64,000 nucleotides of DNA from positions 3,534,001 through 3,598,000 of the forward strand of contig NZ_CP036525.1 of NCBI RefSeq assembly GCF_007741535.1, written 5' to 3'. Both the position numbers and the translations under genes were made by a program. This stretch comes from Rubripirellula lacrimiformis (GTDB lineage Bacteria; Planctomycetota; Planctomycetia; Pirellulales; Pirellulaceae). The notes beneath the pieces are model-generated. The model saw nothing but the letters and a program-made list of their open reading frames with translations. It was not told where the DNA came from and did not search any database. The first letter of the stretch is position 1. Each line of letters starts with the position of its first letter. Positions 1 through 64,000 of the stretch are shown here, in pieces.

Positions 1-974
1 TCCTCGTCGTAGTCCGGTTCTTCGCCGCGTTCCAACAGGTCGTCGGGAGGCACCGATCCGTCTTGGGGAACCCAGCGGATCGTTTCTCTTGGTGGATCGG
101 ACAGTGCGTCGTGGCATTCCATGGCCGCCCAGGTCACGTCGCCGGGCCCGTCGGCTGTATCGCCGTCTTCGACGTCCTCGTCATGCTGCATCATGTACAG
201 CGATGCCGTCCGCAGGAACGCTTCGACGTCGCTGGGGTCAAACTTTTCGGAATCGTAGATCGCTTCCAGGTCGGGCAGATCAAGTTGGGCGTTGCCCACG
301 GTGTCAATCAACGTCCACTTATCGGTGGCGTGAAATAATCGCACGTTCGTCCACATATCTAGCGGCGGCATTTCGTGGCTCCATGCGTAATTCAAGCCGC
401 GCCGCAGTGAGTTTTCGTCTCGCAATACTTCGCCACCGGGATTGAAATAGCAGATCGCGTCGTCGTCTTCCAACAGCGTGGTGACCGCGCGGGTGATGAA
501 GTTCAATTCGTCCAACGGGTCATAGTCGTCGGGGATCAGCGGCAAATCGTCTTCTTCGTCGGTGGGGTCTTCGGCACCAAGGACGTAACTGATCAACAGG
601 CGTACGTGAGCGGTGTGGCTCTTGGATTCTTCCTCGCCCTCTTCCCATCCCCAGCACTGTTCCGAAGCCCGTCGCAGACAACCGGGGAACGCCAGCGGTC
701 CGAACTGACCCAAAGACCATGCCACAAATCGTTCGGGCGATTCATCGGGGTCGCCCATGTCGTCTGGCCAGGGCGAATCCGACGGCGTGACCAACAGGTG
801 GCCGCCAACTTCGGATCGGTAATCGAATACCAGCGTTTGGGGGGCGCTATCGTCGTCGATCGAATCGTGGCGACCGACCAACTTGAATCCCTTCAACCGC
901 TCCTCCAGGGTCGCAATGGCGATCGGGCGACGCAGCAGCACGCACATTCCCTGCGTGAACAGACCTTTCGCCAT
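1..974 (-). CDS. DUF4261-like protein, C-terminus cut by window edge
   Basis: The frame opens at ATG 974, preceded by a GAGG ribosome site, and runs off the left edge with no stop, so only about 324 residues are visible. The N-terminus is MAKGLFTQGMCVLLRRP. Around residues 176-235 come YFNPGGEVLRDE, PLDMWTNVRLF and a DTVGNAQLDLPDLEA stretch. This order (a phenylalanine-rich NPxGEVL segment, then a DxWxNVRLF segment, then a pDLE segment) resembles the DUF4261 family, whose function is unknown. The C-terminal part is very acidic, with many Asp and Glu. There is no signal peptide or membrane segment, so it is probably cytoplasmic. It is separated by about 140 bp from the next gene. The family assignment is from memory of the motif pattern and is moderate. 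Confidence 0.65.
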   Translation of the reverse strand, partial: MAKGLFTQGMCVLLRRPIAIATLEERLKGFKLVGRHDSIDDDSAPQTLVFDYRSEVGGHLLVTPSDSPWPDDMGDPDESPERFVAWSLGQFGPLAFPGCLRRASEQCWGWEEGEEESKSHTAHVRLLISYVLGAEDPTDEEDDLPLIPDDYDPLDELNFITRAVTTLLEDDDAICYFNPGGEVLRDENSLRRGLNYAWSHEMPPLDMWTNVRLFHATDKWTLIDTVGNAQLDLPDLEAIYDSEKFDPSDVEAFLRTASLYMMQHDEDVEDGDTADGPGDVTWAAMECHDALSDPPRETIRWVPQDGSVPPDDLLERGEEPDYDE

Positions 975-1114
975 CAATATCCTCACCAAACCCTTCGAAC
1001 TACGATTAATCCATCGTTTTAACGAAACATTCGTCGCAGAACGAGGGGCACCGATTCTGGCCGCAGGCAAACCGGTGCATCAGGTCGCAACAAGCACTCG
1101 CGGCGGATCGCATG

Positions 1115-2674
1115 CTATGCGGCGCGTCGGGGAGGAATGTTCTGACTCCGGCGGATCGGCAGACCGACGCCTGAACCATGCCCCGGGGCGGCGGTGGAGT
1201 CGTCCGAATTTGTCGAGTCGGGATCCATCGCCCCCGATTCTTGGGTGCCAGGATTCAGGCTGCCGCGTCCCCAGGGGATCGAAATCGTAGCGTCCGATTC
1301 ATCTTCATCGCGGCGAATCGTCGGTGAGTTTTCGATTTCCGATTCAGCAAGCTGCTGGCCCGTCGCGGCGTCGGATCGTTCGCTAGGCAGCGAGTATTGG
1401 AACCCCAGAATCTTTCCCAGCCGGGTTCGTCGCACGAGTCCTTCGTAGGTGGCGATCGAAAACGCCACGCTGATGGTGGCCGCGAATATCATTTTCGCCA
1501 CCGGGCTGAATCCGGTGGCGAACCACTTCAAATCGATATGGGCCAGGCCCAAAATTGGGTGGTGAACCAGATAGATCCAAAACGATGCTGCGGCGACGTA
1601 CTTCACGGCGGTGGAGACCGATAAAACGTGTCGCATCGCCAACCCCATGATCACCAGCGTGGCCAGGACGGCGGTGGTCGCGGTCATCACTGCCGTGATG
1701 GCGTGGGACAAGTTGGATCGGAACAGGTATTCGCCTTCGATCTGCATCGAAACCATCTGCGACGACAGATCGACGGAAATCGGTGATGGATCGACGGCCA
1801 GCAATTGCCATTGGCCCAGACGGATCGTGGCAAATCCCATCATCAATGTGGGGATGGCCAGCCGGGGTGCCCAGCGTTTTAGGCCGTCGAGTTGCGGATC
1901 GTTCCAGGCCAACGAGACACCCAGTGCGAAGAAGATCGCGTGGTAGGTCCATTTGCTGGCCACGGGCAGAAACGCGTGCTGGAACCCCCAAACCACTTCC
2001 GGGCGGAAGATCAGCACGATGCTGGCGGCTCCGGCCAGGGCGGCGATACAGATCGAATCGATGGTTCGTGAACCAGGCTGGATTTGCCGCAGCATGCCCT
2101 GCCCGAACTTGGCGGTCCGCTGCCCCCACCGATCCCAGGCTGCTTTGGCGGCAGCCAGGATCGCGACGTAGGTGAACAGATACGGCAGGAACCACAGATG
2201 GCTGAGTCCCCACAGATTTCGATCAATCGATCCGTCGAATTTTAGGCTCTTCATTTTCACCATCGGGACCGCACCATCGGTCACCCACCCCAGCACCCAC
2301 AGGTACAGGTCCAGTGGCAAGACGACCAGCATTCCGAACAGCAGCGGGATCAGCAGACGTTTGGCTCGCGATCGGACGACCCCCGACGGTTGGCTGCGGC
2401 CGAGCGAACGCCAAGTGAAAAAGCCGGCGATCACCAGGAACAGTGGCATCACGATCAGTTCTAGCGACCAGAACGCAAAATCGACGGCTTCGCTGGGCGT
2501 GTCCTGCACGGTCCAACCGAGCCCTGGCATGGGATGTTTCAGGTACGGAACGCCGGCATGAAGTGCCACGACCGCGATCGCAGCGGCAGCCCGAACGAGG
2601 TCCAAGCCGGCGAACGTCGTCTCGGAACCAGAGTTTCCGATGGATCCCATGACGGGCTGGTCGGTTGGAGGCAT
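1115..2674 (-). CDS. acyltransferase family 3 (OpgC-like) membrane protein
   Basis: This polytopic membrane protein begins FAGLDLVRAAAAIAVVALHAG, the hallmark start of acyltransferase-3/COG3936-type proteins, which O-acylate sugars, glucans or envelope polymers. About ten hydrophobic segments follow, including SLELIVMPLFLVIAGFF and SHLWFLPYLFTYVAILAAA; the HLWFLPYL motif is typical. The last 80 residues form a polar, acidic, probably cytoplasmic tail. I chose ATG 2674 (MPPTDQPV). The same frame stays open to an ATG at 2782, but that extension lies inside a dispersed repeat and encodes only a short poorly conserved leader. The substrate cannot be read from sequence. Confidence 0.85.
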   Translation of the reverse strand: MPPTDQPVMGSIGNSGSETTFAGLDLVRAAAAIAVVALHAGVPYLKHPMPGLGWTVQDTPSEAVDFAFWSLELIVMPLFLVIAGFFTWRSLGRSQPSGVVRSRAKRLLIPLLFGMLVVLPLDLYLWVLGWVTDGAVPMVKMKSLKFDGSIDRNLWGLSHLWFLPYLFTYVAILAAAKAAWDRWGQRTAKFGQGMLRQIQPGSRTIDSICIAALAGAASIVLIFRPEVVWGFQHAFLPVASKWTYHAIFFALGVSLAWNDPQLDGLKRWAPRLAIPTLMMGFATIRLGQWQLLAVDPSPISVDLSSQMVSMQIEGEYLFRSNLSHAITAVMTATTAVLATLVIMGLAMRHVLSVSTAVKYVAAASFWIYLVHHPILGLAHIDLKWFATGFSPVAKMIFAATISVAFSIATYEGLVRRTRLGKILGFQYSLPSERSDAATGQQLAESEIENSPTIRRDEDESDATISIPWGRGSLNPGTQESGAMDPDSTNSDDSTAAPGHGSGVGLPIRRSQNIPPRRAA

Positions 2675-2771
2675 CGGTTCACTCGCGGAAAGCAGGTTGT
2701 TGGTTCGTGTGGCCTGGGGAATACCAAATCGGAATGCCCCCAGGAAAGTCCATCCCAAAACCAGCAAACCC

Positions 2772-2899
2772 CCGTAGCGCAAGTCGCCAAGACTTTCGGT
2801 CTATCAGCAAACACCCGTAGCGCAAGTCGCCAAGACTTTCGGTCTACGCTTTCGGGAATCGATGTTGGAGGCCGAAAGTCTTGGCGACTTGCGCTACGG
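2772..2899. repeat. dispersed 28-bp arm repeat: two direct copies and one inverted copy
   Basis: A 28-bp sequence beginning CCGTAGCGCAAGTCGCC and ending AAGACTTTCGG occurs at 2772-2799 and 2815-2842. It occurs again as the exact reverse complement at 2872-2899. Copies two and three can pair into a hairpin with a 29-nt loop. The same arm is the core of the 13.8-15.8 kb tandem array, so this is a dispersed repeat family of the genome. Confidence 0.95.
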
Positions 2900-3203
2900 A
2901 GAGAGAGGGGGGGGGATCTTGATTCGCTGGCTGCGCGACACGCGAAATTCGCCCTCACCTGCAGAGGCTCGATTTGGATTCTGTTGTTGGCGAGCGCTTT
3001 CGGATTGGTTTTCCGGGGGTGTTGTTTGTCGGCACAGCCGCAAATACCGGACTTTTCCGCCTTGCTGTGGCTCTATGGGAGCGAATTTCGTTGACGCGGG
3101 AGGCCCATTTCGTGGATACTAAGGTCGCGGCCATCGAGGCTGCATTCGACGCTCTTCTCTTCCGGTACTCGCTGCCGATCACGCTTCTCACGGTGGAAAA
3201 CCC
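2900..3203. other. intergenic stretch
   Basis: This gap lies between the repeat and the next plus-strand gene. It starts with a purine run (GAGAGAGAGGGGGGGG) just after the inverted arm. I see no gene or convincing promoter in it; it must hold the divergent start signals of the two flanking genes. Confidence 0.4.
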
Positions 3204-4937
3204 ATGAGTCATCGCAAACGTTCGTACGATTCGCGCCCGATCGCCCTGTCGGCTGATCCCGATCATGGGGGGGCTGTTGCACGCGTGTTGTCGATGGATG
3301 CGGATTCGACGACCGAGCGAAGTCGTGGAACGATGGTGTTAGCGGTTTTGATCGCATTCGTTGCCGCGATGATCTGCTCGACGCGCGTGATCGGGCAGGA
3401 AGCGCCTGCCCAGGGCAAATTTGAACATTTCCCTCTGCACCAGGCGCTGCAGAATCCGGCGATGGTGAAGAATGTCGAATCGAAAACCAAGTCTTACGCA
3501 TCGACGGGAAATGGCGACACGCGGATGGTGAAGGCTTACTTCACGCTGTTAGTGCCAGCCCGATTGACCGCGGCCGATGCGCCCAAGGACATGAACGAGA
3601 TTGTCAGCGACGTCAGCACCTACATCGCTCGCGCGGCCCGTTCGAATCGTCCCGAAGTCACTCAAACGATCACTCAAAACGCCTACGCTGGTCTTTCGCG
3701 CGTTGCCCAAGGGAACTATCCCCCGCCCGGGCGGATCGCAGCAATCCTGATGCTCGGTCGGCTCGATCAACGGCCCGCCAACAGCGCCGCCAAGACGCCA
3801 CCTATCCCCTATCTGGCCGCACTGCCGACGCTGGTGAAGCTTTACACCGATGAAAACAACATTGATGGAGTCCGAGCTGCTGCGTTGCAGGGGATCCATC
3901 GCCAGGTCAGCTACGGATTTCCAGGAATTCCCCAAGACACTCGAACCGAAATCTCGGCCGCGATGACCGCGCTGCTGGATTCCGAACCACCGATGACTCG
4001 CACCGACGACGTGCATGCCTACCTGCAACGATATGCCGTCGACATCCTGACTTCGCTACGTGCGGCTGACGACAAGGCTTTGGGAGTCAAGTTGATTGGA
4101 ATCAGCACCAAGGCCGACACGCCCGATCTGCTGGCCCTGCATTCGGCGGCTAGAGTCGGCGATTTGGGAGCGACGATGCAAGGAAAAGTGGACACCCCGG
4201 ATACCGTTTTGCAAAGTTGGGCTGCGAGAGCCATGCGGGCTTTCGAGAGCGAAGTGGACCGACTGAACGCGCTGGAACGAATTCCGAACGCAGCCAGTCA
4301 GCCTAAGAAACCTGCCGATTTCTTGCGGAAGCCGAGTGAAAACACCGGACGTGGGGCTGCCGGCGGCTATGGCATGGGCGGCATGGATGGGATGGACGAA
4401 ATGTCAGGCATGGAAGACATGATGATGGACAGCAGCATGGGCAGCATGGAAGACATGATGATGGACGGTGGCATGAGCGGCATGGACGAGATGTCGATGT
4501 ACGGAATGGGAGGCGGAATGATGGCCGCCCAAGCCAAGCCACAGCCGCCGGAAGTGATCTCATCGCGACGCCGGCTGAACCACGTGCTGCAACAATTGCA
4601 TCTGGGCGTCACCGGAAATGGTTCCGCAGGAATGCCGTCGCGTAACCCAGGCGGACTGCTTGTGTCCGTGCCGAACGAGAAAAAGAAGCTGGTCGAAGAT
4701 TGGTTGACGTCGATGAAAGAAGTCGTCGATGCCCTGAACGACGATATGCTGGACGATCGCGACAAGTACATCGAAGGCTTGGAATCGCAAATTGAGATGC
4801 TGAAAGTGATCGTCGGCGATCAGGAACCCGAGCGAGCGATCTTCACGGATGACGACGATCTGGCAAACGCACCAGCCGCAGCTGAACCCGAAGCCGCCGC
4901 ACCAGCCGCCGCAGTCGGCTTCAAACTGGACGAGTAA
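3204..4937 (+). CDS. secreted HEAT-like protein with Met/Gly/Asp-rich insert
   Basis: I do not recognise a named family. A hydrophobic segment (MVLAVLIAFVAAMI, residues 44-57) followed by VIGQ looks like a signal peptide, with mature sequence from about residue 65. Starts at 3294 or 3333 would give a more normal N-terminus than ATG 3204. Residues 150-330 are helical and repeat-like (AALPTLVKLYTDENN, VRAAALQGIHRQ), as in HEAT-type scaffolds. Residues 388-446 are a low-complexity block of GM, MDGM and MMMD repeats. The C-terminal part has a long helix (DKYIEGLESQIEMLKVIV) and ends in an Ala/Glu/Pro-rich tail. It probably works in the periplasm; the Met/Asp block could bind metal, but that is speculation. 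Confidence 0.8.
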   Translation: MSHRKRSYDSRPIALSADPDHGGAVARVLSMDADSTTERSRGTMVLAVLIAFVAAMICSTRVIGQEAPAQGKFEHFPLHQALQNPAMVKNVESKTKSYASTGNGDTRMVKAYFTLLVPARLTAADAPKDMNEIVSDVSTYIARAARSNRPEVTQTITQNAYAGLSRVAQGNYPPPGRIAAILMLGRLDQRPANSAAKTPPIPYLAALPTLVKLYTDENNIDGVRAAALQGIHRQVSYGFPGIPQDTRTEISAAMTALLDSEPPMTRTDDVHAYLQRYAVDILTSLRAADDKALGVKLIGISTKADTPDLLALHSAARVGDLGATMQGKVDTPDTVLQSWAARAMRAFESEVDRLNALERIPNAASQPKKPADFLRKPSENTGRGAAGGYGMGGMDGMDEMSGMEDMMMDSSMGSMEDMMMDGGMSGMDEMSMYGMGGGMMAAQAKPQPPEVISSRRRLNHVLQQLHLGVTGNGSAGMPSRNPGGLLVSVPNEKKKLVEDWLTSMKEVVDALNDDMLDDRDKYIEGLESQIEMLKVIVGDQEPERAIFTDDDDLANAPAAAEPEAAAPAAAVGFKLDE

Positions 4938-5011
4938 TCGACCTGGGTCAGGCAACGCTCGGTATTGGACTTCGCCAGAAGTCCCATCCGCTGGCAAACC
5001 CCCCGCTGGCC

Positions 5012-5067
5012 AATCCGCCGATTCCCGCGGCGGATTTCCCGGGTGCCGGCGGTTTTGACCGCCGGCA
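5012..5067. terminator. two hairpins between convergent genes
   Basis: Two perfect inverted repeats lie between converging stop codons. AATCCGCCG (5012-5020) pairs with CGGCGGATT (5028-5036), followed by T residues. TGCCGGCGGT (5044-5053) pairs with ACCGCCGGCA (5058-5067) across a TTTG loop. The position suggests a bidirectional terminator. Confidence 0.6.
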
Positions 5068-5085
5068 GATCCGTTGCCGCTCGCT

Positions 5086-8064
5086 CTACTCTGCAGCTTC
5101 CTGTTCGGCTCGTGCCGTGGATGCTGCGGCAAAGTCGCCGGCTACTGCTGTCACCAACTTGCCAGGATGGATGTACTTGCGAATCGCCTCGTTGACGCTT
5201 TCGACGGTGGCATCCTGGATCTGGCGATCGTGGGCCGCGTAGTACTCCATCGTTCGGTCGTTGAACATCGTGCTGAGCAGTTCACCGGCTAACGAAGCGT
5301 CGGCGACACGACGAACTCGAGCGGACTGCAGGTACGACACTTTCGCCTTCTCCAGTTCGTCTTCGGTGATTCCCTGGTCACGAATTCGATCGATTTCTTC
5401 CAGCAGAACCTCCGTCAAACGATCCTTGTTTTCAGGGTTGGTGATCGCGTAGATCGTAAAATCGACACGTCCATCCTTGGCTCTCGCGGACAATCCGCTG
5501 CGGACACCGTACGACAAACCTTCTTGTTGGCGAACTCGATCCCCCAGACGGCTGCTGAGCGATCCACCACCGAGGATGAAGTTCCCCAGGACCAGCGAAG
5601 CATACTCGGGCTGATCGTCAGCCAAGGCGTACTGTTGGCTGGTGTAATAGACCGCGTTCGCTTTGTCTGGCGTTTCGATGATGTCGGTCGATCCAGGCAG
5701 TTCCGGATGCGGATCCCGGTCGACTCGCACGTACGCGATGTCGGTATCCCAGTCGGTCAATTCCGCCTTCATCAGTCGTTTGACTTCTTCGGCATCAAAG
5801 TCGCCAACAACCGACAGTTCACCCGCTTGGTTGCTGAAAAAGTCCGCGTGCAGTTGTTTCAGTTCGTCGATTTCGACGGCCGAATACATCGCAATTTCTT
5901 CTTCCAGCGTTTGCACGTATCGGATGTCATCAGGCCCATAGGGTGATAGCGTCCGTCGAACACTGCGCGGCGCCAAAGCTTGTGGATCCGTCGTGCTCTT
6001 TTGCAAACTGGTGACGATTTGGCGTTTCAGCACGTCCAGTTCCGTCGCATCCAATCGAGGGCGACGCACGATGTCACCGATCAATCCGATCACTTCGGGC
6101 AGGAACTCACGTTTCGTTTTGACGCTCAATTGCATCAGTCCGACGGTCGTGTTGAGCGACAGTTCGGCCCGCAGCCGAGTCAGTTCGTCTTGCAGTTCGG
6201 TGTAGTCCAGTTTGTCGGTCCCACGTGACATCACGATGCCAAGCAGTTCGACGGCACCGATTTTATCCTTCAACGTATCGGCGGTCCCGAATCGAAGGGT
6301 CAGCATCAAGGAAACCGTTTCGCCGCGTGTCTTCTTGGGCAACAACGCGTATTGGATTCCGCCAACCAGATCGCCACGCTGGGTACGAGCTTCGATGGCG
6401 TCCGGCGATGGGTCGAATTGTTCGCCCGCAGCAATCGCTGCTCGCCCCTTGTAATCCTTGAAAACGGTCTTTAAATCGGGGGCTTCGGGAACTTCGATAC
6501 GGTCCGACGTTTCGCTCGGGATGAACAAGCCGACCGTTCGGTTGTTTCGCACAAAGTACTTTTGGGCCACGCGTTGAACCTGATCCAACGTCAATGCTTC
6601 GACATTATCGCGGAACAGGAAATACAAACGCCAATCGCCTTGGGCGGCCCAGTCGCTAAGGCTGACGGCGACTTTGTCCGAGTCCCCGGCGGCCAATTCG
6701 CGATGTTTCAGGATCTGTTGGACCGCACGGTCCAGTTCCTGTTGGGTGATGGGATCGGTGGCGAATGATTCTTCCATCACATCGATCAACTTGACCCGAG
6801 CAGCCTCGATCGACTTGTCGACGTTGACTTCGGCCAAGGCCATGAACAGGCCTGGTTCGGTGAACGCGTTGGCCATCGCATAGACATTCGACGCGATTTC
6901 CGTTTGGACCATCTGTTTGTACAGTCGGCCACTCGGTTCATCACCCAGGATGTAGACCAAGGCCTTCACAGCCGCAAAATCGGGGTGGCTGCTGGACGGA
7001 ATGTGATAGGCCGTGCCAGCCAATTGGATTTCACCGACGCGGCGAAGCACGACGGTGCGTTCCCCATCCTGGGCAGGTTCGGTGGTGTAGGTGTCGTCGA
7101 TCGGTTCATCCGGTTTGTGCAGCGAACCGAAGTACTTTTGCACGTACTGAAGCGCTTCGTCGGGATCAAATTTGCCGGCCAAGGTGACCATGACGTTGTC
7201 TGGCCGGTAAAATTTGCGATAAAACTTTCTCAGCCGTACGACTGGCACACGTTCGATATCGCTGCGGTTACCGATGGTCGAACGGCCGTAGTTGTGCCAA
7301 TCGTAGGCACCGGATTGGATCCGCTGCATCAGCACTCGGATGGGCGAATTTTCGCCACTTTCGAATTCGTTCCGCACGACGGTCATCTCTTTTTCAAGAT
7401 CTTCGCCGCGAATGAAGCTGTTGACCAATCGGTCAGCTTCTAGCCGGATCGCGAATTCCAGGTTGTCGCCGACCGCGGGTAGCGTCTCGTAATAGTTGGT
7501 GCGGTCGGTCCAGGTGGTCCCGTTCATCGAATTGCCCGCACCGCGTTCTTTCAACGCTTTGGGGATATCCGGATGCATCGGCGTGCCCTTGAACAACATG
7601 TGTTCCAACAGGTGAGCCATGCCGGCTTCGCCGTATCCTTCGTGGCGTGAACCGACAAAGATAGTCATGTTGACCGTCACGACTTCTTTGCTGTCGTCGG
7701 GGTACAACAGCACGCGAACGCCATTTTCAAGCTGGTATTCCGAAATGCCTTCGATTTCGGTGACCTTCACAGGGCTAACTTCGGTAGCTCCATCCACTTC
7801 GGGATCTTTCGTGTTTGCGGTAGCGGGCGACTGAGCCGTGGTTGGCTCCGAACTCGGCTCGTCTGCCCGAATCAGGCCGAGGGGGAAAACGCAAAGGCAT
7901 ACCAATGCGATGATACCGGCAACAAGGCGCTTTCCTTGCTTCTGCCGATCCGTGCAGGGTCGATCCTGCTTGGGACACTGTTTCGCTGCCGCCGTCGTCA
8001 AGCGATCGCAGGTCGAAACGCCCTCGACCGTCGCGGGGTGTAAATGATGGAAGGTCACAGCCAT
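5086..8064 (-). CDS. M16 family zinc metalloprotease, two-domain, exported
   Basis: This pitrilysin/insulinase-type peptidase has the inverted zinc motif HLLEH at residues 151-155, inside GMAHLLEHMLFKGT. His151 and His155 bind zinc, Glu154 is the catalytic base, and a downstream Glu completes the site. Residues about 110-320 form the first M16 domain and 330-510 its inactive partner. A second M16 pair follows from about residue 565 to 960 and lacks HxxEH, as is usual in the 900-1000-residue class. A hydrophobic segment at 47-65 ending before RADEP is a signal peptide or anchor, so it acts in the periplasm or outer envelope. The AAGGAG ribosome site is only 1 nt before ATG 8064, so the GTG two codons later (8058) may be the real start. 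It converges on the HEAT-like gene. Confidence 0.95.
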   Translation of the reverse strand: MAVTFHHLHPATVEGVSTCDRLTTAAAKQCPKQDRPCTDRQKQGKRLVAGIIALVCLCVFPLGLIRADEPSSEPTTAQSPATANTKDPEVDGATEVSPVKVTEIEGISEYQLENGVRVLLYPDDSKEVVTVNMTIFVGSRHEGYGEAGMAHLLEHMLFKGTPMHPDIPKALKERGAGNSMNGTTWTDRTNYYETLPAVGDNLEFAIRLEADRLVNSFIRGEDLEKEMTVVRNEFESGENSPIRVLMQRIQSGAYDWHNYGRSTIGNRSDIERVPVVRLRKFYRKFYRPDNVMVTLAGKFDPDEALQYVQKYFGSLHKPDEPIDDTYTTEPAQDGERTVVLRRVGEIQLAGTAYHIPSSSHPDFAAVKALVYILGDEPSGRLYKQMVQTEIASNVYAMANAFTEPGLFMALAEVNVDKSIEAARVKLIDVMEESFATDPITQQELDRAVQQILKHRELAAGDSDKVAVSLSDWAAQGDWRLYFLFRDNVEALTLDQVQRVAQKYFVRNNRTVGLFIPSETSDRIEVPEAPDLKTVFKDYKGRAAIAAGEQFDPSPDAIEARTQRGDLVGGIQYALLPKKTRGETVSLMLTLRFGTADTLKDKIGAVELLGIVMSRGTDKLDYTELQDELTRLRAELSLNTTVGLMQLSVKTKREFLPEVIGLIGDIVRRPRLDATELDVLKRQIVTSLQKSTTDPQALAPRSVRRTLSPYGPDDIRYVQTLEEEIAMYSAVEIDELKQLHADFFSNQAGELSVVGDFDAEEVKRLMKAELTDWDTDIAYVRVDRDPHPELPGSTDIIETPDKANAVYYTSQQYALADDQPEYASLVLGNFILGGGSLSSRLGDRVRQQEGLSYGVRSGLSARAKDGRVDFTIYAITNPENKDRLTEVLLEEIDRIRDQGITEDELEKAKVSYLQSARVRRVADASLAGELLSTMFNDRTMEYYAAHDRQIQDATVESVNEAIRKYIHPGKLVTAVAGDFAAASTARAEQEAAE

Positions 8065-8221
8065 ACTCCTTAGGTGTTCATTGACCCAAACGCGAGTGAC
8101 GGCGCCTGTCGCACCGCTCGTCCCCTACGCTTTCCCGAATTGTAACGTCACTGCAATCACGGGATACCGGACCCGGGCGGTGAAGGGTCCGTCGACAAAC
8201 CTCGCTGTGAATTGAATCTTC

Positions 8222-8536
8222 ATGAATCATCAATGGACCCCTGTTGCCCAAGCAAGTGAGATCGCCGATGGCGAGGCGATCGAGGTCGTGGTCGGCGAAC
8301 AGATCTTGGCGATCTTTCGTTCCGATGGGCAATGGTTTGCCATGGACGGGATGTGCGCGCATCAAGGCGGGCCGATCGCCCAAGGAAAGGTTGCCGATGG
8401 CTGTGTCACCTGTCCGTGGCACGGGTGGCAATACGATCTGGCGACTGGCATTCAAACCATCAATCGACAACCGTTGATGCAAACTTTCCCGATCCGCGAA
8501 GTCGACGGAACGATCGAAGTCGAACTAGAAAAGTAG
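8222..8536 (+). CDS. Rieske [2Fe-2S] ferredoxin-like protein
   Basis: This 104-residue single-domain Rieske protein has both cluster motifs. CAHQGG places Cys45 and His47, and CPWHGW places Cys64 and His67, to bind one 2Fe-2S centre. Its length and lack of a signal peptide match soluble NirD-like or dioxygenase-ferredoxin proteins that pass electrons to an oxygenase or reductase. No partner enzyme is adjacent. It diverges from the M16 protease with about 157 bp between starts. The electron partner is unknown. Confidence 0.93.
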   Translation: MNHQWTPVAQASEIADGEAIEVVVGEQILAIFRSDGQWFAMDGMCAHQGGPIAQGKVADGCVTCPWHGWQYDLATGIQTINRQPLMQTFPIREVDGTIEVELEK

Positions 8537-8753
8537 TTGGCACCTGCGAACACCCGTTCCGTGTCATCGAGAACTCGGTGGATCCAGCGTTCTGCGATCA
8601 ACTCGACATGCGCTAGGCGTGGTTCGCCCGAATCGGCTCGTCGATAGCATCCGATCCGCTAGGCGGCGGGCTGCCAATGTTGATGGTGGATCGATCTGGC
8701 TGCCGATCGTCGCAGCGATCCACAACGGTTCGATGCGTCGTTCCCGCTGGGGA

Positions 8754-9251
8754 TTAAGCCGACTTGGCGGCTAGGTAGCGATCCAACGAAAGGGGCGGGT
8801 AACCGTCATAGAAGCGACGGATCCAGTGTCGGCCTTTCCAGTCTTCGAGGTGACGTTGCCACCCCATGCGGGTCATCAATCGATCGCTGATGTTGCCGTT
8901 GGACACGTGCGCGACGATCGCCGCTGCGCCGCGGATATGAGCGATGTCGTCTAGGATATGACAGGCCGCCGAAAACGACTGGTAACCGGCAAAGGTGCCG
9001 GCGCGGATATAGTCCAGCGTCAAAAACGTTGGCAATCCCAACGGTTGGTGATAGTCGATCCAGCAAACGTCGTCGTCGCTGCGGCCGTACTTTGCCTGCC
9101 ACCATACCTGGGCCATGGAAACGCTGCCGCAGGTCAGTCGGCGTTGGACTTCGATCATCTTGCCACCGCGCACCAGGATGCGGCCATACCGCCAATTGCG
9201 GATCTTGGTGAAGTCGTTTCGTGGGTCGGTGGTGGCGTCTAATCGCAGCAT
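8754..9251 (-). CDS. conserved hypothetical protein
   Basis: This is a 165-residue soluble protein from ATG 9251 (MLRLDATTDPRNDFTK); an upstream in-frame start at 9305 adds 18 residues of low plausibility. The C-terminal half contains GAAAIVAHVSNGNISDRLM and a GWQRHLEDWKGRHWIRRFY stretch. That loosely recalls the end of a GNAT acetyltransferase (a conserved position followed by MGWQRH), but no acetyl-CoA loop can be identified. It is probably a real gene because codon use is uniform and the protein is rich in Trp and Tyr. Function is not assigned. Confidence 0.7.
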   Translation of the reverse strand: MLRLDATTDPRNDFTKIRNWRYGRILVRGGKMIEVQRRLTCGSVSMAQVWWQAKYGRSDDDVCWIDYHQPLGLPTFLTLDYIRAGTFAGYQSFSAACHILDDIAHIRGAAAIVAHVSNGNISDRLMTRMGWQRHLEDWKGRHWIRRFYDGYPPLSLDRYLAAKSA

Positions 9252-9606
9252 GTTTTGTCTTTCCTGATCGACACAACCCGATCGTGTCGTATCGAAAAGT
9301 AGCACATTCTGCGGTGTCAGGCCCCGGCCTGCCCCCAGTCCAGACTCGGTTGGCGGCGGAATCGGATAGGATTATCGGGGTCACCCGATTTGCTACACGT
9401 TGTTTGTGGCTTCACGTGGTTTGTGGCTAGATGCGGTTTCCGGCGACGTGCAGAATCTTGCTAGACGTGGCGTCCACGACGCTCGACACTGAATGATCGA
9501 TGCGGCCAGGCACGACGCGGTGGCAGGTCGATTGTCACGGGACGCTGCATCCGCTTGGGGCGTGACCACTTTTTCTACGGCTACGTTGGCTTGGACTGAA
9601 CGAACT
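9252..9606. other. intergenic, divergent promoter region
   Basis: The region lies between two divergent genes. It carries short T/G-rich direct repeats (TTTGTGGCT and relatives near 9400-9430) but no clear promoter boxes or hairpins. An in-frame upstream extension of the hydrolase to 9493 exists but is not needed. Confidence 0.35.
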
Positions 9607-10653
9607 ATGTCGAACGATGATTCATCTTCCGCAGGCAAGCCTGCGACCTCCACCGGCGCTGAATCGGAACGGCTAAAATCCAGACCGCAGCGGCCCGAAA
9701 TGCACCAGCCGACAAAGCGGCGAACAGGACGCAAAAAGCACAAGGTCGTTCGCAGTCGCGGCGCTCGGCTGGCGATCTCGATCGTGCGGATCGTGATCCT
9801 GGGTTACATCTCGATTTTGGTCGCGCTGGTCTTCATGGAAGATCGGTTGGTGTATCCGGGCGCCTACATGGACGACGATTTCACCACGACCAGCGAATCG
9901 CCCGTGAAAACGGTTACCTATGATTCGCCAGGAAAGATCACTCTGGCCGGCCGATTGGTCGAACGGACCGGAAGCGGCAACGTGGTTTTGTTTTTCCACG
10001 GCAACGCGACCAAAGCCAAGTGGTTGGACCGTTGGCTGATGCAGCTGTCCGATACATTCGATGCCACGGTGATGGCGGCGGAGTACCGTGGTTTCGAAGA
10101 CGATGTCACCCCGTCCGAACGCGGCGTGTTGGAGGATTGTTTTGCGGCACGCGACTTCCTTTGTCAGCGATACTCGATCCAGCCCACCGATATCATTTTG
10201 TACGGAAGATCGCTGGGGGGCGGATGTGCTGTCGCATTGGCCAGTCGCGGTGGCGCCAAGGCGTTGATTCTAGAGAGCACCTTTGACCGTTTATACAAAG
10301 TTGCCTCGGACCGATATCCGTTCGTGCCAACTCAATTGCTGATGCGAAACCGATTCGATTCGACTGCACGGCTAACGAACTACACCGGTCCCCTGATCCA
10401 AATCCACGGAACCGACGATACGATCATCGCGTTTGATCGTGGACGGGCGCTGTTCGATTCGTCGCATTCCAAGCAGCGGCACTTCATCGAAATCGAGGGA
10501 GTCGATCACAACGATGCGATGCCGCGACGGGTGATTACCGAAGCGGCGGAAATGCTAGATCAGTGGAGCTCCGATCAGCTGCCTGCGGGGGAACCGTCGG
10601 CTGCGGCCGAGCGTGAACCAGGCGATGTTGCCGACGCGCTGAGCACCGATTGA
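9607..10653 (+). CDS. membrane-anchored alpha/beta hydrolase
   Basis: This serine hydrolase (COG1073-like) starts at ATG 9607 (MSNDDSSS). Residues 1-45 are polar and very basic (TKRRTGRKKHK), followed by one transmembrane helix (LAISIVRIVILGYISILVALVF), so the catalytic domain is anchored and probably faces the periplasm. The oxyanion segment FFHGNATKAK precedes the nucleophile elbow GRSLGGG, with Ser202. The acid is likely in HGTDDTI and the catalytic His in GVDHND. The substrate is unknown; relatives are esterases or peptidases. The last 79 bp overlap the end of hisS on the other strand, so the final 25 residues, low-complexity Ala/Glu/Asp, are antisense to hisS. Confidence 0.9.
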   Translation: MSNDDSSSAGKPATSTGAESERLKSRPQRPEMHQPTKRRTGRKKHKVVRSRGARLAISIVRIVILGYISILVALVFMEDRLVYPGAYMDDDFTTTSESPVKTVTYDSPGKITLAGRLVERTGSGNVVLFFHGNATKAKWLDRWLMQLSDTFDATVMAAEYRGFEDDVTPSERGVLEDCFAARDFLCQRYSIQPTDIILYGRSLGGGCAVALASRGGAKALILESTFDRLYKVASDRYPFVPTQLLMRNRFDSTARLTNYTGPLIQIHGTDDTIIAFDRGRALFDSSHSKQRHFIEIEGVDHNDAMPRRVITEAAEMLDQWSSDQLPAGEPSAAAEREPGDVADALSTD

Positions 10654-11969
10654 ATCGCGGCCACAAGTGCCGCGGGATCTTGGTGGGTGTAGGCGACATC
10701 GGTGGTTTCTTTGGTCGCCAGTGTCTTCAGCTGACAGCGATTTTCGTCCCACTCGTTCCCGCCGGCAACGATCACGGCAGTGAATCCACGTCGGTCAGCG
10801 TACTTCAGCTGGGCACCCAGTTTTTTCGTGTCCGGATAGACCTCCACGCCGATGCCCGCCGCACGCAGGTGTGCGGCCATCTGCAGATAGTCGTCGCGGT
10901 GCGAGTGATCAAAATTCGTGATCAGCAGCGGTGCGGGAGTCGACGCCTCGGGCAGCAACTTTAGCTGCTCCATCGCAGCCAACAATCGATCCAACCCCAA
11001 CGACGCGCCGATTCCGGGGAGGTGCTGTTTGGTGTACAGGCCTGCCAAGTTGTCGTAGCGGCCACCACTGCAGACGCTGCCAATTTCAGGCAAATCGTCT
11101 AGCGTCGTTTCAAAGATGACGCCGGTGTAATAGTCCAGTCCGCGAGCAATCGATACGTCCAGTTTTAGACGTCTTGCCGGTACGCCGGACGCCAGTGCCC
11201 CGCGGTAGATTTCGGTCAGTCGCTGAATTCCCTCGGCGGCGATTGGGTTGCCAGAGGTGATTTCGGGCAATTGAGCGAGCACCGATTCGGCGTCGCCGTC
11301 GCACTGAGCCAACGCCAGCACCGCGTCGGCTTGGGCCGCATCGATCTCCGCCACGCGGCACATTTCTTCGTGCGTTTTCTCTCGACCGATTTTGGTCAGT
11401 TTATCCAGGCTGCGAAGCACCGGCACCGACTTGTCGGCTAACCCGAATTGGTCCAGCAGCCCGGTCAGGATGGTGCGATTGTTGACGCTGATGGTGAAGC
11501 GATCAAATCCAATTGCTTCAAGCAGTTGGTTGATCACGGCAACGGCTTCGATGTCCGCCAGAACCGATAGTGTTCCGATCGTGTCGAAGTCACATTGGAC
11601 GAACTCGCGATAGCGGCCGGCCTGCGGATTCTCGCCACGCCAAACCGGCGCGATGTGATAGCGTTTGAAGGGAGTCCCAAGGGTGCCGATGTGCTGGGCT
11701 GCGAATCGAGCCAGCGGGACGGTCAGGTCGAATCGCATTCCGACGTCGCGGCCGCCGTTGTCCTGGAACCGGTAAATCTGACGATCCGTTTCGTCGCTGC
11801 CTTTGCCCGACAAGATTTCTAGGTATTCCAACACCGGCGTATCAATGGGTGCAAAACCAAACGAGCGAAATGTGTCGCGCGCGGTTTGCATCATCTGTTC
11901 CCGCGGCATCATCACAGCCGGCAAGTAGTCGCGAAAGCCCTTCAGCGTGCGGGGTTGGATCAATGACAT
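10575..11969 (-). CDS. hisS: histidyl-tRNA synthetase
   Basis: A class II aminoacyl-tRNA synthetase that charges tRNA-His. It starts MSLIQPRTLKGFRDYLP, the classic HisRS N-terminus. It contains DETDRQIYRFQDNGGRDVGMRFDLT split over motif 1/2, then RYREFVQCDFDTIG (motif 2) and ARGLDYYTGVIFE (the histidine-specific loop). GIGASLGLDRL is motif 3, and a C-terminal anticodon-binding domain (PAPLLITNFD onward) follows. The 464-residue length is normal. The gene converges on the hydrolase with a 79-bp overlap of coding ends. The tail after residue 440 is short, Ser/Ala-rich and not conserved. Confidence 0.98.
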   Translation of the reverse strand: MSLIQPRTLKGFRDYLPAVMMPREQMMQTARDTFRSFGFAPIDTPVLEYLEILSGKGSDETDRQIYRFQDNGGRDVGMRFDLTVPLARFAAQHIGTLGTPFKRYHIAPVWRGENPQAGRYREFVQCDFDTIGTLSVLADIEAVAVINQLLEAIGFDRFTISVNNRTILTGLLDQFGLADKSVPVLRSLDKLTKIGREKTHEEMCRVAEIDAAQADAVLALAQCDGDAESVLAQLPEITSGNPIAAEGIQRLTEIYRGALASGVPARRLKLDVSIARGLDYYTGVIFETTLDDLPEIGSVCSGGRYDNLAGLYTKQHLPGIGASLGLDRLLAAMEQLKLLPEASTPAPLLITNFDHSHRDDYLQMAAHLRAAGIGVEVYPDTKKLGAQLKYADRRGFTAVIVAGGNEWDENRCQLKTLATKETTDVAYTHQDPAALVAAIQSVLSASATSPGSRSAAADGSPAGS

Positions 11970-12199
11970 GCGATCAGGTTACCGGGGAGTTTCGGGTGGT
12001 TGATGATGGACGTGGACGGGACGGGGTGTCGCCGTCAAAAAATTCGTCGTCAATGATCCGGCGACGATGATACTGGCGACGATGCGACGCCTTCGTGTCG
12101 ATGGAAAACGCTGCTGTGCACACACCGAGTCCGTCGACTGGGATCGGCGGTCGGTGGACCAGGACCGTTGATGGCTAACGATGGGCGGCGGCGGTGGGG

Positions 12200-12664
12200 C
12201 TAGGCGATCGGAAGTCCCGATGGTTTCCGGCTTCGCAGCAAATGTTCTTTCTTGCGACCGGGCTCTGGAAACTGAGGCCCGAACAGAGCGTCGGCGTATT
12301 CATCGATCTGTTCGGGGCTTTCAAAGTACTTTTCGTAGCACCAATCGTCTTCGAATTCGCATTCGGCGGTGGTGTAGTCACGGCAAATTTGGGGACGCGT
12401 TTCGTAGATCCCGCACATGTAGTCGTCACGCAGGTGTTTGCAGGTCGTGTGGACCAGCAGGTACCAGGTTTCGTCGTCCACAAACAGGCTGGCCCGGTCG
12501 TGCAACAGGTACCAACGCATGAAATCAAAGTCGCGACGTTCCACGGGTTCGTCGATCGCCAATGCGAAATAGTGACAGCACTTGGCGGTGCAGTGTTCGC
12601 ACAGATTTTCGCCTTTGGGATAATCGCTGCGGCGGCGCTTGGTCGGAGGCGAAATGACGGACAT
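12200..12664 (-). CDS. YkgJ-type Cys-cluster (Zn/Fe-chelating) protein
   Basis: This 154-residue protein has the YkgJ/UPF0153 cysteine pattern. CEHCTAKCC lies near residues 22-30, followed by TTCKHL, YMCGIYETRPQICRDY and a late Cys in DDWCYEKYF. Proteins of this family are thought to bind zinc or an iron-sulfur cluster; the biochemical role is not settled. There is no signal peptide. It diverges from purU with 255 bp between starts. The downstream gap to hisS (11970-12199) holds nothing I can identify. Confidence 0.85.
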   Translation of the reverse strand: MSVISPPTKRRRSDYPKGENLCEHCTAKCCHYFALAIDEPVERRDFDFMRWYLLHDRASLFVDDETWYLLVHTTCKHLRDDYMCGIYETRPQICRDYTTAECEFEDDWCYEKYFESPEQIDEYADALFGPQFPEPGRKKEHLLRSRKPSGLPIA

Positions 12665-12919
12665 GGTGCGAATCCAAAAGGTGAGCGAAATTCAACGGCG
12701 ACGAAATGGCAATCAGGCAATCCAAGCCGATGGGATCCACAGCATCCGTCGGCGGATCGAAGGTTCGGCGGCTGCCGCAGGCGATTGGCCCAAAACGGTA
12801 GCAAAGCCCGGGGTCGGCAAAAAAGCCCCCACATAAGATACTGTGTCGATCCGGTCGCCCCCAGTGCGGGAAGATCCGACCGTCTGAGTGTGGAAATATT
12901 AGTCACAGGATCGATCATC

Positions 12920-13783
12920 ATGGAAGTCGTCATCACCGCTCTGGGGCCGGACAACGTCGGTTTGGCCGACCCGATCATTCACTATGTGACCGGCCAGGGG
13001 GCCCGGATCGCCGAGATCCAGATGTATGACCACGACGAAGAACAGTTGTTCGCGATGATTTGTCGTATCGACATCCAGCGCAATCAGTACCAGCCCTTGG
13101 TCGATGCGATGCGGCAAATCGGCCAGCACACGAAATTGGCGATTCGTGTCTGGAGTTCCGAAAGACGGGCCCCGGATAAGCCGCGTTTGGCGATCTGCTG
13201 TACGTACAAGGACGATACGCCGCGGGCTGTTCTGGAAGCGATCGCAGCCGGAACGATCGGTGCCGATGCGGCGGTGTTGATTTCTAACCGAGGGAAGTTG
13301 CAGGGATTGGCCGAGGAATTCGGCGTGCCGTTTTCGATGATCGGTGATGAAAACGGGGCCGCTGACGATGCCGCGATGGTGGACGTGCTGGACGAATTCG
13401 ACGTCGACTACGTGGTTCTAGCCCGCTACATGCGCGTGTTGCCTCCATCGACCTGTTGGCAGTTCGCGGGCGGTCGGATTGTGAATCTGCACCACGGGTT
13501 GTTGCCCGGATTTCCGGGGTTTCGGCCCTACCACGATGCCTTCGCCGCTCGGATGCTGACATTCGGGGCGACCTGCCATTTCATTATCCCGGAATTGGAC
13601 GCAGGCAATCAAACGATCAACCAGCGGACCTTTTCGGTTTCCCCGGGAACCCCGTTGGATGCGATCATCGAACAAGGCGGCCGCGAAAATGAACCGGCTT
13701 GTTTGGTCGAAGGGGTCCGCCGGGTGGTGGATCGTGAAGTCTATCTGCACTTTCACCGCGTCGTCGCACGGTCCACTCCGTAG
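12920..13783 (+). CDS. purU: formyltetrahydrofolate deformylase
   Basis: It hydrolyses 10-formyl-THF to THF and formate, balancing one-carbon pools and supplying formate for purine synthesis. ATG 12920 gives MEVVITALGPDNVGLADP, the start of an N-terminal ACT domain (about residues 1-80). A formyl-transferase domain follows (88-275). The catalytic trio of the hydrolase/GART fold is visible: Asn189 and His191 in VNLHHGLLPG and Asp227 in PELDAG. At 287 residues it has the family's usual length. The last two codons, CCG TAG, belong to the repeat element that begins at 13778, so the repeat supplies the stop codon. Confidence 0.95.
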   Translation: MEVVITALGPDNVGLADPIIHYVTGQGARIAEIQMYDHDEEQLFAMICRIDIQRNQYQPLVDAMRQIGQHTKLAIRVWSSERRAPDKPRLAICCTYKDDTPRAVLEAIAAGTIGADAAVLISNRGKLQGLAEEFGVPFSMIGDENGAADDAAMVDVLDEFDVDYVVLARYMRVLPPSTCWQFAGGRIVNLHHGLLPGFPGFRPYHDAFAARMLTFGATCHFIIPELDAGNQTINQRTFSVSPGTPLDAIIEQGGRENEPACLVEGVRRVVDREVYLHFHRVVARSTP

Positions 13784-15834
13784 CGCAAGTCGCCAAGACT
13801 TTCGGTGATCCCACCGCCGATCGGCCCCACATTCCGATCGCTTTTTCGTAGCGCAAGTCGCCAAGACTTTCGGTGATCCCACATCCGAGGCCGAAAGTCT
13901 TGGCGACTTGCGCTACGGTGATGAGGATGACGACGATGATGGCGTTGGGAGGATCGATTCGGCGGCCTTTTCTTTCACCGCGTCTTCTCGCGATCCACTC
14001 CGTAGCGCAAGTCGCCAAGACTTTCGGTGATCCCACATCCGAGGCCGAAAGTCTTGGCGACTTGCGCTACGGTGATGAGGATGACGACGATGATGGCGTT
14101 GGGAGGATCGATTCGGCGGCCTTTTCTTTCACCGCGTCGTCGCGCGGTCCACTCCGTAGCGCAAGTCGCCAAGACTTTCGGTGATCCCACATCCAAGGCC
14201 GAAAGTCTTGGCGACTTGCGCTACGGTGATGAGGATGACGACGATGATGGCGTTGGGAGGATCGATTCGGCGGCCTTTTCTTTCACCGCGTCTTCGCGCG
14301 GTCCACTCCGTAGCGCAAGTCGCCCAGACTTTCGGTAATCCCACATCCGAGGCCGAAAGTCTTGGCGACTTGCGCTACGGTGATGAGGATGACGACGACG
14401 ATGACGTTGGGAGGATCGATTCTGCGGCCTTTTCTTTCACCGCGTCGTCGCACGATCCACTCCGTAGCGCAAGTCGCCAAGACTTTCGGTGATCCCACAT
14501 CCGAGGCCGAAAGTCTTGGCGACTTGCGCTACGGTGATGAGGATGACGACGATGATGGCGTTGGGAGGATCGATTCGGCGGCCTTTTCTTTCACCGCGTC
14601 GTCGCACGATCCACTCCGTAGCGCAAGTCGCCAAGACTTTCGGTAATCCCACATCCGAGGCCGAAAGTCTTGGCGACTTGCGCTACGGTGATGAGGATGA
14701 CGACGATGATGGCGTTGGGAGGATCGATTCGGCGGCCTTTTCTTTCACCGCGTCTTCGCGCGGTCCACTCCGTAGCGCAAGTCGCCAAGACTTTCGGTAA
14801 TCCCACATCCGAGGCCGAAAGTCTTGGCGACTTGCGCTACGGTGATGAGGATGACGACGATGATGGTGTTGGGAGGATCGATTCGGCGGCCTTTTCTTTC
14901 ACCGCGTCGTCGCACGATCCACTCCGTAACGCAAGTCGCCAAGACTTTCGGTAATCCCACATCCAAGGCCGAAAGTCTTGGCGACTTGCGCTACGGTGAT
15001 GAGGATGACGACGATGATGGCGTTGGGAGGATCGATTCGGCGGCCTTTTCTTTCACCGCGTCGTCGCACGATCCACTCCGTAGCGCAAGTCGCCAAGACT
15101 TTCGGTAATCCGCCGCCGATCGCGCCCCACATTCCGATCGCTTTTCCGTAGCGCAAGTCGCCAAGACTTTCGGTAATCCCACATCCGAGGCCGAAAGTCT
15201 TGGCGACTTGCGCTACGGTGATGAGGATGACGACGATGATGGCGTTGGGAGGATCGATTCGGCGGCCTTTTCTTTCACCGCGTCTTCTCGCGATCCACTC
15301 CGTAGCGCAAGTCGCCAAGACTTTCGGTAATCCCACATCCAAGGCCGAAAGTCTTGGCGACTTGCGCTACGGTGATGAGAATGACGACGATGATGGCGTT
15401 GGGAGGATCGATTCGGCGGCCTTTTCTTTCACCGCGTCGTCGCACGATCCACTCCGTAGCGTAAGTCGCCAAGACTTTCGGTAATCCCACATCCGAGGCC
15501 GAAAGTCTTGGCGACTTGCGCTACGGTGATGAGGATGACGACGATGATGGCGTTGGGAGGATCGATTCGGCGGCCTTTTCTTTCACCGCGTCTTCTCGCG
15601 ATCCACTCCGTAGCGCAAGTCGCCAAGACTTTCGGTAATCCCACATCCAAGGCCGAAAGTCTTGGCGACTTGCGCTACGGTGATGAGAATGACGACGATG
15701 ATGGCGTTGGGAGGATCGATTCGGCGGCCTTTTCTTTCACCGCGTCGTCGCACGATCCACTCCGTAGCGCAAGTCGCCAAGACTTTCGGTGATCCCACAT
15801 CCGAGGCCGAAAGTCTTGGCGACTTGCGCTACGG
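13778..15834. repeat. tandem array: 13 units of 154 bp with 28-bp inverted arms
   Basis: Each unit holds a forward arm (CCGTAGCGCAAGTCGCC...TTTCGG, 28 bp), a 17-nt loop (TGATCCCACATCCGAGG) and the reverse-complement arm. An 81-bp linker follows. Reverse arms start at 13891, 14045, 14199, 14353, 14507, 14661, 14815, 14969, 15191, 15345, 15499, 15653 and 15807, so the period is 154 except for one step of 222. An extra unpaired arm with a 68-bp spacer (CCGCCGATCG...ATTCCGATCGC) precedes the first unit and recurs at about 15080. The linker is a copy of the last 55 bp of tsaB joined to the last 28 bp of purU. The array therefore arose by tandem duplication across the junction of the two convergent genes. 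Units differ at few positions. Confidence 0.97.
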
Positions 15835-16584
15835 TGATGAGGATGACGACGATGATGGCGTTGGGAGGATCGATTCGGCGGCCTTTTCTTCGGCGGCGCT
15901 TCGTTTCAGGTAGCGGGGTACCAGTTGCATTGGGTCGACCAATCGGCCCTGAATCGCCGCTCGCAATCCCAGCATCCCGACTCCGACGGCGTCACAGTCA
16001 CTTTCCAGTCGTCGCTGGGCGTGGTCGCCAAACGCTTTTGCGTCGCCGGCAAACGCGTAGGTTTCCGCTAGCAGCGGCAAATCTTTCTGGAACGACTTGA
16101 TCGATTGCACCTGGGTGGAATCGCGGTCGGCCGACCAATGCTTGTCGATTTTTAGATCTTCCAGCGGCGGTAAAAGTTGGCTGCGACAAAATTTCCCCTG
16201 AAAGATCTCACCACGAAACGCATCGATCGCTGCAAGCACCTGATCGACACTGGGGTGCTGGGCCATGCGGCAGGCGGCAATGGCGGCCAGCGAATCCACG
16301 CTGACCAGCGGGATTTTCAACGCGTAGGCCAGTGTTTTTGCGGTCGTGACCCCGATTCGGAGCCCGGTGAACGACCCGGGGCCATCGGCGACGGAGATGA
16401 ACCCCAAACGATTGGATTCCAGCGACGGATGATCAGAGCACCACTGGATGATTTCCGCGATCGCAGGAGCCAACGAGGCCGCGGTTCGCAGTCCAGGATC
16501 CAATGAAACACGCCGCAGGACGAGTTCCTTTGAAAAAAGAGCCACCGATCCGGTTCTTGACGTCGTTTCGATTGCCAGTTGCAG
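15829..16584 (-). CDS. tsaB: TsaB, tRNA t6A threonylcarbamoyl transferase subunit, unusual start
   Basis: TsaB partners TsaD and TsaE in making t6A37 on ANN-decoding tRNAs. The signature ISVADGPGSFTGLRIGV is present, followed by KTLAYALKIPLVSVDSLAA. The usual first ATG/GTG/TTG in frame is GTG 16545, but that would start inside the conserved N-terminus. Upstream codons in the same frame read LAIETTSRTGSVALF, the canonical first strand, with no stop until 16656. No ATG, GTG or TTG occurs there, so the start is probably a CTG at 16584 or 16578; an upstream GGGGAA could be its ribosome site. The last 18 residues (ILPTPSSSSSSSP) and the stop TAG are in the final array unit. Confidence 0.88.
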   Translation of the reverse strand: MQLAIETTSRTGSVALFSKELVLRRVSLDPGLRTAASLAPAIAEIIQWCSDHPSLESNRLGFISVADGPGSFTGLRIGVTTAKTLAYALKIPLVSVDSLAAIAACRMAQHPSVDQVLAAIDAFRGEIFQGKFCRSQLLPPLEDLKIDKHWSADRDSTQVQSIKSFQKDLPLLAETYAFAGDAKAFGDHAQRRLESDCDAVGVGMLGLRAAIQGRLVDPMQLVPRYLKRSAAEEKAAESILPTPSSSSSSSP

Positions 16585-16776
16585 GCTATGCTGTGCTTCG
16601 GCGAATTCCCCGGAGGGAGCACCGCTGGTGGGATTGCCGTGAATTTTTGATTCCCCTTACAATTTGTTCGATCACGAACCTGGTACTTGTGGCCGGTTCA
16701 GGACGACATCTGAGCCGACCGTTCGTCAACGTCTGCCCGTCACCCCCCGTTCTATTGAAATCTCAGGAAATCTCCG

Positions 16777-17535
16777 GTGAAGCGAGCGTTGATTAGCGAC
16801 ATCCACGGCAATCTCGAAGCTCTCGAGGCCGTGCTGGCCGATATCCGAGCGATGTCCGTCGACGAAATCTACTGTCTGGGTGACATCATCGGCTATGGGC
16901 CGAATCCTTGCGAGTGCCTGGACTTGGTGATTCAGAATTGCAAAGCAACGATTCTGGGCAACCACGATCAGGCAGCATTGTTTGATCCCGATGGTTTCAA
17001 CCCGATGGCGTTGCAGGCGATCTATTGGACACGTGACCAGCTTGATAACGGTCCGGGCAATTCGGCTCAGGTCAACAAGCGTTGGGATTTTCTGGGCGAA
17101 CTGCCGCGTCAGGTCGAAGTCGACGAGTACAAGTTTGTGCACGGATCGCCACGTGATCCGACCAACGAGTACGTGTTCCCCGAGTACGTGTTTGACACCC
17201 GCAAGATGGAAATCTTGTTCGGCAAGGTCCAACAATATTGCTTCATGGGCCACACCCACCTGCCGGGCGTGTTCACGACCGAATGCGAATTCATTTCGCC
17301 CGACGAATGTGACCACCACTATCAACTTGGCAGCGAAAAAGTGATGGTCAACGTCGGCAGCGTCGGCCAACCACGCGACGACAACAACAAGTCGTGCTAT
17401 GTGATCCTTGATACTGATGCAAAGACATTGACCTTTCGACGGATCGATTACGATCGCGACAAGACGGCCGCCAAAATTTACAATGTGCCTGACCTGTCCG
17501 ATGCACTTGGCGATCGGCTGAAGCACGGTCGTTAG
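16777..17535 (+). CDS. calcineurin-like metallophosphoesterase, copy 1
   Basis: GTG 16777 starts MKRALISDIHGNLEALEAVL. The metal ligands of the metallophosphoesterase fold follow in order: DIHGN, GDIIGYG, LGNHD, VHGSPRDP and GHTHLPG, for a di-metal site. GYGPNPCECLD and the short 252-residue length match the YfcE-like group related to diadenosine-tetraphosphatase and protein phosphatases. There is no signal peptide. The next gene downstream is a close paralogue in the same orientation after a 130-bp gap, so the pair is a tandem duplication. The natural substrate cannot be told. Confidence 0.93.
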   Translation: MKRALISDIHGNLEALEAVLADIRAMSVDEIYCLGDIIGYGPNPCECLDLVIQNCKATILGNHDQAALFDPDGFNPMALQAIYWTRDQLDNGPGNSAQVNKRWDFLGELPRQVEVDEYKFVHGSPRDPTNEYVFPEYVFDTRKMEILFGKVQQYCFMGHTHLPGVFTTECEFISPDECDHHYQLGSEKVMVNVGSVGQPRDDNNKSCYVILDTDAKTLTFRRIDYDRDKTAAKIYNVPDLSDALGDRLKHGR

Positions 17536-17665
17536 ACATAGCTTGTCCTTTCCCCGCCGCCATCGTTGGCTTGGGGGGGAAAGGTGATTAGGGGACGCCG
17601 TCGCCCCGTGTCGATGGGTATTTTCCGGTTCCGCATTCTTGACCCTGACCGTTGATACGCCGACT

Positions 17666-18424
17666 GTGACACGCACCGCGATCCTAAGCGATATTCACGG
17701 AAACCTGACGGCACTCGAAGCCGTGCTTGCCGACGTAGCCGACCAGAACGTGGATCGGATCGTCTGCCTAGGCGACGTGATCGGCTACGGCCCAGCACCC
17801 TGCCAGTGTTTGGACAAGGTGATGGAGTTTGATTTCTGCGTGCTCGGAAATCACGACAGCAGCGCATTGTTTGATCCGGAAGGTTTCAACATTGCGGCCG
17901 AGCAAGCGATCTTCTGGACGCGTTCGCAAATTGAATGCAGCAGCGATGGGCCTGCGGCCAGCCAACGCCGCATGAAGTACCTCTGCTCGCTGCCTCGCAT
18001 GGTCGACGAAGGGTCTGCGATGTTCGTTCACGGGTCGCCGCGAAGCCCGACCAATGAATATGTGTTCCCCGAGGACACCCAGAACATCAAGAAGATGGAA
18101 AAACTGTTTTCGCTGATCAAACACCTCTGTTTCCAGGGACACACTCACGTCCCCGGCGTGTTCACCAGTGATCTGCGGTTTGTCCGTCCGGTCGACACCG
18201 GTTCGGGATACAGCATCGCCAATACCAATCAGCGATTGATGGTCAACGTGGGCAGCGTGGGGCAGCCTCGCGATGGTGACCCACGAAGCTGCTATGTGGT
18301 TTACGACGAAGATGTGCTGCAGTTTCGCCGAGTGGAATACGACATCGAAAAAGTCGTCAAGGCGATCGAGGCTGAACCCGATCTGGATGACCTGCTGGGG
18401 TACCGGCTACGCGAAGGCAGGTAA
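17666..18424 (+). CDS. calcineurin-like metallophosphoesterase, copy 2
   Basis: This paralogue of the preceding gene has the same motifs (SDIHGN, GDVIGYG, LGNHD, VHGSPRSP, GHTHVPG). GTG 17666 (MTRTAILSDIHGN) aligns with the start of copy 1; a TTG at 17639 would add nine residues. Differences cluster in the middle (SQIECSSDGPAASQRRMKYL against DQLDNGPGNSAQVNKRWDFL) and in the C-terminal strand, so the two may differ in substrate. All metal ligands are retained in both copies, so both are probably active. It ends 13 bp before the stop of the convergent LRR gene. Confidence 0.93.
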   Translation: MTRTAILSDIHGNLTALEAVLADVADQNVDRIVCLGDVIGYGPAPCQCLDKVMEFDFCVLGNHDSSALFDPEGFNIAAEQAIFWTRSQIECSSDGPAASQRRMKYLCSLPRMVDEGSAMFVHGSPRSPTNEYVFPEDTQNIKKMEKLFSLIKHLCFQGHTHVPGVFTSDLRFVRPVDTGSGYSIANTNQRLMVNVGSVGQPRDGDPRSCYVVYDEDVLQFRRVEYDIEKVVKAIEAEPDLDDLLGYRLREGR

Positions 18425-18436
18425 CGCGCCGCCGGG

Positions 18437-19309
18437 TCACTTGTCGTAGATGTCGACGCCGAACGATTCCAATTTCGTGATGTGATCGGCTTTCGCTTTT
18501 TCGTCGATCGGGTTTTCGCCCAGATAGACCTCTAGGTAGGGTGCGAACCGACGATCACCTTCGGCGTCCTTCTGGCACATTTCGACCAGCGGATTCAGGT
18601 CGGAAATTTTGTTGCCCGAGATCAGCAGCATGTCCAGTTCTCGCAGTTCGACGATTGGCGACAGCGATTCGATTTGGTTTCCTCGGGCGTCCAAAGTGGT
18701 CAGCCATCCCAGTTTGGCTACCGGCGATAGATCTTTGATCTTGTTGTCCGAAATGTCCAACGACCAAATCTTGCTCAGCGGCGCGATCGGATCGATCGTT
18801 TCCAGGGTGTTCTTCGCGAGGTACAGGGTGCGCAGATTGGACATCTTTTCCAACGGCTTCAGGTCGCTGACCTGATTGTTCGACAGATCCAGCAGTTGCA
18901 TCGATGTCAGGCCGGCCAGCGGTCCAATGTCGCTGATCTTGTTGCCCGCCAGCGTGACCGATTGCAGCCGTTTCAGGTCCGCGATCGGTGTCAGGTCGGT
19001 TACCTGATTGGATTCCAGGTCCAACAGCATCAGCGCCTTGCAGTGCTGAAGTCCACTGAGATCTTTGATCTTCTTGTCTTTGCCGACGACTCGCGAGATG
19101 TTGGCAACGTCTTCCGGCGTGATCGGTTCATCGTTGTAGCGTTTAGCGAACACCTCGGCTCGCACGGCAGCCTCTAAGTTCGCATCGGGAAAAATCGAAG
19201 CCGGTTTAGCATCGGCTTCCTTCGCCGGCGGTTCGTCGGCCGCTACGGTCGAACAAGTGATCAGGCTACCGAATGTGATCGCGGCGAAAATCGTCAACAG
19301 GCGTTGCAT
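18437..19309 (-). CDS. secreted leucine-rich-repeat protein (internalin-like)
   Basis: ATG 19309 (MQRLLTIFAAITFGSLITCS) gives a signal peptide; an ATG 15 bp upstream is possible. After a leader segment (IFPDANLEAAVRAEVF), residues about 85-240 contain seven to eight repeats of about 22 residues. Their pattern is LxxLxxLxLxxNxIxDLxPL, for example LDLSNNQVSDLKPL and LDISDNKIKDLSPV. This spacing is the internalin/SDS22 type, giving a curved protein-binding surface. The C-terminal cap is LEVYLGENPIDEKAK. It is probably periplasmic or surface-exposed; the binding partner is unknown. Confidence 0.9.
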   Translation of the reverse strand: MQRLLTIFAAITFGSLITCSTVAADEPPAKEADAKPASIFPDANLEAAVRAEVFAKRYNDEPITPEDVANISRVVGKDKKIKDLSGLQHCKALMLLDLESNQVTDLTPIADLKRLQSVTLAGNKISDIGPLAGLTSMQLLDLSNNQVSDLKPLEKMSNLRTLYLAKNTLETIDPIAPLSKIWSLDISDNKIKDLSPVAKLGWLTTLDARGNQIESLSPIVELRELDMLLISGNKISDLNPLVEMCQKDAEGDRRFAPYLEVYLGENPIDEKAKADHITKLESFGVDIYDK

Positions 19310-19424
19310 GGCAGATCGAAGCATTCAAGGAAGGGAGGGATAGGAGGTGGGATAGTTACCCTCAATTCTAATTGCCGGCGGATCCGGCGCGAATCAAGGT
19401 TTTTTGAAGGGGGGAGGTGCTCGA

Positions 19425-19482
19425 GTTTGAGTTCAAGTTCGAGTTCGAGTTCGAGTTCAAGTTCAAGTTCAAGCACGAGAGC
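19425..19482. repeat. GAGTTC/AAGTTC hexamer tract
   Basis: About nine consecutive hexamers of the form GAGTTC or CAAGTTC run from about 19425 to 19482. The same hexamer makes up the arms of the repeats at 36405-36550 and 54903-56100, so this is a short dispersed member of that family. Confidence 0.85.
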
Positions 19483-19486
19483 TGGT

Positions 19487-19810
19487 GCAGCTCTGGCACC
19501 CCTCTCCCCCTCGTCGGCCGCGAGTTCTACTCGCGTCCGGCGTGGGGGAGAGGGGCCGGGGGTGAGGGGGGGCGACCGTCCAAAACCTCTCGCCGCACTT
19601 GCAGCTCTGGCACCCCTCTCCCCCTCGTCAGCCGCGAGTTCTGCTCGCGTCCGACGTGGGGGAGAGGGGCGGGGGTGAGGGGGGGGGCGAGCACGACCAA
19701 AAACGCGAGAGCAGTTGCAGCTCTGGCTCCCCTCTCCCCCTCGTCTGCCGCGAGTTCTACTCGCGTCCGACGTGGGGGAGAGGGGCCGGGGGTGAGGGGG
19801 GCGACCTTCC
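19487..19810. repeat. three tandem GC-rich palindromic cassettes of about 115 bp
   Basis: Three copies start near 19487, 19601 and 19716. Each begins GCAGCTCTGG, then CCCCTCTCCCCC, an inner palindrome GCGAGTTCTACTCGC, then GTGGGGGAGAGGGG and GGGGGTGAGGGGG. The outer C-rich and G-rich blocks pair, so each copy folds as a long hairpin with a second palindrome at its tip. Copies differ by single substitutions. No protein is encoded. Confidence 0.92.
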
Positions 19811-19843
19811 AAAAACTCTCGCCGCACCGCGGCGGCCGCGTTT

Positions 19844-20302
19844 CTAAGTCGACAGGCTGACCAAGTACTGGCCGCCGGTGGACGCAATCTGGCTTTTCAG
19901 CGTCAGGTTGGGAGCCAATCGCGACATTCGATCGACCAACCAGTCGGCAACGGCGTCGGCGTCCTGGCGGGTGGGGCAGCGAGCCATCGCTTCGCGTCCG
20001 CCTTTGCGTTCGAGTCGCTCGGCGGCTGCGATGATCGACGCTGGTTCGACAACGATCAGGTGTTCGGGCCACGCGATGACAGCGTCCTTGGCACCCTTGC
20101 CCGTGTTGCATCCCTTGTGGGCTAGCCGCTCGGGAGGAATCGGAGTTTTGTCCTGTTTCATCTTCTTCACCCGAGCCTTAGTCAAGCGGGTGTCGACGGT
20201 CGCACTGCGTGAATCGTTCGGCGGCATATCGCGGTCCACCGGTTCATCGCAAAGCCAGCATCGCCATCCATCGGTCTCGCCAATTTCGTCCAGTTGTGCC
20301 AT
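19844..20302 (-). CDS. small protein with HNH-like zinc motif
   Basis: A 152-residue protein with WRCWLCDE (Cys15, Cys18) and, after a Lys/Arg-rich stretch, LAHKGCNTGKG (His62, Cys65, Asn66). A CxxC followed by HxxCNxxKG is the layout of the HNH nuclease or zinc-finger core, but the usual catalytic His-His pair is not clear, so nuclease activity is only a possibility. The C-terminal half (EHLIVVEPASIIAAAERLERKGG, DADAVADWLVDRMSRL) looks like a separate small alpha/beta domain. It is close to the FAD oxidoreductase gene (about 90 bp) on the same strand, perhaps co-transcribed. No name assigned. Confidence 0.75.
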   Translation of the reverse strand: MAQLDEIGETDGWRCWLCDEPVDRDMPPNDSRSATVDTRLTKARVKKMKQDKTPIPPERLAHKGCNTGKGAKDAVIAWPEHLIVVEPASIIAAAERLERKGGREAMARCPTRQDADAVADWLVDRMSRLAPNLTLKSQIASTGGQYLVSLST

Positions 20303-20390
20303 TGGTGTTCCTAGTTCGGTTTTTTCTGGGGCAGATCAAAGGCGGCTATCGATCGCCGGTTTCCGGCAGCCATCGCCGAGTGATCGTGAA

Positions 20391-22091
20391 TTAGTGATTC
20401 GGGTTCCAGGTCAGCACTTGTCCGTCCGCGATAAGTTTGGTCTTCAGTTGTTCGCGATCGACATCTTGGACGGCAACCTGTTGGTCAATCGCATGGCAAG
20501 CCGCGGTCGCTGCCGATTGGCTGGTGACCATCAGCACAGGTTCCATACGGATACTGGCAAAGGCTGTGTGGCTGGCGGACAACGCAAAGGTTACCAGCAG
20601 GTTATCGCATTCGCTCTGTTTGGGGACGATCGCACCATAGCCGATCTGGTAAGGCCCGAACCCGCCTCGACCGCCCGCAATCTTGCCTTCCCGAGTGACG
20701 ACGCCATCTTTGACGATCCGGCGTATTTCGTGGACGTCGGTCCCATAGGATCCCAATCCCACTGGATCCGCTGCGATGGTCTTTCCAAAAGTATGCTTTT
20801 CCGTCAGCACCAGATCGCTGACCATCCGGCGGCCTTCGCGAATGTACAACTGATGCGGCCATCCGCCGGTGTCGCGAAATTCATCCTTGGGCAGTCCAAA
20901 TCGACGAACATCTTGCCGCAATTTTGGGGGAACACGCGTGTCGGTCGCAAGGAAGTGCAGCAGACCGCGATGGTAGTCTTCGATCTGCTTGGCGATGACG
21001 GTTCGGCGGTCATAGGTCGCCTCGGGCCACTGCCAACTGACGCCCGGCAGATTGCCACCAATTGTGGCGGTGTTGAAATCCCATTTTGAATTTGGCAGCG
21101 GGTCATGCTTGCTGAACCATCGCAGATCCATGTCATCGCCATTGGCAATGCAAGCTTCGATGAACCGAGCGACCAACTCGTACTGCTTGGGATCGTAGTT
21201 CGCTGGCGGGGCGATCGGGATCATGTTGTCCGGATCCGTCGTCAGGCATAGTCGAAAGCAATACGCCATCACGCCGGGGGCCGCTTCGCCCTGTTGTCCG
21301 GGGGCGCCGGAGTCGACCAGCGGAAGCAGGCCGCTGGTCGGATCGCCCTTCACCACGTAGGGATCCAAGGGAAAGTCGCGATCCCAAACTCCCTGGCCGC
21401 CGGTCACACGTCCGTTGCCACGGGGTTGTAGGTGGCCGGTGCGAGGTTCGTACTTGGGTGTGTAATGGATCCCGTTGTATTGTTCGCCGTATGGGGCATT
21501 GCCTTCGCGAGTCAACGTATAGCTGACGCCCGCAGCCGCCATCAAATCGCCTTCGTAAGTCGCATCGATGAACATTTTGGATCGGATCGTTCGTCCATTC
21601 GTGGTCCGTAGTTCGGTGATCGCAGCGCCTTCTTTTTTGACCTGATCCAAGCGAGCGTTGCGCAGCACCACGACGCCCGCGTCGGCCGCCATTTCGTCAA
21701 AGACGCGTTCGGCCACGTGCGGTTCGATCGAATAGGCGCCACCGGTCGCAGGCCCCCCCTTGGACTTGAACGGTTGATCCCAGTTCAGTTGTTTGCCATA
21801 GGTCGCGACCAGCCGCGTGAAGTATTCACGAGCGATGCCGCCAATGCTTCTCGGATCGCCGATGTCCACCGCGCTCAATCCGCCCGACGTCATACCGCCC
21901 AAGTGCCCGCCGGGTTCTACCAACACCACACGCTTGCCCATCCGAGCCGCCTGAACCGCCGCAATGACTCCGCCGGAAGTACCACCGTAAACACAGACGT
22001 CGGCATCGATGTCTCGCTGGGCTGAATTCGCAGGTGCCAGCAGAGCGAAGGTCATGCACACGGCGGTGAACGGGACGCAGATGTTTCGCAT
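20391..22091 (-). CDS. exported FAD-dependent oxidoreductase (FAD_oxidored family)
   Basis: The N-terminus MRNICVPFTAVCMTFALLAPANSA is a signal peptide, so the enzyme is exported. The dinucleotide fold VCVYGGTSGGVIAAVQAARMG follows at residues 31-51 (GxxxGG variant), with VVLVEPGGHLGGMTSGGL, the motif of the PF12831 FAD_oxidored family common in planctomycetes. KMFIDATYEGDLMAAAG is the second FAD contact, and an asynchronous C-terminal part ends in LLVTFALSASHTAF and an ASIRMEPVLMV stretch. The 566-residue length is normal. Substrates of this family are poorly known; a sugar or polyol is plausible. It converges on nothing and faces a repeat-rich gap upstream. Confidence 0.9.
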   Translation of the reverse strand: MRNICVPFTAVCMTFALLAPANSAQRDIDADVCVYGGTSGGVIAAVQAARMGKRVVLVEPGGHLGGMTSGGLSAVDIGDPRSIGGIAREYFTRLVATYGKQLNWDQPFKSKGGPATGGAYSIEPHVAERVFDEMAADAGVVVLRNARLDQVKKEGAAITELRTTNGRTIRSKMFIDATYEGDLMAAAGVSYTLTREGNAPYGEQYNGIHYTPKYEPRTGHLQPRGNGRVTGGQGVWDRDFPLDPYVVKGDPTSGLLPLVDSGAPGQQGEAAPGVMAYCFRLCLTTDPDNMIPIAPPANYDPKQYELVARFIEACIANGDDMDLRWFSKHDPLPNSKWDFNTATIGGNLPGVSWQWPEATYDRRTVIAKQIEDYHRGLLHFLATDTRVPPKLRQDVRRFGLPKDEFRDTGGWPHQLYIREGRRMVSDLVLTEKHTFGKTIAADPVGLGSYGTDVHEIRRIVKDGVVTREGKIAGGRGGFGPYQIGYGAIVPKQSECDNLLVTFALSASHTAFASIRMEPVLMVTSQSAATAACHAIDQQVAVQDVDREQLKTKLIADGQVLTWNPNH

Positions 22092-22758
22092 GGGATCGAT
22101 GGTGGATGCGGGGCGGACGGCATAGGCAGGGGAACTTGTTTGTCGAACCGGTGGCTATGCAAAATGCAGGCCGGTATCGAATGCCGGGTGGCACCAAGTT
22201 ATACCGTCTGCAGGACGCCCGGATGAAACCGCTCGTTCGGTTTCCCATACCCGTTGAGGAGACGAACGATTTCCAATCGATCAAGTCAGCAGCCGCCAAG
22301 CTCGCGAGTGCTTTCGATATTGGACCACCGATCCAGTCCACTTCGTGGCTGTCATGCAGGAAGTCCCGGAGGGACGACAGCTTTTTGCCGGTGGCCCCCG
22401 GCCACCGGTGCGGATCGATCAAAGTTCGTTTCTATTGCCCCGTCCGATCGCCGCCTTTCGCGGCGATCGGACGGGGCAATAGAAAGTGTCCGCGCCGGCT
22501 GATGCCCGTGGACCAAGGTCCACGGCAGGGAGCGATCGCCACTTCGTGGCTGGAAAAACTCAAACTCAAACCCGCCTCATCGAAGCGACTGGCTCGCCTG
22601 GCTTCCGAGTCGGTGGCACTGGACTCTGGCCGGCGGTTTCCGCGATGCTTCGAATGCTACCCAACCGGGGCTGGCGTGTGGGAGCCAGGTTGGATGCTGC
22701 GTCATTCCGCCATGCGGGCCCGCACATCAAAGGCGGGCTCGCAGGTAAGTCGCGTTGC
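22092..22758. repeat. gene-free, repeat-rich stretch with a 26-bp perfect palindrome
   Basis: No supported gene. A short palindrome CCGGTGGCC/GGCCACCGG lies at 22388-22408. A perfect 26-bp inverted repeat (TTTCTATTGCCCCG... at 22429-22454, mirrored at 22460-22485, 5-nt loop CTTTC) follows. The rest includes stretches with a worn, coding-like look (22486-22758) that I cannot assign. The palindrome has no T-run, so it is not a simple terminator. Confidence 0.75.
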
Positions 22759-23670
22759 TTAGAATCGATCGCGTGGATCGGTCAGGCCGTCGGCGAGGCG
22801 ACGCAGAGCTTCGGTTTCGATCTGGCGAACACGTTCGCGAGTCAGCCCCAATTCGGCTCCGATTTCTTTCAACGTTTTTGGTTCTTCGCCGCCCAGGCCG
22901 AATCGCAGTTTCAGGACCGTGGCTTCGCGTTCTTCGAGGTCGCCAAGCAGCTCCATCGCGTGACGCAGGATGTCGTGATCCAGCATCTCTTCGTCCGGCG
23001 CCTTCAGACGCTCGTCCATCACCATTTCGCCCAACGACCAACCGGAATCGGTCTGGTCGCTTTGCGGGGTGCTGTTGCTGATGCGGATTGCTTTGCGAAT
23101 GATCGGCAGCTTTTTCTTGGGCAGCCCCAAGACGCGTGCAACTTCTTCGTTGGTCGGCGTACGACCGAGTTCTTCGTTCAGTCGCGCCGTCGCTCGTCGC
23201 CACTTGCTAAGCAGTTCGACCATGTACGCCGGGATGCGAATCGTTTTCGCACTGTTGATCAGTGCACGCTTGATCGATTGTTTGATCCAGTAACTTGCGT
23301 AGGTACTGAATCGCGTGCCGACCGCTGGGTCGAAACCTTCGACGGCTCGCAGCAGACCCAGGTTGCCCTCTTCGATCAGGTCCTGAAGCCCCAGGCCTTT
23401 GCCGGTGTAACCGCGAGCGATGTTGACGACCAATCGCAAGTTGGCTCGGACCATTCGGTCGCGAGCCATCACGTCGCCTTGAGCGATCCGGCCGGCCAGT
23501 TCTTTTTCTTCCTGGGCCGACAACAATGCGGTCTCGTTGATCTCCCGAAGGTAAGTCTCTAGCGGTGACTGTGCCGTCCGTGAACTGGGCGCGACACGAC
23601 GACGGGTGTTGGAAACGGCTTCCTTCAGTTCGGCGTCTTCAGGATTGACGGCTGTATCGTATTGACTCAT
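22759..23670 (-). CDS. RNA polymerase sigma-70 factor, primary-like (group 1/2)
   Basis: Start ATG 23670 (MSQYDTAVNPED). Conserved regions follow in order. Region 1.2 is SPLETYLREINETALLSAQEE. Region 2 has ARDRMVRANLRLVVNIARGY, GLGLQDLIEEGNLGLLRAVE and the core RFSTYASYWIKQSIKRAL. Region 3 is TRRVN-like, here NEELGRTPTNEEVARVLGL. Region 4 has ATVLKLRFGLGGEEPKTLKEIG and LTRERVRQIETEALRRL. Region 1.1 is absent and the length is 303 residues, so this is more like a group 2 sigma or a short SigA than RpoD of gamma-proteobacteria. The -35 recognition helix is intact. It probably directs much vegetative transcription. Confidence 0.95.
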   Translation of the reverse strand: MSQYDTAVNPEDAELKEAVSNTRRRVAPSSRTAQSPLETYLREINETALLSAQEEKELAGRIAQGDVMARDRMVRANLRLVVNIARGYTGKGLGLQDLIEEGNLGLLRAVEGFDPAVGTRFSTYASYWIKQSIKRALINSAKTIRIPAYMVELLSKWRRATARLNEELGRTPTNEEVARVLGLPKKKLPIIRKAIRISNSTPQSDQTDSGWSLGEMVMDERLKAPDEEMLDHDILRHAMELLGDLEEREATVLKLRFGLGGEEPKTLKEIGAELGLTRERVRQIETEALRRLADGLTDPRDRF

Positions 23671-24139
23671 GGAATAATCGCCACGCAAGAATCGCTGGGA
23701 CCAATCCAGTGCTCGATGAGGCGTCGAAAGCAGCGCGAATCCAGACCAATGGGAAGTTTGGTCTGGGCTCAGCTTTCGGTTCGATCAAACGGGAAGGATC
23801 CCAAACCAGGGAAGATGGATTGGGTGAACACTTGGTTCATCGGCGCGCCCGCCGCAGCGACTGAAAGACTTAGCTAGCAAAGCTGGATTTGCCGCCCGTT
23901 CGGATCAATGTGGTTGGTGTGGTTGAACGAATTCGCACCGATGCGCCGTCACGGCCCAGGCGTGACGCCTTTGGATCGGCCCGTGACGCCTGTTCACCAC
24001 GAAAACTGCCCTGCGCCAAACGCATCAACGGCTTAGCGATTCTCATCCCTACGACCGGCCAAACGATATCGTTGCTTAGCCAACGTCAGCGAATTTCCCA
24101 AGCTCGTCACTTGGATGGCGCATTTGTCGTAGGACGCTG
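23671..24139. other. intergenic stretch
   Basis: Upstream region of the sigma gene. Direct repeats of CGTGACGCC occur near 23960 and 23983. No gene is supported here. Confidence 0.3.
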
Positions 24140-24476
24140 CTACTTTGCGACCCTCTTGGCTTGCCGTTGGATGATCGCTTCCAGTTTCTTGGCTTCGGCC
24201 TTCAAAGTGTCTGCGGGAATGACGGCCGGTTGGACATCGCTGTGACCGATGTCTTCGGTCTCCGGAATCGAACGCATTTGAAGATTGCGGTAGCACACCG
24301 GATCGTTGTGATCAATTGCCGCTGTGTTTCCAGCCATCCAGGTTTGCGCCGTTGAAAATCGGCTGCAGAGTCGTGCGAGGCGATTGGGCCGACGCGGGAC
24401 TTAGCGGAACATGGATCAAACATACGCAACCAACAGCAGCCAGTAAGAATCTCGTCATCGATTGAATGCTCGTCAT
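24140..24476 (-). pseudogene. DUF1080 (3-keto-disaccharide hydrolase-like) gene, internally deleted
   Basis: From ATG 24476 or 24458 the frame reads a signal peptide (MTRFLLAAVGCVCLIHV), then PIFNGANLDGWK, the first strand of DUF1080 proteins, then stops. In another frame, immediately following, comes AIDHNDPVCYRNLQMRSI, the typical last strand of the same domain, ending at 24140 after a helical Lys-rich tail. The domain is normally about 190 residues. Here its middle is missing and the ends are joined out of frame, so the gene is dead. It lies just downstream of an enolase-superfamily gene on the same strand, which may have been its operon partner. Confidence 0.85.
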
Positions 24477-24526
24477 GGAAGTGGCCAAGGTGACAGAATG
24501 CGAACTGCCGATTGTTTGCCAGCAGG

Positions 24527-25945
24527 CTATTCGGCCGGTGGAAGCGTTCGTTCGATTTCATCCAGGCGATAACCGAACCCAGGTCCGCTGAGCGTCGACA
24601 GATCCAATTTCCCATCGCGGCGTCGGTAGATCCCTGGATGGACTTTCGCTTCTGGGGCTGATGCGTCGGGATAAAACTGCATCCCGTTTGATTCGACACC
24701 CATGATCGTGCCGGCATGGGCTGCTAATCGGACGTGGGGGATTTGCGCCAGCATCGGGTTGGTCAAATCTTGCACCATCAGCGGCATTCCATGTGCCTTT
24801 GCCCAGCACAGGCTAAGCAGTGCGCCGGTTTGGGTTTTGCATGTTTTCAGTGCCACGCCGGTCCAACCCAAACGTTTGCCCAACGCCACGAACCGCCAAT
24901 CGTGCGCACTTTCGTCTAGGAACAGCGGTTTCCGCTGGGACACGCTATGCACGTCGATCTGATACTTTTCCAGATCGTAGGGGAATGGCTGTTCGACGTA
25001 GATGATCAGGTCGCTGATCGCCGGATGTTGTTGTTTCAGCTGGTCCAAGATGTCATTGACGTACTGGGCTTCTTGGGCGGTGCAGTTGAAGTCGGCCGAA
25101 AGGGCGTCGATGCCAAGTTCCAGAGACATTTCACCGACGCGAACCAGCCGATCGAAATCCCAGGCCGCATCATTGCCACGCAGTTTGACCTTCAAACACG
25201 TCAATCCGTCCTCGGCGATCCATTGCCTTAGCGTGACCGGATAACCGTCATCAGGCTCACTGCCCGACAAGTCCGATTGTTCCAGCGGATCCAGCCCGCC
25301 GACCAAGTGCCAAACCGGTAGCGACGTCGGGGCGTCCGCGACCAAATAATCGCTCGGGAACTGTCCTTCAAACGAAAGGCCCGTAGCCGATTCCGGTGTC
25401 GGGCCCGATTCCGGTGTCAGATAGGTAGCCAGGTCGTCTGACATGTAAGTCGAGTTGTACGTGTCATAGATATCGACGTCGTGCAATTGACCGTAGGCAT
25501 CGTGGGTCGCGATGTCGAAAGCGCTGGCCGTGATCAGTGCGGCCAAGTGAGGCATGGATTGATCGCCGCGGTTGGCGTTGAACGAATCCAGCATCTGGTG
25601 CATCGACGAATCCAGAAATGCATGGCCGATTTCCATCGGATGTCCAGCGACCGGAATCGATTTCCAGGCGGACGCAATTTCAGCACAGAACTGAGTCATC
25701 GCATCGTAGCGATCGGCGTAGGTCATCGTGGCCGATGGCCATGCCCAAGTCACTGACAAAGGCGTTTCGCCCCAACCGGTTGCCGACTTGCCATCGGCGT
25801 CGACAACGGTAACCGCGACGCGTACACAGGTGACCGAAGTGACCGATTCAGGTCCGAACTTCAACGGCATCCGCATTTGAACGGGCAGGTAATGAACGTC
25901 GACTGATTCGACGCGAACATCGGTAGGTTTGCGAAATGATGGCAT
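24527..25945 (-). CDS. enolase-superfamily (mandelate racemase/MLE-like) enzyme
   Basis: Start ATG 25945 (MPSFRKPTDVRVESVDVHYLP); a frame extension to 26008 is Cys-rich and unlikely. An N-terminal capping domain (residues about 10-140) precedes a TIM-barrel. The barrel shows LTCLKVKLRG (KxK base pair, second strand), DALSADFNCTAQE (first metal Asp region), VEQPFPYDLE (metal Glu) and PLFLDESAHDW (third metal/Asp-Glu). The end, GVALKTCKTQTGALLSLCWA, carries a Lys that would be the opposite-face base as in MLE and dipeptide epimerases. Reactions of this group begin with abstraction of a proton alpha to a carboxylate. The substrate is not evident. The broken DUF1080 gene is 50 bp downstream. Confidence 0.88.
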   Translation of the reverse strand: MPSFRKPTDVRVESVDVHYLPVQMRMPLKFGPESVTSVTCVRVAVTVVDADGKSATGWGETPLSVTWAWPSATMTYADRYDAMTQFCAEIASAWKSIPVAGHPMEIGHAFLDSSMHQMLDSFNANRGDQSMPHLAALITASAFDIATHDAYGQLHDVDIYDTYNSTYMSDDLATYLTPESGPTPESATGLSFEGQFPSDYLVADAPTSLPVWHLVGGLDPLEQSDLSGSEPDDGYPVTLRQWIAEDGLTCLKVKLRGNDAAWDFDRLVRVGEMSLELGIDALSADFNCTAQEAQYVNDILDQLKQQHPAISDLIIYVEQPFPYDLEKYQIDVHSVSQRKPLFLDESAHDWRFVALGKRLGWTGVALKTCKTQTGALLSLCWAKAHGMPLMVQDLTNPMLAQIPHVRLAAHAGTIMGVESNGMQFYPDASAPEAKVHPGIYRRRDGKLDLSTLSGPGFGYRLDEIERTLPPAE

Positions 25946-26026
25946 GGGGCAGCAACAGGGACGGATCCGCGGATGGTGAAAAGTCACCAGTGTACGGCAA
26001 AGGTCCATCGCCGGCGCGGGCCAACG

Positions 26027-26512
26027 TCATTCCGATTGAATCGCCCCGACCAATTCGCGAAGGTTCCTTGGGTTCTGGCCCAAATCGCCTTTGCCCAGCC
26101 GCGATTGACTTTCCGCCTGAACACGAGTGCCCTGGTCGGTCGGTTCCAGCGAAACGTTGATGTCGTCGGCGAACCCGAAAAACCGGGTGCGTCTGACCAG
26201 GTGAAGCCGGACCGGTTGGTCCGGCGTCCCAACGGGCTGCGGCAAATCATCCGCCTGCGCTGAATCATCCGATTCCAGTGTCCATCCCGACTGCGTCGAA
26301 ACCCAGTTTCGTATTCGGTCGGCCACGGCCTGCGGTTGCTGATCGATTTCCAAGGGGCGCAGTTGCGGGTCGGACGCGGTGTCCGAGAGCGCGGCGTGAT
26401 TGGTGGTCAATCCCCGGACGATGCTGTTAAAATTCATGCACGCCCACCCCAGGAAAGGAATCGCGATCAGCCACATGATGGGCCTACGCAGTTTGGTTCG
26501 TCTGCGGATCAT
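26027..26512 (-). CDS. DUF1499-family membrane-anchored protein
   Basis: Residues 1-30 carry a membrane anchor (IMWLIAIPFLGWACMNF). The rest contains QAVADRIRNWVSTQSGWTLE, RLHLVRRTRFFGFADDI and the ending GTRVQAESQSRLGKGDLGQN. The pattern RxxSRxGxxDxGxNxxRI is the family signature of DUF1499, here SQSRLGKGDLGQNPRNLREL. Function is unknown. It lies 12 bp upstream-wise of the 97-residue gene's stop and may share a transcript with it. Confidence 0.8.
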   Translation of the reverse strand: MIRRRTKLRRPIMWLIAIPFLGWACMNFNSIVRGLTTNHAALSDTASDPQLRPLEIDQQPQAVADRIRNWVSTQSGWTLESDDSAQADDLPQPVGTPDQPVRLHLVRRTRFFGFADDINVSLEPTDQGTRVQAESQSRLGKGDLGQNPRNLRELVGAIQSE

Positions 26513-26523
26513 CGGATCCGGTA

Positions 26524-26817
26524 CTACAGCAAGCCATCTTTTTCGAGCATCTCTTTGTATTGGTCCCGTTCGCGGCGAGTCGCTTCGAGGTCAAAGATCA
26601 GATACTTCATATCCAATCGCAATTGCGACAGGGCTTCTTGGACCAGGTTCAGGATGCGTCGACGACGGGTGCTGCATTCGACAACACGTGCCATCGCGGG
26701 AGCCACGACTTCGCGGTATCGGGCTGGAAGCGATTCGATCGCTTTGGCCATCTCCTGCAATTCGATCGGGGTTTCGTCGGCGGTTTGGGTCTTGGATCCG
26801 ATGGCGTTAGGGATCAT
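26524..26817 (-). CDS. small helical coiled-coil protein
   Basis: This 97-residue all-helical protein includes IELQEMAKAIESLPARYREVV and a C-terminal LEATRRERDQYKEMLEKDGLL, a likely short coiled coil. There is no signal peptide or transmembrane segment. No family recognised. It precedes the DUF1499 gene on the same strand by 11 bp, so the two probably form an operon. Confidence 0.7.
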   Translation of the reverse strand: MIPNAIGSKTQTADETPIELQEMAKAIESLPARYREVVAPAMARVVECSTRRRRILNLVQEALSQLRLDMKYLIFDLEATRRERDQYKEMLEKDGLL

Positions 26818-27186
26818 TCAGGGTCGCTCCGAGTGAGTGCGGGGAGGCTGTTTCGTTGATAGGCCATCCATTGCATTTGCAGTGCCGCGTCCCAGCGGCA
26901 AATCACAACCGTCAAGCGAAAGTCTTTATCAGTAAACGACTTAGGTCGATTGGTTTGCTGGCGATGCGTCCACGCAACGTTGCATTTTAACAACGCGGTT
27001 TCGGCTTGCCGGCAGCACCTAAATCATGATACAGAAACGTCTTACGCCGTTGGTGGTGGCTGGCGATCCCATGTGGTGTTTGTTCAACACCGGTGTCGCA
27101 TTGTCCACACACGCTCGTATTTTCGACTGGATCGGTCGGAGTCCTCGGCGAACAGATGATCGCACCAGGACGTTTGACGACAGTTC
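26818..27186. other. intergenic stretch
   Basis: A divergent region between the 97-residue gene and a large secreted-protein gene. No repeat or gene can be supported, and no promoter boxes stand out. Confidence 0.3.
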
Positions 27187-30100
27187 GTGACCAACACTTC
27201 CGGTTCGTCCAATGACGGACTGCGAAGTGCGAGACGAAACAAGATCGAGACGACGTCCGCGATTGTTCCGGCACCTGCCCCTGTGGTCAACAATCCAATG
27301 CCCTCAAGTCTTTCGCCGCAACGGAAATCGACGTCGGATCTGCCGACCAGGCAAAGCCTGCGTGCGCTTGCCGTGCATTTGCGTCGTTGCTGGACACTCG
27401 GTTGTTTCGTGGTCGCCTGTTGGTTCGCATCGTCGCTTGGCAATCCGGCATCCGCCCAGATCTTTGATGGCTTGGATGCGTACCCGCCACGCTGGCATCT
27501 GGACAGTTCCGATTGCCAGGCGCGCGTGATCGACCAGGACCACATCGTCGATGGCGGAGTCGATGGCGGCACCTGCGAATCCATCACCTTTGTCGCGGCC
27601 AACGGTACCGAAGCATTGTTGGTCTATCCGATCCAACCGGTTCGCCCGTTGAACGACCTGCTTGCCAAAGTGTCGGTGATGAGTGCCAGGGCCGGAGCAA
27701 AGATTGGGTTCCGAATTCGCTACCCCTACCTGCGTAACCCGGAAACTGGTCGGCCCGAATCGGTCACCGTTTACGGCGCCGAATACACGACGCCGGGCGA
27801 GTTTGCGACGATCGGAATCGGGATGATCGAGCGAGCATTGAAGTTGAAACACATGGCGATGCGTGGCGAGTATGGCAGCCAAGCCGATTTGTCAGACGCC
27901 TTCGTCGACGGTATCGTGATCAACGCCTACGCCGGGCCGGGGAAGACGGCGCTTCGGATGGACGAACTAAGTGTCGATGGGCTGGTCGACATCTCGGCTG
28001 GGATTGTCACCGGCAATGCCCGAAGTCGTGACGACTTGGACGGAGACGCTCTAGCGGGCGGGCTCCGCACTGGATTGGGCAGCGACCAACAGATGGCTGG
28101 CCGGGTTGACCAGGACGGACGAACTTCGCCCCTATCGCTGATCCAAAAACGTGCTTTCCCGGTCGGACGCATCACGCGAATTTTGCAGCACAACGGCGAA
28201 CCGTTGGCTTGGGTACGATCGCTTGGTTTTGATGCCGTGCTGCTTTCATCGCCACCCAATGCGGCGATCTTGGCCGAAGCCAATCAAGCGCGGATGGCGA
28301 TCTATGCCCCGCCACCGACTTCGCCCGATCCATCGATCGAAGCACTGTTGGAACCCGTTGCCGCATGGTACGTCGGGATTGGCGAAGCACTTGATAGTCG
28401 CCAAGTCAATTCCACGGCGATGACATCGGCAACTTTGCGGCGCTGGCCCACGCGTTGGCAGCGTCCATTGGTGGCCGCGCCGTCGGAAACTTGGCGCAGC
28501 TACGCGCCTTTGTTGGATGCGATCATCGACGATCTGCCGCCTCGAGTCCGTGGCGTGCGCGGCGGCGAAGAAGTCGCTCAGATGGTTGCAACGCGTCGAC
28601 AGGTGGGGGATCGAGTCGAATCAGGCGTCGGGATCGACAGCATGCCGCCCGAGTCGATGCTTCGCCAAACCGAAGCGATTGCCCAAGCGATCGGAGCGCC
28701 CGCGCCCGATGGATTCCGGTGGCATTCCATGTGGCTGCAAACCATGCGGTCGCTGGAATCGACTCCTGCGGCGATCCTGTTTCGTTCCACTCGGCCGTTG
28801 TCGTCCGGGTCGATGTTCGATCACAGCCGCGCCATGTCGCTTAGCTACGTCAATCGGATGGTGGCCATGATTGCACCCTGGGTGGTTTCTGCGACACCGT
28901 CGCCGCCACCGCCGATGGTTGGCGCCCCCTATCGATGCACACGGCTGACTACCGAGGGCACCGACCTGTTGATCGCAACGTCCACGGCAACTCGCGGCAG
29001 CGAAGTGTTGGCGGGAGACGGCGAGACACTCGAAATTTTGTTGCCGCCCGACGATGCGGCCAAGACCGCTTGGCGACTGACCCACTTTTCGGCCGAACGG
29101 TTGACGCCGGAAGCCACCACGACCGGTGCCCGACTGCAAATCGTTTCGCCAGACGCGGCCGAATTGATCGTGCTGAGTTCCGATCCATCGGTCGGCGCGT
29201 CGCTGGCCCAATCGGCGTCGCGTTTCGTTCGCCAGGCCGGGTTGGACCGGTGGCAGTTGGCGATGGAATCAGTGCGGCGGACACGCGAAAGTTGGAACCG
29301 TGCGACTGCGGCGCGAGCATCCGACCGCCGGGCGCCAACGAACTTGGTCGCTGTGGCCGAACAGACGCTGCGTCAAGCCGAACCGCTGTACCGGGCAGGT
29401 GACACCGACCAGACTTTGCGGATGGCACGTCGGGCTGACGCTTGGGCGCTGCGAAGTGATTGGCAACTTGCCGAATCTTTGATGCCCGATTGGCCCAAAC
29501 CGACCAGCAGCCCGCCGATGGATTTTGGCGCTGCGGAAATTCAAACCGTGTGGCGGCCGCTGATGGACGATGCCGGCTGGGGTGACAATATTCTGACCAG
29601 CGGATCGTTGGACGATGCCAATCTGATGGGCCCGGGACGGTGGAGTTTCGGGCAGCGAATGGCTTCCCGTGCAACCAGCGAAGTGCAGCATGTGGTGCGT
29701 GGCACCTATCAAGGACCCGGCGCACTGACCGCTCGCGTGACTCCCATCGGGGACGACCCATTGCCGGGTGGTTACGAAGGCACCGTGATTCAAATCCGTA
29801 GCCCGTCGGTGCGAGTCGCGGCGGGAACTGCGATCCGGATCGATGCGGTGGTTCGCACGATCGGGTTCGGGGCGCCGCATCAAGGTGTGCTGGTCTACGA
29901 TTCGATTGGCGGACAGGAAATGGGCGTGCTGGTTCGTGGTCGATCGGATTGGACTCCGGTCCGTCTGTACCGACAGGCGATCGACGCCGGCGAAGTCAGT
30001 GTGATGTTCGAATTGATCGGTGCCGGCGAAACCACCATCGATGATGTCCGGCTAAGCGTTTGGGAACCCGAGTCCATCCTTCCCAAACCGGTCCCCTACC

Positions 30101-30261
30101 CCATCGCGACGGCGTCTAACGCAGCGGATCCCATCGCAAGCGATCCCGGCGTCAGCACAACGCAGCAGTCAAGCGACGCCCGGCGAGACGTCGGACTGGA
30201 CGACATGGACGCCACCCGGATCGGCCGCGATGCAGGCGACGACCAGCCGACGCCGCGGTAG
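27187..30261 (+). CDS. large secreted planctomycete protein of unknown function
   Basis: GTG 27187 starts a 1024-residue protein. After a long polar leader, a hydrophobic segment (LGCFVVACWFASSL, near 75-88) and NPASAQIF look like a signal peptide, so the mature protein begins near QIFDGLDAYPPRWH. Residues 95-260 read as a beta-rich jelly-roll-like domain (DGLDAYPPRWHLDSSDCQAR, then FRIRYPYLRNPETGRPESV). The middle contains a TIM-barrel-like region (RILQHNGEPLAWVRSLGFDAVLL, MAIYAPPPT). The C-terminal part repeats a carbohydrate-binding-like fold (PSVRVAAGTAIRIDAVVRTIGF, EVSVMFELIGAGETTIDDVRLSV). The layout suggests a secreted glycan-related protein, but no catalytic motif is certain. Confidence 0.78.
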   Translation: MTNTSGSSNDGLRSARRNKIETTSAIVPAPAPVVNNPMPSSLSPQRKSTSDLPTRQSLRALAVHLRRCWTLGCFVVACWFASSLGNPASAQIFDGLDAYPPRWHLDSSDCQARVIDQDHIVDGGVDGGTCESITFVAANGTEALLVYPIQPVRPLNDLLAKVSVMSARAGAKIGFRIRYPYLRNPETGRPESVTVYGAEYTTPGEFATIGIGMIERALKLKHMAMRGEYGSQADLSDAFVDGIVINAYAGPGKTALRMDELSVDGLVDISAGIVTGNARSRDDLDGDALAGGLRTGLGSDQQMAGRVDQDGRTSPLSLIQKRAFPVGRITRILQHNGEPLAWVRSLGFDAVLLSSPPNAAILAEANQARMAIYAPPPTSPDPSIEALLEPVAAWYVGIGEALDSRQVNSTAMTSATLRRWPTRWQRPLVAAPSETWRSYAPLLDAIIDDLPPRVRGVRGGEEVAQMVATRRQVGDRVESGVGIDSMPPESMLRQTEAIAQAIGAPAPDGFRWHSMWLQTMRSLESTPAAILFRSTRPLSSGSMFDHSRAMSLSYVNRMVAMIAPWVVSATPSPPPPMVGAPYRCTRLTTEGTDLLIATSTATRGSEVLAGDGETLEILLPPDDAAKTAWRLTHFSAERLTPEATTTGARLQIVSPDAAELIVLSSDPSVGASLAQSASRFVRQAGLDRWQLAMESVRRTRESWNRATAARASDRRAPTNLVAVAEQTLRQAEPLYRAGDTDQTLRMARRADAWALRSDWQLAESLMPDWPKPTSSPPMDFGAAEIQTVWRPLMDDAGWGDNILTSGSLDDANLMGPGRWSFGQRMASRATSEVQHVVRGTYQGPGALTARVTPIGDDPLPGGYEGTVIQIRSPSVRVAAGTAIRIDAVVRTIGFGAPHQGVLVYDSIGGQEMGVLVRGRSDWTPVRLYRQAIDAGEVSVMFELIGAGETTIDDVRLSVWEPESILPKPVPYPIATASNAADPIASDPGVSTTQQSSDARRDVGLDDMDATRIGRDAGDDQPTPR

Positions 30262-30525
30262 CGTCGCCTGGTAGGAAATGCCGCCGGGCCAGGGGGCATT
30301 CGGCATGGGCGATCGACCAGCGTGGTCGGGCCAGAGATATCGGGCCAGAAAAATCGGGAAAGGGGAATTGGGTAAGGAGAATCGGGGCCGCCGAACCGAT
30401 TTTTGCAGCGACGGTTTCTACCCAGACAGGACTCGCAGAGACGGGGCCTGTTACAATCGCGGTGGTAGATCGATCGCGTTTGTCCATCGATCGACCGTGG
30501 ACCACCATCCCCTAGAGAATCAGCC

Positions 30526-30741
30526 GTGCAGCAGATCAAGATCTTCAAAGGCGTCGATACAGAAATCACCGAGCTGGAGCGCCAGATCAATCGATGGATG
30601 CGAAAGAGCGGGGCTCGCGTGCTTTCGGTCACCGGGAATCTGTCACCGCAAAGTGGCGGTGGCGGCGGGCCATTGAATTCGTTCGCCGCTGGCGACGTGA
30701 TGGTGATCTTGCATTACGAAATTGATGCACCCACGGGCTAA
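30526..30741 (+). CDS. small hypothetical protein
   Basis: GTG 30526 begins a 71-residue protein (MQQIKIFKGVDTEITELER) that ends GDVMVILHYEIDAPTG. A helix (DTEITELERQINRWMRKSGAR) is followed by a beta-hairpin with a five-Gly run (SGGGGGPLNS). The size and sheet pattern resemble small DNA- or RNA-associated proteins of planctomycetes, but no family is recognised. It lies alone between the 1024-residue gene and the candidate RNA below. Confidence 0.65.
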   Translation: MQQIKIFKGVDTEITELERQINRWMRKSGARVLSVTGNLSPQSGGGGGPLNSFAAGDVMVILHYEIDAPTG

Positions 30742-30926
30742 TCCCTCCTCTCCTGCCCCCACTTTCGCTGGGGCAAGCTAAATCAGTTTGGGGGCTGCTG
30801 CTTAGGTTCCGCTGCTTAGATTCCGCTGCTCGGATTCGGGGAATTCGAGCGGCAGCGCGAACCAGCTCCCTGCCGGTCGCGTCCCTGGACTTCGTCTGCT
30901 GCAGTTGTCGCCCGGCGGTAATTTTC
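30742..30926. other. intergenic stretch
   Basis: A spacer with a threefold direct repeat of the form GCTGCTTAGRTTCC near 30797-30830. It ends in the promoter of the next feature. No gene is visible. Confidence 0.4.
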
Positions 30927-30955
30927 TTGACCGGGAATTGACATCGGGAGATAAT
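30927..30955 (+). promoter_or_regulatory. sigma-70-type promoter
   Basis: TTGACC at 30927-30932 and GATAAT at 30950-30955 are separated by exactly 17 bp. This is the best match to a vegetative promoter that I noticed in the window. Transcription would begin near 30962, ahead of the small ORF and terminator. Confidence 0.75.
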
Positions 30956-31074
30956 GAATGCAGTCGGATCGCGATGACGCGTCGCGACAGACCCTTTTCG
31001 AACGGCGAAGGGCCCCTTCTGGTTCGCACCTGGGCCCGGACCGTCAAACCGATGATTTGAAAGGAGGTGAGCAA

Positions 31075-31116
31075 GTGCAAGATTGCTGTATTAGCGAACG
31101 GGGTGATAACCGTTAG
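31075..31116 (+). CDS. 13-codon leader peptide ORF
   Basis: GTG 31075 is preceded by AAAGGAGGTGAG, an almost perfect anti-16S complement with the start 6 nt after it. The peptide is MQDCCISERGDNR, with adjacent Cys codons at positions 4 and 5, then TAG. The terminator follows 72 nt later. A short ORF with such a ribosome site and two Cys codons before a transcription terminator, upstream of a methionine-sulfoxide repair gene, resembles a cysteine-sensing leader peptide. That is inference. Confidence 0.55.
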   Translation: MQDCCISERGDNR

Positions 31117-31187
31117 CAGAGTCGGCGGACCGATGCTTCGGCATGGTCACCCCACCTCGTTCATCGGAAGATCGAACGAGCAATACC

Positions 31188-31232
31188 CCCGTTTGTCGAG
31201 ATGAACCTTGGTCTCGGCAAGCGGGTTTTTTT
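31188..31232 (+). terminator. intrinsic terminator
   Basis: A 14-bp stem CCCGTTTGTCGAGA/TCTCGGCAAGCGGG with two G-U pairs and a 10-nt loop is followed by seven T residues. It is a textbook rho-independent terminator for plus-strand transcription. Confidence 0.9.
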
Positions 31233-31415
31233 ATTGGGGATGGTCGACTGGTCAATGACGTACAATGATGGGTGATGTTCGGGTGTGGAATAGGGACCAC
31301 CCATCGTGGAATTCACGTCGAATTCGCTGCGGTGGAAGTGGATGCCGGGGATCTGCAGTCGGACCGACCGCCATTTTTACTGCCAAAGTGCTACCCACGG
31401 ACTGTGAGCGAACCG

Positions 31416-32147
31416 ATGCGTCATCTCCTTTGCCTCTCTGCCGCTGTTGTGCTGGCGCCCGTCATCTTCCTGTCGGCCGGTTGCCAAAACGCGACCACAG
31501 CAACCGCCGCCGTGGTGGACGATTCGGGTGCGGGAAGTGAAGGCGGTAGTGACACCAAAGCCGACTCGGCGGTCGGTGAATCGGACACAGTCGAAGCAAG
31601 CAAAAGCCGTTCATCTCGCCCTTACCTGCAGACAGACACAGGAAAGACCTTGGAAAAGCAATCGAAGCCCCCCATCATCATTGGCCCCTACAATCCGCTA
31701 AGCCAGGAAGAAGCCTACGTCATCCTGCAGAAGGGTACCGAACGGCCCGGCGATGGTGGCTACACGATGACCAAGGATCCGGGCATCTACCTGTGCCGCC
31801 AATGCAACGCACGGCTGTACAAGGCCGACCACAAGTTCGTTAGCCACTGCGGTTGGCCCAGCTTTGACGACGAAATCAAAGGTGCGGTCGCTCGTCACCC
31901 CGATGCCGATGGCCGGCGTGTCGAAATCGTGTGTGCCAACTGTGATGGTCACCTGGGGCACGTGTTCAGCGGCGAACGTTTGACCGAAAAGAACACTCGC
32001 CACTGCGTCAATTCGATCTCGATGCGTTTTTTTCCCGAGGGCAAAGAGTTGCCTCCGGTCATTCAGGCCGAAGTGAAGGCCAAGGGAACGAAAGAGCCCA
32101 AGCCGGCTGAAACCGAGCCGAATGCTGCGGACGCCCCCAAGTCCTAA
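31416..32147 (+). CDS. msrB: peptide-methionine (R)-S-oxide reductase, lipoprotein
   Basis: Start ATG 31416, giving a lipoprotein signal [23 protein letters not shown] (lipobox LSAGC, lipidated Cys23). In-frame sequence upstream to 31272 is not needed. After a polar linker the SelR/MsrB domain (about residues 95-205) has two zinc CxxC pairs (Cys127/130 and Cys173/176). It has SHCGWPSF with resolving Cys145, and RHCVNS with catalytic Cys197. The protein reduces methionine-R-sulfoxide in exported proteins. The C-terminal 30 residues are Lys/Glu/Pro-rich. The candidate leader RNA ends 184 bp upstream. Confidence 0.96.
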
Positions 32148-32436
32148 TCCGACTTTCGGACATGGACTGCGCCCCATCGGCGGCGCCGCGATCCAGGTCA
32201 CCCGCACCGGGGGTGGCCAAAAAATCCGCTCTCCACCGGCTGCCGAGCGAAATCCGCCCGCTCGAAACTCCGCCACCGGGCCCTACCCACCTGCGTTTTC
32301 CGCACAAACGGAAACTTGCTTCGCTGCCAGGCGGCACAGGCGAGCGTTTTTTGCTGATTCGTCACGCTGGTACGATCACGAACTATCATGACGGCTTGTC
32401 CACCCGTGGGTGCCTTGCTGCTAGAAAGAATTCGTT
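32148..32436. other. intergenic stretch
   Basis: Sequence between msrB and the next plus-strand gene. No repeats or RNA elements seen; a frame on the minus strand here is not credible. Confidence 0.3.
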
Positions 32437-33021
32437 TTGACCCGTGTACTGATTACCGCCTTTGAGCCATACGATCGATGGCCCGAAAACAGTAGCTGGT
32501 CGGCGCTGGTCGATCTGACCAACTGGTATGACGGCGTTGCCGAGATCACCACGCGTCGCTACGCCGTCGATCTGACTCGAATGAGTCAGAATTTGCGGAA
32601 GGATCTGCAAGAGGATTACGACATCGCGATCCATCTGGGGCAATCGCCCGGGCACCCGCTGATCAAGCTGGAAGCGGTTGGTTTGAACGTTCGCAGCGAC
32701 GGTTCGCCGCTGGTGCCAGGGGCCCCCGAGGCGTATCGGTCCTCGCTTCCGCTGGGGCGGGCCTGCAAGAAACTGTTGGACGCTGGGATCCCAAGTGAAG
32801 TTTCGCACCACGCCGGAACGTACCTCTGCAATGCCGCACTGTTTCTGAGCCAGCATTATGCACAGTCGTTCGGCATGAAAACGCGTTCCGCCTTTGTCCA
32901 CATCCCGCTCGCACCCGCCCAGGCGGCTCAGAACCCCGACGCCCGACTGCCTAGCATGAGCACCCCGATGTCGAGTGCTGCGATCGCGATCATCGTGGAT
33001 CAATTCGCGATGGCCGGCTGA
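32437..33021 (+). CDS. pyroglutamyl-peptidase I-like (C15) peptidase
   Basis: TTG 32437 starts MTRVLITAFEPYDRWPENSSW, the N-terminal strand of the C15 family, which removes N-terminal pyroglutamate from peptides. The catalytic triad is present: Glu in LIKLEAVGLNV, Cys in GTYLCNAALF, His in FVHIPL. GQSPGHPLIKLE matches the oxyanion region. At 194 residues it is slightly shorter than the usual 200-215. No signal peptide, so cytoplasmic. The fold is clear; the exact substrate is less certain. Confidence 0.88.
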   Translation: MTRVLITAFEPYDRWPENSSWSALVDLTNWYDGVAEITTRRYAVDLTRMSQNLRKDLQEDYDIAIHLGQSPGHPLIKLEAVGLNVRSDGSPLVPGAPEAYRSSLPLGRACKKLLDAGIPSEVSHHAGTYLCNAALFLSQHYAQSFGMKTRSAFVHIPLAPAQAAQNPDARLPSMSTPMSSAAIAIIVDQFAMAG

Positions 33022-33156
33022 AGGCCACGAATTGCGAGTCACGCTAAATAGCGGATCTCGCTAGTCAACGAATCAAGCGGGCCAGCGAATCAGGCCGGCC
33101 AGCGAATTCGATCTGCCCGGCTTGCCGATGGTCGGTTCATGCGGTGAAGATTCCCG

Positions 33157-33388
33157 CCGGATCGCCGGATCGCCGGATCGCCGGATCGACGTGTTCGCCG
33201 GCCCGACGTGTTCGCCGGCCCGCCGTGTTCGCGTGGCCGCCTGACACAGCGAGGGGGGCAGGCTCCTTGGCTCAGGTTTCTTAGCCCAGGTTTCTTGGCT
33301 GAGGTTTCTTGGCTGAGGTTTCTTGGCTGAGGTTTCTTGGCTGAGGTTTCTTGGCTGAGGTTTCTTTGCCCAGGTTTCTTTGACTCGG
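33157..33388. repeat. short tandem repeats: 8-mer, 17-mer and 14-mer arrays
   Basis: CCGGATCG repeats four times (33157-33188). It is followed by about 2.6 copies of a 17-mer ACGTGTTCGCCGGCCCG (33189-33232). From 33274 to 33388 a 14-mer AGGTTTCTTGGCTG repeats eight times with end variants (TTAGCCC, TTTGCCC, TTTGACT). All lie in one 330-bp gap after the C15 gene and before the ketoacyl synthase stop. Confidence 0.92.
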
Positions 33389-33404
33389 CGGCTCGCCCGG
33401 CTCG

Positions 33405-34517
33405 TTAGGTTCCGGGTTTTGCGGCGGTGGTCAGGCCTAGTTCCGACGCCAGGTTCCCGCCGACGGGGGTGTTGCCCCAGGTCGACGCCAGCATGACGCT
33501 GTTGATCCCCGATCCGATACCTAGCATGGCGGCCCGGTTTCCCGGTTGCAGCTCACCTGCGACCGCTGCGGCGGCTAGCGTCAACGGCAAAGCGACCGAC
33601 CCGGTATTGCCCAGGCGTGGGAAGGTGATGCTGTCGCGTTCGATCGGCAACCCCATCGCTTCCAGCATCGCGGCGCGGTGGCGGGATCCCACTTGGTGGC
33701 ACACCGATCGGTCGATTTGATCGCGGTTCCAACCCGACTGGTCGATCAATTGTTCAAACGCAGCGGCGCCGGTCGCGATCCCTTCGGCCATCAGCCGTTC
33801 GGAATCGGTGTCCATCAACGGCGCCATCTCCGATCCGGCGGTGTCCTGGTTGCTGCGGCAAAGATCGTTGAACTGAGTCCGCGAATGGGCGATCGCAGCC
33901 TCGATCGACGTCCCGCCTTGGGACAGCCGGCGATGGCAAAGCAGCCAGGCGCAGCTGCCCGAACCGATCGTCAGGGATGCGAAGGCGGGCTTCACCGATT
34001 TGCGAGTGATCGATTCATCGGCGTTCAGCGTCGCGATCGTTTGTTCCAGCAGCGGGCGGCTGTTTTCGGTTCCCACCACGATCCCGGCTTCGATTGCCCC
34101 GGCTTCGATCATCAATGCGATCTGGACGGCCCCGTTGATCAGGCCCAGGCAGGCGTTGGAGACGTCATAGACCCAGCAGCGATCGTCCAGTCCGATCCCA
34201 TGGTGAACCCGCGACGCCGTGGCGGGCTCTAGAAAGTCACGGCAAACGCTGGCGTGAATCAGGCAGCCGATTTGGCTGCGGTCGATTCTGCAGTGGTCGA
34301 TCGCCTGGTTGGCACTGCGGATACTCGGTTCGCTGGGCATGGTCCCCGGTTGCCAAACCCGCCGCTCGGCGATCCCGCTCATCAGCTCCAGCCGACCTTC
34401 GGGCAACTTCAAACGCTGATACAGCGGCTGCAACCGATTCTCGATCGATTGGCTGGTCCAGGTTTCTTCAGGGATTTCCGCACCGATCGACTCGAGGCAG
34501 ACATTAGCAAATCGCAC
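33405..34517 (-). CDS. 3-oxoacyl-ACP synthase III / OleA-like ketoacyl synthase
   Basis: A thiolase-fold KAS III homologue of 370 residues. The catalytic triad is visible: Cys in VSNACLGLING, His in VCHQVGS and Asn in RLGNTGSVALP. Its long N-terminal helix (LYQRLKLPEGRLELMSGI) and the GIGSGINSVML end favour the OleA/PqsD-like or HMG-CoA-synthase-like branch over housekeeping FabH. The first strand begins MRFANVCLESIG. It condenses acyl groups by Claisen chemistry; whether it makes hydrocarbons or primes fatty acids cannot be told. No OleBCD genes adjoin. Confidence 0.92.
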   Translation of the reverse strand: MRFANVCLESIGAEIPEETWTSQSIENRLQPLYQRLKLPEGRLELMSGIAERRVWQPGTMPSEPSIRSANQAIDHCRIDRSQIGCLIHASVCRDFLEPATASRVHHGIGLDDRCWVYDVSNACLGLINGAVQIALMIEAGAIEAGIVVGTENSRPLLEQTIATLNADESITRKSVKPAFASLTIGSGSCAWLLCHRRLSQGGTSIEAAIAHSRTQFNDLCRSNQDTAGSEMAPLMDTDSERLMAEGIATGAAAFEQLIDQSGWNRDQIDRSVCHQVGSRHRAAMLEAMGLPIERDSITFPRLGNTGSVALPLTLAAAAVAGELQPGNRAAMLGIGSGINSVMLASTWGNTPVGGNLASELGLTTAAKPGT

Positions 34518-35025
34518 GCTTTAGCCTAAGTATTGGAAAACACGGATGTTTCGTGGATTGTACCGGACCAACACCTGCACAAAAAGGATCCCGCACCGAT
34601 CACTTGCTAGCATTGTTTTGCAATGCTAGCACGACGGGTAGTGCTAGCGTTCGTGGTGGTGGGGAATATGTAGATAAGGTTTGGTTGGTTTGAAATCGCT
34701 TTGTACGCTCACGCACCAACAAGGACGAGGCCATGTCACCTCGCCCAACCAGCCCAAGGAATAAGGTTTAACAACGACGAGTAAGCTCTCAAAGACATCT
34801 TTTCTTTCACGTTTGAAATCCTGGGCGGGCACCAAAATCGGAGTCCAGGCAACGTATCGAGAAAGCGTCTTTGAATTGCCCGTCGATTCGGAATGAATCC
34901 GACTGCTGCCGTTTGACTGGCAGGCGTTGGAACAGACTGAGTTGAATCTTGTTCTCCTCGAGTTGGTCGATGCAAGACGATTTTGCATCTCCATATCGTT
35001 CGCGAATTCGAAGAGGACCTTCCGG
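34518..35025. other. intergenic stretch with an 11-bp inverted repeat
   Basis: TGCTAGCATTG (34605-34615) and CAATGCTAGCA (34621-34631) form a hairpin or operator with a 5-nt loop. A partial GTGCTAGCG copy lies near 34641. It sits upstream of the synthase gene, so it may be a regulator site. The remaining 390 bp hold nothing I can support; a minus-strand frame at 34644-34994 looks non-coding. Confidence 0.55.
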
Positions 35026-35775
35026 ATGTCGAATAAACCACTTATCGGAATGAACGCCGATTACCGCGCTGCCGCCCGCAATATGCCGGCCTACAGTTAC
35101 ATCGCGGCCGGCTACTTTCAGTCCATCATTGCAGCCGATGGCATTCCTGTGGTGATTCCACCCATGGACGATCCCGTCTCGATCAGTCGAGTTCTGGATT
35201 CACTTGATGGGTTCGTGATGATTGGCGGTGCCGATTTGGACCCGCGAAACGACGGCTTCATGCTGCATCCTAGCGTCCGGCCACTCGATCCGGTCCGCGA
35301 AACAAGCGATCGACTGCTGATGGCAGACATCGCCGAACGCCGTATGCCGGTCATGGGAATCGGTACCGGGATGCAATTGCTGAACGTACAACAGGGCGGA
35401 AACCTATTCCTGCACCTGAAAGAGGACTTGCCATCGGCAGTGCCTCACCATGATCCTCAAGACGCCAATCACCGTCACACGTTGGATGTGGTAAGCGATT
35501 CATTGATCGGTCGTGTTTACGGCGACGGCGAAATCCGCGTCAGCAGCCGGCACCATATGGCGATTGACGAAGTGGCACCGGGTTTCCGAGTGACCGCACG
35601 ATGCCCCGATGGCGTGATCGAAGCGATCGAAAGCGAAATGATGGACTGGTTTGCTCTGGGCACCCAGTTCCACCCCGAATGTGGTGCAGCATCCGCCTTG
35701 GATATCCGCATCTTCGAAGAATTCGTTGCCGGCGTCCTAGAACGATCCGAACAAGATCTGCGATTGGTTGCTTAG
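35026..35775 (+). CDS. class-I amidotransferase (peptidase C26/PuuD-like) lacking its Cys
   Basis: ATG 35026 starts MSNKPLIGMNADYR, as in gamma-glutamyl-GABA hydrolases of the PuuD type; frame sequence upstream is an artefact. The fold shows GFVMIGGADLDPRNDG and then VMGIGTGMQLLNVQQGG. The family consensus is GICRGMQ; here Gly113 replaces the nucleophilic Cys and Thr114 the Arg. The His/Glu pair is intact in GTQFHPECG. So the protein probably lacks hydrolase activity or uses other chemistry. It may be a binding or regulatory relative. A sequencing error cannot be excluded but would need two changed bases. Confidence 0.85.
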   Translation: MSNKPLIGMNADYRAAARNMPAYSYIAAGYFQSIIAADGIPVVIPPMDDPVSISRVLDSLDGFVMIGGADLDPRNDGFMLHPSVRPLDPVRETSDRLLMADIAERRMPVMGIGTGMQLLNVQQGGNLFLHLKEDLPSAVPHHDPQDANHRHTLDVVSDSLIGRVYGDGEIRVSSRHHMAIDEVAPGFRVTARCPDGVIEAIESEMMDWFALGTQFHPECGAASALDIRIFEEFVAGVLERSEQDLRLVA

Positions 35776-36214
35776 AAACAGATTGCTTCGCAAATTAGGA
35801 CACCACCCCCCATGCGGTGTTCCCTTGTCCAAAGTCAGTTTTGATCGAAACGGGCTCTGCCCATCGGTCCAGTAAAAGGTCAGTGTCGTTGTCCCCCGCA
35901 AATGAGATTGCCCGCAATGAAGCGGGGCTGCTGGGGATCCAGATAGAAAAGTATAGGAGAAGATTCTTCCGCTGAGGAAGTGACGGGTCGCACGGATGTG
36001 ACCTTTTGCCAAGTCGACAGTTGTGACTCGGGTTGATTCGTTTTGTTCTAGCGCACGGACTCGCGCATCCATCGCTCAGCGATGGTTTAGCCATGCAAGA
36101 TGCAACGGCAGGATGACACGAATAGACGACCTTAGTTCGATCACGGACGATCAAGATTCACCGCAGGATGCACTGAATCACACATGTCGAATTGGCGTTA
36201 GCCAGGATGGCTCT
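35776..36214. other. intergenic stretch
   Basis: A 440-bp gap after the amidotransferase. Weak minus-strand frames here resemble coding sequence only faintly, and I support no gene. It ends in a terminator-like hairpin. Confidence 0.3.
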
Positions 36215-36258
36215 GAGGCCGGACGCGCAGCGAGTCGAAGCGCGTCCGGCCTCTTTTT
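36215..36258 (+). terminator. strong hairpin with T-run
   Basis: GAGGCCGGACGCG (36215-36227) pairs perfectly with CGCGTCCGGCCTC (36241-36253) and is followed by TTTTTAT. It is an intrinsic terminator in the plus direction, though no plus-strand gene ends nearby. Confidence 0.75.
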
Positions 36259-36404
36259 ATGCGCCAACATCAACCGCAAGCACCAGCGGGAGAGAAACCG
36301 CTGAGTCAGCAGGCGGTGGTGATCGGGGGCTGGGTGCTGGAGCGTTGAAGGTGGTGGAGCGTTGAAGGTGGTCCGCTGTGCTGTCTTCGGTAGAGCGAAA
36401 AGAG

Positions 36405-36550
36405 AAGTTCGAGTTCGAGTTTAAGTTCGAGTTTAAGTTGCTTGCTGGATAGCAGTCCCGAAACTTAAACTTAAACTTAAACTTAAACTTAAACTCGAAC
36501 TCGAACTCGAACTCGAACTCGAACTCGAATTCGAATTCGAACTCAAACTC
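36405..36550. repeat. inverted GAGTTC/AACTCG hexamer element
   Basis: AAGTTCGAGTTCGAG... runs into a loop (TTGCTTGCTGGATAGCAGTCCC). Then come about 15 hexamers of AAACTT, AACTCG and AATTCG types in the complementary sense. The two sides can pair as a long, mismatched hairpin. It is the same family as 54903-56100 and 19425-19482. Confidence 0.88.
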
Positions 36551-36653
36551 ACGCCCCAGCCGGCCTTTCATCGCTACCGTTCCGCCAAACGCGATGACAT
36601 CGCACCATCGCGGGGAGGCGGCGATCGCGGTCGGGGCCGTTAGATCGCGGCTA

Positions 36654-37127
36654 TCAGATCGGGGCGACGACCTGCTGTTCGGCAGCGGGAACTCCGCGGA
36701 CCTTGGCGAAGCCGGAGATTCCAACGATGATCGCCGCAAGGATGACTAGCACGGTCAGCCATTTCTTTCGCTGCTTGCGAAATCCAGCCAGTTTCTCGCT
36801 GCGGCCAACCAAGGCGGCGGCCAAGAAGAACACGACCAGAGCCAACAGCATTTTGATGCCGATCAGCATGTGGTACGTGCCGTCGCCTTTGTGTTGGCCG
36901 GCGGCGCGATAGAAGTTGTAAAAACCGCTGACCAGGAACAGGGTGACTCCGATGTGGACAAACTTTTTCCAGCGTCGGGTGATTTCGGCACCGAGTTGTT
37001 GGTGGGGCGAATCGTCCAGCTGACTCGCCGAGGGCAGAAGCACCAGCAAGGTAAAGATGCTGCCACCGACTAGAGTGATGGCGGTGCCGACGTGCACGAT
37101 TCGTGAGAGAACATCGATCCAAAGCAT
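36654..37127 (-). CDS. four-helix CopD-like membrane protein
   Basis: This 157-residue membrane protein has four predicted helices: IVHVGTAITLVGGSIFTLLVL, FVHIGVTLFLVSGFYNFY, MLIGIKMLLALVVFFLAAAL and WLTVLVILAAIIVGISGFA. Conserved His residues in helix 1 (RIVHVGT) and helix 2 (FVHIGV), with a YHMLIGIK motif, recall the CopD/DUF2269-type heme or copper-binding membrane family. The substrate or partner is not known. It lies 72 bp downstream of the SDR gene on the same strand and may be its operon partner. Confidence 0.82.
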   Translation of the reverse strand: MLWIDVLSRIVHVGTAITLVGGSIFTLLVLLPSASQLDDSPHQQLGAEITRRWKKFVHIGVTLFLVSGFYNFYRAAGQHKGDGTYHMLIGIKMLLALVVFFLAAALVGRSEKLAGFRKQRKKWLTVLVILAAIIVGISGFAKVRGVPAAEQQVVAPI

Positions 37128-37199
37128 GGAAGGTTTGGCCTAGCGAGAGAGAAGTGGGGCAAATTTGCGTGCTGCGGTTCACGCGTCCAAAGCGAAGGT

Positions 37200-37973
37200 C
37201 TACCGCGCCGTCCATCCGCCGTCGACGACCAGCATGCTGCCGGTGGTGTAGCTGGCGGCGTCGCTGGCCAGATAGATCGCGGCCCCTTGGATTTCTTCCA
37301 TACGGCCCCAGCGGTTCAGCGCGACAGCGCCGACGATGTGTTTTTTGGCCTCTTCCGTATCGGCGATCGGCTCGTTCATCGGAGTCAGAAACGGTCCGGG
37401 GCAGATCGCGTTGACGGTGATTTTCTGAGGTGCCAGTTCCAGTGCCAGCGCCCGCGTCATCTGCACCACGGCGCCCTTGCTGGATGCATAAGGCGTTCGG
37501 TTGGCGAGCCCGACGATCCCCAGCGTGCTGGCCAGGTTGATGATTCGGCCATGCCCATGGAGTTTCAGTTCAGCAATCGCCGCTCGCGACGTGATCCAAA
37601 CGCCATCAACATTGACCTGTTGGACGCGGCGGAAATCGTCCAGGCTAAGTTCGTTGATCGGGCCGCGGACGTTGATCCCCGCATTGTTGACCAAGATATC
37701 CAGTCGGCCGAAGTAGTCGACCGCTTGCTGGATCATCAGTTCGACGGCTGGTTCGTCGGTGACGTCGGTTTCAAATGCGATCGCGTCGACGGAGAAGTCT
37801 TTGCGAATTTGGTCGGCCGCCGATTCCGCTTCATCTGCGTGCCGGCTGACGACAGCGATCCGGCATCCGGCCGAAGCCAAGCCGGCTGCCATCGCAAACC
37901 CCAACCCCTTGGATCCACCCGTGATGACGGCCGCGCGGCCTGTGAGGTCGAACTGTTTAATTCCGGGCAGCAT
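37200..37973 (-). CDS. SDR-family NAD(P)-dependent oxidoreductase
   Basis: A classical short-chain dehydrogenase. ATG 37973 (MLPGIKQFDLTGRAAVITGG) is preferred over a longer start at 38039. It has the nucleotide-binding TGGSKGLG, then VNNAGIN, the catalytic Ser in NLASTLG, and Tyr/Lys in YASSKGAV. CPGPFLTPMN and the terminal SMLVVDGGWTA are typical. The highest resemblance is to gluconate 5-dehydrogenase/2-deoxy-D-gluconate 3-dehydrogenase-like enzymes (IdnO/KduD type), but the substrate is not settled. It follows the ExbB gene by 198 bp on the same strand. Confidence 0.93.
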   Translation of the reverse strand: MLPGIKQFDLTGRAAVITGGSKGLGFAMAAGLASAGCRIAVVSRHADEAESAADQIRKDFSVDAIAFETDVTDEPAVELMIQQAVDYFGRLDILVNNAGINVRGPINELSLDDFRRVQQVNVDGVWITSRAAIAELKLHGHGRIINLASTLGIVGLANRTPYASSKGAVVQMTRALALELAPQKITVNAICPGPFLTPMNEPIADTEEAKKHIVGAVALNRWGRMEEIQGAAIYLASDAASYTTGSMLVVDGGWTAR

Positions 37974-38171
37974 AATCAGGTTTCCAATCGTTTCTCGTTG
38001 AACCGCGTGCCCATCGGGCCGCGCGCCGATGGGCGACAATCGCCCCGTGTTCTCGGTGCGCTGACGGCCCCAATCCGCCCAGCTTGTGACCGGACTCGCA
38101 CACTGGAGTTTGACAGATACGCGGCTGCGCGCCCACGACGAGGAGGTCGATCCCCGACGTCTCCGTCATTG

Positions 38172-39068
38172 CTAGGCAGGGGGTCGATCGGGACTTGCTG
38201 GCGGCTGGTTTGGTTTCGCTGGTGGGGGCTTGGTCGCGCCGGGGGGGCCAGCGTTTCTGGGGCCCATATTCTTCGGACCACCATTCTTCGGACCACCATT
38301 CTTTGGGCCAGCCGTTGCAGAGGCGGCAGGCTGGGGGCCTGGGGTTTTCGCGATCGCCGGGGTAGCACGAGCGCGGTTGGTTTGGCGGCGTTTGATGGGG
38401 GCCAGGGCGTGTTGGCTTTGGTACGCGACTTCGGCGATCAGCGAATCGACACGGTTTCGGCACACCGCATAGACTCCCAGCGAAGGGATGGCGACGATCA
38501 GTCCGCCGACCGTCGTGACCAGCGCTTGATAGATCCCTTCGGCCAGATCGCCCGCGCCCGCAGCGCCACGTGTGGTGGCAACCTGTTGGAAAGCGAAGAT
38601 CATCCCGGTGACCGTGCCTAGCAAGCCGACCATGGGTGCGATGTTGCCAATCACCGACAGGTATTCGATTCGCCGCATCAGCCGCGCGGCCTGGCCAGCC
38701 AGTGAATCTTCCAACGCCTTTTCCACCTCGGTCCAACCGAATTCCAGTTCCGACAATCCCGACAACAACACGACGCTCAGCACACTGGGGGCGCGCCGGC
38801 ACGCGGCATCGGCATCTGCCACGCGTCCAGTCAGCAGGGATTGGCGGACAGCATCGCTGACACCGTCGGGCACGATTTCGCTGCGTCGCAACGTCATCAC
38901 CTGATCGAACAACAGGTACGCTGCCGCAACGGACAATGCAAACAAGATCAGCAGGATGATCACGCCGACGATACCGCCGGACAGCAGGATTTCGGTCCAT
39001 CCATTGCCGCTGTCAGCAGCGACGGCATTGGCAGCATCCGCGCCTGTTTGGGCGACCAGGTCAATCAT
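38172..39068 (-). CDS. MotA/TolQ/ExbB-type proton channel subunit
   Basis: Three transmembrane helices: residues about 30-55 (GIVGVIILLILFALSVAAAYLLF), about 140-160 (NIAPMVGLLGTVTGMIFAFQ) and about 178-200 (GIYQALVTTVGGLIVAIPSL). LLGTVTGMIFAF and ALVTTVGGLIVAIP are the channel-lining motifs of the family. An energising subunit of this type uses the proton-motive force to drive an envelope machine. The last 75 residues are a Pro/Asn/Gly-rich tail with GGPKN repeats, unusual for the family. No ExbD/TolR partner gene is adjacent; instead its start overlaps the stop of GTPase B by 4 bp. Confidence 0.9.
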   Translation of the reverse strand: MIDLVAQTGADAANAVAADSGNGWTEILLSGGIVGVIILLILFALSVAAAYLLFDQVMTLRRSEIVPDGVSDAVRQSLLTGRVADADAACRRAPSVLSVVLLSGLSELEFGWTEVEKALEDSLAGQAARLMRRIEYLSVIGNIAPMVGLLGTVTGMIFAFQQVATTRGAAGAGDLAEGIYQALVTTVGGLIVAIPSLGVYAVCRNRVDSLIAEVAYQSQHALAPIKRRQTNRARATPAIAKTPGPQPAASATAGPKNGGPKNGGPKNMGPRNAGPPGATKPPPAKPNQPPASPDRPPA

Positions 39069-40978
39069 GTCGTCTCCGTGTCGGCAGCGCCGGCGGACAA
39101 TAGAAATTCAGCGTCAGCCAGCAGGGGTTCGTCCCACCGCAGTCGCAGCACTCCGTCGCGTTGCAATTGTTCGATGGCGTCGTGGTGATGGTCGCGGATC
39201 TGCAGTTCAGCGCGACGCACTCGCGATCGGCTTTGGGCGACCGACAGGACGATCATGGCGAACAGTGCGGTCGGCAAGACGGACAGGATCAGGCTGGTCA
39301 ACATCATTGCAAAGTCGGGTCTGGGGAACGAATCCAGGTTGCCCGAAAGATCTCGCAGCGTCGCGTAGCTGGCGTCAAAATAGCCGCGGTACAGTGCGAT
39401 CACGGGGCCGGCCATCAGGAACCAAAAGATCGCCGTCCCAATCAACCCACACAGGATCGCGGGGGTGCGTGAAATCGAAACGCGGTCGACAGCATCTTCG
39501 AAGATCCGTTGCGATCGTTCCTGCAGCGTGTCGATTCCCGAAAGGTAGGCGACCTGGCCACGCGACGGTTCGTCGGTCAGCGACGAGGCATGTTTCTTTC
39601 CATCGCGAAGCGCCGCGACCTCGTCACGAAAGCGAATCGCAAGCGGGCCCAGTCGGTCGGCGACCGCGGCGTCGCTGCGTTTGCGTAGTCCATCGCGGAC
39701 GTCGTCCCGTGCGTCACGTTCGCTGGTCAGGTTCTTGGTCGAAGTCCAAACGGCGCTGACCAACGAAGGCAGCGATCCCGAAAGAGACATCAGCACGCGA
39801 TCCCACGCGCCATGGGTCAAGTTCAGGATGCCCAGCTGAGTCCGGTAGGGGAACCAAAATGCGGCGGTGTCGTTCAAGAGGGAAAGACGCAGTCGCGACC
39901 GCACGGCGGCTTGCAGCGATCCGCCGCTGCCGACCAACGATTCGGCGACCTCCAGTGGCAACTTTCTAGCCTCGTCGTTCAGCCGACGGACCGCAGCGGT
40001 TAGGTCGGGCAGTCGGTCGCCCAGGACCGAGTTCAGTGCGGATCGAAACCGAGCATCCATCGCAGAGAGTCGCGTGCTGCGGCGACGATCGCCTTCCCAG
40101 GATTCGCCGATTTCGGTCTGTAAACGTTCGGCCACCGTCTCGGCCGCCGCTTGTCCCACCGCCGCCTCGGTCTGGTCGCCGATGTCATAGTCTTGGATGA
40201 TCACCGGTGACACCACGCGGCTGGTCGGTGCGGCCTTTCGCATGCGGGCGACGAAGGCGTCGATGTCCGAGTCCAGCATCGAGTCGTTTCGGACCGCATT
40301 GACGACGGGGATCACGATTGTTCCCTCGCTAGCCTCGGTCAGCATGGCCACCGTTTCGCTTCGCAGTTGCTCGCGTCGTACCATCAACAGCAGCACGCCG
40401 GCCATCGACAGTGCGCGTCGCGCGACCGCAGCAATGGCCGGTCGATCATCGGTCGCCCCCGGTGCGTCGACCAACAGATAGGGCATCCCGATCGATTGCA
40501 TTTTCGCGGCCGAACAGTGAATGAACTGTTCGTTTCGCAGGTCCAGATCGGCGGGCGGGAACGGTCCAACCCAAACCAATTTTTCGGTGGCTTCGTCCAG
40601 GTTGTTGCCGCTGCGGATGGCGGATTCGGCAGCCGATCCGCGCACCAGCTGGCGAATCAGCCACGATTTGCCTTGCCCGGTGGCCCCCACGACGGCGATC
40701 ACCGTGCTGCCTTGACTGCGATCTTCCAAGATCATTCGTCGTGCTTCGGCATGTTGGTCACAAAGTTCTAGCACTTCGCGGCCGGCCGGGCTGTCGCCCA
40801 ACACATGCGCCGTCGCACGACGAACGCGTGTCAGGAATTCATGCCCCGGCTGCCCCAGGTGGCCAACGGGTGCGCCGGAGTTCCCAGAGGCGGATGATGG
40901 AGCGGAATGGGGCGATGGGCCAGCCGACGAACCCGTTTGCGAGCCGCCGGAATCCGATGATGAAATGAATGGGTTCAC
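39065..40978 (-). CDS. membrane GTPase B (P-loop, two TM helices near C-terminus)
   Basis: A 637-residue P-loop GTPase. The first 50 residues are Ser/Pro/Gly-rich. G1 is GATGQGKS (98-105), G3 is VDAPG (170-174), and a G4-like VVNAVRND lies at 225-232. A helical stalk region follows (AETVAERLQTEIGESW, KLPLEVAESLVGSGG). Two hydrophobic helices near 515-580 (CGLIGTAIFWFLMAGPVIAL and LILSVLPTALFAMIVLSVA) anchor it to the membrane. The layout is that of dynamin-like or YeeP/IRG-type membrane GTPases, but the family name is not certain. ATGA overlaps at both ends (40978/40975 with GTPase A, 39068/39065 with ExbB) show tight coupling. Confidence 0.85.
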   Translation of the reverse strand: MNPFISSSDSGGSQTGSSAGPSPHSAPSSASGNSGAPVGHLGQPGHEFLTRVRRATAHVLGDSPAGREVLELCDQHAEARRMILEDRSQGSTVIAVVGATGQGKSWLIRQLVRGSAAESAIRSGNNLDEATEKLVWVGPFPPADLDLRNEQFIHCSAAKMQSIGMPYLLVDAPGATDDRPAIAAVARRALSMAGVLLLMVRREQLRSETVAMLTEASEGTIVIPVVNAVRNDSMLDSDIDAFVARMRKAAPTSRVVSPVIIQDYDIGDQTEAAVGQAAAETVAERLQTEIGESWEGDRRRSTRLSAMDARFRSALNSVLGDRLPDLTAAVRRLNDEARKLPLEVAESLVGSGGSLQAAVRSRLRLSLLNDTAAFWFPYRTQLGILNLTHGAWDRVLMSLSGSLPSLVSAVWTSTKNLTSERDARDDVRDGLRKRSDAAVADRLGPLAIRFRDEVAALRDGKKHASSLTDEPSRGQVAYLSGIDTLQERSQRIFEDAVDRVSISRTPAILCGLIGTAIFWFLMAGPVIALYRGYFDASYATLRDLSGNLDSFPRPDFAMMLTSLILSVLPTALFAMIVLSVAQSRSRVRRAELQIRDHHHDAIEQLQRDGVLRLRWDEPLLADAEFLLSAGAADTETT

Positions 40979-43083
40979 TTGGCTGATGGTCCGCCTCGGG
41001 GTAACACGTTTTTCAGTTCACGCTGGAATTCGTCGCGGACGCGGTACAGCGCAAGCGTCGGCCCGTAAGCTTCACGGGTAACGATTTTGGACGCGACCAA
41101 TTTTTCGTTCAAACCTCTGACCTTGATCGACGGCATCTGCGTCTGTCTGGCCACACCAAAGGTATCGCAAAGCACGGCGTGAAAATCGGCCAACTGTTGC
41201 CGCGCCGCTTGTTGGCCAACGCTGCGAGTGCTCTGTCCACCCGCCCAAATGGTCGCGTACGCACCCAGCCCCAAGGCGGCGAATAGTTCGGGGATCGACG
41301 CGGACGCGATCACGGTGGTGCCGAAATCTAACGGGATCATCAGCACGCCAGCCAGCGCCGCCAAAGTCGCAGCAAGCGGGGTCAATCCGGCAGCCAGTTT
41401 TTTGTGCGCCGGTACCTCGCTCCACATCTTCGTAACCGCTTCGTCCAGACGACGCGGATCCAGCGATGTGAAGTCGTCGCGTTCGAATCGAAGGATCGCG
41501 GCTTCCGCGGCTTCCAACCAACGTTGCCGATCCTCGGGGTTGGTCATCGCTGGCCAGTGTTTCAACGAAGTTTCCCCACCGTAACGATCGATCGCATGCA
41601 GCAAACGTTCGGGAGTCATCAATCCGCCGTACTCGCCGCGGCGAAACTTGTCTTTGATTTCACCGGCGGCTCGTTCAGCAACGGCCGATGGAGTCAGTTG
41701 TCGAACGAAATCGCCCGCCCCGCCAAACACGCGGCGCATTTTCGAATTCAATCGCACGCCCCACCGTGCGTACCACGGCGCGGTCACCGCGAACGATTCT
41801 GACAATTGGCGAATGATCCGCTCGCTTTGATGCAATCGCAGTTCGGTGACGTCGCCGCCCAGTTCTCGATGGGCAAAGAAATCCAACGACGTCTGCAGCA
41901 AGCAATCTTGAGCCTTGGCGGTCAACCCAACCGATGCATCGGCGTCCTTGTCGATCCGCGAAAAACCATTGTCCCAGACTTCGCTGCGTAAACTGTTCTG
42001 GAGCGCTAGCCGGAACTTTTCAAACAGGGCTCCGCGGTCCAATCGGGCTGGCATGGCCGACAACAGTCGGTCATCGGCGATCGCCGCCGGTGGGTTCTGG
42101 TCTGCGTCTTCCGATACCGAAAAGAACACGGGCATGGGGTCCGCATCGGGATCCAGCGCCGGTGCCGCGGACGTGCCGCTGCGGGGGATGAATGGACCGC
42201 TGGTGGGGATCTCGAAATCGTATGCCGCGTAGATCGTTTCGATGCCATGGGCCCGCGCCAACGGCGAGAACGTTTCGTGCACCAGGTCCGGCGTCTGCTT
42301 GGGACGAACCTTGTTGACCGCCAACATCCGCGGCACGCCGGGCATCAGGTCCGCGGCGATTCGCAGCAGGTCACCCAAGGTTGCGTCGCGGGATGATTCG
42401 GCGCTGGTGACGACCAGGAACGCCGAACACAGGGTTGCCGCACGCCCCAGCAGGACGCGTCGCTCGGACGGGGATCCCAATTGTAAATCTGCATCCGAAA
42501 CGATGTCGGGACAATCCAGCAATCCGATGCCGGCCTCGTCCAGCGCCGTGTCGGTCGCCACTAGCGGGACGGTCAACGCATTCCCATCGCCGTCGCGGTT
42601 GTTGTACTGCTGATGCGCCTGATCGGGATCGTCGCTCAGCATTTCCGGCGGACTGCCAACGGCGTCGCCGATCCGTGCCATCAACAGTCCCCATAGTTCA
42701 GCGTCGTTGCGCCAAGCCGACGGCAACCACAGCACGAACCGGTGGGTACCTTCGCTGTTGCTGCTGCCACGCAGAGTTCGCAACCGCCCCGCGCGGCTCA
42801 GAAAAGTCGCAACCAACGACGTTTTGCCGCTGTTCAGCATTCCGGCGATGGCGACCGTGGGCCACTGGGCCAACTTGGCGGCGGTTTGCAGTTTACGCCC
42901 CGCCGACATCAGATCGGCCATGGCTTTGGCGTCCAATCGCCTCAGCGCGCTGAGGTAGCTTTCGCGTCCCTCACTTGGGTAGGTCCGCTCTATTGCCGCG
43001 CGTCGATCATCGTCTTCCAGCAGCGAAAGCAAGCTGGACCAATCGATGGATTCGTCTTTTAGGCCTCGAAAAGATCCAAACAT
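40975..43083 (-). CDS. membrane GTPase A (P-loop)
   Basis: ATG 43083 (MFGSFRGLKDES) starts 4 bp after the kinase stop; longer frame sequence to 43239 overlaps the kinase and is rejected. G1 is GMLNSGKTS (81-89), G3 is LLDCPD (188-193) and G4 is VNKVRP (256-261), so it binds GTP. The 702-residue protein has a long helical C-terminal half. Hydrophobic segments near 555-610 (LAAGLTPLAATLAALAGVLM, ELFAALGLGAYATIWAGG) suggest membrane insertion. It is related in plan to GTPase B, so a heteromeric pair is likely. Function is not known. Confidence 0.85.
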   Translation of the reverse strand: MFGSFRGLKDESIDWSSLLSLLEDDDRRAAIERTYPSEGRESYLSALRRLDAKAMADLMSAGRKLQTAAKLAQWPTVAIAGMLNSGKTSLVATFLSRAGRLRTLRGSSNSEGTHRFVLWLPSAWRNDAELWGLLMARIGDAVGSPPEMLSDDPDQAHQQYNNRDGDGNALTVPLVATDTALDEAGIGLLDCPDIVSDADLQLGSPSERRVLLGRAATLCSAFLVVTSAESSRDATLGDLLRIAADLMPGVPRMLAVNKVRPKQTPDLVHETFSPLARAHGIETIYAAYDFEIPTSGPFIPRSGTSAAPALDPDADPMPVFFSVSEDADQNPPAAIADDRLLSAMPARLDRGALFEKFRLALQNSLRSEVWDNGFSRIDKDADASVGLTAKAQDCLLQTSLDFFAHRELGGDVTELRLHQSERIIRQLSESFAVTAPWYARWGVRLNSKMRRVFGGAGDFVRQLTPSAVAERAAGEIKDKFRRGEYGGLMTPERLLHAIDRYGGETSLKHWPAMTNPEDRQRWLEAAEAAILRFERDDFTSLDPRRLDEAVTKMWSEVPAHKKLAAGLTPLAATLAALAGVLMIPLDFGTTVIASASIPELFAALGLGAYATIWAGGQSTRSVGQQAARQQLADFHAVLCDTFGVARQTQMPSIKVRGLNEKLVASKIVTREAYGPTLALYRVRDEFQRELKNVLPRGGPSAK

Positions 43084-43087
43084 AGGG

Positions 43088-45352
43088 CTAATGCGCGGTC
43101 GTGATCGCTTCTCCATCGCTGTTAGGGGGACTGTCGTGGGTTCCGTCGGTGTCCGGTCGACCCTCGCGTGTGGGCCTATCGTCCAGTACAAGGGACCACC
43201 AACGCAAGGCGTCCATATCATCCCAATGACCGGCGTCATCGCAACTGCGCAGCGCAGCCGCCAAATCGTCCACCGAATGCGGCCTCTGATCCGGGTCTTT
43301 TCGCAAACAGCTCATCAGAACGTTCTGCAGGTCGTCCGGCAACTTCCGGTTGATCCGTTGGGACGGTCTCAGCGGGTCTTCTTTCAATTGTTTCATGCAC
43401 ACATCCACCGATGTATCGCTGTCGAACATCGGTACGCCGGATAGCAGTGCGTACCCGACCCCACCGACCGCATACAGATCGCTGCGTTGGTTCGACGCCG
43501 TTGCGTCGCGAACGGTTTCGGGCGACATGTACATCGGTGTGCCCGTGATCCCATCGCTGGTCGTCAATCCAAGTTCGGCGGAACTGGCGACCACGTCTTT
43601 TACCAACCCAAAATCCAACACCTTCAGCACATCGTGCATGCCGGGTTCGGTACTGATCATCAGGTTGGCCGGTTTGATGTCGCGGTGAATGATCCCGCGC
43701 CGATGGGCTTCGGAAAGCGAGCCGCAGATCTGCAGTAGCAGATGGATCACACGGGCCGGTGGTTGCTTGCCATACCGATCGACCAATCGTTGCAATGTGA
43801 TTCCCTTGATGTATTCCATCACATAGAACAGGTCGCCCGCATCGGTTCGCCCAAAGTCGTACAGGTCGATGGTGTTGGGATGCCGCAGACTGGCCGTCAA
43901 TTGGGCTTCGCGTTCGAATCGCGACACCGACACGCTGTTCTGTGATGCGCTGCCAAGGACTTTGATCGCGACTTCGCGGCCCAGCAGGTCGTGACTGGCT
44001 CGGTACACCGCACCCATTCCGCCGCGGCCCAAGGATTCCCCCAGCTGGTAATGGCCAATCCGTCGCTGTTGTTTTTGCGCCGTTCGCAGTCGCTTTCCCA
44101 TTCGGCGCAGCAGCATCGCAAGGGCGATTAGAAATCCAGCGGCCAAGGATGCCACCACCAACAAAGCCAATAGCAATCGGTTCATCAGGTTCAGCGGTGC
44201 GTAGGCTTCTTCGGCGTTCATTTCCGAAGCCAACCCCATCGAATGGTTGCCCAGCCACGTCCACGCACCGACGACCTGGACGCCGCGATAGTCGTTGTAT
44301 CCGCTGACGTTTTCGCCCGTACCGCCTCGGGTCGCTTCGTCGGCCATCACGGTCAGCGGCAACTCGGCCAATGACAAGTTGCTGGGGGTGGACTGCGTGA
44401 TGTCGATGCCCGGATCACGAACCGCGACTCTTAGCGGGCTGCGGATCGCGGATTCGGACCCCAGGATCTTGGCTGCCCGCAACTGGGTTTCGAAACGGCT
44501 TTCGCTGATCAGCCAACCTCTGGAATCGAAGGCATAAACTTCGCCAGTCTGGCCGATCCGCGAAACCTGCAATAGTTGACTGGGCGGGCCCGAGGGGTCG
44601 ATCAACAGTGCCAGCGTCCCAACCCACTGTTTCTGGTCCACGATCGGTGCCATTGCCGCCATCAATGCCGAACCGGCAATCGACAGGGGGCCGTCACTTT
44701 GGATCGCGATCGGACATGCGAATCCGGGGCTGATCGCTGGCTGCCCCAACCTTGCCTTTTCAGTGGTGGCTGCGGGAATCAGGAACGATTGTCCGATCAA
44801 AGCGGGGATCGACGAAGCGACGATATGGCCTTCGCGGTCAAGCAGCGTCCATCCGACATAGATGTCCGGTGCCCAGCCATCATCGATCGCATCGAGCGCA
44901 GGCCTGTTCCCTGCATCGTCGGCGGACCACTGGAACCTCTGCACCGATTCGGCGATCAATTCGGCCGATGCTTGTTGGATCCCAGGGGCCGCAGTGATGC
45001 GTTGGACCTCCCGTTGCCGATCGGAAAGCCACTGATCCAAGATGACGACGTTGGTCGCCAAATTGCTGCGCATCAAATCGCCGACCCATTGCCGCATCGA
45101 CACGCGGAGCACCCAGACGACTGTCAAGGCAACCACGATCAGGGCGATCGCAAACATCGCGGCGATCCAGGGCCCGAGCTTGCGAGCCAGAGCGCTGGTC
45201 GGATGATTCAACGTCCACAACGTCTGCGCGATCGCGCTGTTGGACACCGATCCACCGGAAACCGATCGATGGGAATGGGTGCCCGACGGATCAGCCCGGT
45301 CCATCAAATGGCTGGCCAGAGCCGTTTCGATCTTGTTGAAAATGGAACGCAT
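43088..45352 (-). CDS. transmembrane sensor Ser/Thr protein kinase
   Basis: Order: short cytoplasmic N-terminus, transmembrane helix about 61-83, a 305-residue periplasmic Cache-like sensor (SNLATNVVILDQWLSDRQ to SMGLASEMNAEEAY), helix 391-414, and a cytoplasmic Hanks-type kinase domain about 435-730. Kinase motifs: glycine loop GRGGMG (442-447), Lys464 in VAIKVL, HRDIKPAN (556-563), DFG (580-582) and GTPMYMSPE (604-612). All catalytic residues are present. It sits between the DUF1592 gene (9-bp gap) and GTPase A (4-bp gap), so it probably phosphorylates a partner in the same operon. Confidence 0.94.
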   Translation of the reverse strand: MRSIFNKIETALASHLMDRADPSGTHSHRSVSGGSVSNSAIAQTLWTLNHPTSALARKLGPWIAAMFAIALIVVALTVVWVLRVSMRQWVGDLMRSNLATNVVILDQWLSDRQREVQRITAAPGIQQASAELIAESVQRFQWSADDAGNRPALDAIDDGWAPDIYVGWTLLDREGHIVASSIPALIGQSFLIPAATTEKARLGQPAISPGFACPIAIQSDGPLSIAGSALMAAMAPIVDQKQWVGTLALLIDPSGPPSQLLQVSRIGQTGEVYAFDSRGWLISESRFETQLRAAKILGSESAIRSPLRVAVRDPGIDITQSTPSNLSLAELPLTVMADEATRGGTGENVSGYNDYRGVQVVGAWTWLGNHSMGLASEMNAEEAYAPLNLMNRLLLALLVVASLAAGFLIALAMLLRRMGKRLRTAQKQQRRIGHYQLGESLGRGGMGAVYRASHDLLGREVAIKVLGSASQNSVSVSRFEREAQLTASLRHPNTIDLYDFGRTDAGDLFYVMEYIKGITLQRLVDRYGKQPPARVIHLLLQICGSLSEAHRRGIIHRDIKPANLMISTEPGMHDVLKVLDFGLVKDVVASSAELGLTTSDGITGTPMYMSPETVRDATASNQRSDLYAVGGVGYALLSGVPMFDSDTSVDVCMKQLKEDPLRPSQRINRKLPDDLQNVLMSCLRKDPDQRPHSVDDLAAALRSCDDAGHWDDMDALRWWSLVLDDRPTREGRPDTDGTHDSPPNSDGEAITTAH

Positions 45353-45361
45353 GGCACCAGC

Positions 45362-47692
45362 CTACTCGCGATGACCCTGTTTCTGGAACGGCTCGCTTTC
45401 GATGATCGCGACCAACAGGTACGCAAACTTTCCATCGGCTCGGTCGACGTCGGCGACAATCTGGTCGATCGCACACTTGTCGTAGTATTCGGTGCCTCGG
45501 CCGAGTCCGTAGATCAGCAGCTTTTCCGCCAAGCAGCGAACGAACTGTTCCCGACGATCGGTCGATAGCAACCGGCGAAGGTCTTCGACTCCCTTGAACT
45601 CAGTGCCGTCGGGCAACGCGCCGGATGCATCGATCTCGTCACGCCCGTCTCGGCTCCGCCATTGGCCAACGGCATCAAAGTTCTCCAATGCAAACCCCAG
45701 CGGATCCATCATGTTGTGGCAAGCTGCACAGGCTGGGTTGTCGCGATGCTGTTCCATCCTTTGGCGAAGCGTTCCGACCAATCGGCTCTTTTCCAATTCG
45801 GGAATATTCGGCGGCGCCGGCGGTGGAGGCATGTTCAGCAGGTTGTCCAAGATCCACTTGCCGCGTTTGACCGGGCTGGTGCGAGTCGGGTTGCTGGTGA
45901 CGGTCAGAATGCTGGCGTGGGTTAACAGGCCTCCGCGCGGTGTGCCGGCTAGCGAGACTCGCCGGAAATGATCCCCGCTGACGCCGGGGATGCCGTAGTA
46001 CTTGGCAAGCGTTTCGTTCAGATAGGTGAAGTCGGCGTCCAGCAAGGTGGTGACCGGCAAGTTGCCTCGCATCACGGCCGCAAAGAACGTCAGGGTTTCG
46101 CGCCGCATCAGTTCGCGGACTTCGTCGTCGAAGGCTCGAAAGATACGCGTGTCGGGATTGACGTTGTCCAGATTACGAAGCTGCAGCCATTGGCCCGCAA
46201 AGTTTTCGACAAAACGGTTGCAGCGAGGGTCTCGCATCATCCGTGCGACTTTGTCCAACAGTTTTCGTCGGTCGCGAATTTCACCGCGATGGGCTAGCAG
46301 CAACAGTTCGTCGTCCGGCATGCTGCTCCACAAGAAATACGAAATTCGCGTGGCCAGTTCATAGTCGCTGATCGGTGGCATTTTGCCCGATGGGCCGATC
46401 GATCGGTGCTGTTCGACTTTGAACAAGAAATGCGGGGACACCAGAATCGCTTGCATCGCGACCTGCAACCCTTCCTCGTAACTTCCGCCTTCCTGGCGAA
46501 CGGTTTGGGCCAGCTGCACCAAACGTTGAACTTCGCCTGCGGTGGCCGGTCGTCGAAACGCACGGCTGGCAAATCGGCTCAGCACGGCCGCTGATGCTTG
46601 GTCCTCGGAAAGCTTCTCACCAGGATTCGCAAACACGATCCGCCGGTGGCTGGGTGGTAACTTTTCGGTGTCGATGAACATCGGTCGACGTTCCTCGCCC
46701 CGCACGTGCACGTGATGCAGGTGAAGATTGCGGTCCTGGCCATCTTTGTAATAGTCGTTGATGAAACTGATGTCGATCTTGCGAGTTCCCTTGCCAAGCC
46801 GCATCGTTACTTCGTAATCGGCAGCGTCTTTCTCGGGGACATCGATGATCTTTTCGAATCGACCACTCTGGATGCTCATGCGACACGGATCGGGACCGCC
46901 TTGGTCGCCGGATGCTGTGATCGTGATGGTGTAATTGCCACCGAATGGCAGCGTTGGCTGCAGCGATACCGTGCCGTTGCTTGCGATCACCACGCGACCG
47001 CTACCGCCGCCATGGTCTTCGGCGCCGATCAGGTCGGACGCTGTTTTGTCCAGTTCGTAGATCTCGCCGGGCGGAGGCGTGTAGATGGCTTTGCCGCTGA
47101 TCACTTCGGCCGCGTCCAGATACTTTTCAATCAGCACCGGTGGCAAAGACAACACGTCACCGATGTTGTCGAAACCGTATCCAACATCGTCGCCGGGGAA
47201 TCCATCGGATGGTTCGTAGTCGACGTCGGTCAGGTCGCGGATGGTATTGCGATATTCGATCCGGTTCAGACGCCGCAGCGCGACCTTGCCCGCGTTGGGG
47301 TTCTGGACACAGTCAACCGCATTGGCAAGTTCGTCGATCAATTTTTCCATGCGCAGGCGGTTGGCCGCGTCCATCATGTCGCCATCGGCCGGCGGCATCG
47401 ATCCCAATCGAACCTGGGCCAAGGCACGGATCCACAGGTCCCGGTTCTTGGTGATATCGAGTGCCGAGTGCGTATCGGCCAGCGACACTTCGCTGCCCTC
47501 GTCATGACAATCCAAGCAATAGGTCCGCAGCAACGGCACCAACGATTCGTGAAAGGCCGATTCACGCGCTGCATCGTCGGCATTCGCGATCGTCAAGCAA
47601 CCAAGGATCGCCCAAATTAGGGCAGCAGTCGTGGGGCGAAAAGCGGTCACGAAGAATCGATTCGTTCGAGGACAGATGGCGTCTACGGGCAT
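45362..47692 (-). CDS. planctomycete DUF1592/DUF1588/DUF1585 cytochrome-like protein
   Basis: A large exported protein of the DUF1592-DUF1587-DUF1588 group. ATG 47692 (MPVDAICPRTNRFF) lies 9 bp inside a possible GTG start. A hydrophobic stretch TTAALIWAILGCLTIANA precedes the cleavage site. A CxxCH heme site is CLDCH near residue 64, and a second near residue 665 is CAACHNMMDP. The middle holds a DUF1587-like beta domain (NRIEYRNTIRDL, FPGDDVGYGFDNIGDVL) and a carbohydrate-like jelly roll. Such genes are almost always followed by a DUF1552 partner; here none is present, and a kinase gene follows after 9 bp instead. Confidence 0.93.
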   Translation of the reverse strand: MPVDAICPRTNRFFVTAFRPTTAALIWAILGCLTIANADDAARESAFHESLVPLLRTYCLDCHDEGSEVSLADTHSALDITKNRDLWIRALAQVRLGSMPPADGDMMDAANRLRMEKLIDELANAVDCVQNPNAGKVALRRLNRIEYRNTIRDLTDVDYEPSDGFPGDDVGYGFDNIGDVLSLPPVLIEKYLDAAEVISGKAIYTPPPGEIYELDKTASDLIGAEDHGGGSGRVVIASNGTVSLQPTLPFGGNYTITITASGDQGGPDPCRMSIQSGRFEKIIDVPEKDAADYEVTMRLGKGTRKIDISFINDYYKDGQDRNLHLHHVHVRGEERRPMFIDTEKLPPSHRRIVFANPGEKLSEDQASAAVLSRFASRAFRRPATAGEVQRLVQLAQTVRQEGGSYEEGLQVAMQAILVSPHFLFKVEQHRSIGPSGKMPPISDYELATRISYFLWSSMPDDELLLLAHRGEIRDRRKLLDKVARMMRDPRCNRFVENFAGQWLQLRNLDNVNPDTRIFRAFDDEVRELMRRETLTFFAAVMRGNLPVTTLLDADFTYLNETLAKYYGIPGVSGDHFRRVSLAGTPRGGLLTHASILTVTSNPTRTSPVKRGKWILDNLLNMPPPPAPPNIPELEKSRLVGTLRQRMEQHRDNPACAACHNMMDPLGFALENFDAVGQWRSRDGRDEIDASGALPDGTEFKGVEDLRRLLSTDRREQFVRCLAEKLLIYGLGRGTEYYDKCAIDQIVADVDRADGKFAYLLVAIIESEPFQKQGHRE

Positions 47693-47953
47693 AGCGGGCA
47701 CACAATCGCAGGCTGTTCAGTTACCGCTGCCATTCTAGTCTCTTTCGTCACCAAACACGCTGGTCGTCGCAGCTTGTGCAACCGATACAAACCGACTTGC
47801 AGTGAAAAGGTCGCTTTGGACGCCTGGCAGCGGTCTTGCAACCTGCACCAACATTGCATCCAGGGGAAACGGGCGAATCTGCGTTCCGGATTTGGAACCG
47901 GACTCTACAATGGGGGTGGCTTGTCATCCCCTCTCCGTCGGTCACGCGTTTTC
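47693..47953. promoter_or_regulatory. divergent promoter region of two operons
   Basis: The 260-bp gap between the DUF1592 operon (minus) and the zinc-ribbon/MoxR operon (plus). No clear boxes are visible, but it must contain the start signals for both. A possible in-frame extension of the plus-strand gene to 47774 is rejected because it is Cys/Arg-rich and lacks a good ribosome site. Confidence 0.4.
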
Positions 47954-49603
47954 ATGACTCAGACTATCGAAATCAAATGTCCCAAGTGTGGGCTGATGCT
48001 TCGATTGCCGCAGCCTCGCGGGCGGTCGCAAGTGGTTTGTCCCAAGTGCCAGCGAAAGATTGGCTTGTCGGCCGAAGGGAAGGTGATCAGTGCTGCGCAG
48101 TTAGATGAATTTGCCAATCTGCCAGCGCCGGTGGTCGCCAAGGCAGCGCCTAGCCGCCCCAAAAACTTCACCGCCGCCCCTGCCCCGGTTCGCCCGCAAG
48201 TGGAAACGTCGCCCAAGCCGCCGCCGGGTACCTTTCACGCTCCGCTGAATCTTCGCCCTGCCCGAAAGACACCGGCTTGGGTCAAGAAATTGATCGTGCC
48301 CAGCATCTGTTTGGCGTTGACGATGATCGCCGCGGCGGTCTTGTATTCCTATCGCGATTCGATTCCGCTGGCCAAGTACTTGCCGATCGAATCGATCGTG
48401 GCATCGATACCGTTGATGGACTCTCATGAAAAAGTGCTGAACGAATTGGGCGACGTATCCGATTCGTCAGTCGAATTGCTGCGCAGTTTGCGGGACGCCA
48501 ATGGTCCCGGTGACGAACAGGCGATGTCCAAAGCGGTGGTGTCGTTGGTTCGGATGAAGGACCGCTGTGAAGATTTGCGTCGCCGCGCGGTCGCTCTGCC
48601 ACCGGCCAGCGAAAGTCAGTGGGTGTCGCTGATGGAGTGGATGGAGTCGAAGTCCGAGGCAAAGAAGCAAGAACTGAAGACGTCCGTCGACAACACACCA
48701 ACGCGGACCCCGTCGCGAGTGGCTCAGTCGGCGGCATTTCGTCAGGCCGCCATCGACTTGATGTTTGCGCTCTCCGATGCGGGCGATACCATTCGTTCGG
48801 CCTGGAAACCGATCCCCGAACCAACGTCGCGCGAGGAAACCATCGAGTACGAAGCGTTGATGGCGAAACGGTCGATCTGGCAAGCGGTAGTCAGTGCCGA
48901 AAGCGAAGCTGACTATCTGGCGATTGCGGACGCGTACGAAGCTGCCGCGGATCAATTGGACGCATTGTTGCCTCGGCTGGAAAAACTGGCGCCCAACAAG
49001 GCGATGTACTCCGTCGGTTCGCCCTATTTTGGCGAGTCGCTTTCCTTGGACAGTGGCATTGCGTTCGGATTGCAGCCGCTGGAAAAACAGTTCGGTGACT
49101 TGGATCAATCCGCTGTCGATCGCTATTCGATCAGCTTGTCACGGTTGACCCAGGTCGGGACACCCGGTGGGTATGGGGATTCCATGGTCGGTGGGCCGCC
49201 GCCCGGTGGCCCCGGTCGGCCGGGATCCCGATCAGGACCCAACGGCTCTGGCCGGCCCGTTTATGCTCCACCGCCTGGGTTTCATAGTGTGCCACTAGAA
49301 GAACGCATCGAACGTGCGATCCGTGGAATCCGCGCTCATCATCCGATCGATCGGACCGTGCTGATCAAAGTCGACAATCGCGTGGATGGGCCGGAGGGCG
49401 ACAAACTGGTTGATTCACTCGAACAAGCCGTCCAGGCCAGAGGTTCGGCATCGTTTGGATTCGGGACAACGGGATTGATCGCGCTGTTCGGTCCGATGAC
49501 TGTCCAGGCGACCGCCGATGCGGTGGATTGGGCAGACGTGTTGTCGATCGACGAAAATCAGCGCATGATTCACGTACGAACCAAGCCAAAGCTGCCAGAA
49601 TGA
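47954..49603 (+). CDS. zinc-ribbon transmembrane protein
   Basis: ATG 47954 gives MTQTIEIKCPKCGLMLRLPQ, an MJ0042-type zinc ribbon: CPKCG (9-13) and CPKCQ (about 30-34), with GRSQVVCPKC between. A Pro/Ala-rich linker and one transmembrane helix (LIVPSICLALTMIAAAVLYSY) follow. The 430-residue periplasmic part is helical (LRSLRDANGPGDEQAMSKAV and similar) and contains a GGPPPGGPGRPG stretch. No enzyme motif. It is the first gene of the MoxR operon; its stop overlaps the MoxR start by 4 bp. Confidence 0.85.
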   Translation: MTQTIEIKCPKCGLMLRLPQPRGRSQVVCPKCQRKIGLSAEGKVISAAQLDEFANLPAPVVAKAAPSRPKNFTAAPAPVRPQVETSPKPPPGTFHAPLNLRPARKTPAWVKKLIVPSICLALTMIAAAVLYSYRDSIPLAKYLPIESIVASIPLMDSHEKVLNELGDVSDSSVELLRSLRDANGPGDEQAMSKAVVSLVRMKDRCEDLRRRAVALPPASESQWVSLMEWMESKSEAKKQELKTSVDNTPTRTPSRVAQSAAFRQAAIDLMFALSDAGDTIRSAWKPIPEPTSREETIEYEALMAKRSIWQAVVSAESEADYLAIADAYEAAADQLDALLPRLEKLAPNKAMYSVGSPYFGESLSLDSGIAFGLQPLEKQFGDLDQSAVDRYSISLSRLTQVGTPGGYGDSMVGGPPPGGPGRPGSRSGPNGSGRPVYAPPPGFHSVPLEERIERAIRGIRAHHPIDRTVLIKVDNRVDGPEGDKLVDSLEQAVQARGSASFGFGTTGLIALFGPMTVQATADAVDWADVLSIDENQRMIHVRTKPKLPE

Positions 49604-50646
49604 TTGATCCCATGCATGACGCTTCATCCACACCTGACAACAACACTCCGGCCGCGGGCCACGAAAGCCTGGCCCAACTGACCGCCGAAATCGAGATTCA
49701 CAGCGAACCTTTCCGGCGCTTGATCAACGAAGTGGGCAAGACGATCGTTGGCCAAGAAGGGCTGATTGGACGAATGGTGATCGCGCTGTTGGCCGGTGGC
49801 CACCTGCTGATCGAAGGCGTTCCCGGACTGGCCAAGACGACTGCGGTGGCGTGTCTGTCCAAAGGCATCAGCACCAGTTTCCAGCGGCTTCAGTTCACCC
49901 CCGACCTGTTGCCGGCTGACCTGATCGGGACGCAAGTCTATCGGCCTCAGACGCAAGAGTTTGTGGTTCAGAAAGGTCCGATCTTTGCCAACATGATCCT
50001 GGCCGACGAAATCAACCGGGCGCCGGCCAAAGTGCAAAGCGCCCTGTTGGAAGCGATGCAAGAACGGCAGGTGACGATCGGCAGCGAGACGTTCTTTTTG
50101 GAAGAACCATTCTTGGTGATGGCGACCCAAAACCCGGTCGAACAAGAGGGCACTTACCCGCTGCCCGAAGCCCAGATGGACCGCTTCATCATGAAGGTGG
50201 TCGTCGACTATCCCAACCGCGATCAAGAACTGCAAATTCTGCGGCGAATGTCGAAAACCAATTCGAAAATCGAAGTGGAATCGGTCACCACGCCCGCGGA
50301 AATCATGACGGCCCGCGAATTGGTGGACCGCATCCACGTCAGCAGCCCCGTCGAAGAGTACATCGTGGACCTGGTGATGGCCACGCGGAACCCGGCCGCC
50401 TACGGAATGGATCTGGCGGAATTGATCCAATACGGGGCGTCGCCCCGAGCCACGATCAACCTGACATTGGCGGCGAAGGCCAATGCGTTCCTCAGCGGCC
50501 GCGCCTATGCGACCCCCGAAGACGTCAAAGCGATCGCGATGGATGTGCTGCGGCACCGCGTCATCATCACCTACGAAGCCGAAGCGGAAGAAAAAACGGC
50601 CCAGGACATCGTTCGAACCATCTTGCAAACCGTCCCCGTTCCCTAG
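49600..50646 (+). CDS. MoxR-family AAA+ ATPase
   Basis: ATG 49600 (MIDPMHDASS). Walker A is GVPGLAKT (73-80), Walker B is LADEINR (134-140) and the sensor motif is MATQNPVEQEG, with RFIMKVVVDYP after it. The arginine-finger-like ASPRATI is also present. This is the APE2/MRP-type MoxR AAA+ chaperone that prepares VWA-domain partners. It acts in the cytoplasm at the membrane with the DUF58 and VWA proteins encoded next. The first two Met codons are close; 49600 is the one coupled to the previous stop. Confidence 0.96.
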   Translation: MIDPMHDASSTPDNNTPAAGHESLAQLTAEIEIHSEPFRRLINEVGKTIVGQEGLIGRMVIALLAGGHLLIEGVPGLAKTTAVACLSKGISTSFQRLQFTPDLLPADLIGTQVYRPQTQEFVVQKGPIFANMILADEINRAPAKVQSALLEAMQERQVTIGSETFFLEEPFLVMATQNPVEQEGTYPLPEAQMDRFIMKVVVDYPNRDQELQILRRMSKTNSKIEVESVTTPAEIMTARELVDRIHVSSPVEEYIVDLVMATRNPAAYGMDLAELIQYGASPRATINLTLAAKANAFLSGRAYATPEDVKAIAMDVLRHRVIITYEAEAEEKTAQDIVRTILQTVPVP

Positions 50647-50697
50647 TATCCCAGCGTCGGTTTCCCACTCCCTGCACTCCCCCCACCCCCGCACAAC

Positions 50698-51573
50698 ATG
50701 ATTCCTCGCGAAGTGATGCAGAACATTCGCCGGATTCAAATCAACACGTCGCACGTCGTGGACGATTTGCTGGCCGGTGGTTGGCATTCGGCGTTCAAAG
50801 GACGCGGAATCGAATTCGAAGAAGTGCGTCCCTACCAAGTTGGCGACGATATCCGAACGATCGATTGGAACGTGACGGCGCGTGCGGGCGAGCCGTTTGT
50901 CAAACTGTTTCGCGAAGAACGCGAAATGTCGGTCATGTTGCTGGTCGATCTCAGCGCGTCCCAGTCCTTTGGCAGCCATCATCAGACCAAACGCGAATTG
51001 GTTACCGAACTGGGGGCGACGTTGGCGTTCAGTGCCATCAAAAACAACGACAAAGTCGGTTTGACCCTGTTCACCGATCAGATCGAAAAGGCCTTGCCAC
51101 CTCGCACCGGAACGCGGCACGTGCTGCGTTTGATTCGCGAACTGCTGTATTGCGATCCCATTGGCCGTGGCACCGACCTTCGCGCCGCGTTGGATCACCT
51201 GGGCCGAACCGCTTCGCGCCGCAGCGTGGTGTTTCTGATCAGCGATTTTCAAGACGAGGGCTTCGAACGCACTCTTCGTGTCACTCGCCGCAAACACGAC
51301 GTCGTGCCGATCCAAATCGTCGATCGTCACGAAGTCACGATGCCCAACGTCGGGTTGATTCGGCTTCGCGATCCCGAATCGGGCAAGACGGTTTCGATCG
51401 ATTCGTCCAGCCGTCGGCATCGGCGTGCCTACGCCGAACTGATGGCCGCACGGCAGGCGTCCACCGATGCCATGTTTCGTAAAATGCGGATGGAACCGAT
51501 TCGGATTTTCACCGGCGAAGACTACGTCGAACCGCTGCAGCGATTTTTTCGTCGTCGGGAGTCGCACGCGTGA
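50698..51573 (+). CDS. DUF58 domain protein (vWA-like), MoxR partner
   Basis: ATG 50698 (MIPREVMQNIRRIQINTSH). The DUF58 signature GIEFEEVRPYQVGDDIRTID, then WNVTARAGEPFVKLF, is complete. A vWA-like core follows with MLLVDLSASQSF as a degenerate MIDAS (DLSAS). DUF58 proteins work with MoxR ATPases and Bat proteins to assemble or secrete envelope complexes. There is no transmembrane segment. The gene is 51 bp after MoxR and its last bases overlap the next start. Confidence 0.95.
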   Translation: MIPREVMQNIRRIQINTSHVVDDLLAGGWHSAFKGRGIEFEEVRPYQVGDDIRTIDWNVTARAGEPFVKLFREEREMSVMLLVDLSASQSFGSHHQTKRELVTELGATLAFSAIKNNDKVGLTLFTDQIEKALPPRTGTRHVLRLIRELLYCDPIGRGTDLRAALDHLGRTASRRSVVFLISDFQDEGFERTLRVTRRKHDVVPIQIVDRHEVTMPNVGLIRLRDPESGKTVSIDSSSRRHRRAYAELMAARQASTDAMFRKMRMEPIRIFTGEDYVEPLQRFFRRRESHA

Positions 51574-52703
51574 TTCATGGTTCAGGATGTCATATCGTTG
51601 CACGCGTGATCGTGATAATCTTGCTGGTCAACTCGTTCGCCTGGGGTGATTCGACACCTCAGACGATCATCGACGGCCCGGTGCGAATGGAAGTCAGCGT
51701 CTCCCGAACCGAGACCGCGATTGCTGTGCCGGTGACGATGACGGTTCAAATCGAATCGCCCAAAACGACCAAACTGCAGCCGCCCGCGATCGAAGCATCG
51801 TTCGGGGATTTCCAGGTCGTTGACCAAACTGCCGTCGGGCCTCTGCCGGTGGACGGTGATCCCAATCGCACGATTCATCGATACTTGTATCAGCTGGAAT
51901 CGCTGCAGTCGGGAACTCTGGTCGTTGCTCCGATCCATTTTGGTTACCAGATCGCTGATGCCCCCATGGCGGCCGCGTACAGCCACATTGACACAAACCA
52001 AAATCGAAGCGGGACATTGGTTAGCCGTCCGATCCAAATCGATGTCGCTAGCTCGCTGGCACCCGATGCGGACCTGACCGACGTTCGCCCCTTGAAACCG
52101 ATGGTGGTACTGCCGGAAAAGCGACCAACCGACCTCAGGTGGTGGGGACTTGGCTTGGTGATCGGGCCAGCCATCTTGGCGGCCTTCCTGTGGCGACGTC
52201 GACGACCGCGACCGGCCGACAAACTTGCGATGGCCCAAATCCACCGAATCGAATCCGAGGTAGCCAATCGCCAAATCAGCGGCGATCAAGGGGCACAGTC
52301 GTTGGCCGTCGCACTTCGTCGCTTCATCCAAGATCGCCATGCGATCCCAGCCACGGCGATGGCGACATCGGAATTGGTCACGGCCGTCGGCGAACTTGGC
52401 TGGCCGCAGGACCAGGTTGCAATTTTGAAATCGTTTTTGGGGTCCATCGATCAACGTCGCTTTGCAGCGTCCCGCTTGGGGGCGGATACAATCGACGCGG
52501 ATGCTAACGATGGTCCGTCGGGGCAGGATCGTTTTGCCGGTCAGTGTCAGACCGTTCGCCAGATCGTCCGCAGCGTTTCGATCCAAAACGTCCCGGCTGT
52601 TTCGCGGTCATCTGAATCGCGGTCCTTTCGGTCACCGTCATCTGGTTCACGATCAAGTCAATCACCATCCACTGGCCCGTCGTCCAATAGCGAGGCCGAG
52701 TGA
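51570..52703 (+). CDS. BatD-like / DUF4381-like membrane protein
   Basis: GTG 51570 overlaps the previous stop by 4 bp. A signal peptide (VIVIILLVNSFAWGDS), then a beta-sandwich ectodomain (PVRMEVSVSRTETAIAVPVTMTV), recalls the oxygen-independent BatD fold. One transmembrane helix (WWGLGLVIGPAILAAFLWRRRR) follows, and the helical part (AQIHRIESEVANRQISGDQGA) resembles DUF4381. The last 35 residues are a Ser/Arg-rich low-complexity tail. Probably it couples the periplasmic and cytoplasmic parts of the Bat complex. Confidence 0.82.
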   Translation: MIHGSGCHIVARVIVIILLVNSFAWGDSTPQTIIDGPVRMEVSVSRTETAIAVPVTMTVQIESPKTTKLQPPAIEASFGDFQVVDQTAVGPLPVDGDPNRTIHRYLYQLESLQSGTLVVAPIHFGYQIADAPMAAAYSHIDTNQNRSGTLVSRPIQIDVASSLAPDADLTDVRPLKPMVVLPEKRPTDLRWWGLGLVIGPAILAAFLWRRRRPRPADKLAMAQIHRIESEVANRQISGDQGAQSLAVALRRFIQDRHAIPATAMATSELVTAVGELGWPQDQVAILKSFLGSIDQRRFAASRLGADTIDADANDGPSGQDRFAGQCQTVRQIVRSVSIQNVPAVSRSSESRSFRSPSSGSRSSQSPSTGPSSNSEAE

Positions 52704-53836
52704 TGTTTTTGCACCCGTGGTGGTTCACCCTGTTGCCGATCGTCCCCTGGCTGGCTTGGCGGATGTGGTCCGGTCGCGACCGCTCCGCACTCGGTTTCAG
52801 TTCGGTGGTGACTTCCTGGAACCAACGGCCGAGTTTGCGTCAGCGACTGGCCTGGTTACCCGCTGTCCTGATGCTGGTTTCGTTGACGCTGATGATCATT
52901 TCGCTGGCTCGTCCCCGCTATGGAAAGGATCAAACGATCGTGACCAGCGAAGGCATTGCGATCGAATTGGTCGTTGATCGCAGCGGGTCGATGAAGGCGC
53001 TTGATTTCCAGATCGATGGTCGCAATGTGGACCGTTTGACCGCGATCAAAAACGTCGCGTCGAAGTTCATCTTGGGTGATGAATCCAGCCCGATGGTCGG
53101 CGATGACGAGGAATGGGTCTCTGGGCGGGTCAGCGATATGATCGGCTTGGTTACCTTCGCAGGCTATGTCGACGCGATCACTCCGCCAACGCTGGACCAC
53201 GGATTTTTGGTGGCCTCGTTGGAAAATACCGAGATCGTGACCGAACGGGATGAGGATGGAACGGCGATCGGCGACGCGATCAGTCTGGCCGTCGACAAAC
53301 TTAGCTCGTTGGGACGCCAGGATCGAAAACAGGACGACGACGCAACCGCCAACGAATCTTCTACCGGTCAGGGCAAGGTGATCATCTTGTTGACCGACGG
53401 CGAAAACACGGCGGGGCAGATTGATCCTGCCGAAGCGGCCGAATTGGCCAAGGCGATGAACATCAAGGTGTATACGATCGGTGTAGGCACCAAGGGACAA
53501 GCACCCTACCCCGTCCGGCGACGACGCTCGGGACAGATTGTGGTCGACTATTTCCGCGTCAACATTGACGAAGAAACGCTAAAGATGATCGCCGACACGA
53601 CTGGCGGCAGGTACTTCCGGGCCACCGATACCGCGTCGCTGGAAACGATCTACGACGAAATTGATCAACTGGAAAAGACCAAGGTCGAAACGCAGCGGTA
53701 CACCGATTTTCGAGAAATGGCGGTCCAGTCGGTGCGGATCGGCGGTTGGTGGATTCCGCCAATCTTGGGCGTGGCACTTGCTTGTTTGACCACGGGCGTG
53801 CTGTTGTCGTTGACCGTGTTTCGCAGATTCAATTGA
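52703..53836 (+). CDS. VWA-domain membrane protein, BatA-like
   Basis: ATG 52703 is preferred over the overlapping GTG 52700. Two N-terminal helices (WWFTLLPIVPWLAWRMW and WLPAVLMLVSLTLMIISLA) lead to a von Willebrand A domain with MIDAS DRSGSM (92-97), TTFAG-like VTFAGY and TDGENT (third metal site). A last helix lies near 345-368 (IPPILGVALACLTTGVLLSL). BatA-type proteins present the VWA domain to the periplasm; the domain binds a divalent metal and partner proteins. This matches the order of the Bat operon. Confidence 0.93.
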   Translation: MFLHPWWFTLLPIVPWLAWRMWSGRDRSALGFSSVVTSWNQRPSLRQRLAWLPAVLMLVSLTLMIISLARPRYGKDQTIVTSEGIAIELVVDRSGSMKALDFQIDGRNVDRLTAIKNVASKFILGDESSPMVGDDEEWVSGRVSDMIGLVTFAGYVDAITPPTLDHGFLVASLENTEIVTERDEDGTAIGDAISLAVDKLSSLGRQDRKQDDDATANESSTGQGKVIILLTDGENTAGQIDPAEAAELAKAMNIKVYTIGVGTKGQAPYPVRRRRSGQIVVDYFRVNIDEETLKMIADTTGGRYFRATDTASLETIYDEIDQLEKTKVETQRYTDFREMAVQSVRIGGWWIPPILGVALACLTTGVLLSLTVFRRFN

Positions 53837-53867
53837 CTCCGGCTGAGAAGGTTTACGGTTACACGGA

Positions 53868-54881
53868 ATGAACATTCGCGACATCGAAGTGGGGGCGATC
53901 GGCAATCTAGTCCTGCTGGGATTGGTGGTTCTGGTGTGTGTCGCTGGTCTGCTGGGTCTCTGGGCCAAACGACGGGCGATTGCTCGTTTCGCGACCCCAG
54001 ACGTCCGTGGCCGATTGCTGGGCCGGAGCTCGCTTTGGCGTGATTGGTCCTTCGTGCTGTTGTCGGCGCTGACGATGGCATTGCTGGTGTTGTGTTTGGT
54101 GGATATCCGCTGGGGGCAAGTCAGCCGATCGGTCCCGCAAAAAGGGATCGAACTGATGTTTGTGTTGGACGTCTCTCGCAGCATGTTGGCCGAAGATGTG
54201 ACGCCCAATCGGCTGCAGCGGGCCAAGCAGATGATTCGCGACGTGGTCGACGAAATGGCTGGTGATCGCGTCGGATTGGTGCTGTTTGCCGGCGAAGTCA
54301 AACAGCAGATCCCGATGACCAGCCACTATGACGACTTCAAAGAACGTCTCGACGAAGTGGGTGTCGAGGACATCGTGCGAGGCGGATCGCGTTTAGGCGA
54401 TGCGATCCGAGTCGCTGCGACCGGTTACTTGACGAAAACGAACGAGCATAAGGCGATGGTGCTGCTGACCGACGGCGACGATATGGAAAGTGCTCCGATC
54501 GAAGCGGCGAAGGCAGCGAACGCTGAAAATGGCGTGACCATTTTTACGATCGGCCTGGGGGACCTCCAGCAAGGAGCCCGAATCCCGGTGCGGACGCGGG
54601 CCGGGCGTGATTCGTACATGCAGTACGACGGAGAACAGGTGTGGTCCAAATTGAATCAAGAGGTGCTGTCCAAGGTGGCAACCGCAACAGGCGGCGCCTA
54701 CATCCCGGCTGGAGTCAAACAAGTCGACATGGCCAGCGTCTATCACGGCTACATCTCTGCGATCGAGCAGCAGGAATTTGAAACCGCCAAGGTCAGCGCC
54801 TACGAAGCCCGGTTCGCCTGGTTCCTGGTCCCCGCAATCGCACTGATGGTGCTCCAGCTCGCGACAACGAAAATGCCGTAG
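53868..54881 (+). CDS. VWA-domain membrane protein, BatB-like
   Basis: ATG 53868 (MNIRDIEVGAIGN). Two N-terminal helices (LVLLGLVVLVCVAGLLGLWA and DWSFVLLSALTMALLVLCLV) precede a VWA domain with MIDAS DVSRSM (101-106), VLFAGEV and LLTDGDD. The C-terminus ends in a helix (WFLVPAIALMVLQLATTK). It is a close relative of the BatA-like protein, and the two likely assemble together. Its stop closes the operon; the repeat block begins 20 bp further. Confidence 0.93.
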   Translation: MNIRDIEVGAIGNLVLLGLVVLVCVAGLLGLWAKRRAIARFATPDVRGRLLGRSSLWRDWSFVLLSALTMALLVLCLVDIRWGQVSRSVPQKGIELMFVLDVSRSMLAEDVTPNRLQRAKQMIRDVVDEMAGDRVGLVLFAGEVKQQIPMTSHYDDFKERLDEVGVEDIVRGGSRLGDAIRVAATGYLTKTNEHKAMVLLTDGDDMESAPIEAAKAANAENGVTIFTIGLGDLQQGARIPVRTRAGRDSYMQYDGEQVWSKLNQEVLSKVATATGGAYIPAGVKQVDMASVYHGYISAIEQQEFETAKVSAYEARFAWFLVPAIALMVLQLATTKMP

Positions 54882-54902
54882 CCCGCCCGCATCAACCAAG
54901 CT

Positions 54903-56110
54903 CAATACCAAAACTCGTACTCGTACCCCGCCCAAACCTGCGGCCAAAAAGAACGCGATCACCGTCCGAACCATTCTGATGCGGATCAGCCGCTGTCGCG
55001 AAGCGTTCTCCAGCCCGTGTCAAAGGGCGAGATGCTGCGTTGCTTCGGTGGAACGCGAAGAAAAGTTCGAGTTCGAGTTTCAGTTCGAGTTTAAGTTGCG
55101 TGCGGGAGAGTGGTCCGAGAACTGGTGCTCGAACTTAAACTCGAACTCGAACTCGAACTCGTACCCCGCCCAAACCTGCGGCTAAAAAGACGATGACCGT
55201 CCGAACCATTCTGATGCTGATCGGCCGCTGCCGCGAAGCGTTCTCCAGCCCGTGTCAAAGGGCGAGATGCTGCGTTGCTTCGGTGGAACGCGAAGAAAAG
55301 TTCGAGTTCGAGTTTAAGTTCGAGTTTAAGTTGCATGCAGGAGAGTGGTCCGAGAACTGGTGCTCGAACTTAAACTTAAACTCGAACTCGTACCCCGCCC
55401 AAACCTGCGGCTAAAAAGACGATGACCGTCAGAATCATTCTGACGCGGATCAGCCGCTGTCGCGAAACGTTCTCCAGCCGGTGTCAAAGGGCGAGATGCT
55501 GCGTTGCTTCGGTGGAACGCAAAGAAAAGTTCGAGTTCGAGTTTCAGTTCGAGTTTAAGTTGCGTGCGGGAGAGTGGTCCGAGAACTGGTGCTCGAACTT
55601 AAACTTAAACTTAAACTTAAACTTAAACTTAAACTTAAACTCGAACTCGAACTCGAACTCGAACTCGAACTCGAACTCGAACTCGAACTCGAACTCGAAC
55701 TCGAACTCGAACTCGAACTCGAACTTAAACTCGAACTCGTACCCCGCCCAAACCTGCGGCCAAAAAGAACGCGATCACCGTCAGAATTATTCTGACGCGG
55801 ATCAGCCGCTGTCGCGAAGCGTTCTCCAGCCCGTGCCAAAGGGCGAAATGCTGCGTTGCTTCGGTGGAACGCAAAGAAAAGTTCGAGTTCGAGTTTCAGT
55901 TCGAGTTTAAGTTGCGTGCGGGAGAGTGGTCCGAGAACTGGTGCTCGAACTTAAACTTAAACTCGAACTCGAACTCGTACTTACACCCCGCCCAAACCTG
56001 CGGCCCAAAAGAACGCGATCACCGTCAGAACCATGCGGATCAGCCGCTGCCGCGAAGCGTTCTCCAGCCTGTGTCAGAGGCGAGCCGCTGCGTTGCTTCG
56101 ATCGAACGCA
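54903..56110. repeat. tandem block of hexamer-armed units (about 4.5 copies)
   Basis: Units start at the shared sequence GTACCCCGCCCAAACCTGCGG near 54923, 55163, 55391 and 55739, with a diverged partial copy near 55985. Each has a flank (GTTCTCCAGCC...GTGCTGCGTTGC-like), a (GAGTTC/GAGTTT) arm, a loop (GCGTGCGGGAGAGTGGTCC), then a complementary (AACTTAAACTCG) arm. The third unit carries about 24 consecutive AACTTA/AACTCG hexamers (about 55597-55740). Units differ in hexamer number and a few bases. No coding gene is supported inside. Confidence 0.93.
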
Positions 56111-56326
56111 AATGGAAGTTGCGTTCAGGCAAGTGTTCCGAAAGCCCGCAGTCAAACTTTCATCCGGCTCAACACTGCTCAGCCCTCGCCCAGAATGCCT
56201 GGCCCTCGCATCTCAGCGCAGTGGGCGTCGACCAGCCAGTCATCTGCATTGGCGGTCGAGTGACTGGCATCGATCGTCGGCCGCAAGCCAGAACATTCGG
56301 CAGCGACGGAACATCTGCCAAAAAAA

Positions 56327-56506
56327 TTAAACCAAATTTTCTTCGACCTCGTCATCCATCGTGACTCCCAAGCCCTTCAGGACCTCGGTCAACTTGGCGT
56401 CCAACGCGTCCAATTGGTTCAGGACATCGTCTTGTCGTTGTTCCAGTTCACGCAGCAGTTGGCCGGGTTCTTGATCGGCGACCTGAGATGTTGGCGTTGG
56501 TGACAT
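56327..56506 (-). CDS. small coiled-coil protein
   Basis: ATG 56506 (MSPTPTSQVADQEPG) gives 59 residues. Most of it is one helix with heptad character (LLRELEQRQDDVLNQLDALDAKLTEVL) and an acidic end (MDDEVEENLV). A longer frame to 56773 reads Arg/Pro-rich sequence and is not preferred. No function recognised. Confidence 0.6.
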   Translation of the reverse strand: MSPTPTSQVADQEPGQLLRELEQRQDDVLNQLDALDAKLTEVLKGLGVTMDDEVEENLV

Positions 56507-56948
56507 CGATGGCTCAACAGGTGTAGCTGGGACAAAGGCGGAAGCAGGAACACGAAGCGAAAAAGCCCCGAAAGCTGCGGGATTTCGTGTTTTGCGATTC
56601 AGAGCGAAGTCCGCAGCGGCGGACTTGTGCCTGCCAAACTGATCGACCGAAACGGGCGGATTCGGGACCCGAGGTACGGTCGCACCAGTCGGCCAAGGCT
56701 GGCAAAGATTGACGATTTTTCCGCGCGTGCCGGTCCGGTAAACGGTTCGTCCGATTGGTCCGAGTTTGCTCAAGCGACCTTGCTGATTTGGTCGAATGGA
56801 AAAAGGTTGACGGTAGGCGGTATGCCCATTGCTAGGAAAGGTGATGAAAGGCTAAACTGCCGAGCCAACGCGTGCCCGCCATGTGGCGGATTCCATTGCA
56901 ATTCCCTCAGTTAGGGAGAAAATTCTCTCAGATGAATTCGGAGCAAAG
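56507..56948. other. intergenic stretch
   Basis: Between the coiled-coil gene and rpsU; it holds the start signals of both. No other gene or repeat seen. Confidence 0.35.
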
Positions 56949-57143
56949 ATGGTTAAGTTAGTAGTTCGGGACAGGGAAACGATTCAAGAAGCTGTCCGCC
57001 GATTTCGGAAATTGGTCGAGCGTAGCGGCATCAAGAAAGAGATGCGCCGCCGCGAATACTACGAAAAGCCAAGCGAAACCAACCGTCGTGCCCGCCTGCG
57101 TGCCGAGCGCCGAGCTCGCCGCACCCGCCTGTTGAGCCGCTAG
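56949..57143 (+). CDS. rpsU: 30S ribosomal protein bS21
   Basis: ATG 56949 gives [19 protein letters not shown], then [19 protein letters not shown] and an Arg-rich tail ([18 protein letters not shown]). The 64-residue length and the basic helix are typical of S21, which helps 30S subunits bind mRNA leader regions. An upstream in-frame extension to 56883 is rejected. The hairpin at 57178-57215 follows it. Confidence 0.97.
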
Positions 57144-57177
57144 GTTCGCAGGTCGCCAGCGACCGACAAGTCAAATT

Positions 57178-57215
57178 ACCAGCGGCCCGTGAACTTCAGG
57201 GCGGCCGCCGCTGGT
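57178..57215 (+). terminator. hairpin after rpsU
   Basis: ACCAGCGGC (57178-57186) pairs with GCCGCTGGT (57207-57215) across a 20-nt loop. It lacks a long T-run, so it is a probable rather than certain terminator of rpsU. Confidence 0.5.
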
Positions 57216-57273
57216 CTAGATCATCAGCAGAACAGATCGATTGAGTGGTTCAGGACTCCTGGCCACCGCTCAG

Positions 57274-58659
<1,386 letters not shown>

Positions 58660-58745
58660 AGATACGGTTGTGCAGACGGTGAGCCGATGCGGCAGCCATC
58701 ATTGTTGAACAGCAGGGCAATCACGAGCCCCGCATCGATTGAATT

Positions 58746-59192
58746 TCAGTGGCAGTAAGAGCACGGTCGCAGAAATGTGACTGCCGATGACCGGGTGTAT
58801 CGCATCGCATGCCTTGCATAGGTGCAGCCCTGCCGATGGTAACAGTGGCCATTTTTGGTAACCAAAACCCCTGCTGGTGACGTTGTTTGCTCAAGGTGTT
58901 TACGCCATGAACGACCAACATTCTCACGAATCAGTTTCATCCGGGACTCTGCCTGCTGATCAACGCCAATGCGGGCTAAATTTTGAACGCGGGATGAATG
59001 AGTCGAGGAATGAAAATCCTTGAGCAGTGCCTTGGTCGGCGTGTCCGAATGGAACCGCGAGAGGTACATAATGCAATCAGCGCACTTATAGCCTTGATTG
59101 ATCGGCTCTAAGCAGTGATTGCACAATTTGCGGTCCGCTGGCGACTCTGGATCAGCGTGAATTAATTCAAATGGAACGTCTATCGGCGTCAT
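58746..59192 (-). CDS. Ada-like zinc-binding protein of the element
   Basis: This 148-residue protein has two zinc clusters. CNHC (24-27) with CADC (37-40) makes a ribbon. At the C-terminus HCYHRQGCTYAR and PCSYCH have the layout of the Ada metal-binding domain (YHRxxC...PCxxC). It may sense or bind DNA, but the methyl-transfer Cys of Ada is not shown. Its start overlaps the stop of the HTH gene by 4 bp, so the two are co-translated. Confidence 0.75.
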   Translation of the reverse strand: MTPIDVPFELIHADPESPADRKLCNHCLEPINQGYKCADCIMYLSRFHSDTPTKALLKDFHSSTHSSRVQNLARIGVDQQAESRMKLIRENVGRSWRKHLEQTTSPAGVLVTKNGHCYHRQGCTYARHAMRYTRSSAVTFLRPCSYCH

Positions 59193-59602
59193 AGTCGGCT
59201 CCGGATGCCTGTGGCTCTGTAGTAGTTCTTGATCGCAGGATCCAAGCCGTTCAGCCCCCCGCCTTTGCGATCGCTCCCGGGCGGATGGAAGTCGAGTGAA
59301 AGGCTCCCGCCCGCAAGATCAGCCAACGCTGCCAACGCCCCAATGCTGGGGTCACGATGCCCAGTGAAGTAATGGGAAATCACCATGGGCGATGTGCCGA
59401 GTGCTTTGGCGATTTCGGCCTGAGTCTTATCCGCTAAGTGAGGTTTGATCTGCCGAAGAATCGCGGACACGCTGATGCCGAACTGTGCGGGGTCAATCGT
59501 TGTCGATCGTTTGCCGACCCCTTTGCTCCCACTCTTGGCCTTCGCTTTTACCTTCGCGGGCGACTTTGCCGCCCGCTTCTTGGTCGCTTTCTTTTTTGCC
59601 AC
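59189..59602 (-). CDS. XRE-type HTH protein with Lys-rich histone-like tail
   Basis: Residues 1-35 are Lys/Ala/Ser-rich (KKKATKKRAAKSPAKVKAKA), like a histone H1 tail or DNA-coating domain. Residues about 60-110 form a helix-turn-helix of the Cro/XRE type (KTQAEIAKALGTSPMVISHYF). It is probably the element's DNA-binding regulator. ATGA overlap with the zinc protein shows a two-gene operon. Confidence 0.82.
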   Translation of the reverse strand: MAKKKATKKRAAKSPAKVKAKAKSGSKGVGKRSTTIDPAQFGISVSAILRQIKPHLADKTQAEIAKALGTSPMVISHYFTGHRDPSIGALAALADLAGGSLSLDFHPPGSDRKGGGLNGLDPAIKNYYRATGIRSRL

Positions 59603-59605
59603 GGT

Positions 59606-59962
59606 TTAGCTCTTTGCAAGACGAGTGAGGTTTGCCGATGCCACTTGCGTTGCCGATCCAATGCCGTACCAGTGTCGGTTGCCGTTGAATCGCACGCATA
59701 CAGTGCAACCGCCGCCGTACGAATTGCCGTCAATCATGCGGCGGCGGTTGCAACTATCGACGATCGCAACGGAATCGAAGCACTGCGTGTTGCCGAAAGT
59801 GCCGGTCGGAACGCCGAACCCGTCGAACTTAAACATGCCACGGTTTGCGTGCAGGAGTTGGCCGTTTTGGAAGATGCTGATGGAGGGAGTGTTCATTTTC
59901 GTGCCAGGTGCGGGAGTTGCTTTCGACTCCCGAAGTATATCAAAAAGATATTCCGTAGGCAA
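59606..59962 (-). CDS. small hypothetical protein of the element
   Basis: This 118-residue protein is rich in Gly, Asn, Phe and Cys in the C-terminal half (FGVPTGTFGNTQCFDSVA, GGGCTVCVRFNGNRHWYG). That end is beta-rich and may be a small secreted or phage-structural domain. No family recognised. It precedes the HTH gene by 3 bp. Confidence 0.6.
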   Translation of the reverse strand: MPTEYLFDILRESKATPAPGTKMNTPSISIFQNGQLLHANRGMFKFDGFGVPTGTFGNTQCFDSVAIVDSCNRRRMIDGNSYGGGCTVCVRFNGNRHWYGIGSATQVASANLTRLAKS

Positions 59963-60001
59963 GTAGTTGAGCCATCATTTTCTCATCAATTTTCAGGACA
60001 A

Positions 60002-60349
60002 TCAGAACGGCTGATCGTCGTCGCCGTCGCCAATCGGCTCGGTTGCCAAGTGATAGGCACCCCGAAGTCGTTCCGCCGCCTCGGTCTGGTCGGCTCCCTC
60101 GGGGATCTCAACAATCGACCCGATGATCGCGGACGCATCGCGTGCCGAATGCAAACACTCATCGGCGATGATCGTGCCGAACTGCCCGACGATCGCGTCA
60201 CGCTCAATTGTGGTGGCTTCTGGGCGAGTGTCGGCGATGAACAACCATCGCGGATGGTCTGACAACGCAACAACGTGCCGGTCGGTGGTCGACGGGATGG
60301 CATCGACGACGGCTAGGAGTGAGCGGCAGAGCCGAGTAGCGTCGGGCAT
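60002..60349 (-). CDS. small hypothetical protein of the element
   Basis: A 115-residue protein: MPDATRLCRSLLAVVDAIPS, then DRHVVALSDHPRWLFIAD and an acidic tail (IGDGDDDQPF). A mixed alpha/beta pattern, no catalytic motif. Unknown function. Confidence 0.55.
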   Translation of the reverse strand: MPDATRLCRSLLAVVDAIPSTTDRHVVALSDHPRWLFIADTRPEATTIERDAIVGQFGTIIADECLHSARDASAIIGSIVEIPEGADQTEAAERLRGAYHLATEPIGDGDDDQPF

Positions 60350-60438
60350 GCGGTATGATTGGACTTCGTCGCGGAAATGTTATTCGCGAGCGTTTTCACG
60401 CTATGGAAGAAAGGCAAGGGGCCATCTCTGCGACTGAG

Positions 60439-60765
60439 TTATTTGATGCCGGTGAAAATGTTGTATTGGCTGTGCGTTCCCACCCAGTACCAAATCCTGG
60501 TTTCTTTGTCCGAAGACATGGCATAAATTGCTCTCAAATCCATTGAGATCGAAACTGAGAAGCTATCGCTTTTGTGTTTCCCCCTGCGATTTGCCGAAAG
60601 TTCATGATGACGGAAGCTCTTCGCCAAGGGGTTGGCGTCGAACGCAGGGCCAGTCAAGCGAATCAGCTCTTGAGATTGTTTAGGGAGTTTCTTATAGAGG
60701 ACACGGAAAGATCTTGCCGTCCTATTTCTCGCTCGAAAACCACTCGGCAGTTTCGCCACTTTCAT
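60439..60765 (-). CDS. RelE/ParE-like toxin candidate
   Basis: From ATG 60765 (MKVAKLPSGFRARNR) the core reads FRVLYKKLPKQSQELIRL, then a basic patch (SFRHHELSANRRGKHK) and SVSISMDLRAIYAM, ending YWVGTHSQYNIF. Order and length match the RelE/ParE superfamily of mRNA interferases or gyrase poisons; IYWVGTHxxY is a common ending. The other start at 60783 overlaps the preceding gene more. Its coding start lies inside the end of the 163-residue gene, as in toxin-antitoxin pairs. Confidence 0.72.
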   Translation of the reverse strand: MKVAKLPSGFRARNRTARSFRVLYKKLPKQSQELIRLTGPAFDANPLAKSFRHHELSANRRGKHKSDSFSVSISMDLRAIYAMSSDKETRIWYWVGTHSQYNIFTGIK

Positions 60766-61213
60766 GCTCTCGCAACGCGTCAAGTTCCAGTTCCTCTAAC
60801 GCGTCGGTCATCTCGTAGCTAGGATTTGCAATTAACCGAGCTTGATCAATGCAGCTGAGCAAGTCTTCCTTGCCATCAACCACATAGTGGCGATCTTCAC
60901 ATTGCTTGATCCATTGCATTGCACGATCGGACTGCCCAAGCCATTGGATAAGTGTCGAAGAAATGAAGTCTTCGAGTTCACCGAACTCTTCGCTGTCGAT
61001 TGCGATCCCCATTTTTCCAGAGAGGGCAGCGAGCCGCATCTCTTGGTCGATCCAAACTAGATAGTTGAACGCATCGATTCCAGCACGCAGAAAAGACTCA
61101 CAATTCAAGCAGTCAACAGCCTGTTTGCTCTCTGCGATGATCCGTTCCTCGAAAGCAACATAACCAGCAAGCCGGCGATTCGCTTCTTCAAGGTACAAGG
61201 GTTGCATGTTCAT
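60722..61213 (-). CDS. 163-residue protein, possible antitoxin partner
   Basis: Start ATG 61213 (MNMQPLYLEEANRRLAG). All-helical and acidic (EEFGELEDFISSTLIQWLG, ALEELELDALREHESGETAEW). Its stop overlaps the toxin-like gene by about 44-62 bp. Antitoxins are often acidic and upstream of the toxin, but the usual DNA-binding N-terminus is not obvious, so this role is only suggested. Confidence 0.55.
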   Translation of the reverse strand: MNMQPLYLEEANRRLAGYVAFEERIIAESKQAVDCLNCESFLRAGIDAFNYLVWIDQEMRLAALSGKMGIAIDSEEFGELEDFISSTLIQWLGQSDRAMQWIKQCEDRHYVVDGKEDLLSCIDQARLIANPSYEMTDALEELELDALREHESGETAEWFSSEK

Positions 61214-61476
61214 CTGTACAGATAGTGAGTTGTGGTAGTTCGTGACTCTAGGTCTGTAGTCTATTATATAGCCTATATCTCATCGGCTAGTTTTCAATGC
61301 AACATTAAAAGACGTTTGCAAGAATATAAGCCACATGGGGGGTTCCTGCAGGTGCACCCCGGCCTTACCGTGAAGCGGTAAGGCCGGGGTGCACCTAGGA
61401 ATAATGCCCGATTTGCGTTCGCAGCGATCGGGAAATCGTGCTATTGGCGTGAAATCGCTGAAGTTTCTGTGTTTTT
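61214..61476. other. intergenic with perfect 21-bp palindrome
   Basis: AGGTGCACCCCGGCCTTACC... at 61350-61370 is the exact reverse complement of 61376-61396 with a TGAAG loop. No T-run follows. It resembles the 22429-22485 palindrome in design (long perfect arms, 5-nt loop). A minus-strand frame in this gap is rejected. Confidence 0.8.
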
Positions 61477-62676
61477 TCACCTCAGTGCAGCCACGGCTCT
61501 TTGCGACCAGTTCACGCCGTAAGCGTTGTCGACCCTTCGTGCTCGAAGATATTCCATTTTCAGCAGATCAACCGCCCGCCGTCGGACCGTTTTTTCCGAT
61601 ACGGCGATCGCGTTGATGCATGCCTGACGCACGGACGTGTCAATCTCTTCATTAACCAAGGCTTCGCTCGCAACGATCACGTCAACAATCGAGTCCACGT
61701 CAGATCGCTGAATGTCGATGCCTTTAAGAGATTGAGCCGCCAGCAGTCGAATCACGAAGTCGACTGCCTCACTGGTTTGGACATTCGGTCGAGTTAGCAA
61801 TGAAAGCACGGGAGCAACCCTGTTCAGTTGCTGGAGACATCCAACGCCCAGCTTCAACCCGTCTTGCGACCACGGAAGCCATCCTTGTGCCTCGCCCCCG
61901 TAAAGCTGCCAGTCACTGCACTCAAGCAGATCCCATGTTCCGGCATCTTCGTAACGCCGGGGGTCGAGTGAAACTTTCATCCTGACCAACTTTCCGTCAA
62001 GACCACTCTCTACTGACTCAGCCATCCCATCAACAAGCAAGCCGCTAAACACTTTAGGGATATACACATGAGCCCGCCCCAGTCGCGTCAAGTCGGTGGA
62101 CAGCTCAGAAAAGTCGGTTGCAAAGTGCGTTGACTCGGCATTGTCGTATCCGTAATTGTAGTAGCTGCTTGGCGAGACTACACCGACGATGATCACCTCT
62201 TCCCCGAGGAACTCAGTTGGCTTCGCTTTGATACGGATGAGCGAAGTTTCGTCACCGACCAGCTCGATTTTCTCTAAACGCTTCCGGTTCTTCGGCGGAA
62301 CGGGGACCATCTCGACAATCTCTTTGTCGATGAATGCGAGCACGGGTTTAACCGAGTCCTCAGGAAGGTTACCTAATGCAATCAGCTTGGCTGCTGCTGC
62401 ATGGCGAATTGATTGCTTCGGGTCGGATAGCTGCGACACTAGCTCATCACCACCAGCGGCAAGGAACTTTGCATAGTCCTGATCCTGCTTGCGAAGCCGC
62501 GACAACGGCAGGCTAACGGTGGACTGGTCGTCTTTTTTTAGTGTCAGAGACTCGCCATCTTCCGATATCGCGACGAAGTCTGCTTGCACCCGATGTTTCC
62601 CCGTTGAATCAACCCATTCCCGACCGTACGAACTCACGGCGATCGACAGGAAAGCAAATAGAATCGCGGCTCGCAT
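61477..62676 (-). CDS. secreted SHD1-domain protein
   Basis: Start ATG 62676 gives signal MRAAILFAFLSIAVSSYG. Residues about 19-75 (REWVDSTGKHRVQADFVAIS ... VSLPLSRLRKQDQDY) form an SHD1 (SLA1 homology 1) domain, a planctomycete-common fold that binds peptides or NPFx-like ligands. HEAT-like helices follow (DPKQSIRHAAAAKLIALGNLP), then a beta-rich region and a helical end (TVRRRAVDLLKMEYLRARR). Its target in the periplasm is unknown. It is an accessory gene carried by the element. Confidence 0.85.
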   Translation of the reverse strand: MRAAILFAFLSIAVSSYGREWVDSTGKHRVQADFVAISEDGESLTLKKDDQSTVSLPLSRLRKQDQDYAKFLAAGGDELVSQLSDPKQSIRHAAAAKLIALGNLPEDSVKPVLAFIDKEIVEMVPVPPKNRKRLEKIELVGDETSLIRIKAKPTEFLGEEVIIVGVVSPSSYYNYGYDNAESTHFATDFSELSTDLTRLGRAHVYIPKVFSGLLVDGMAESVESGLDGKLVRMKVSLDPRRYEDAGTWDLLECSDWQLYGGEAQGWLPWSQDGLKLGVGCLQQLNRVAPVLSLLTRPNVQTSEAVDFVIRLLAAQSLKGIDIQRSDVDSIVDVIVASEALVNEEIDTSVRQACINAIAVSEKTVRRRAVDLLKMEYLRARRVDNAYGVNWSQRAVAALR

Positions 62677-62884
62677 TTTGGCTTGACCTCAAGTTAACGT
62701 GTAGTGCCTCTGTACGATCCGAGTTTATTTAACATCACCCCGCCAGTGGGGATCCGTTCGTTTTTTTATCCCATTTCGAGAACGGGACGCAATCACCCTG
62801 AATCTGCACCACCCGCTGAATCGGTGTGTGGGGCGGAATGGAAAGCGGTGCGTGCGTCGCACCGAATAGATATGTGAATGCAGA

Positions 62885-63154
62885 TCAACCGATTGTTCGT
62901 GCGGTGTCGTCGCAGCACTGAATCATTGATCGGGCGTCCATCTCACACAGTCGTGCTTCGGCGGTGTGGTATCCGGCACGCCGATACCGTTGGGCGACTG
63001 CTTCGGCGTCCATTTCGTCGGCAAACACACGAGGGTAGACGCCCGCAAGAGGAAAGACGCCCGCATTGTAGTCGCTCGGCTGATCCTCGGTGACGACGAC
63101 CCAAAAGCTGATTTCGGCGGCGTTGTTTTCTTCAAGTTCTTGAGAAAATGCCAT
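62885..63154 (-). CDS. small hypothetical protein of the element
   Basis: Start ATG 63154 (MAFSQELEENNAAEISFWVV) gives 89 residues; a longer frame to 63529 reads as non-coding. The protein is acidic with a beta strand (SFWVVVTEDQPSDY) and a helical end (MDAEAVAQRYRRAGYHTAEA). No family recognised. Confidence 0.55.
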   Translation of the reverse strand: MAFSQELEENNAAEISFWVVVTEDQPSDYNAGVFPLAGVYPRVFADEMDAEAVAQRYRRAGYHTAEARLCEMDARSMIQCCDDTARTIG

Positions 63155-63386
63155 CGTTTGAATCCCTGCGTTTGCGTGTTTGGAGTTGAACCACGCACGC
63201 ATCATTGCAAGAAAAACGACGTTGTGAAGGGCGATTTTTGTCGGGTGCCGATCGGATGAATACACTAGATCGCATCTTGCATTGTTCATGTCCACATAAT
63301 GCACCGGAGAATCGCCAGACGTCCGTGAATTTGGCGATCCCTCGATTTGTCTTGATGCATCTTGAAAGCAAAAATAATTTCGCTTT

Positions 63387-64000
63387 TTATCCTGCCGCGA
63401 CGGTCGTCGATCTCGGATCGTCCAGCTTTGCCGAGATGGCTTGCAAGAACTCATTCGATTTCTCGGCAAGTGCGGTTCGCTTTTCTGCGAGTTCGCGGTC
63501 GCGTTGCTGGTCGACGTTCTTCTGAACAATCGTGTTCAGACCCGCAAAGTCAGTCCGCTCGACGGAGCCACGGCTCATTAGCTCGCCAATTTCCTTTAGC
63601 TGAACCACTGGCATCATCCGACCGTTGCCGTCACGTTCTTGAGTCACGTCGAAGGTCGATCGTTTGAACGCATCCGCCATCGCGGGGTCGTCGATCGTCT
63701 CGGCGAAGCCTTGGATCATCTTGGGCAGATCCGCAACCATCGCATCGTATTGCCTACCTTCATCGGCTCGAAGAACATCACCCCGTTGCAGGTCCGCTGC
63801 CGCCATCGTGGCACGCTTGGGCAAGCCTTCGAAGTCGATGCCGGTGGACTCGCCGAATGCTGCCGCACGGTCTGCCATGGACGCTCCCAGGCTATCTGCC
63901 ATAGTTTGGAACATGTTGGCCGTGTCGCCAAGCTGACCCGCGATATTCCCGCCGACTGCGGTTAAGCCTTCGGTGATCGATGTTGTCGGCTTTTTCTCAG
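63387..64000 (-). CDS. hypothetical protein, N-terminus outside window
   Basis: The frame is open to the right edge (residues EKKPTTSITEGLTAVGGN...), so only the C-terminal 203 residues or so are seen. It is helical and Ala/Asp/Glu-rich (EGLPKRATMAAADLQRGDVL, SRGSVERTDFAGLNTIVQKN, RELAEKRTALAEKSNEFLQA). The long helices recall the end of a phage tape-measure or scaffold protein. That is only a guess from composition and the neighbouring integrase. Confidence 0.6.
   Translation of the reverse strand, partial: EKKPTTSITEGLTAVGGNIAGQLGDTANMFQTMADSLGASMADRAAAFGESTGIDFEGLPKRATMAAADLQRGDVLRADEGRQYDAMVADLPKMIQGFAETIDDPAMADAFKRSTFDVTQERDGNGRMMPVVQLKEIGELMSRGSVERTDFAGLNTIVQKNVDQQRDRELAEKRTALAEKSNEFLQAISAKLDDPRSTTVAAG

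Follow-up and report, generated by a model that had tools for sequence, protein, structure and literature searches.

REP elements that gather in tandem clusters have been described in several bacteria. The excerpts available of a 2013 paper on the GTAG-tagged REP superfamily (PMC3733652) already report clusters with co-amplified flanks and TAG stop codons supplied by the REP. In the corresponding text on P. fluorescens SBW25, tandem REP arrays point forward around 2 Mb and in reverse around 4 Mb (PMC3116915, 2011), and in that on BIMEs the 3′ ends of rayt genes are built into the repeat (PMC2817692, 2010). A survey of E. coli, in its sections at hand, places REPs on both strands with no clear clustering or periodicity (PMC12306157), and Rhodopirellula baltica is listed with 29 satellites in those of PMC6749651. 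Jointly, the available parts of seven papers (PMC3733652, PMC3116915, PMC8266576, PMC2817692, PMC12306157, PMC6006769 and PMC6749651) show that REPs in Planctomycetes are already described, as is the link between IS200/IS605 transposition and the lagging-strand template. Within literature in which subscription journals are thinly covered and papers are available in part, we found no report of the REP family described here, or of genome-wide REP polarity in Planctomycetes. For the growth of REP clusters, these partial texts still offer only models, in which either recombination acts blindly or an enzyme recognises the REP.

We analyzed an array of this kind at the junction of two convergent genes in Rubripirellula lacrimiformis, on one contig of 8,542,491 bases (8.54 Mb). 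The window, meaning the whole stretch of 64,000 nucleotides that was analysed, spans positions 3534001-3598000 of this contig. Its relevant features, in window coordinates, are the following.

2774..2897, no strand assigned: another locus of this REP family, with two copies in direct orientation at a distance of 43 bp and a third copy inverted (arm search)
12920..13783, + strand: purU-like gene (formyltetrahydrofolate deformylase family), with its TAG stop in the GTAG of the first REP
13778..13847, + strand: first lone REP-A arm (GTAG at 13780) and a 68-bp step (arm search, unit alignment)
13848..15079, no strand assigned: hairpin units 1-8, eight 154-bp periods (arm search, tandem repeats, unit alignment)
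15080..15147, + strand: second lone REP-A arm and a 68-bp step, the mark of a block duplication (arm search, unit alignment)
15148..15763, no strand assigned: hairpin units 9-12, with pairs 9-10 and 11-12 near-identical (unit alignment)
15762..15834, no strand assigned: 13th and last hairpin, whose outer GTAG at 15829-15832 is, on the bottom strand, the tsaB stop (arm search)
15829..16545, - strand: tsaB, 238 codons from a GTG start, with a C-terminus 12 residues longer than in congener G011

Direct reading, arm search, tandem-repeat finding and unit alignment resolve positions 13778-15834 into 13 hairpins of 73 bp and two lone half-hairpins. The 26-bp arm GTAGCGCAAGTCGCCAAGACTTTCGG occurs in 28 copies at 13780-15832 (15 forward and 13 reverse) and in 31 copies in the whole 64-kb window, with up to 3 mismatches allowed in both cases; 100 shuffles gave 0 copies. 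Both arms are exact in 10 of the 13 hairpins, and in the other 3 there is one mismatch in the forward arm. Twelve hairpins are part of full 154-bp units, made up of the REP-A arm (26 bp), a loop (17 bp), the inverted arm (26 bp), a tsaB end (55 bp) and a purU end (30 bp), while the 13th runs straight into the end of tsaB itself. The lone forward arms lie at 13780 and 15080, and the 68-bp steps that follow them are related to each other, with 12 of 68 aligned positions different, a pattern that by eye looks like small indels. The sequence-only reading had already described 13 hairpin units of 73 bp with a 154-bp period, which are present together with the two lone arms; its description of almost no drift is roughly right, yet the unit alignment shows 14 of 154 columns to vary among the 12 units. 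A CRISPR-like array is rejected, since the spacers in each array are versions of each other rather than unique.

Elsewhere in the window there are other repeats: runs of the hexamer AGTTCG/AACTCG and its relatives at 19421-19479, 36405-36551, 55128-55161, 55298-55332 and 55592-55739, tandem repeats of 114-116 bp in about 3 copies at 19476-19827, and a 229-bp tandem repeat in 3 copies at 54911-55611, the two tandem repeats being without the REP core.

The array reaches into both flanking genes: the TAG stops of purU and tsaB lie within its outermost GTAG motifs, and both genes end, as first read, in CCG TAG, one on each strand. In profile searches, TsaB exceeds its NCBIfam cut-off; the best matches of PurU to formyltetrahydrofolate deformylase models reach 148.6 and 130.0 bits, below the curated cut-offs, so that "purU-like" is the safe name. 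Each gene still has its full reading frame, so the end copies carried by the array are additional to it. The earlier idea that the element rewrites the ends of the two genes fits TsaB, which is 12 residues longer than in G011 (14 residues follow EEKAAE here, 2 in G011), but is partly overstated, because PurU keeps its length (ARAQV* in G011, ARSTP* here).

G011 also provides a view of the junction in a plain state: here purU and tsaB converge on a 52-bp gap, with their own stops and no REP (locus L104). A comparison with relatives to find such an uninserted junction had been proposed at the outset, and it has succeeded in this one relative. The tsaB search covered R. lacrimiformis and 21 congeners, 19 of which have a clear tsaB, and among these 19 purU lies beside tsaB in G011 only, as judged from flanks of at most 1.5 kb, several of them ended by contig ends. 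In three congeners, other short tandem repeats with units of about 18-20 bp lie just after the tsaB stop (L105 in G004, L113 in G013 and L114 in G016).

The composition of the 154-bp unit bears on how it was formed. In the best unit, the spacer matches the 3′ flank over 101 bases and the 5′ flank over 30 bases (one mismatch), and the sum 26 + 101 + 30 - 3 = 154 shows that the flank matches and the arm of 26 together exceed the period by 3. At the unit junction CCTTTTCTTTCACC, the bases CTT are common to both parents, CCTTTTCTTCGG of tsaB and GCACTTTCACC of purU. The surplus of 3 together with the shared CTT is what an illegitimate tandem duplication leaves behind. Between units 9-10 and units 11-12 there is 1 difference in 308 bases, and a 68-bp step is found again at 15080, indicating that later growth proceeded in blocks, as the block-wise duplication first suggested would have it. 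The microhomology argument is confined to the purU-tsaB array; elsewhere the full spacer can be derived from the flanks in some arrays only, and in many it cannot.

We therefore consider it very probable that the locus is a tandem cluster of GTAG-type REPs, with a unit that originated by duplication of the purU end, the hairpin and the tsaB end. A REP pair would have landed in the gap between the convergent purU and tsaB, and its outer GTAG motifs would have taken over as stops for the two of them. The 154-bp unit would then have come from an illegitimate tandem duplication between the CTT sequences of the two gene ends, and the array may have grown in blocks through unequal exchange or copying driven by the REP. 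The order first proposed, insertion at the convergent junction and then expansion, agrees with the REP-free junction of one relative, G011, and with a unit that consists of flanks plus hairpin with a 3-bp overlap.

The array is real, but the sequence-only reading could not show how widespread its element is: it belongs to a family with 45 loci in the DNA examined and is not specific to this place. Its arm consists of GTAG followed by an imperfect palindrome, CGCAAGTC-GCCAA-GACTTTCG, and in the predicted fold of a single arm GTAG stays unpaired, as in a GTAG-type REP. The predicted DNA fold is weak for the species' own variant (z = -1.2), and z reaches -2.2 for a second type, REP-B, and -3.75 for the perfect variant of relatives. 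With up to 3 mismatches, the 23-bp core has 277 forward and 258 reverse sites in the whole genome, 535 in total (0 for a reversed-pattern control), and 245 sites are exact. For a census of loci, sites with at most 2 mismatches were clustered at 2.5 kb; the DNA examined comes to about 1.1 of 8.5 Mb and takes in 243 of the 245 exact sites; it yields 45 loci with 310 copies, 24 of them with at least 3 copies and 21 with one or two. The census is complete for exact cores only, and 6 of the 45 loci have no exact core. A high copy number and wide dispersal (535 sites, 45 loci) are what is expected of a GTAG-type REP, and judged by structure and copy number the half-hairpin is one; the array elements here, 13 hairpins of two inverted REPs around a short spacer, are homodimers of the REPIN/BIME-like kind.

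The period is specific to each cluster, with values of 42-49, 53, 55, 66, 83, 85, 87, 98-101, 136, 154, 161, 189 and 270 bp among others. Convergent genes flank 25 of the 45 loci, unidirectional genes 15 and divergent genes 3, with 2 loci unclassified, so that where both neighbours were called, 25 of 43 REP loci are convergent versus 88 of 438 gene gaps (calls from a home-made hexamer gene caller checked on the window only). The family is in this sense mostly extragenic and downstream of genes, as REPs are. In REP-B, a two-sided compensatory change replaces the stem AAGTC/GACTT of REP-A by AACTC/GAGTT; this type has 178 copies in the R. lacrimiformis genome with up to 1 mismatch. The arrays at 849-853 kb (L032) and 6638 kb (L062), on opposite replichores, have a common 83-bp unit and 3′ flank, and therefore a whole array seems to have been copied. 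Two REP arrays are split by a two-ORF insertion sequence that looks IS3-like by eye (L032 at 5989-7604, and L041 between clusters 3406277 and 3408533), and the sequence at the break is identical in both.

We searched 99 genomes, including R. lacrimiformis, for the element with up to one mismatch, and found related REPs in 9 of the 98 others: 70 copies in G021, 42 in G037, 22 in G034, 15 in G058, five in G045, and a single match each in G001, G012, G023 and G025. Among the 21 congeners, at this tolerance, 18 have no copy and two have one, while G021 alone has many. The relatives carry variants that begin with GTAGCGAAAGTC or GTAGCGGAAGTC, the GTAGCGAAAGTC variant being a perfect palindrome. In 4 of the 12 outside loci that we read (L031 and L091-L101), REP-B faces REP-A within about 55 bp, and in a fifth it lies some 240 bp away; the other 7 have no REP-B partner at up to 3 mismatches, apart from one or two look-alikes seen by eye.

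To relate the elements to replication, we took a frame at the contig start for dnaA, followed by dnaN, by eye. In 29 of 34 20-kb blocks (19 of them at 4.1-4.5 Mb), the sign of the skew agrees with an origin at 0 and a terminus at about 4.25 Mb. With the origin and terminus so inferred, the GTAG strand runs with the fork at 37 loci and against it at 6 (p = 1.6e-6, two-sided binomial test, loci treated as independent). Two symmetric arrays were left out of this count, the array at 4303842 and that of the window, which is symmetric except for its two lone arms, both with the fork. Other terminus positions give 38:5 or 36:7. The bias appears in loci with at least 3 copies (20:2 with versus against the fork) and in convergent (20:3), unidirectional (12:3) and divergent (3:0) settings; single copies alone give 12:4 (p = 0.08). 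A bias of 37:6 is what an IS200/IS605-like preference for the lagging-strand template would produce, given the inferred direction of the forks. Among the first 100 of the 178 REP-B sites, the GAGACTC type is on the reverse strand below 3.77 Mb and on the forward strand at 4.29 Mb and beyond, so that its orientation mirrors that of REP-A; other REP-B variants in this set are mixed.

A polarity of this kind might be a by-product of gene orientation. In the examined DNA, however, the hexamer caller places 210 genes on the leading and 263 on the lagging strand, and gene direction therefore does not explain the orientation bias of the REPs. In unidirectional gaps, REPs run 7:0 with the fork where the genes do so, and still 5:3 where the genes run against it, which rejects gene orientation as the main cause but may leave it a minor share. 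With a local GC-skew proxy (ties dropped), the counts are 10:6 in G034 and 8:4 in G058; the same proxy fails in R. lacrimiformis itself (23:22) and is therefore uninformative for the relatives.

The arrays also permit a comparison of REP and spacer within the same units. We used the 14 arrays with at least 7 regular units, two of which were pooled from two neighbouring clusters each. The mean pairwise divergence is 0.7% for the 26-bp REP and 6.8% for the spacer, and the REP is below the spacer in 14 of 14 arrays (Wilcoxon p = 1.2e-4), both when the strand of lower divergence was taken and when the strand was fixed per array. A site search with at most 3 mismatches itself limits the divergence of the REP, but at a level well above the observed values, and none of the 163 regular steps is a double gap that would hide a decayed REP. 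The difference is small in the window array (1.9% versus 3.0%), where variable columns number 3 of 26 in the forward arm, 11 of 128 in the rest and none in the reverse arm, and where 72 of 103 other 26-bp windows are at least as invariant as the forward arm. In the 270-bp array (L064), 97 of 218 other windows equal or surpass the REP in constancy; in three further arrays, this holds for 12 windows in all. Constancy of the REP could mean that units with a damaged REP are not copied, that REPs are homogenised, or that each is under selection; by inference we favor the first.

If an enzyme reads these REPs, no gene for it was found beside them in the DNA examined. R. lacrimiformis has 6 Y1_Tnp proteins, 4 of them above the cut-off, and five REP-bearing relatives have 66; the REP core is absent from the 10-13-kb stretches around all 6 genes of R. 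lacrimiformis and from up to 1.5 kb around 30 of the 66 in relatives. No examined Y1 locus thus has the form of a REPtron, in which a tnpA-REP gene is flanked by the REPs that it mobilises, and the cognate RAYT may have diverged or been lost. Several of the species' own Y1 genes adjoin other repeats, one of them, by eye, a GTAG palindrome of different sequence. At 5538-6302 of locus L078, a Y1 transposase-like gene below the Pfam cut-off is flanked by palindromes of the GTAGGACGGCCTTTCCAGGCCGT type, which may mark another REP family, separate from this one and with a candidate RAYT of its own.

These observations bear on what drives such arrays to grow. Plain unequal crossing-over, in which the hairpin only starts the array and RecA or slippage enlarges it with no REP-specific enzyme, is a serious contender whose chance we put a little short of even: neighbouring unit pairs are near-identical (1/308), the founding junction shows microhomology, no cognate transposase was found beside the REPs, and REP and spacer of the window array have drifted almost equally (1.9% versus 3.0%). 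However, the REP and the spacer of a unit are equally old, and therefore blind exchange should not spare the REP, as 14 of 14 arrays (0.7% versus 6.8%) show it to be spared; nor does crossing-over account for the orientation of arrays (20:2) and, though the argument is weak here, of single copies (12:4, p = 0.08). Under REP-dependent, fork-coupled amplification, only units with intact REPs would be copied, with one strand polarity and by an enzyme encoded elsewhere, and gene ends would be dragged in. We put this mechanism forward tentatively, as a possibility rather than an expectation. Amplification would then require intact REPs, an HUH-type enzyme would do the copying in trans, using the lagging-strand template while it is single-stranded, and the array would be mainly selfish, with at most side effects on mRNA 3′ ends. 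Overall, a selfish, replication-coupled REP array is the most likely description of the locus.

An effect on mRNA would be the main point if the array were kept as a bidirectional terminator or 3′-end stabiliser for purU and tsaB, which we regard as unlikely. The convergent setting and the very stable predicted hairpins (-58.9 kcal/mol as RNA, -38.5 as DNA) would suit this role, and REPs are said to aid Rho-dependent termination in the text available of PMC2817692. Yet no T-run follows the hairpin, which leaves the bidirectional terminator of the sequence-only reading unsupported in its intrinsic form; a single hairpin ought to be enough for this, and no more than two copies are present at 21 of the 45 loci. 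Where 3.0 terminator-like matches would be expected there are 11, all of them one weak stem in tsaB-derived sequence, repeated with the unit. The 14 Rfam matches (miRNA precursors and Ms1, E up to 0.5) do not include one at the gathering score, so a known RNA family is rejected. KOPS and Chi are polar chromosome signals, and REPs could be comparable ones, under selection and read along the fork by a host protein, with arrays as strong sites. The 37:6 polarity and the fact that the 26 bp hardly change in most arrays are in keeping with this, but 18 of 21 congeners have no copy at one mismatch, which argues against a core function of the genus, and the copies are clustered at loci that for the most part separate convergent or unidirectional genes; we consider such a signal highly improbable. 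That the array is an artefact of the single assembly available can hardly be credited at all, because distinct variants mark its units in a block pattern and other periods are seen in arrays at many places of one 8.54-Mb contig.

The REP/REPIN array described here belongs to a known kind of bacterial repeat, and its gene-end twist follows from microhomology duplication. Less expected, and the part worth following, are the polarity of the family along the fork and the constancy of the REP against a drifting spacer. The genome has two dozen clusters that differ in period and allow REP and spacer to be compared unit by unit, which makes models of cluster growth testable, and the polarity along the direction of replication points to the single-stranded lagging-strand template. 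If REP-dependent, fork-coupled reading is true, the arrays would be a natural record of strand-specific processing of single-stranded DNA. For gene annotation, the locus illustrates how mobile repeats can take over the ends of ordinary genes. In BIME-2 elements, linkers are shared between loci, unlike the spacers here, which are mostly locus-specific. The alternation of REPs in tandem copies is nevertheless common to this array and enterobacterial BIME-2, as the excerpts of PMC2817692 and PMC8266576 describe it. As with the rayt 3′ ends built into BIMEs in the same excerpts (PMC2817692), the end of a neighbouring gene has become part of the segment between REPs; the gene there is a transposase, whereas here two housekeeping genes are concerned. 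The available text on the GTAG-tagged superfamily (PMC3733652) does not contain the word "Pirellula", and neither the present sequence family nor a replication polarity was found in it. In SBW25, as far as the text at hand of PMC3116915 goes, three clusters adjoin RAYT genes, while no RAYT was found beside the REPs here, and the largest tandem REPIN cluster has four REPINs, compared with 13 hairpins at the purU-tsaB junction. Both genomes, on the same partial text, have tandem REPINs with their flanks, and in both the arrays are oriented oppositely on the two sides of the chromosome (PMC3116915).
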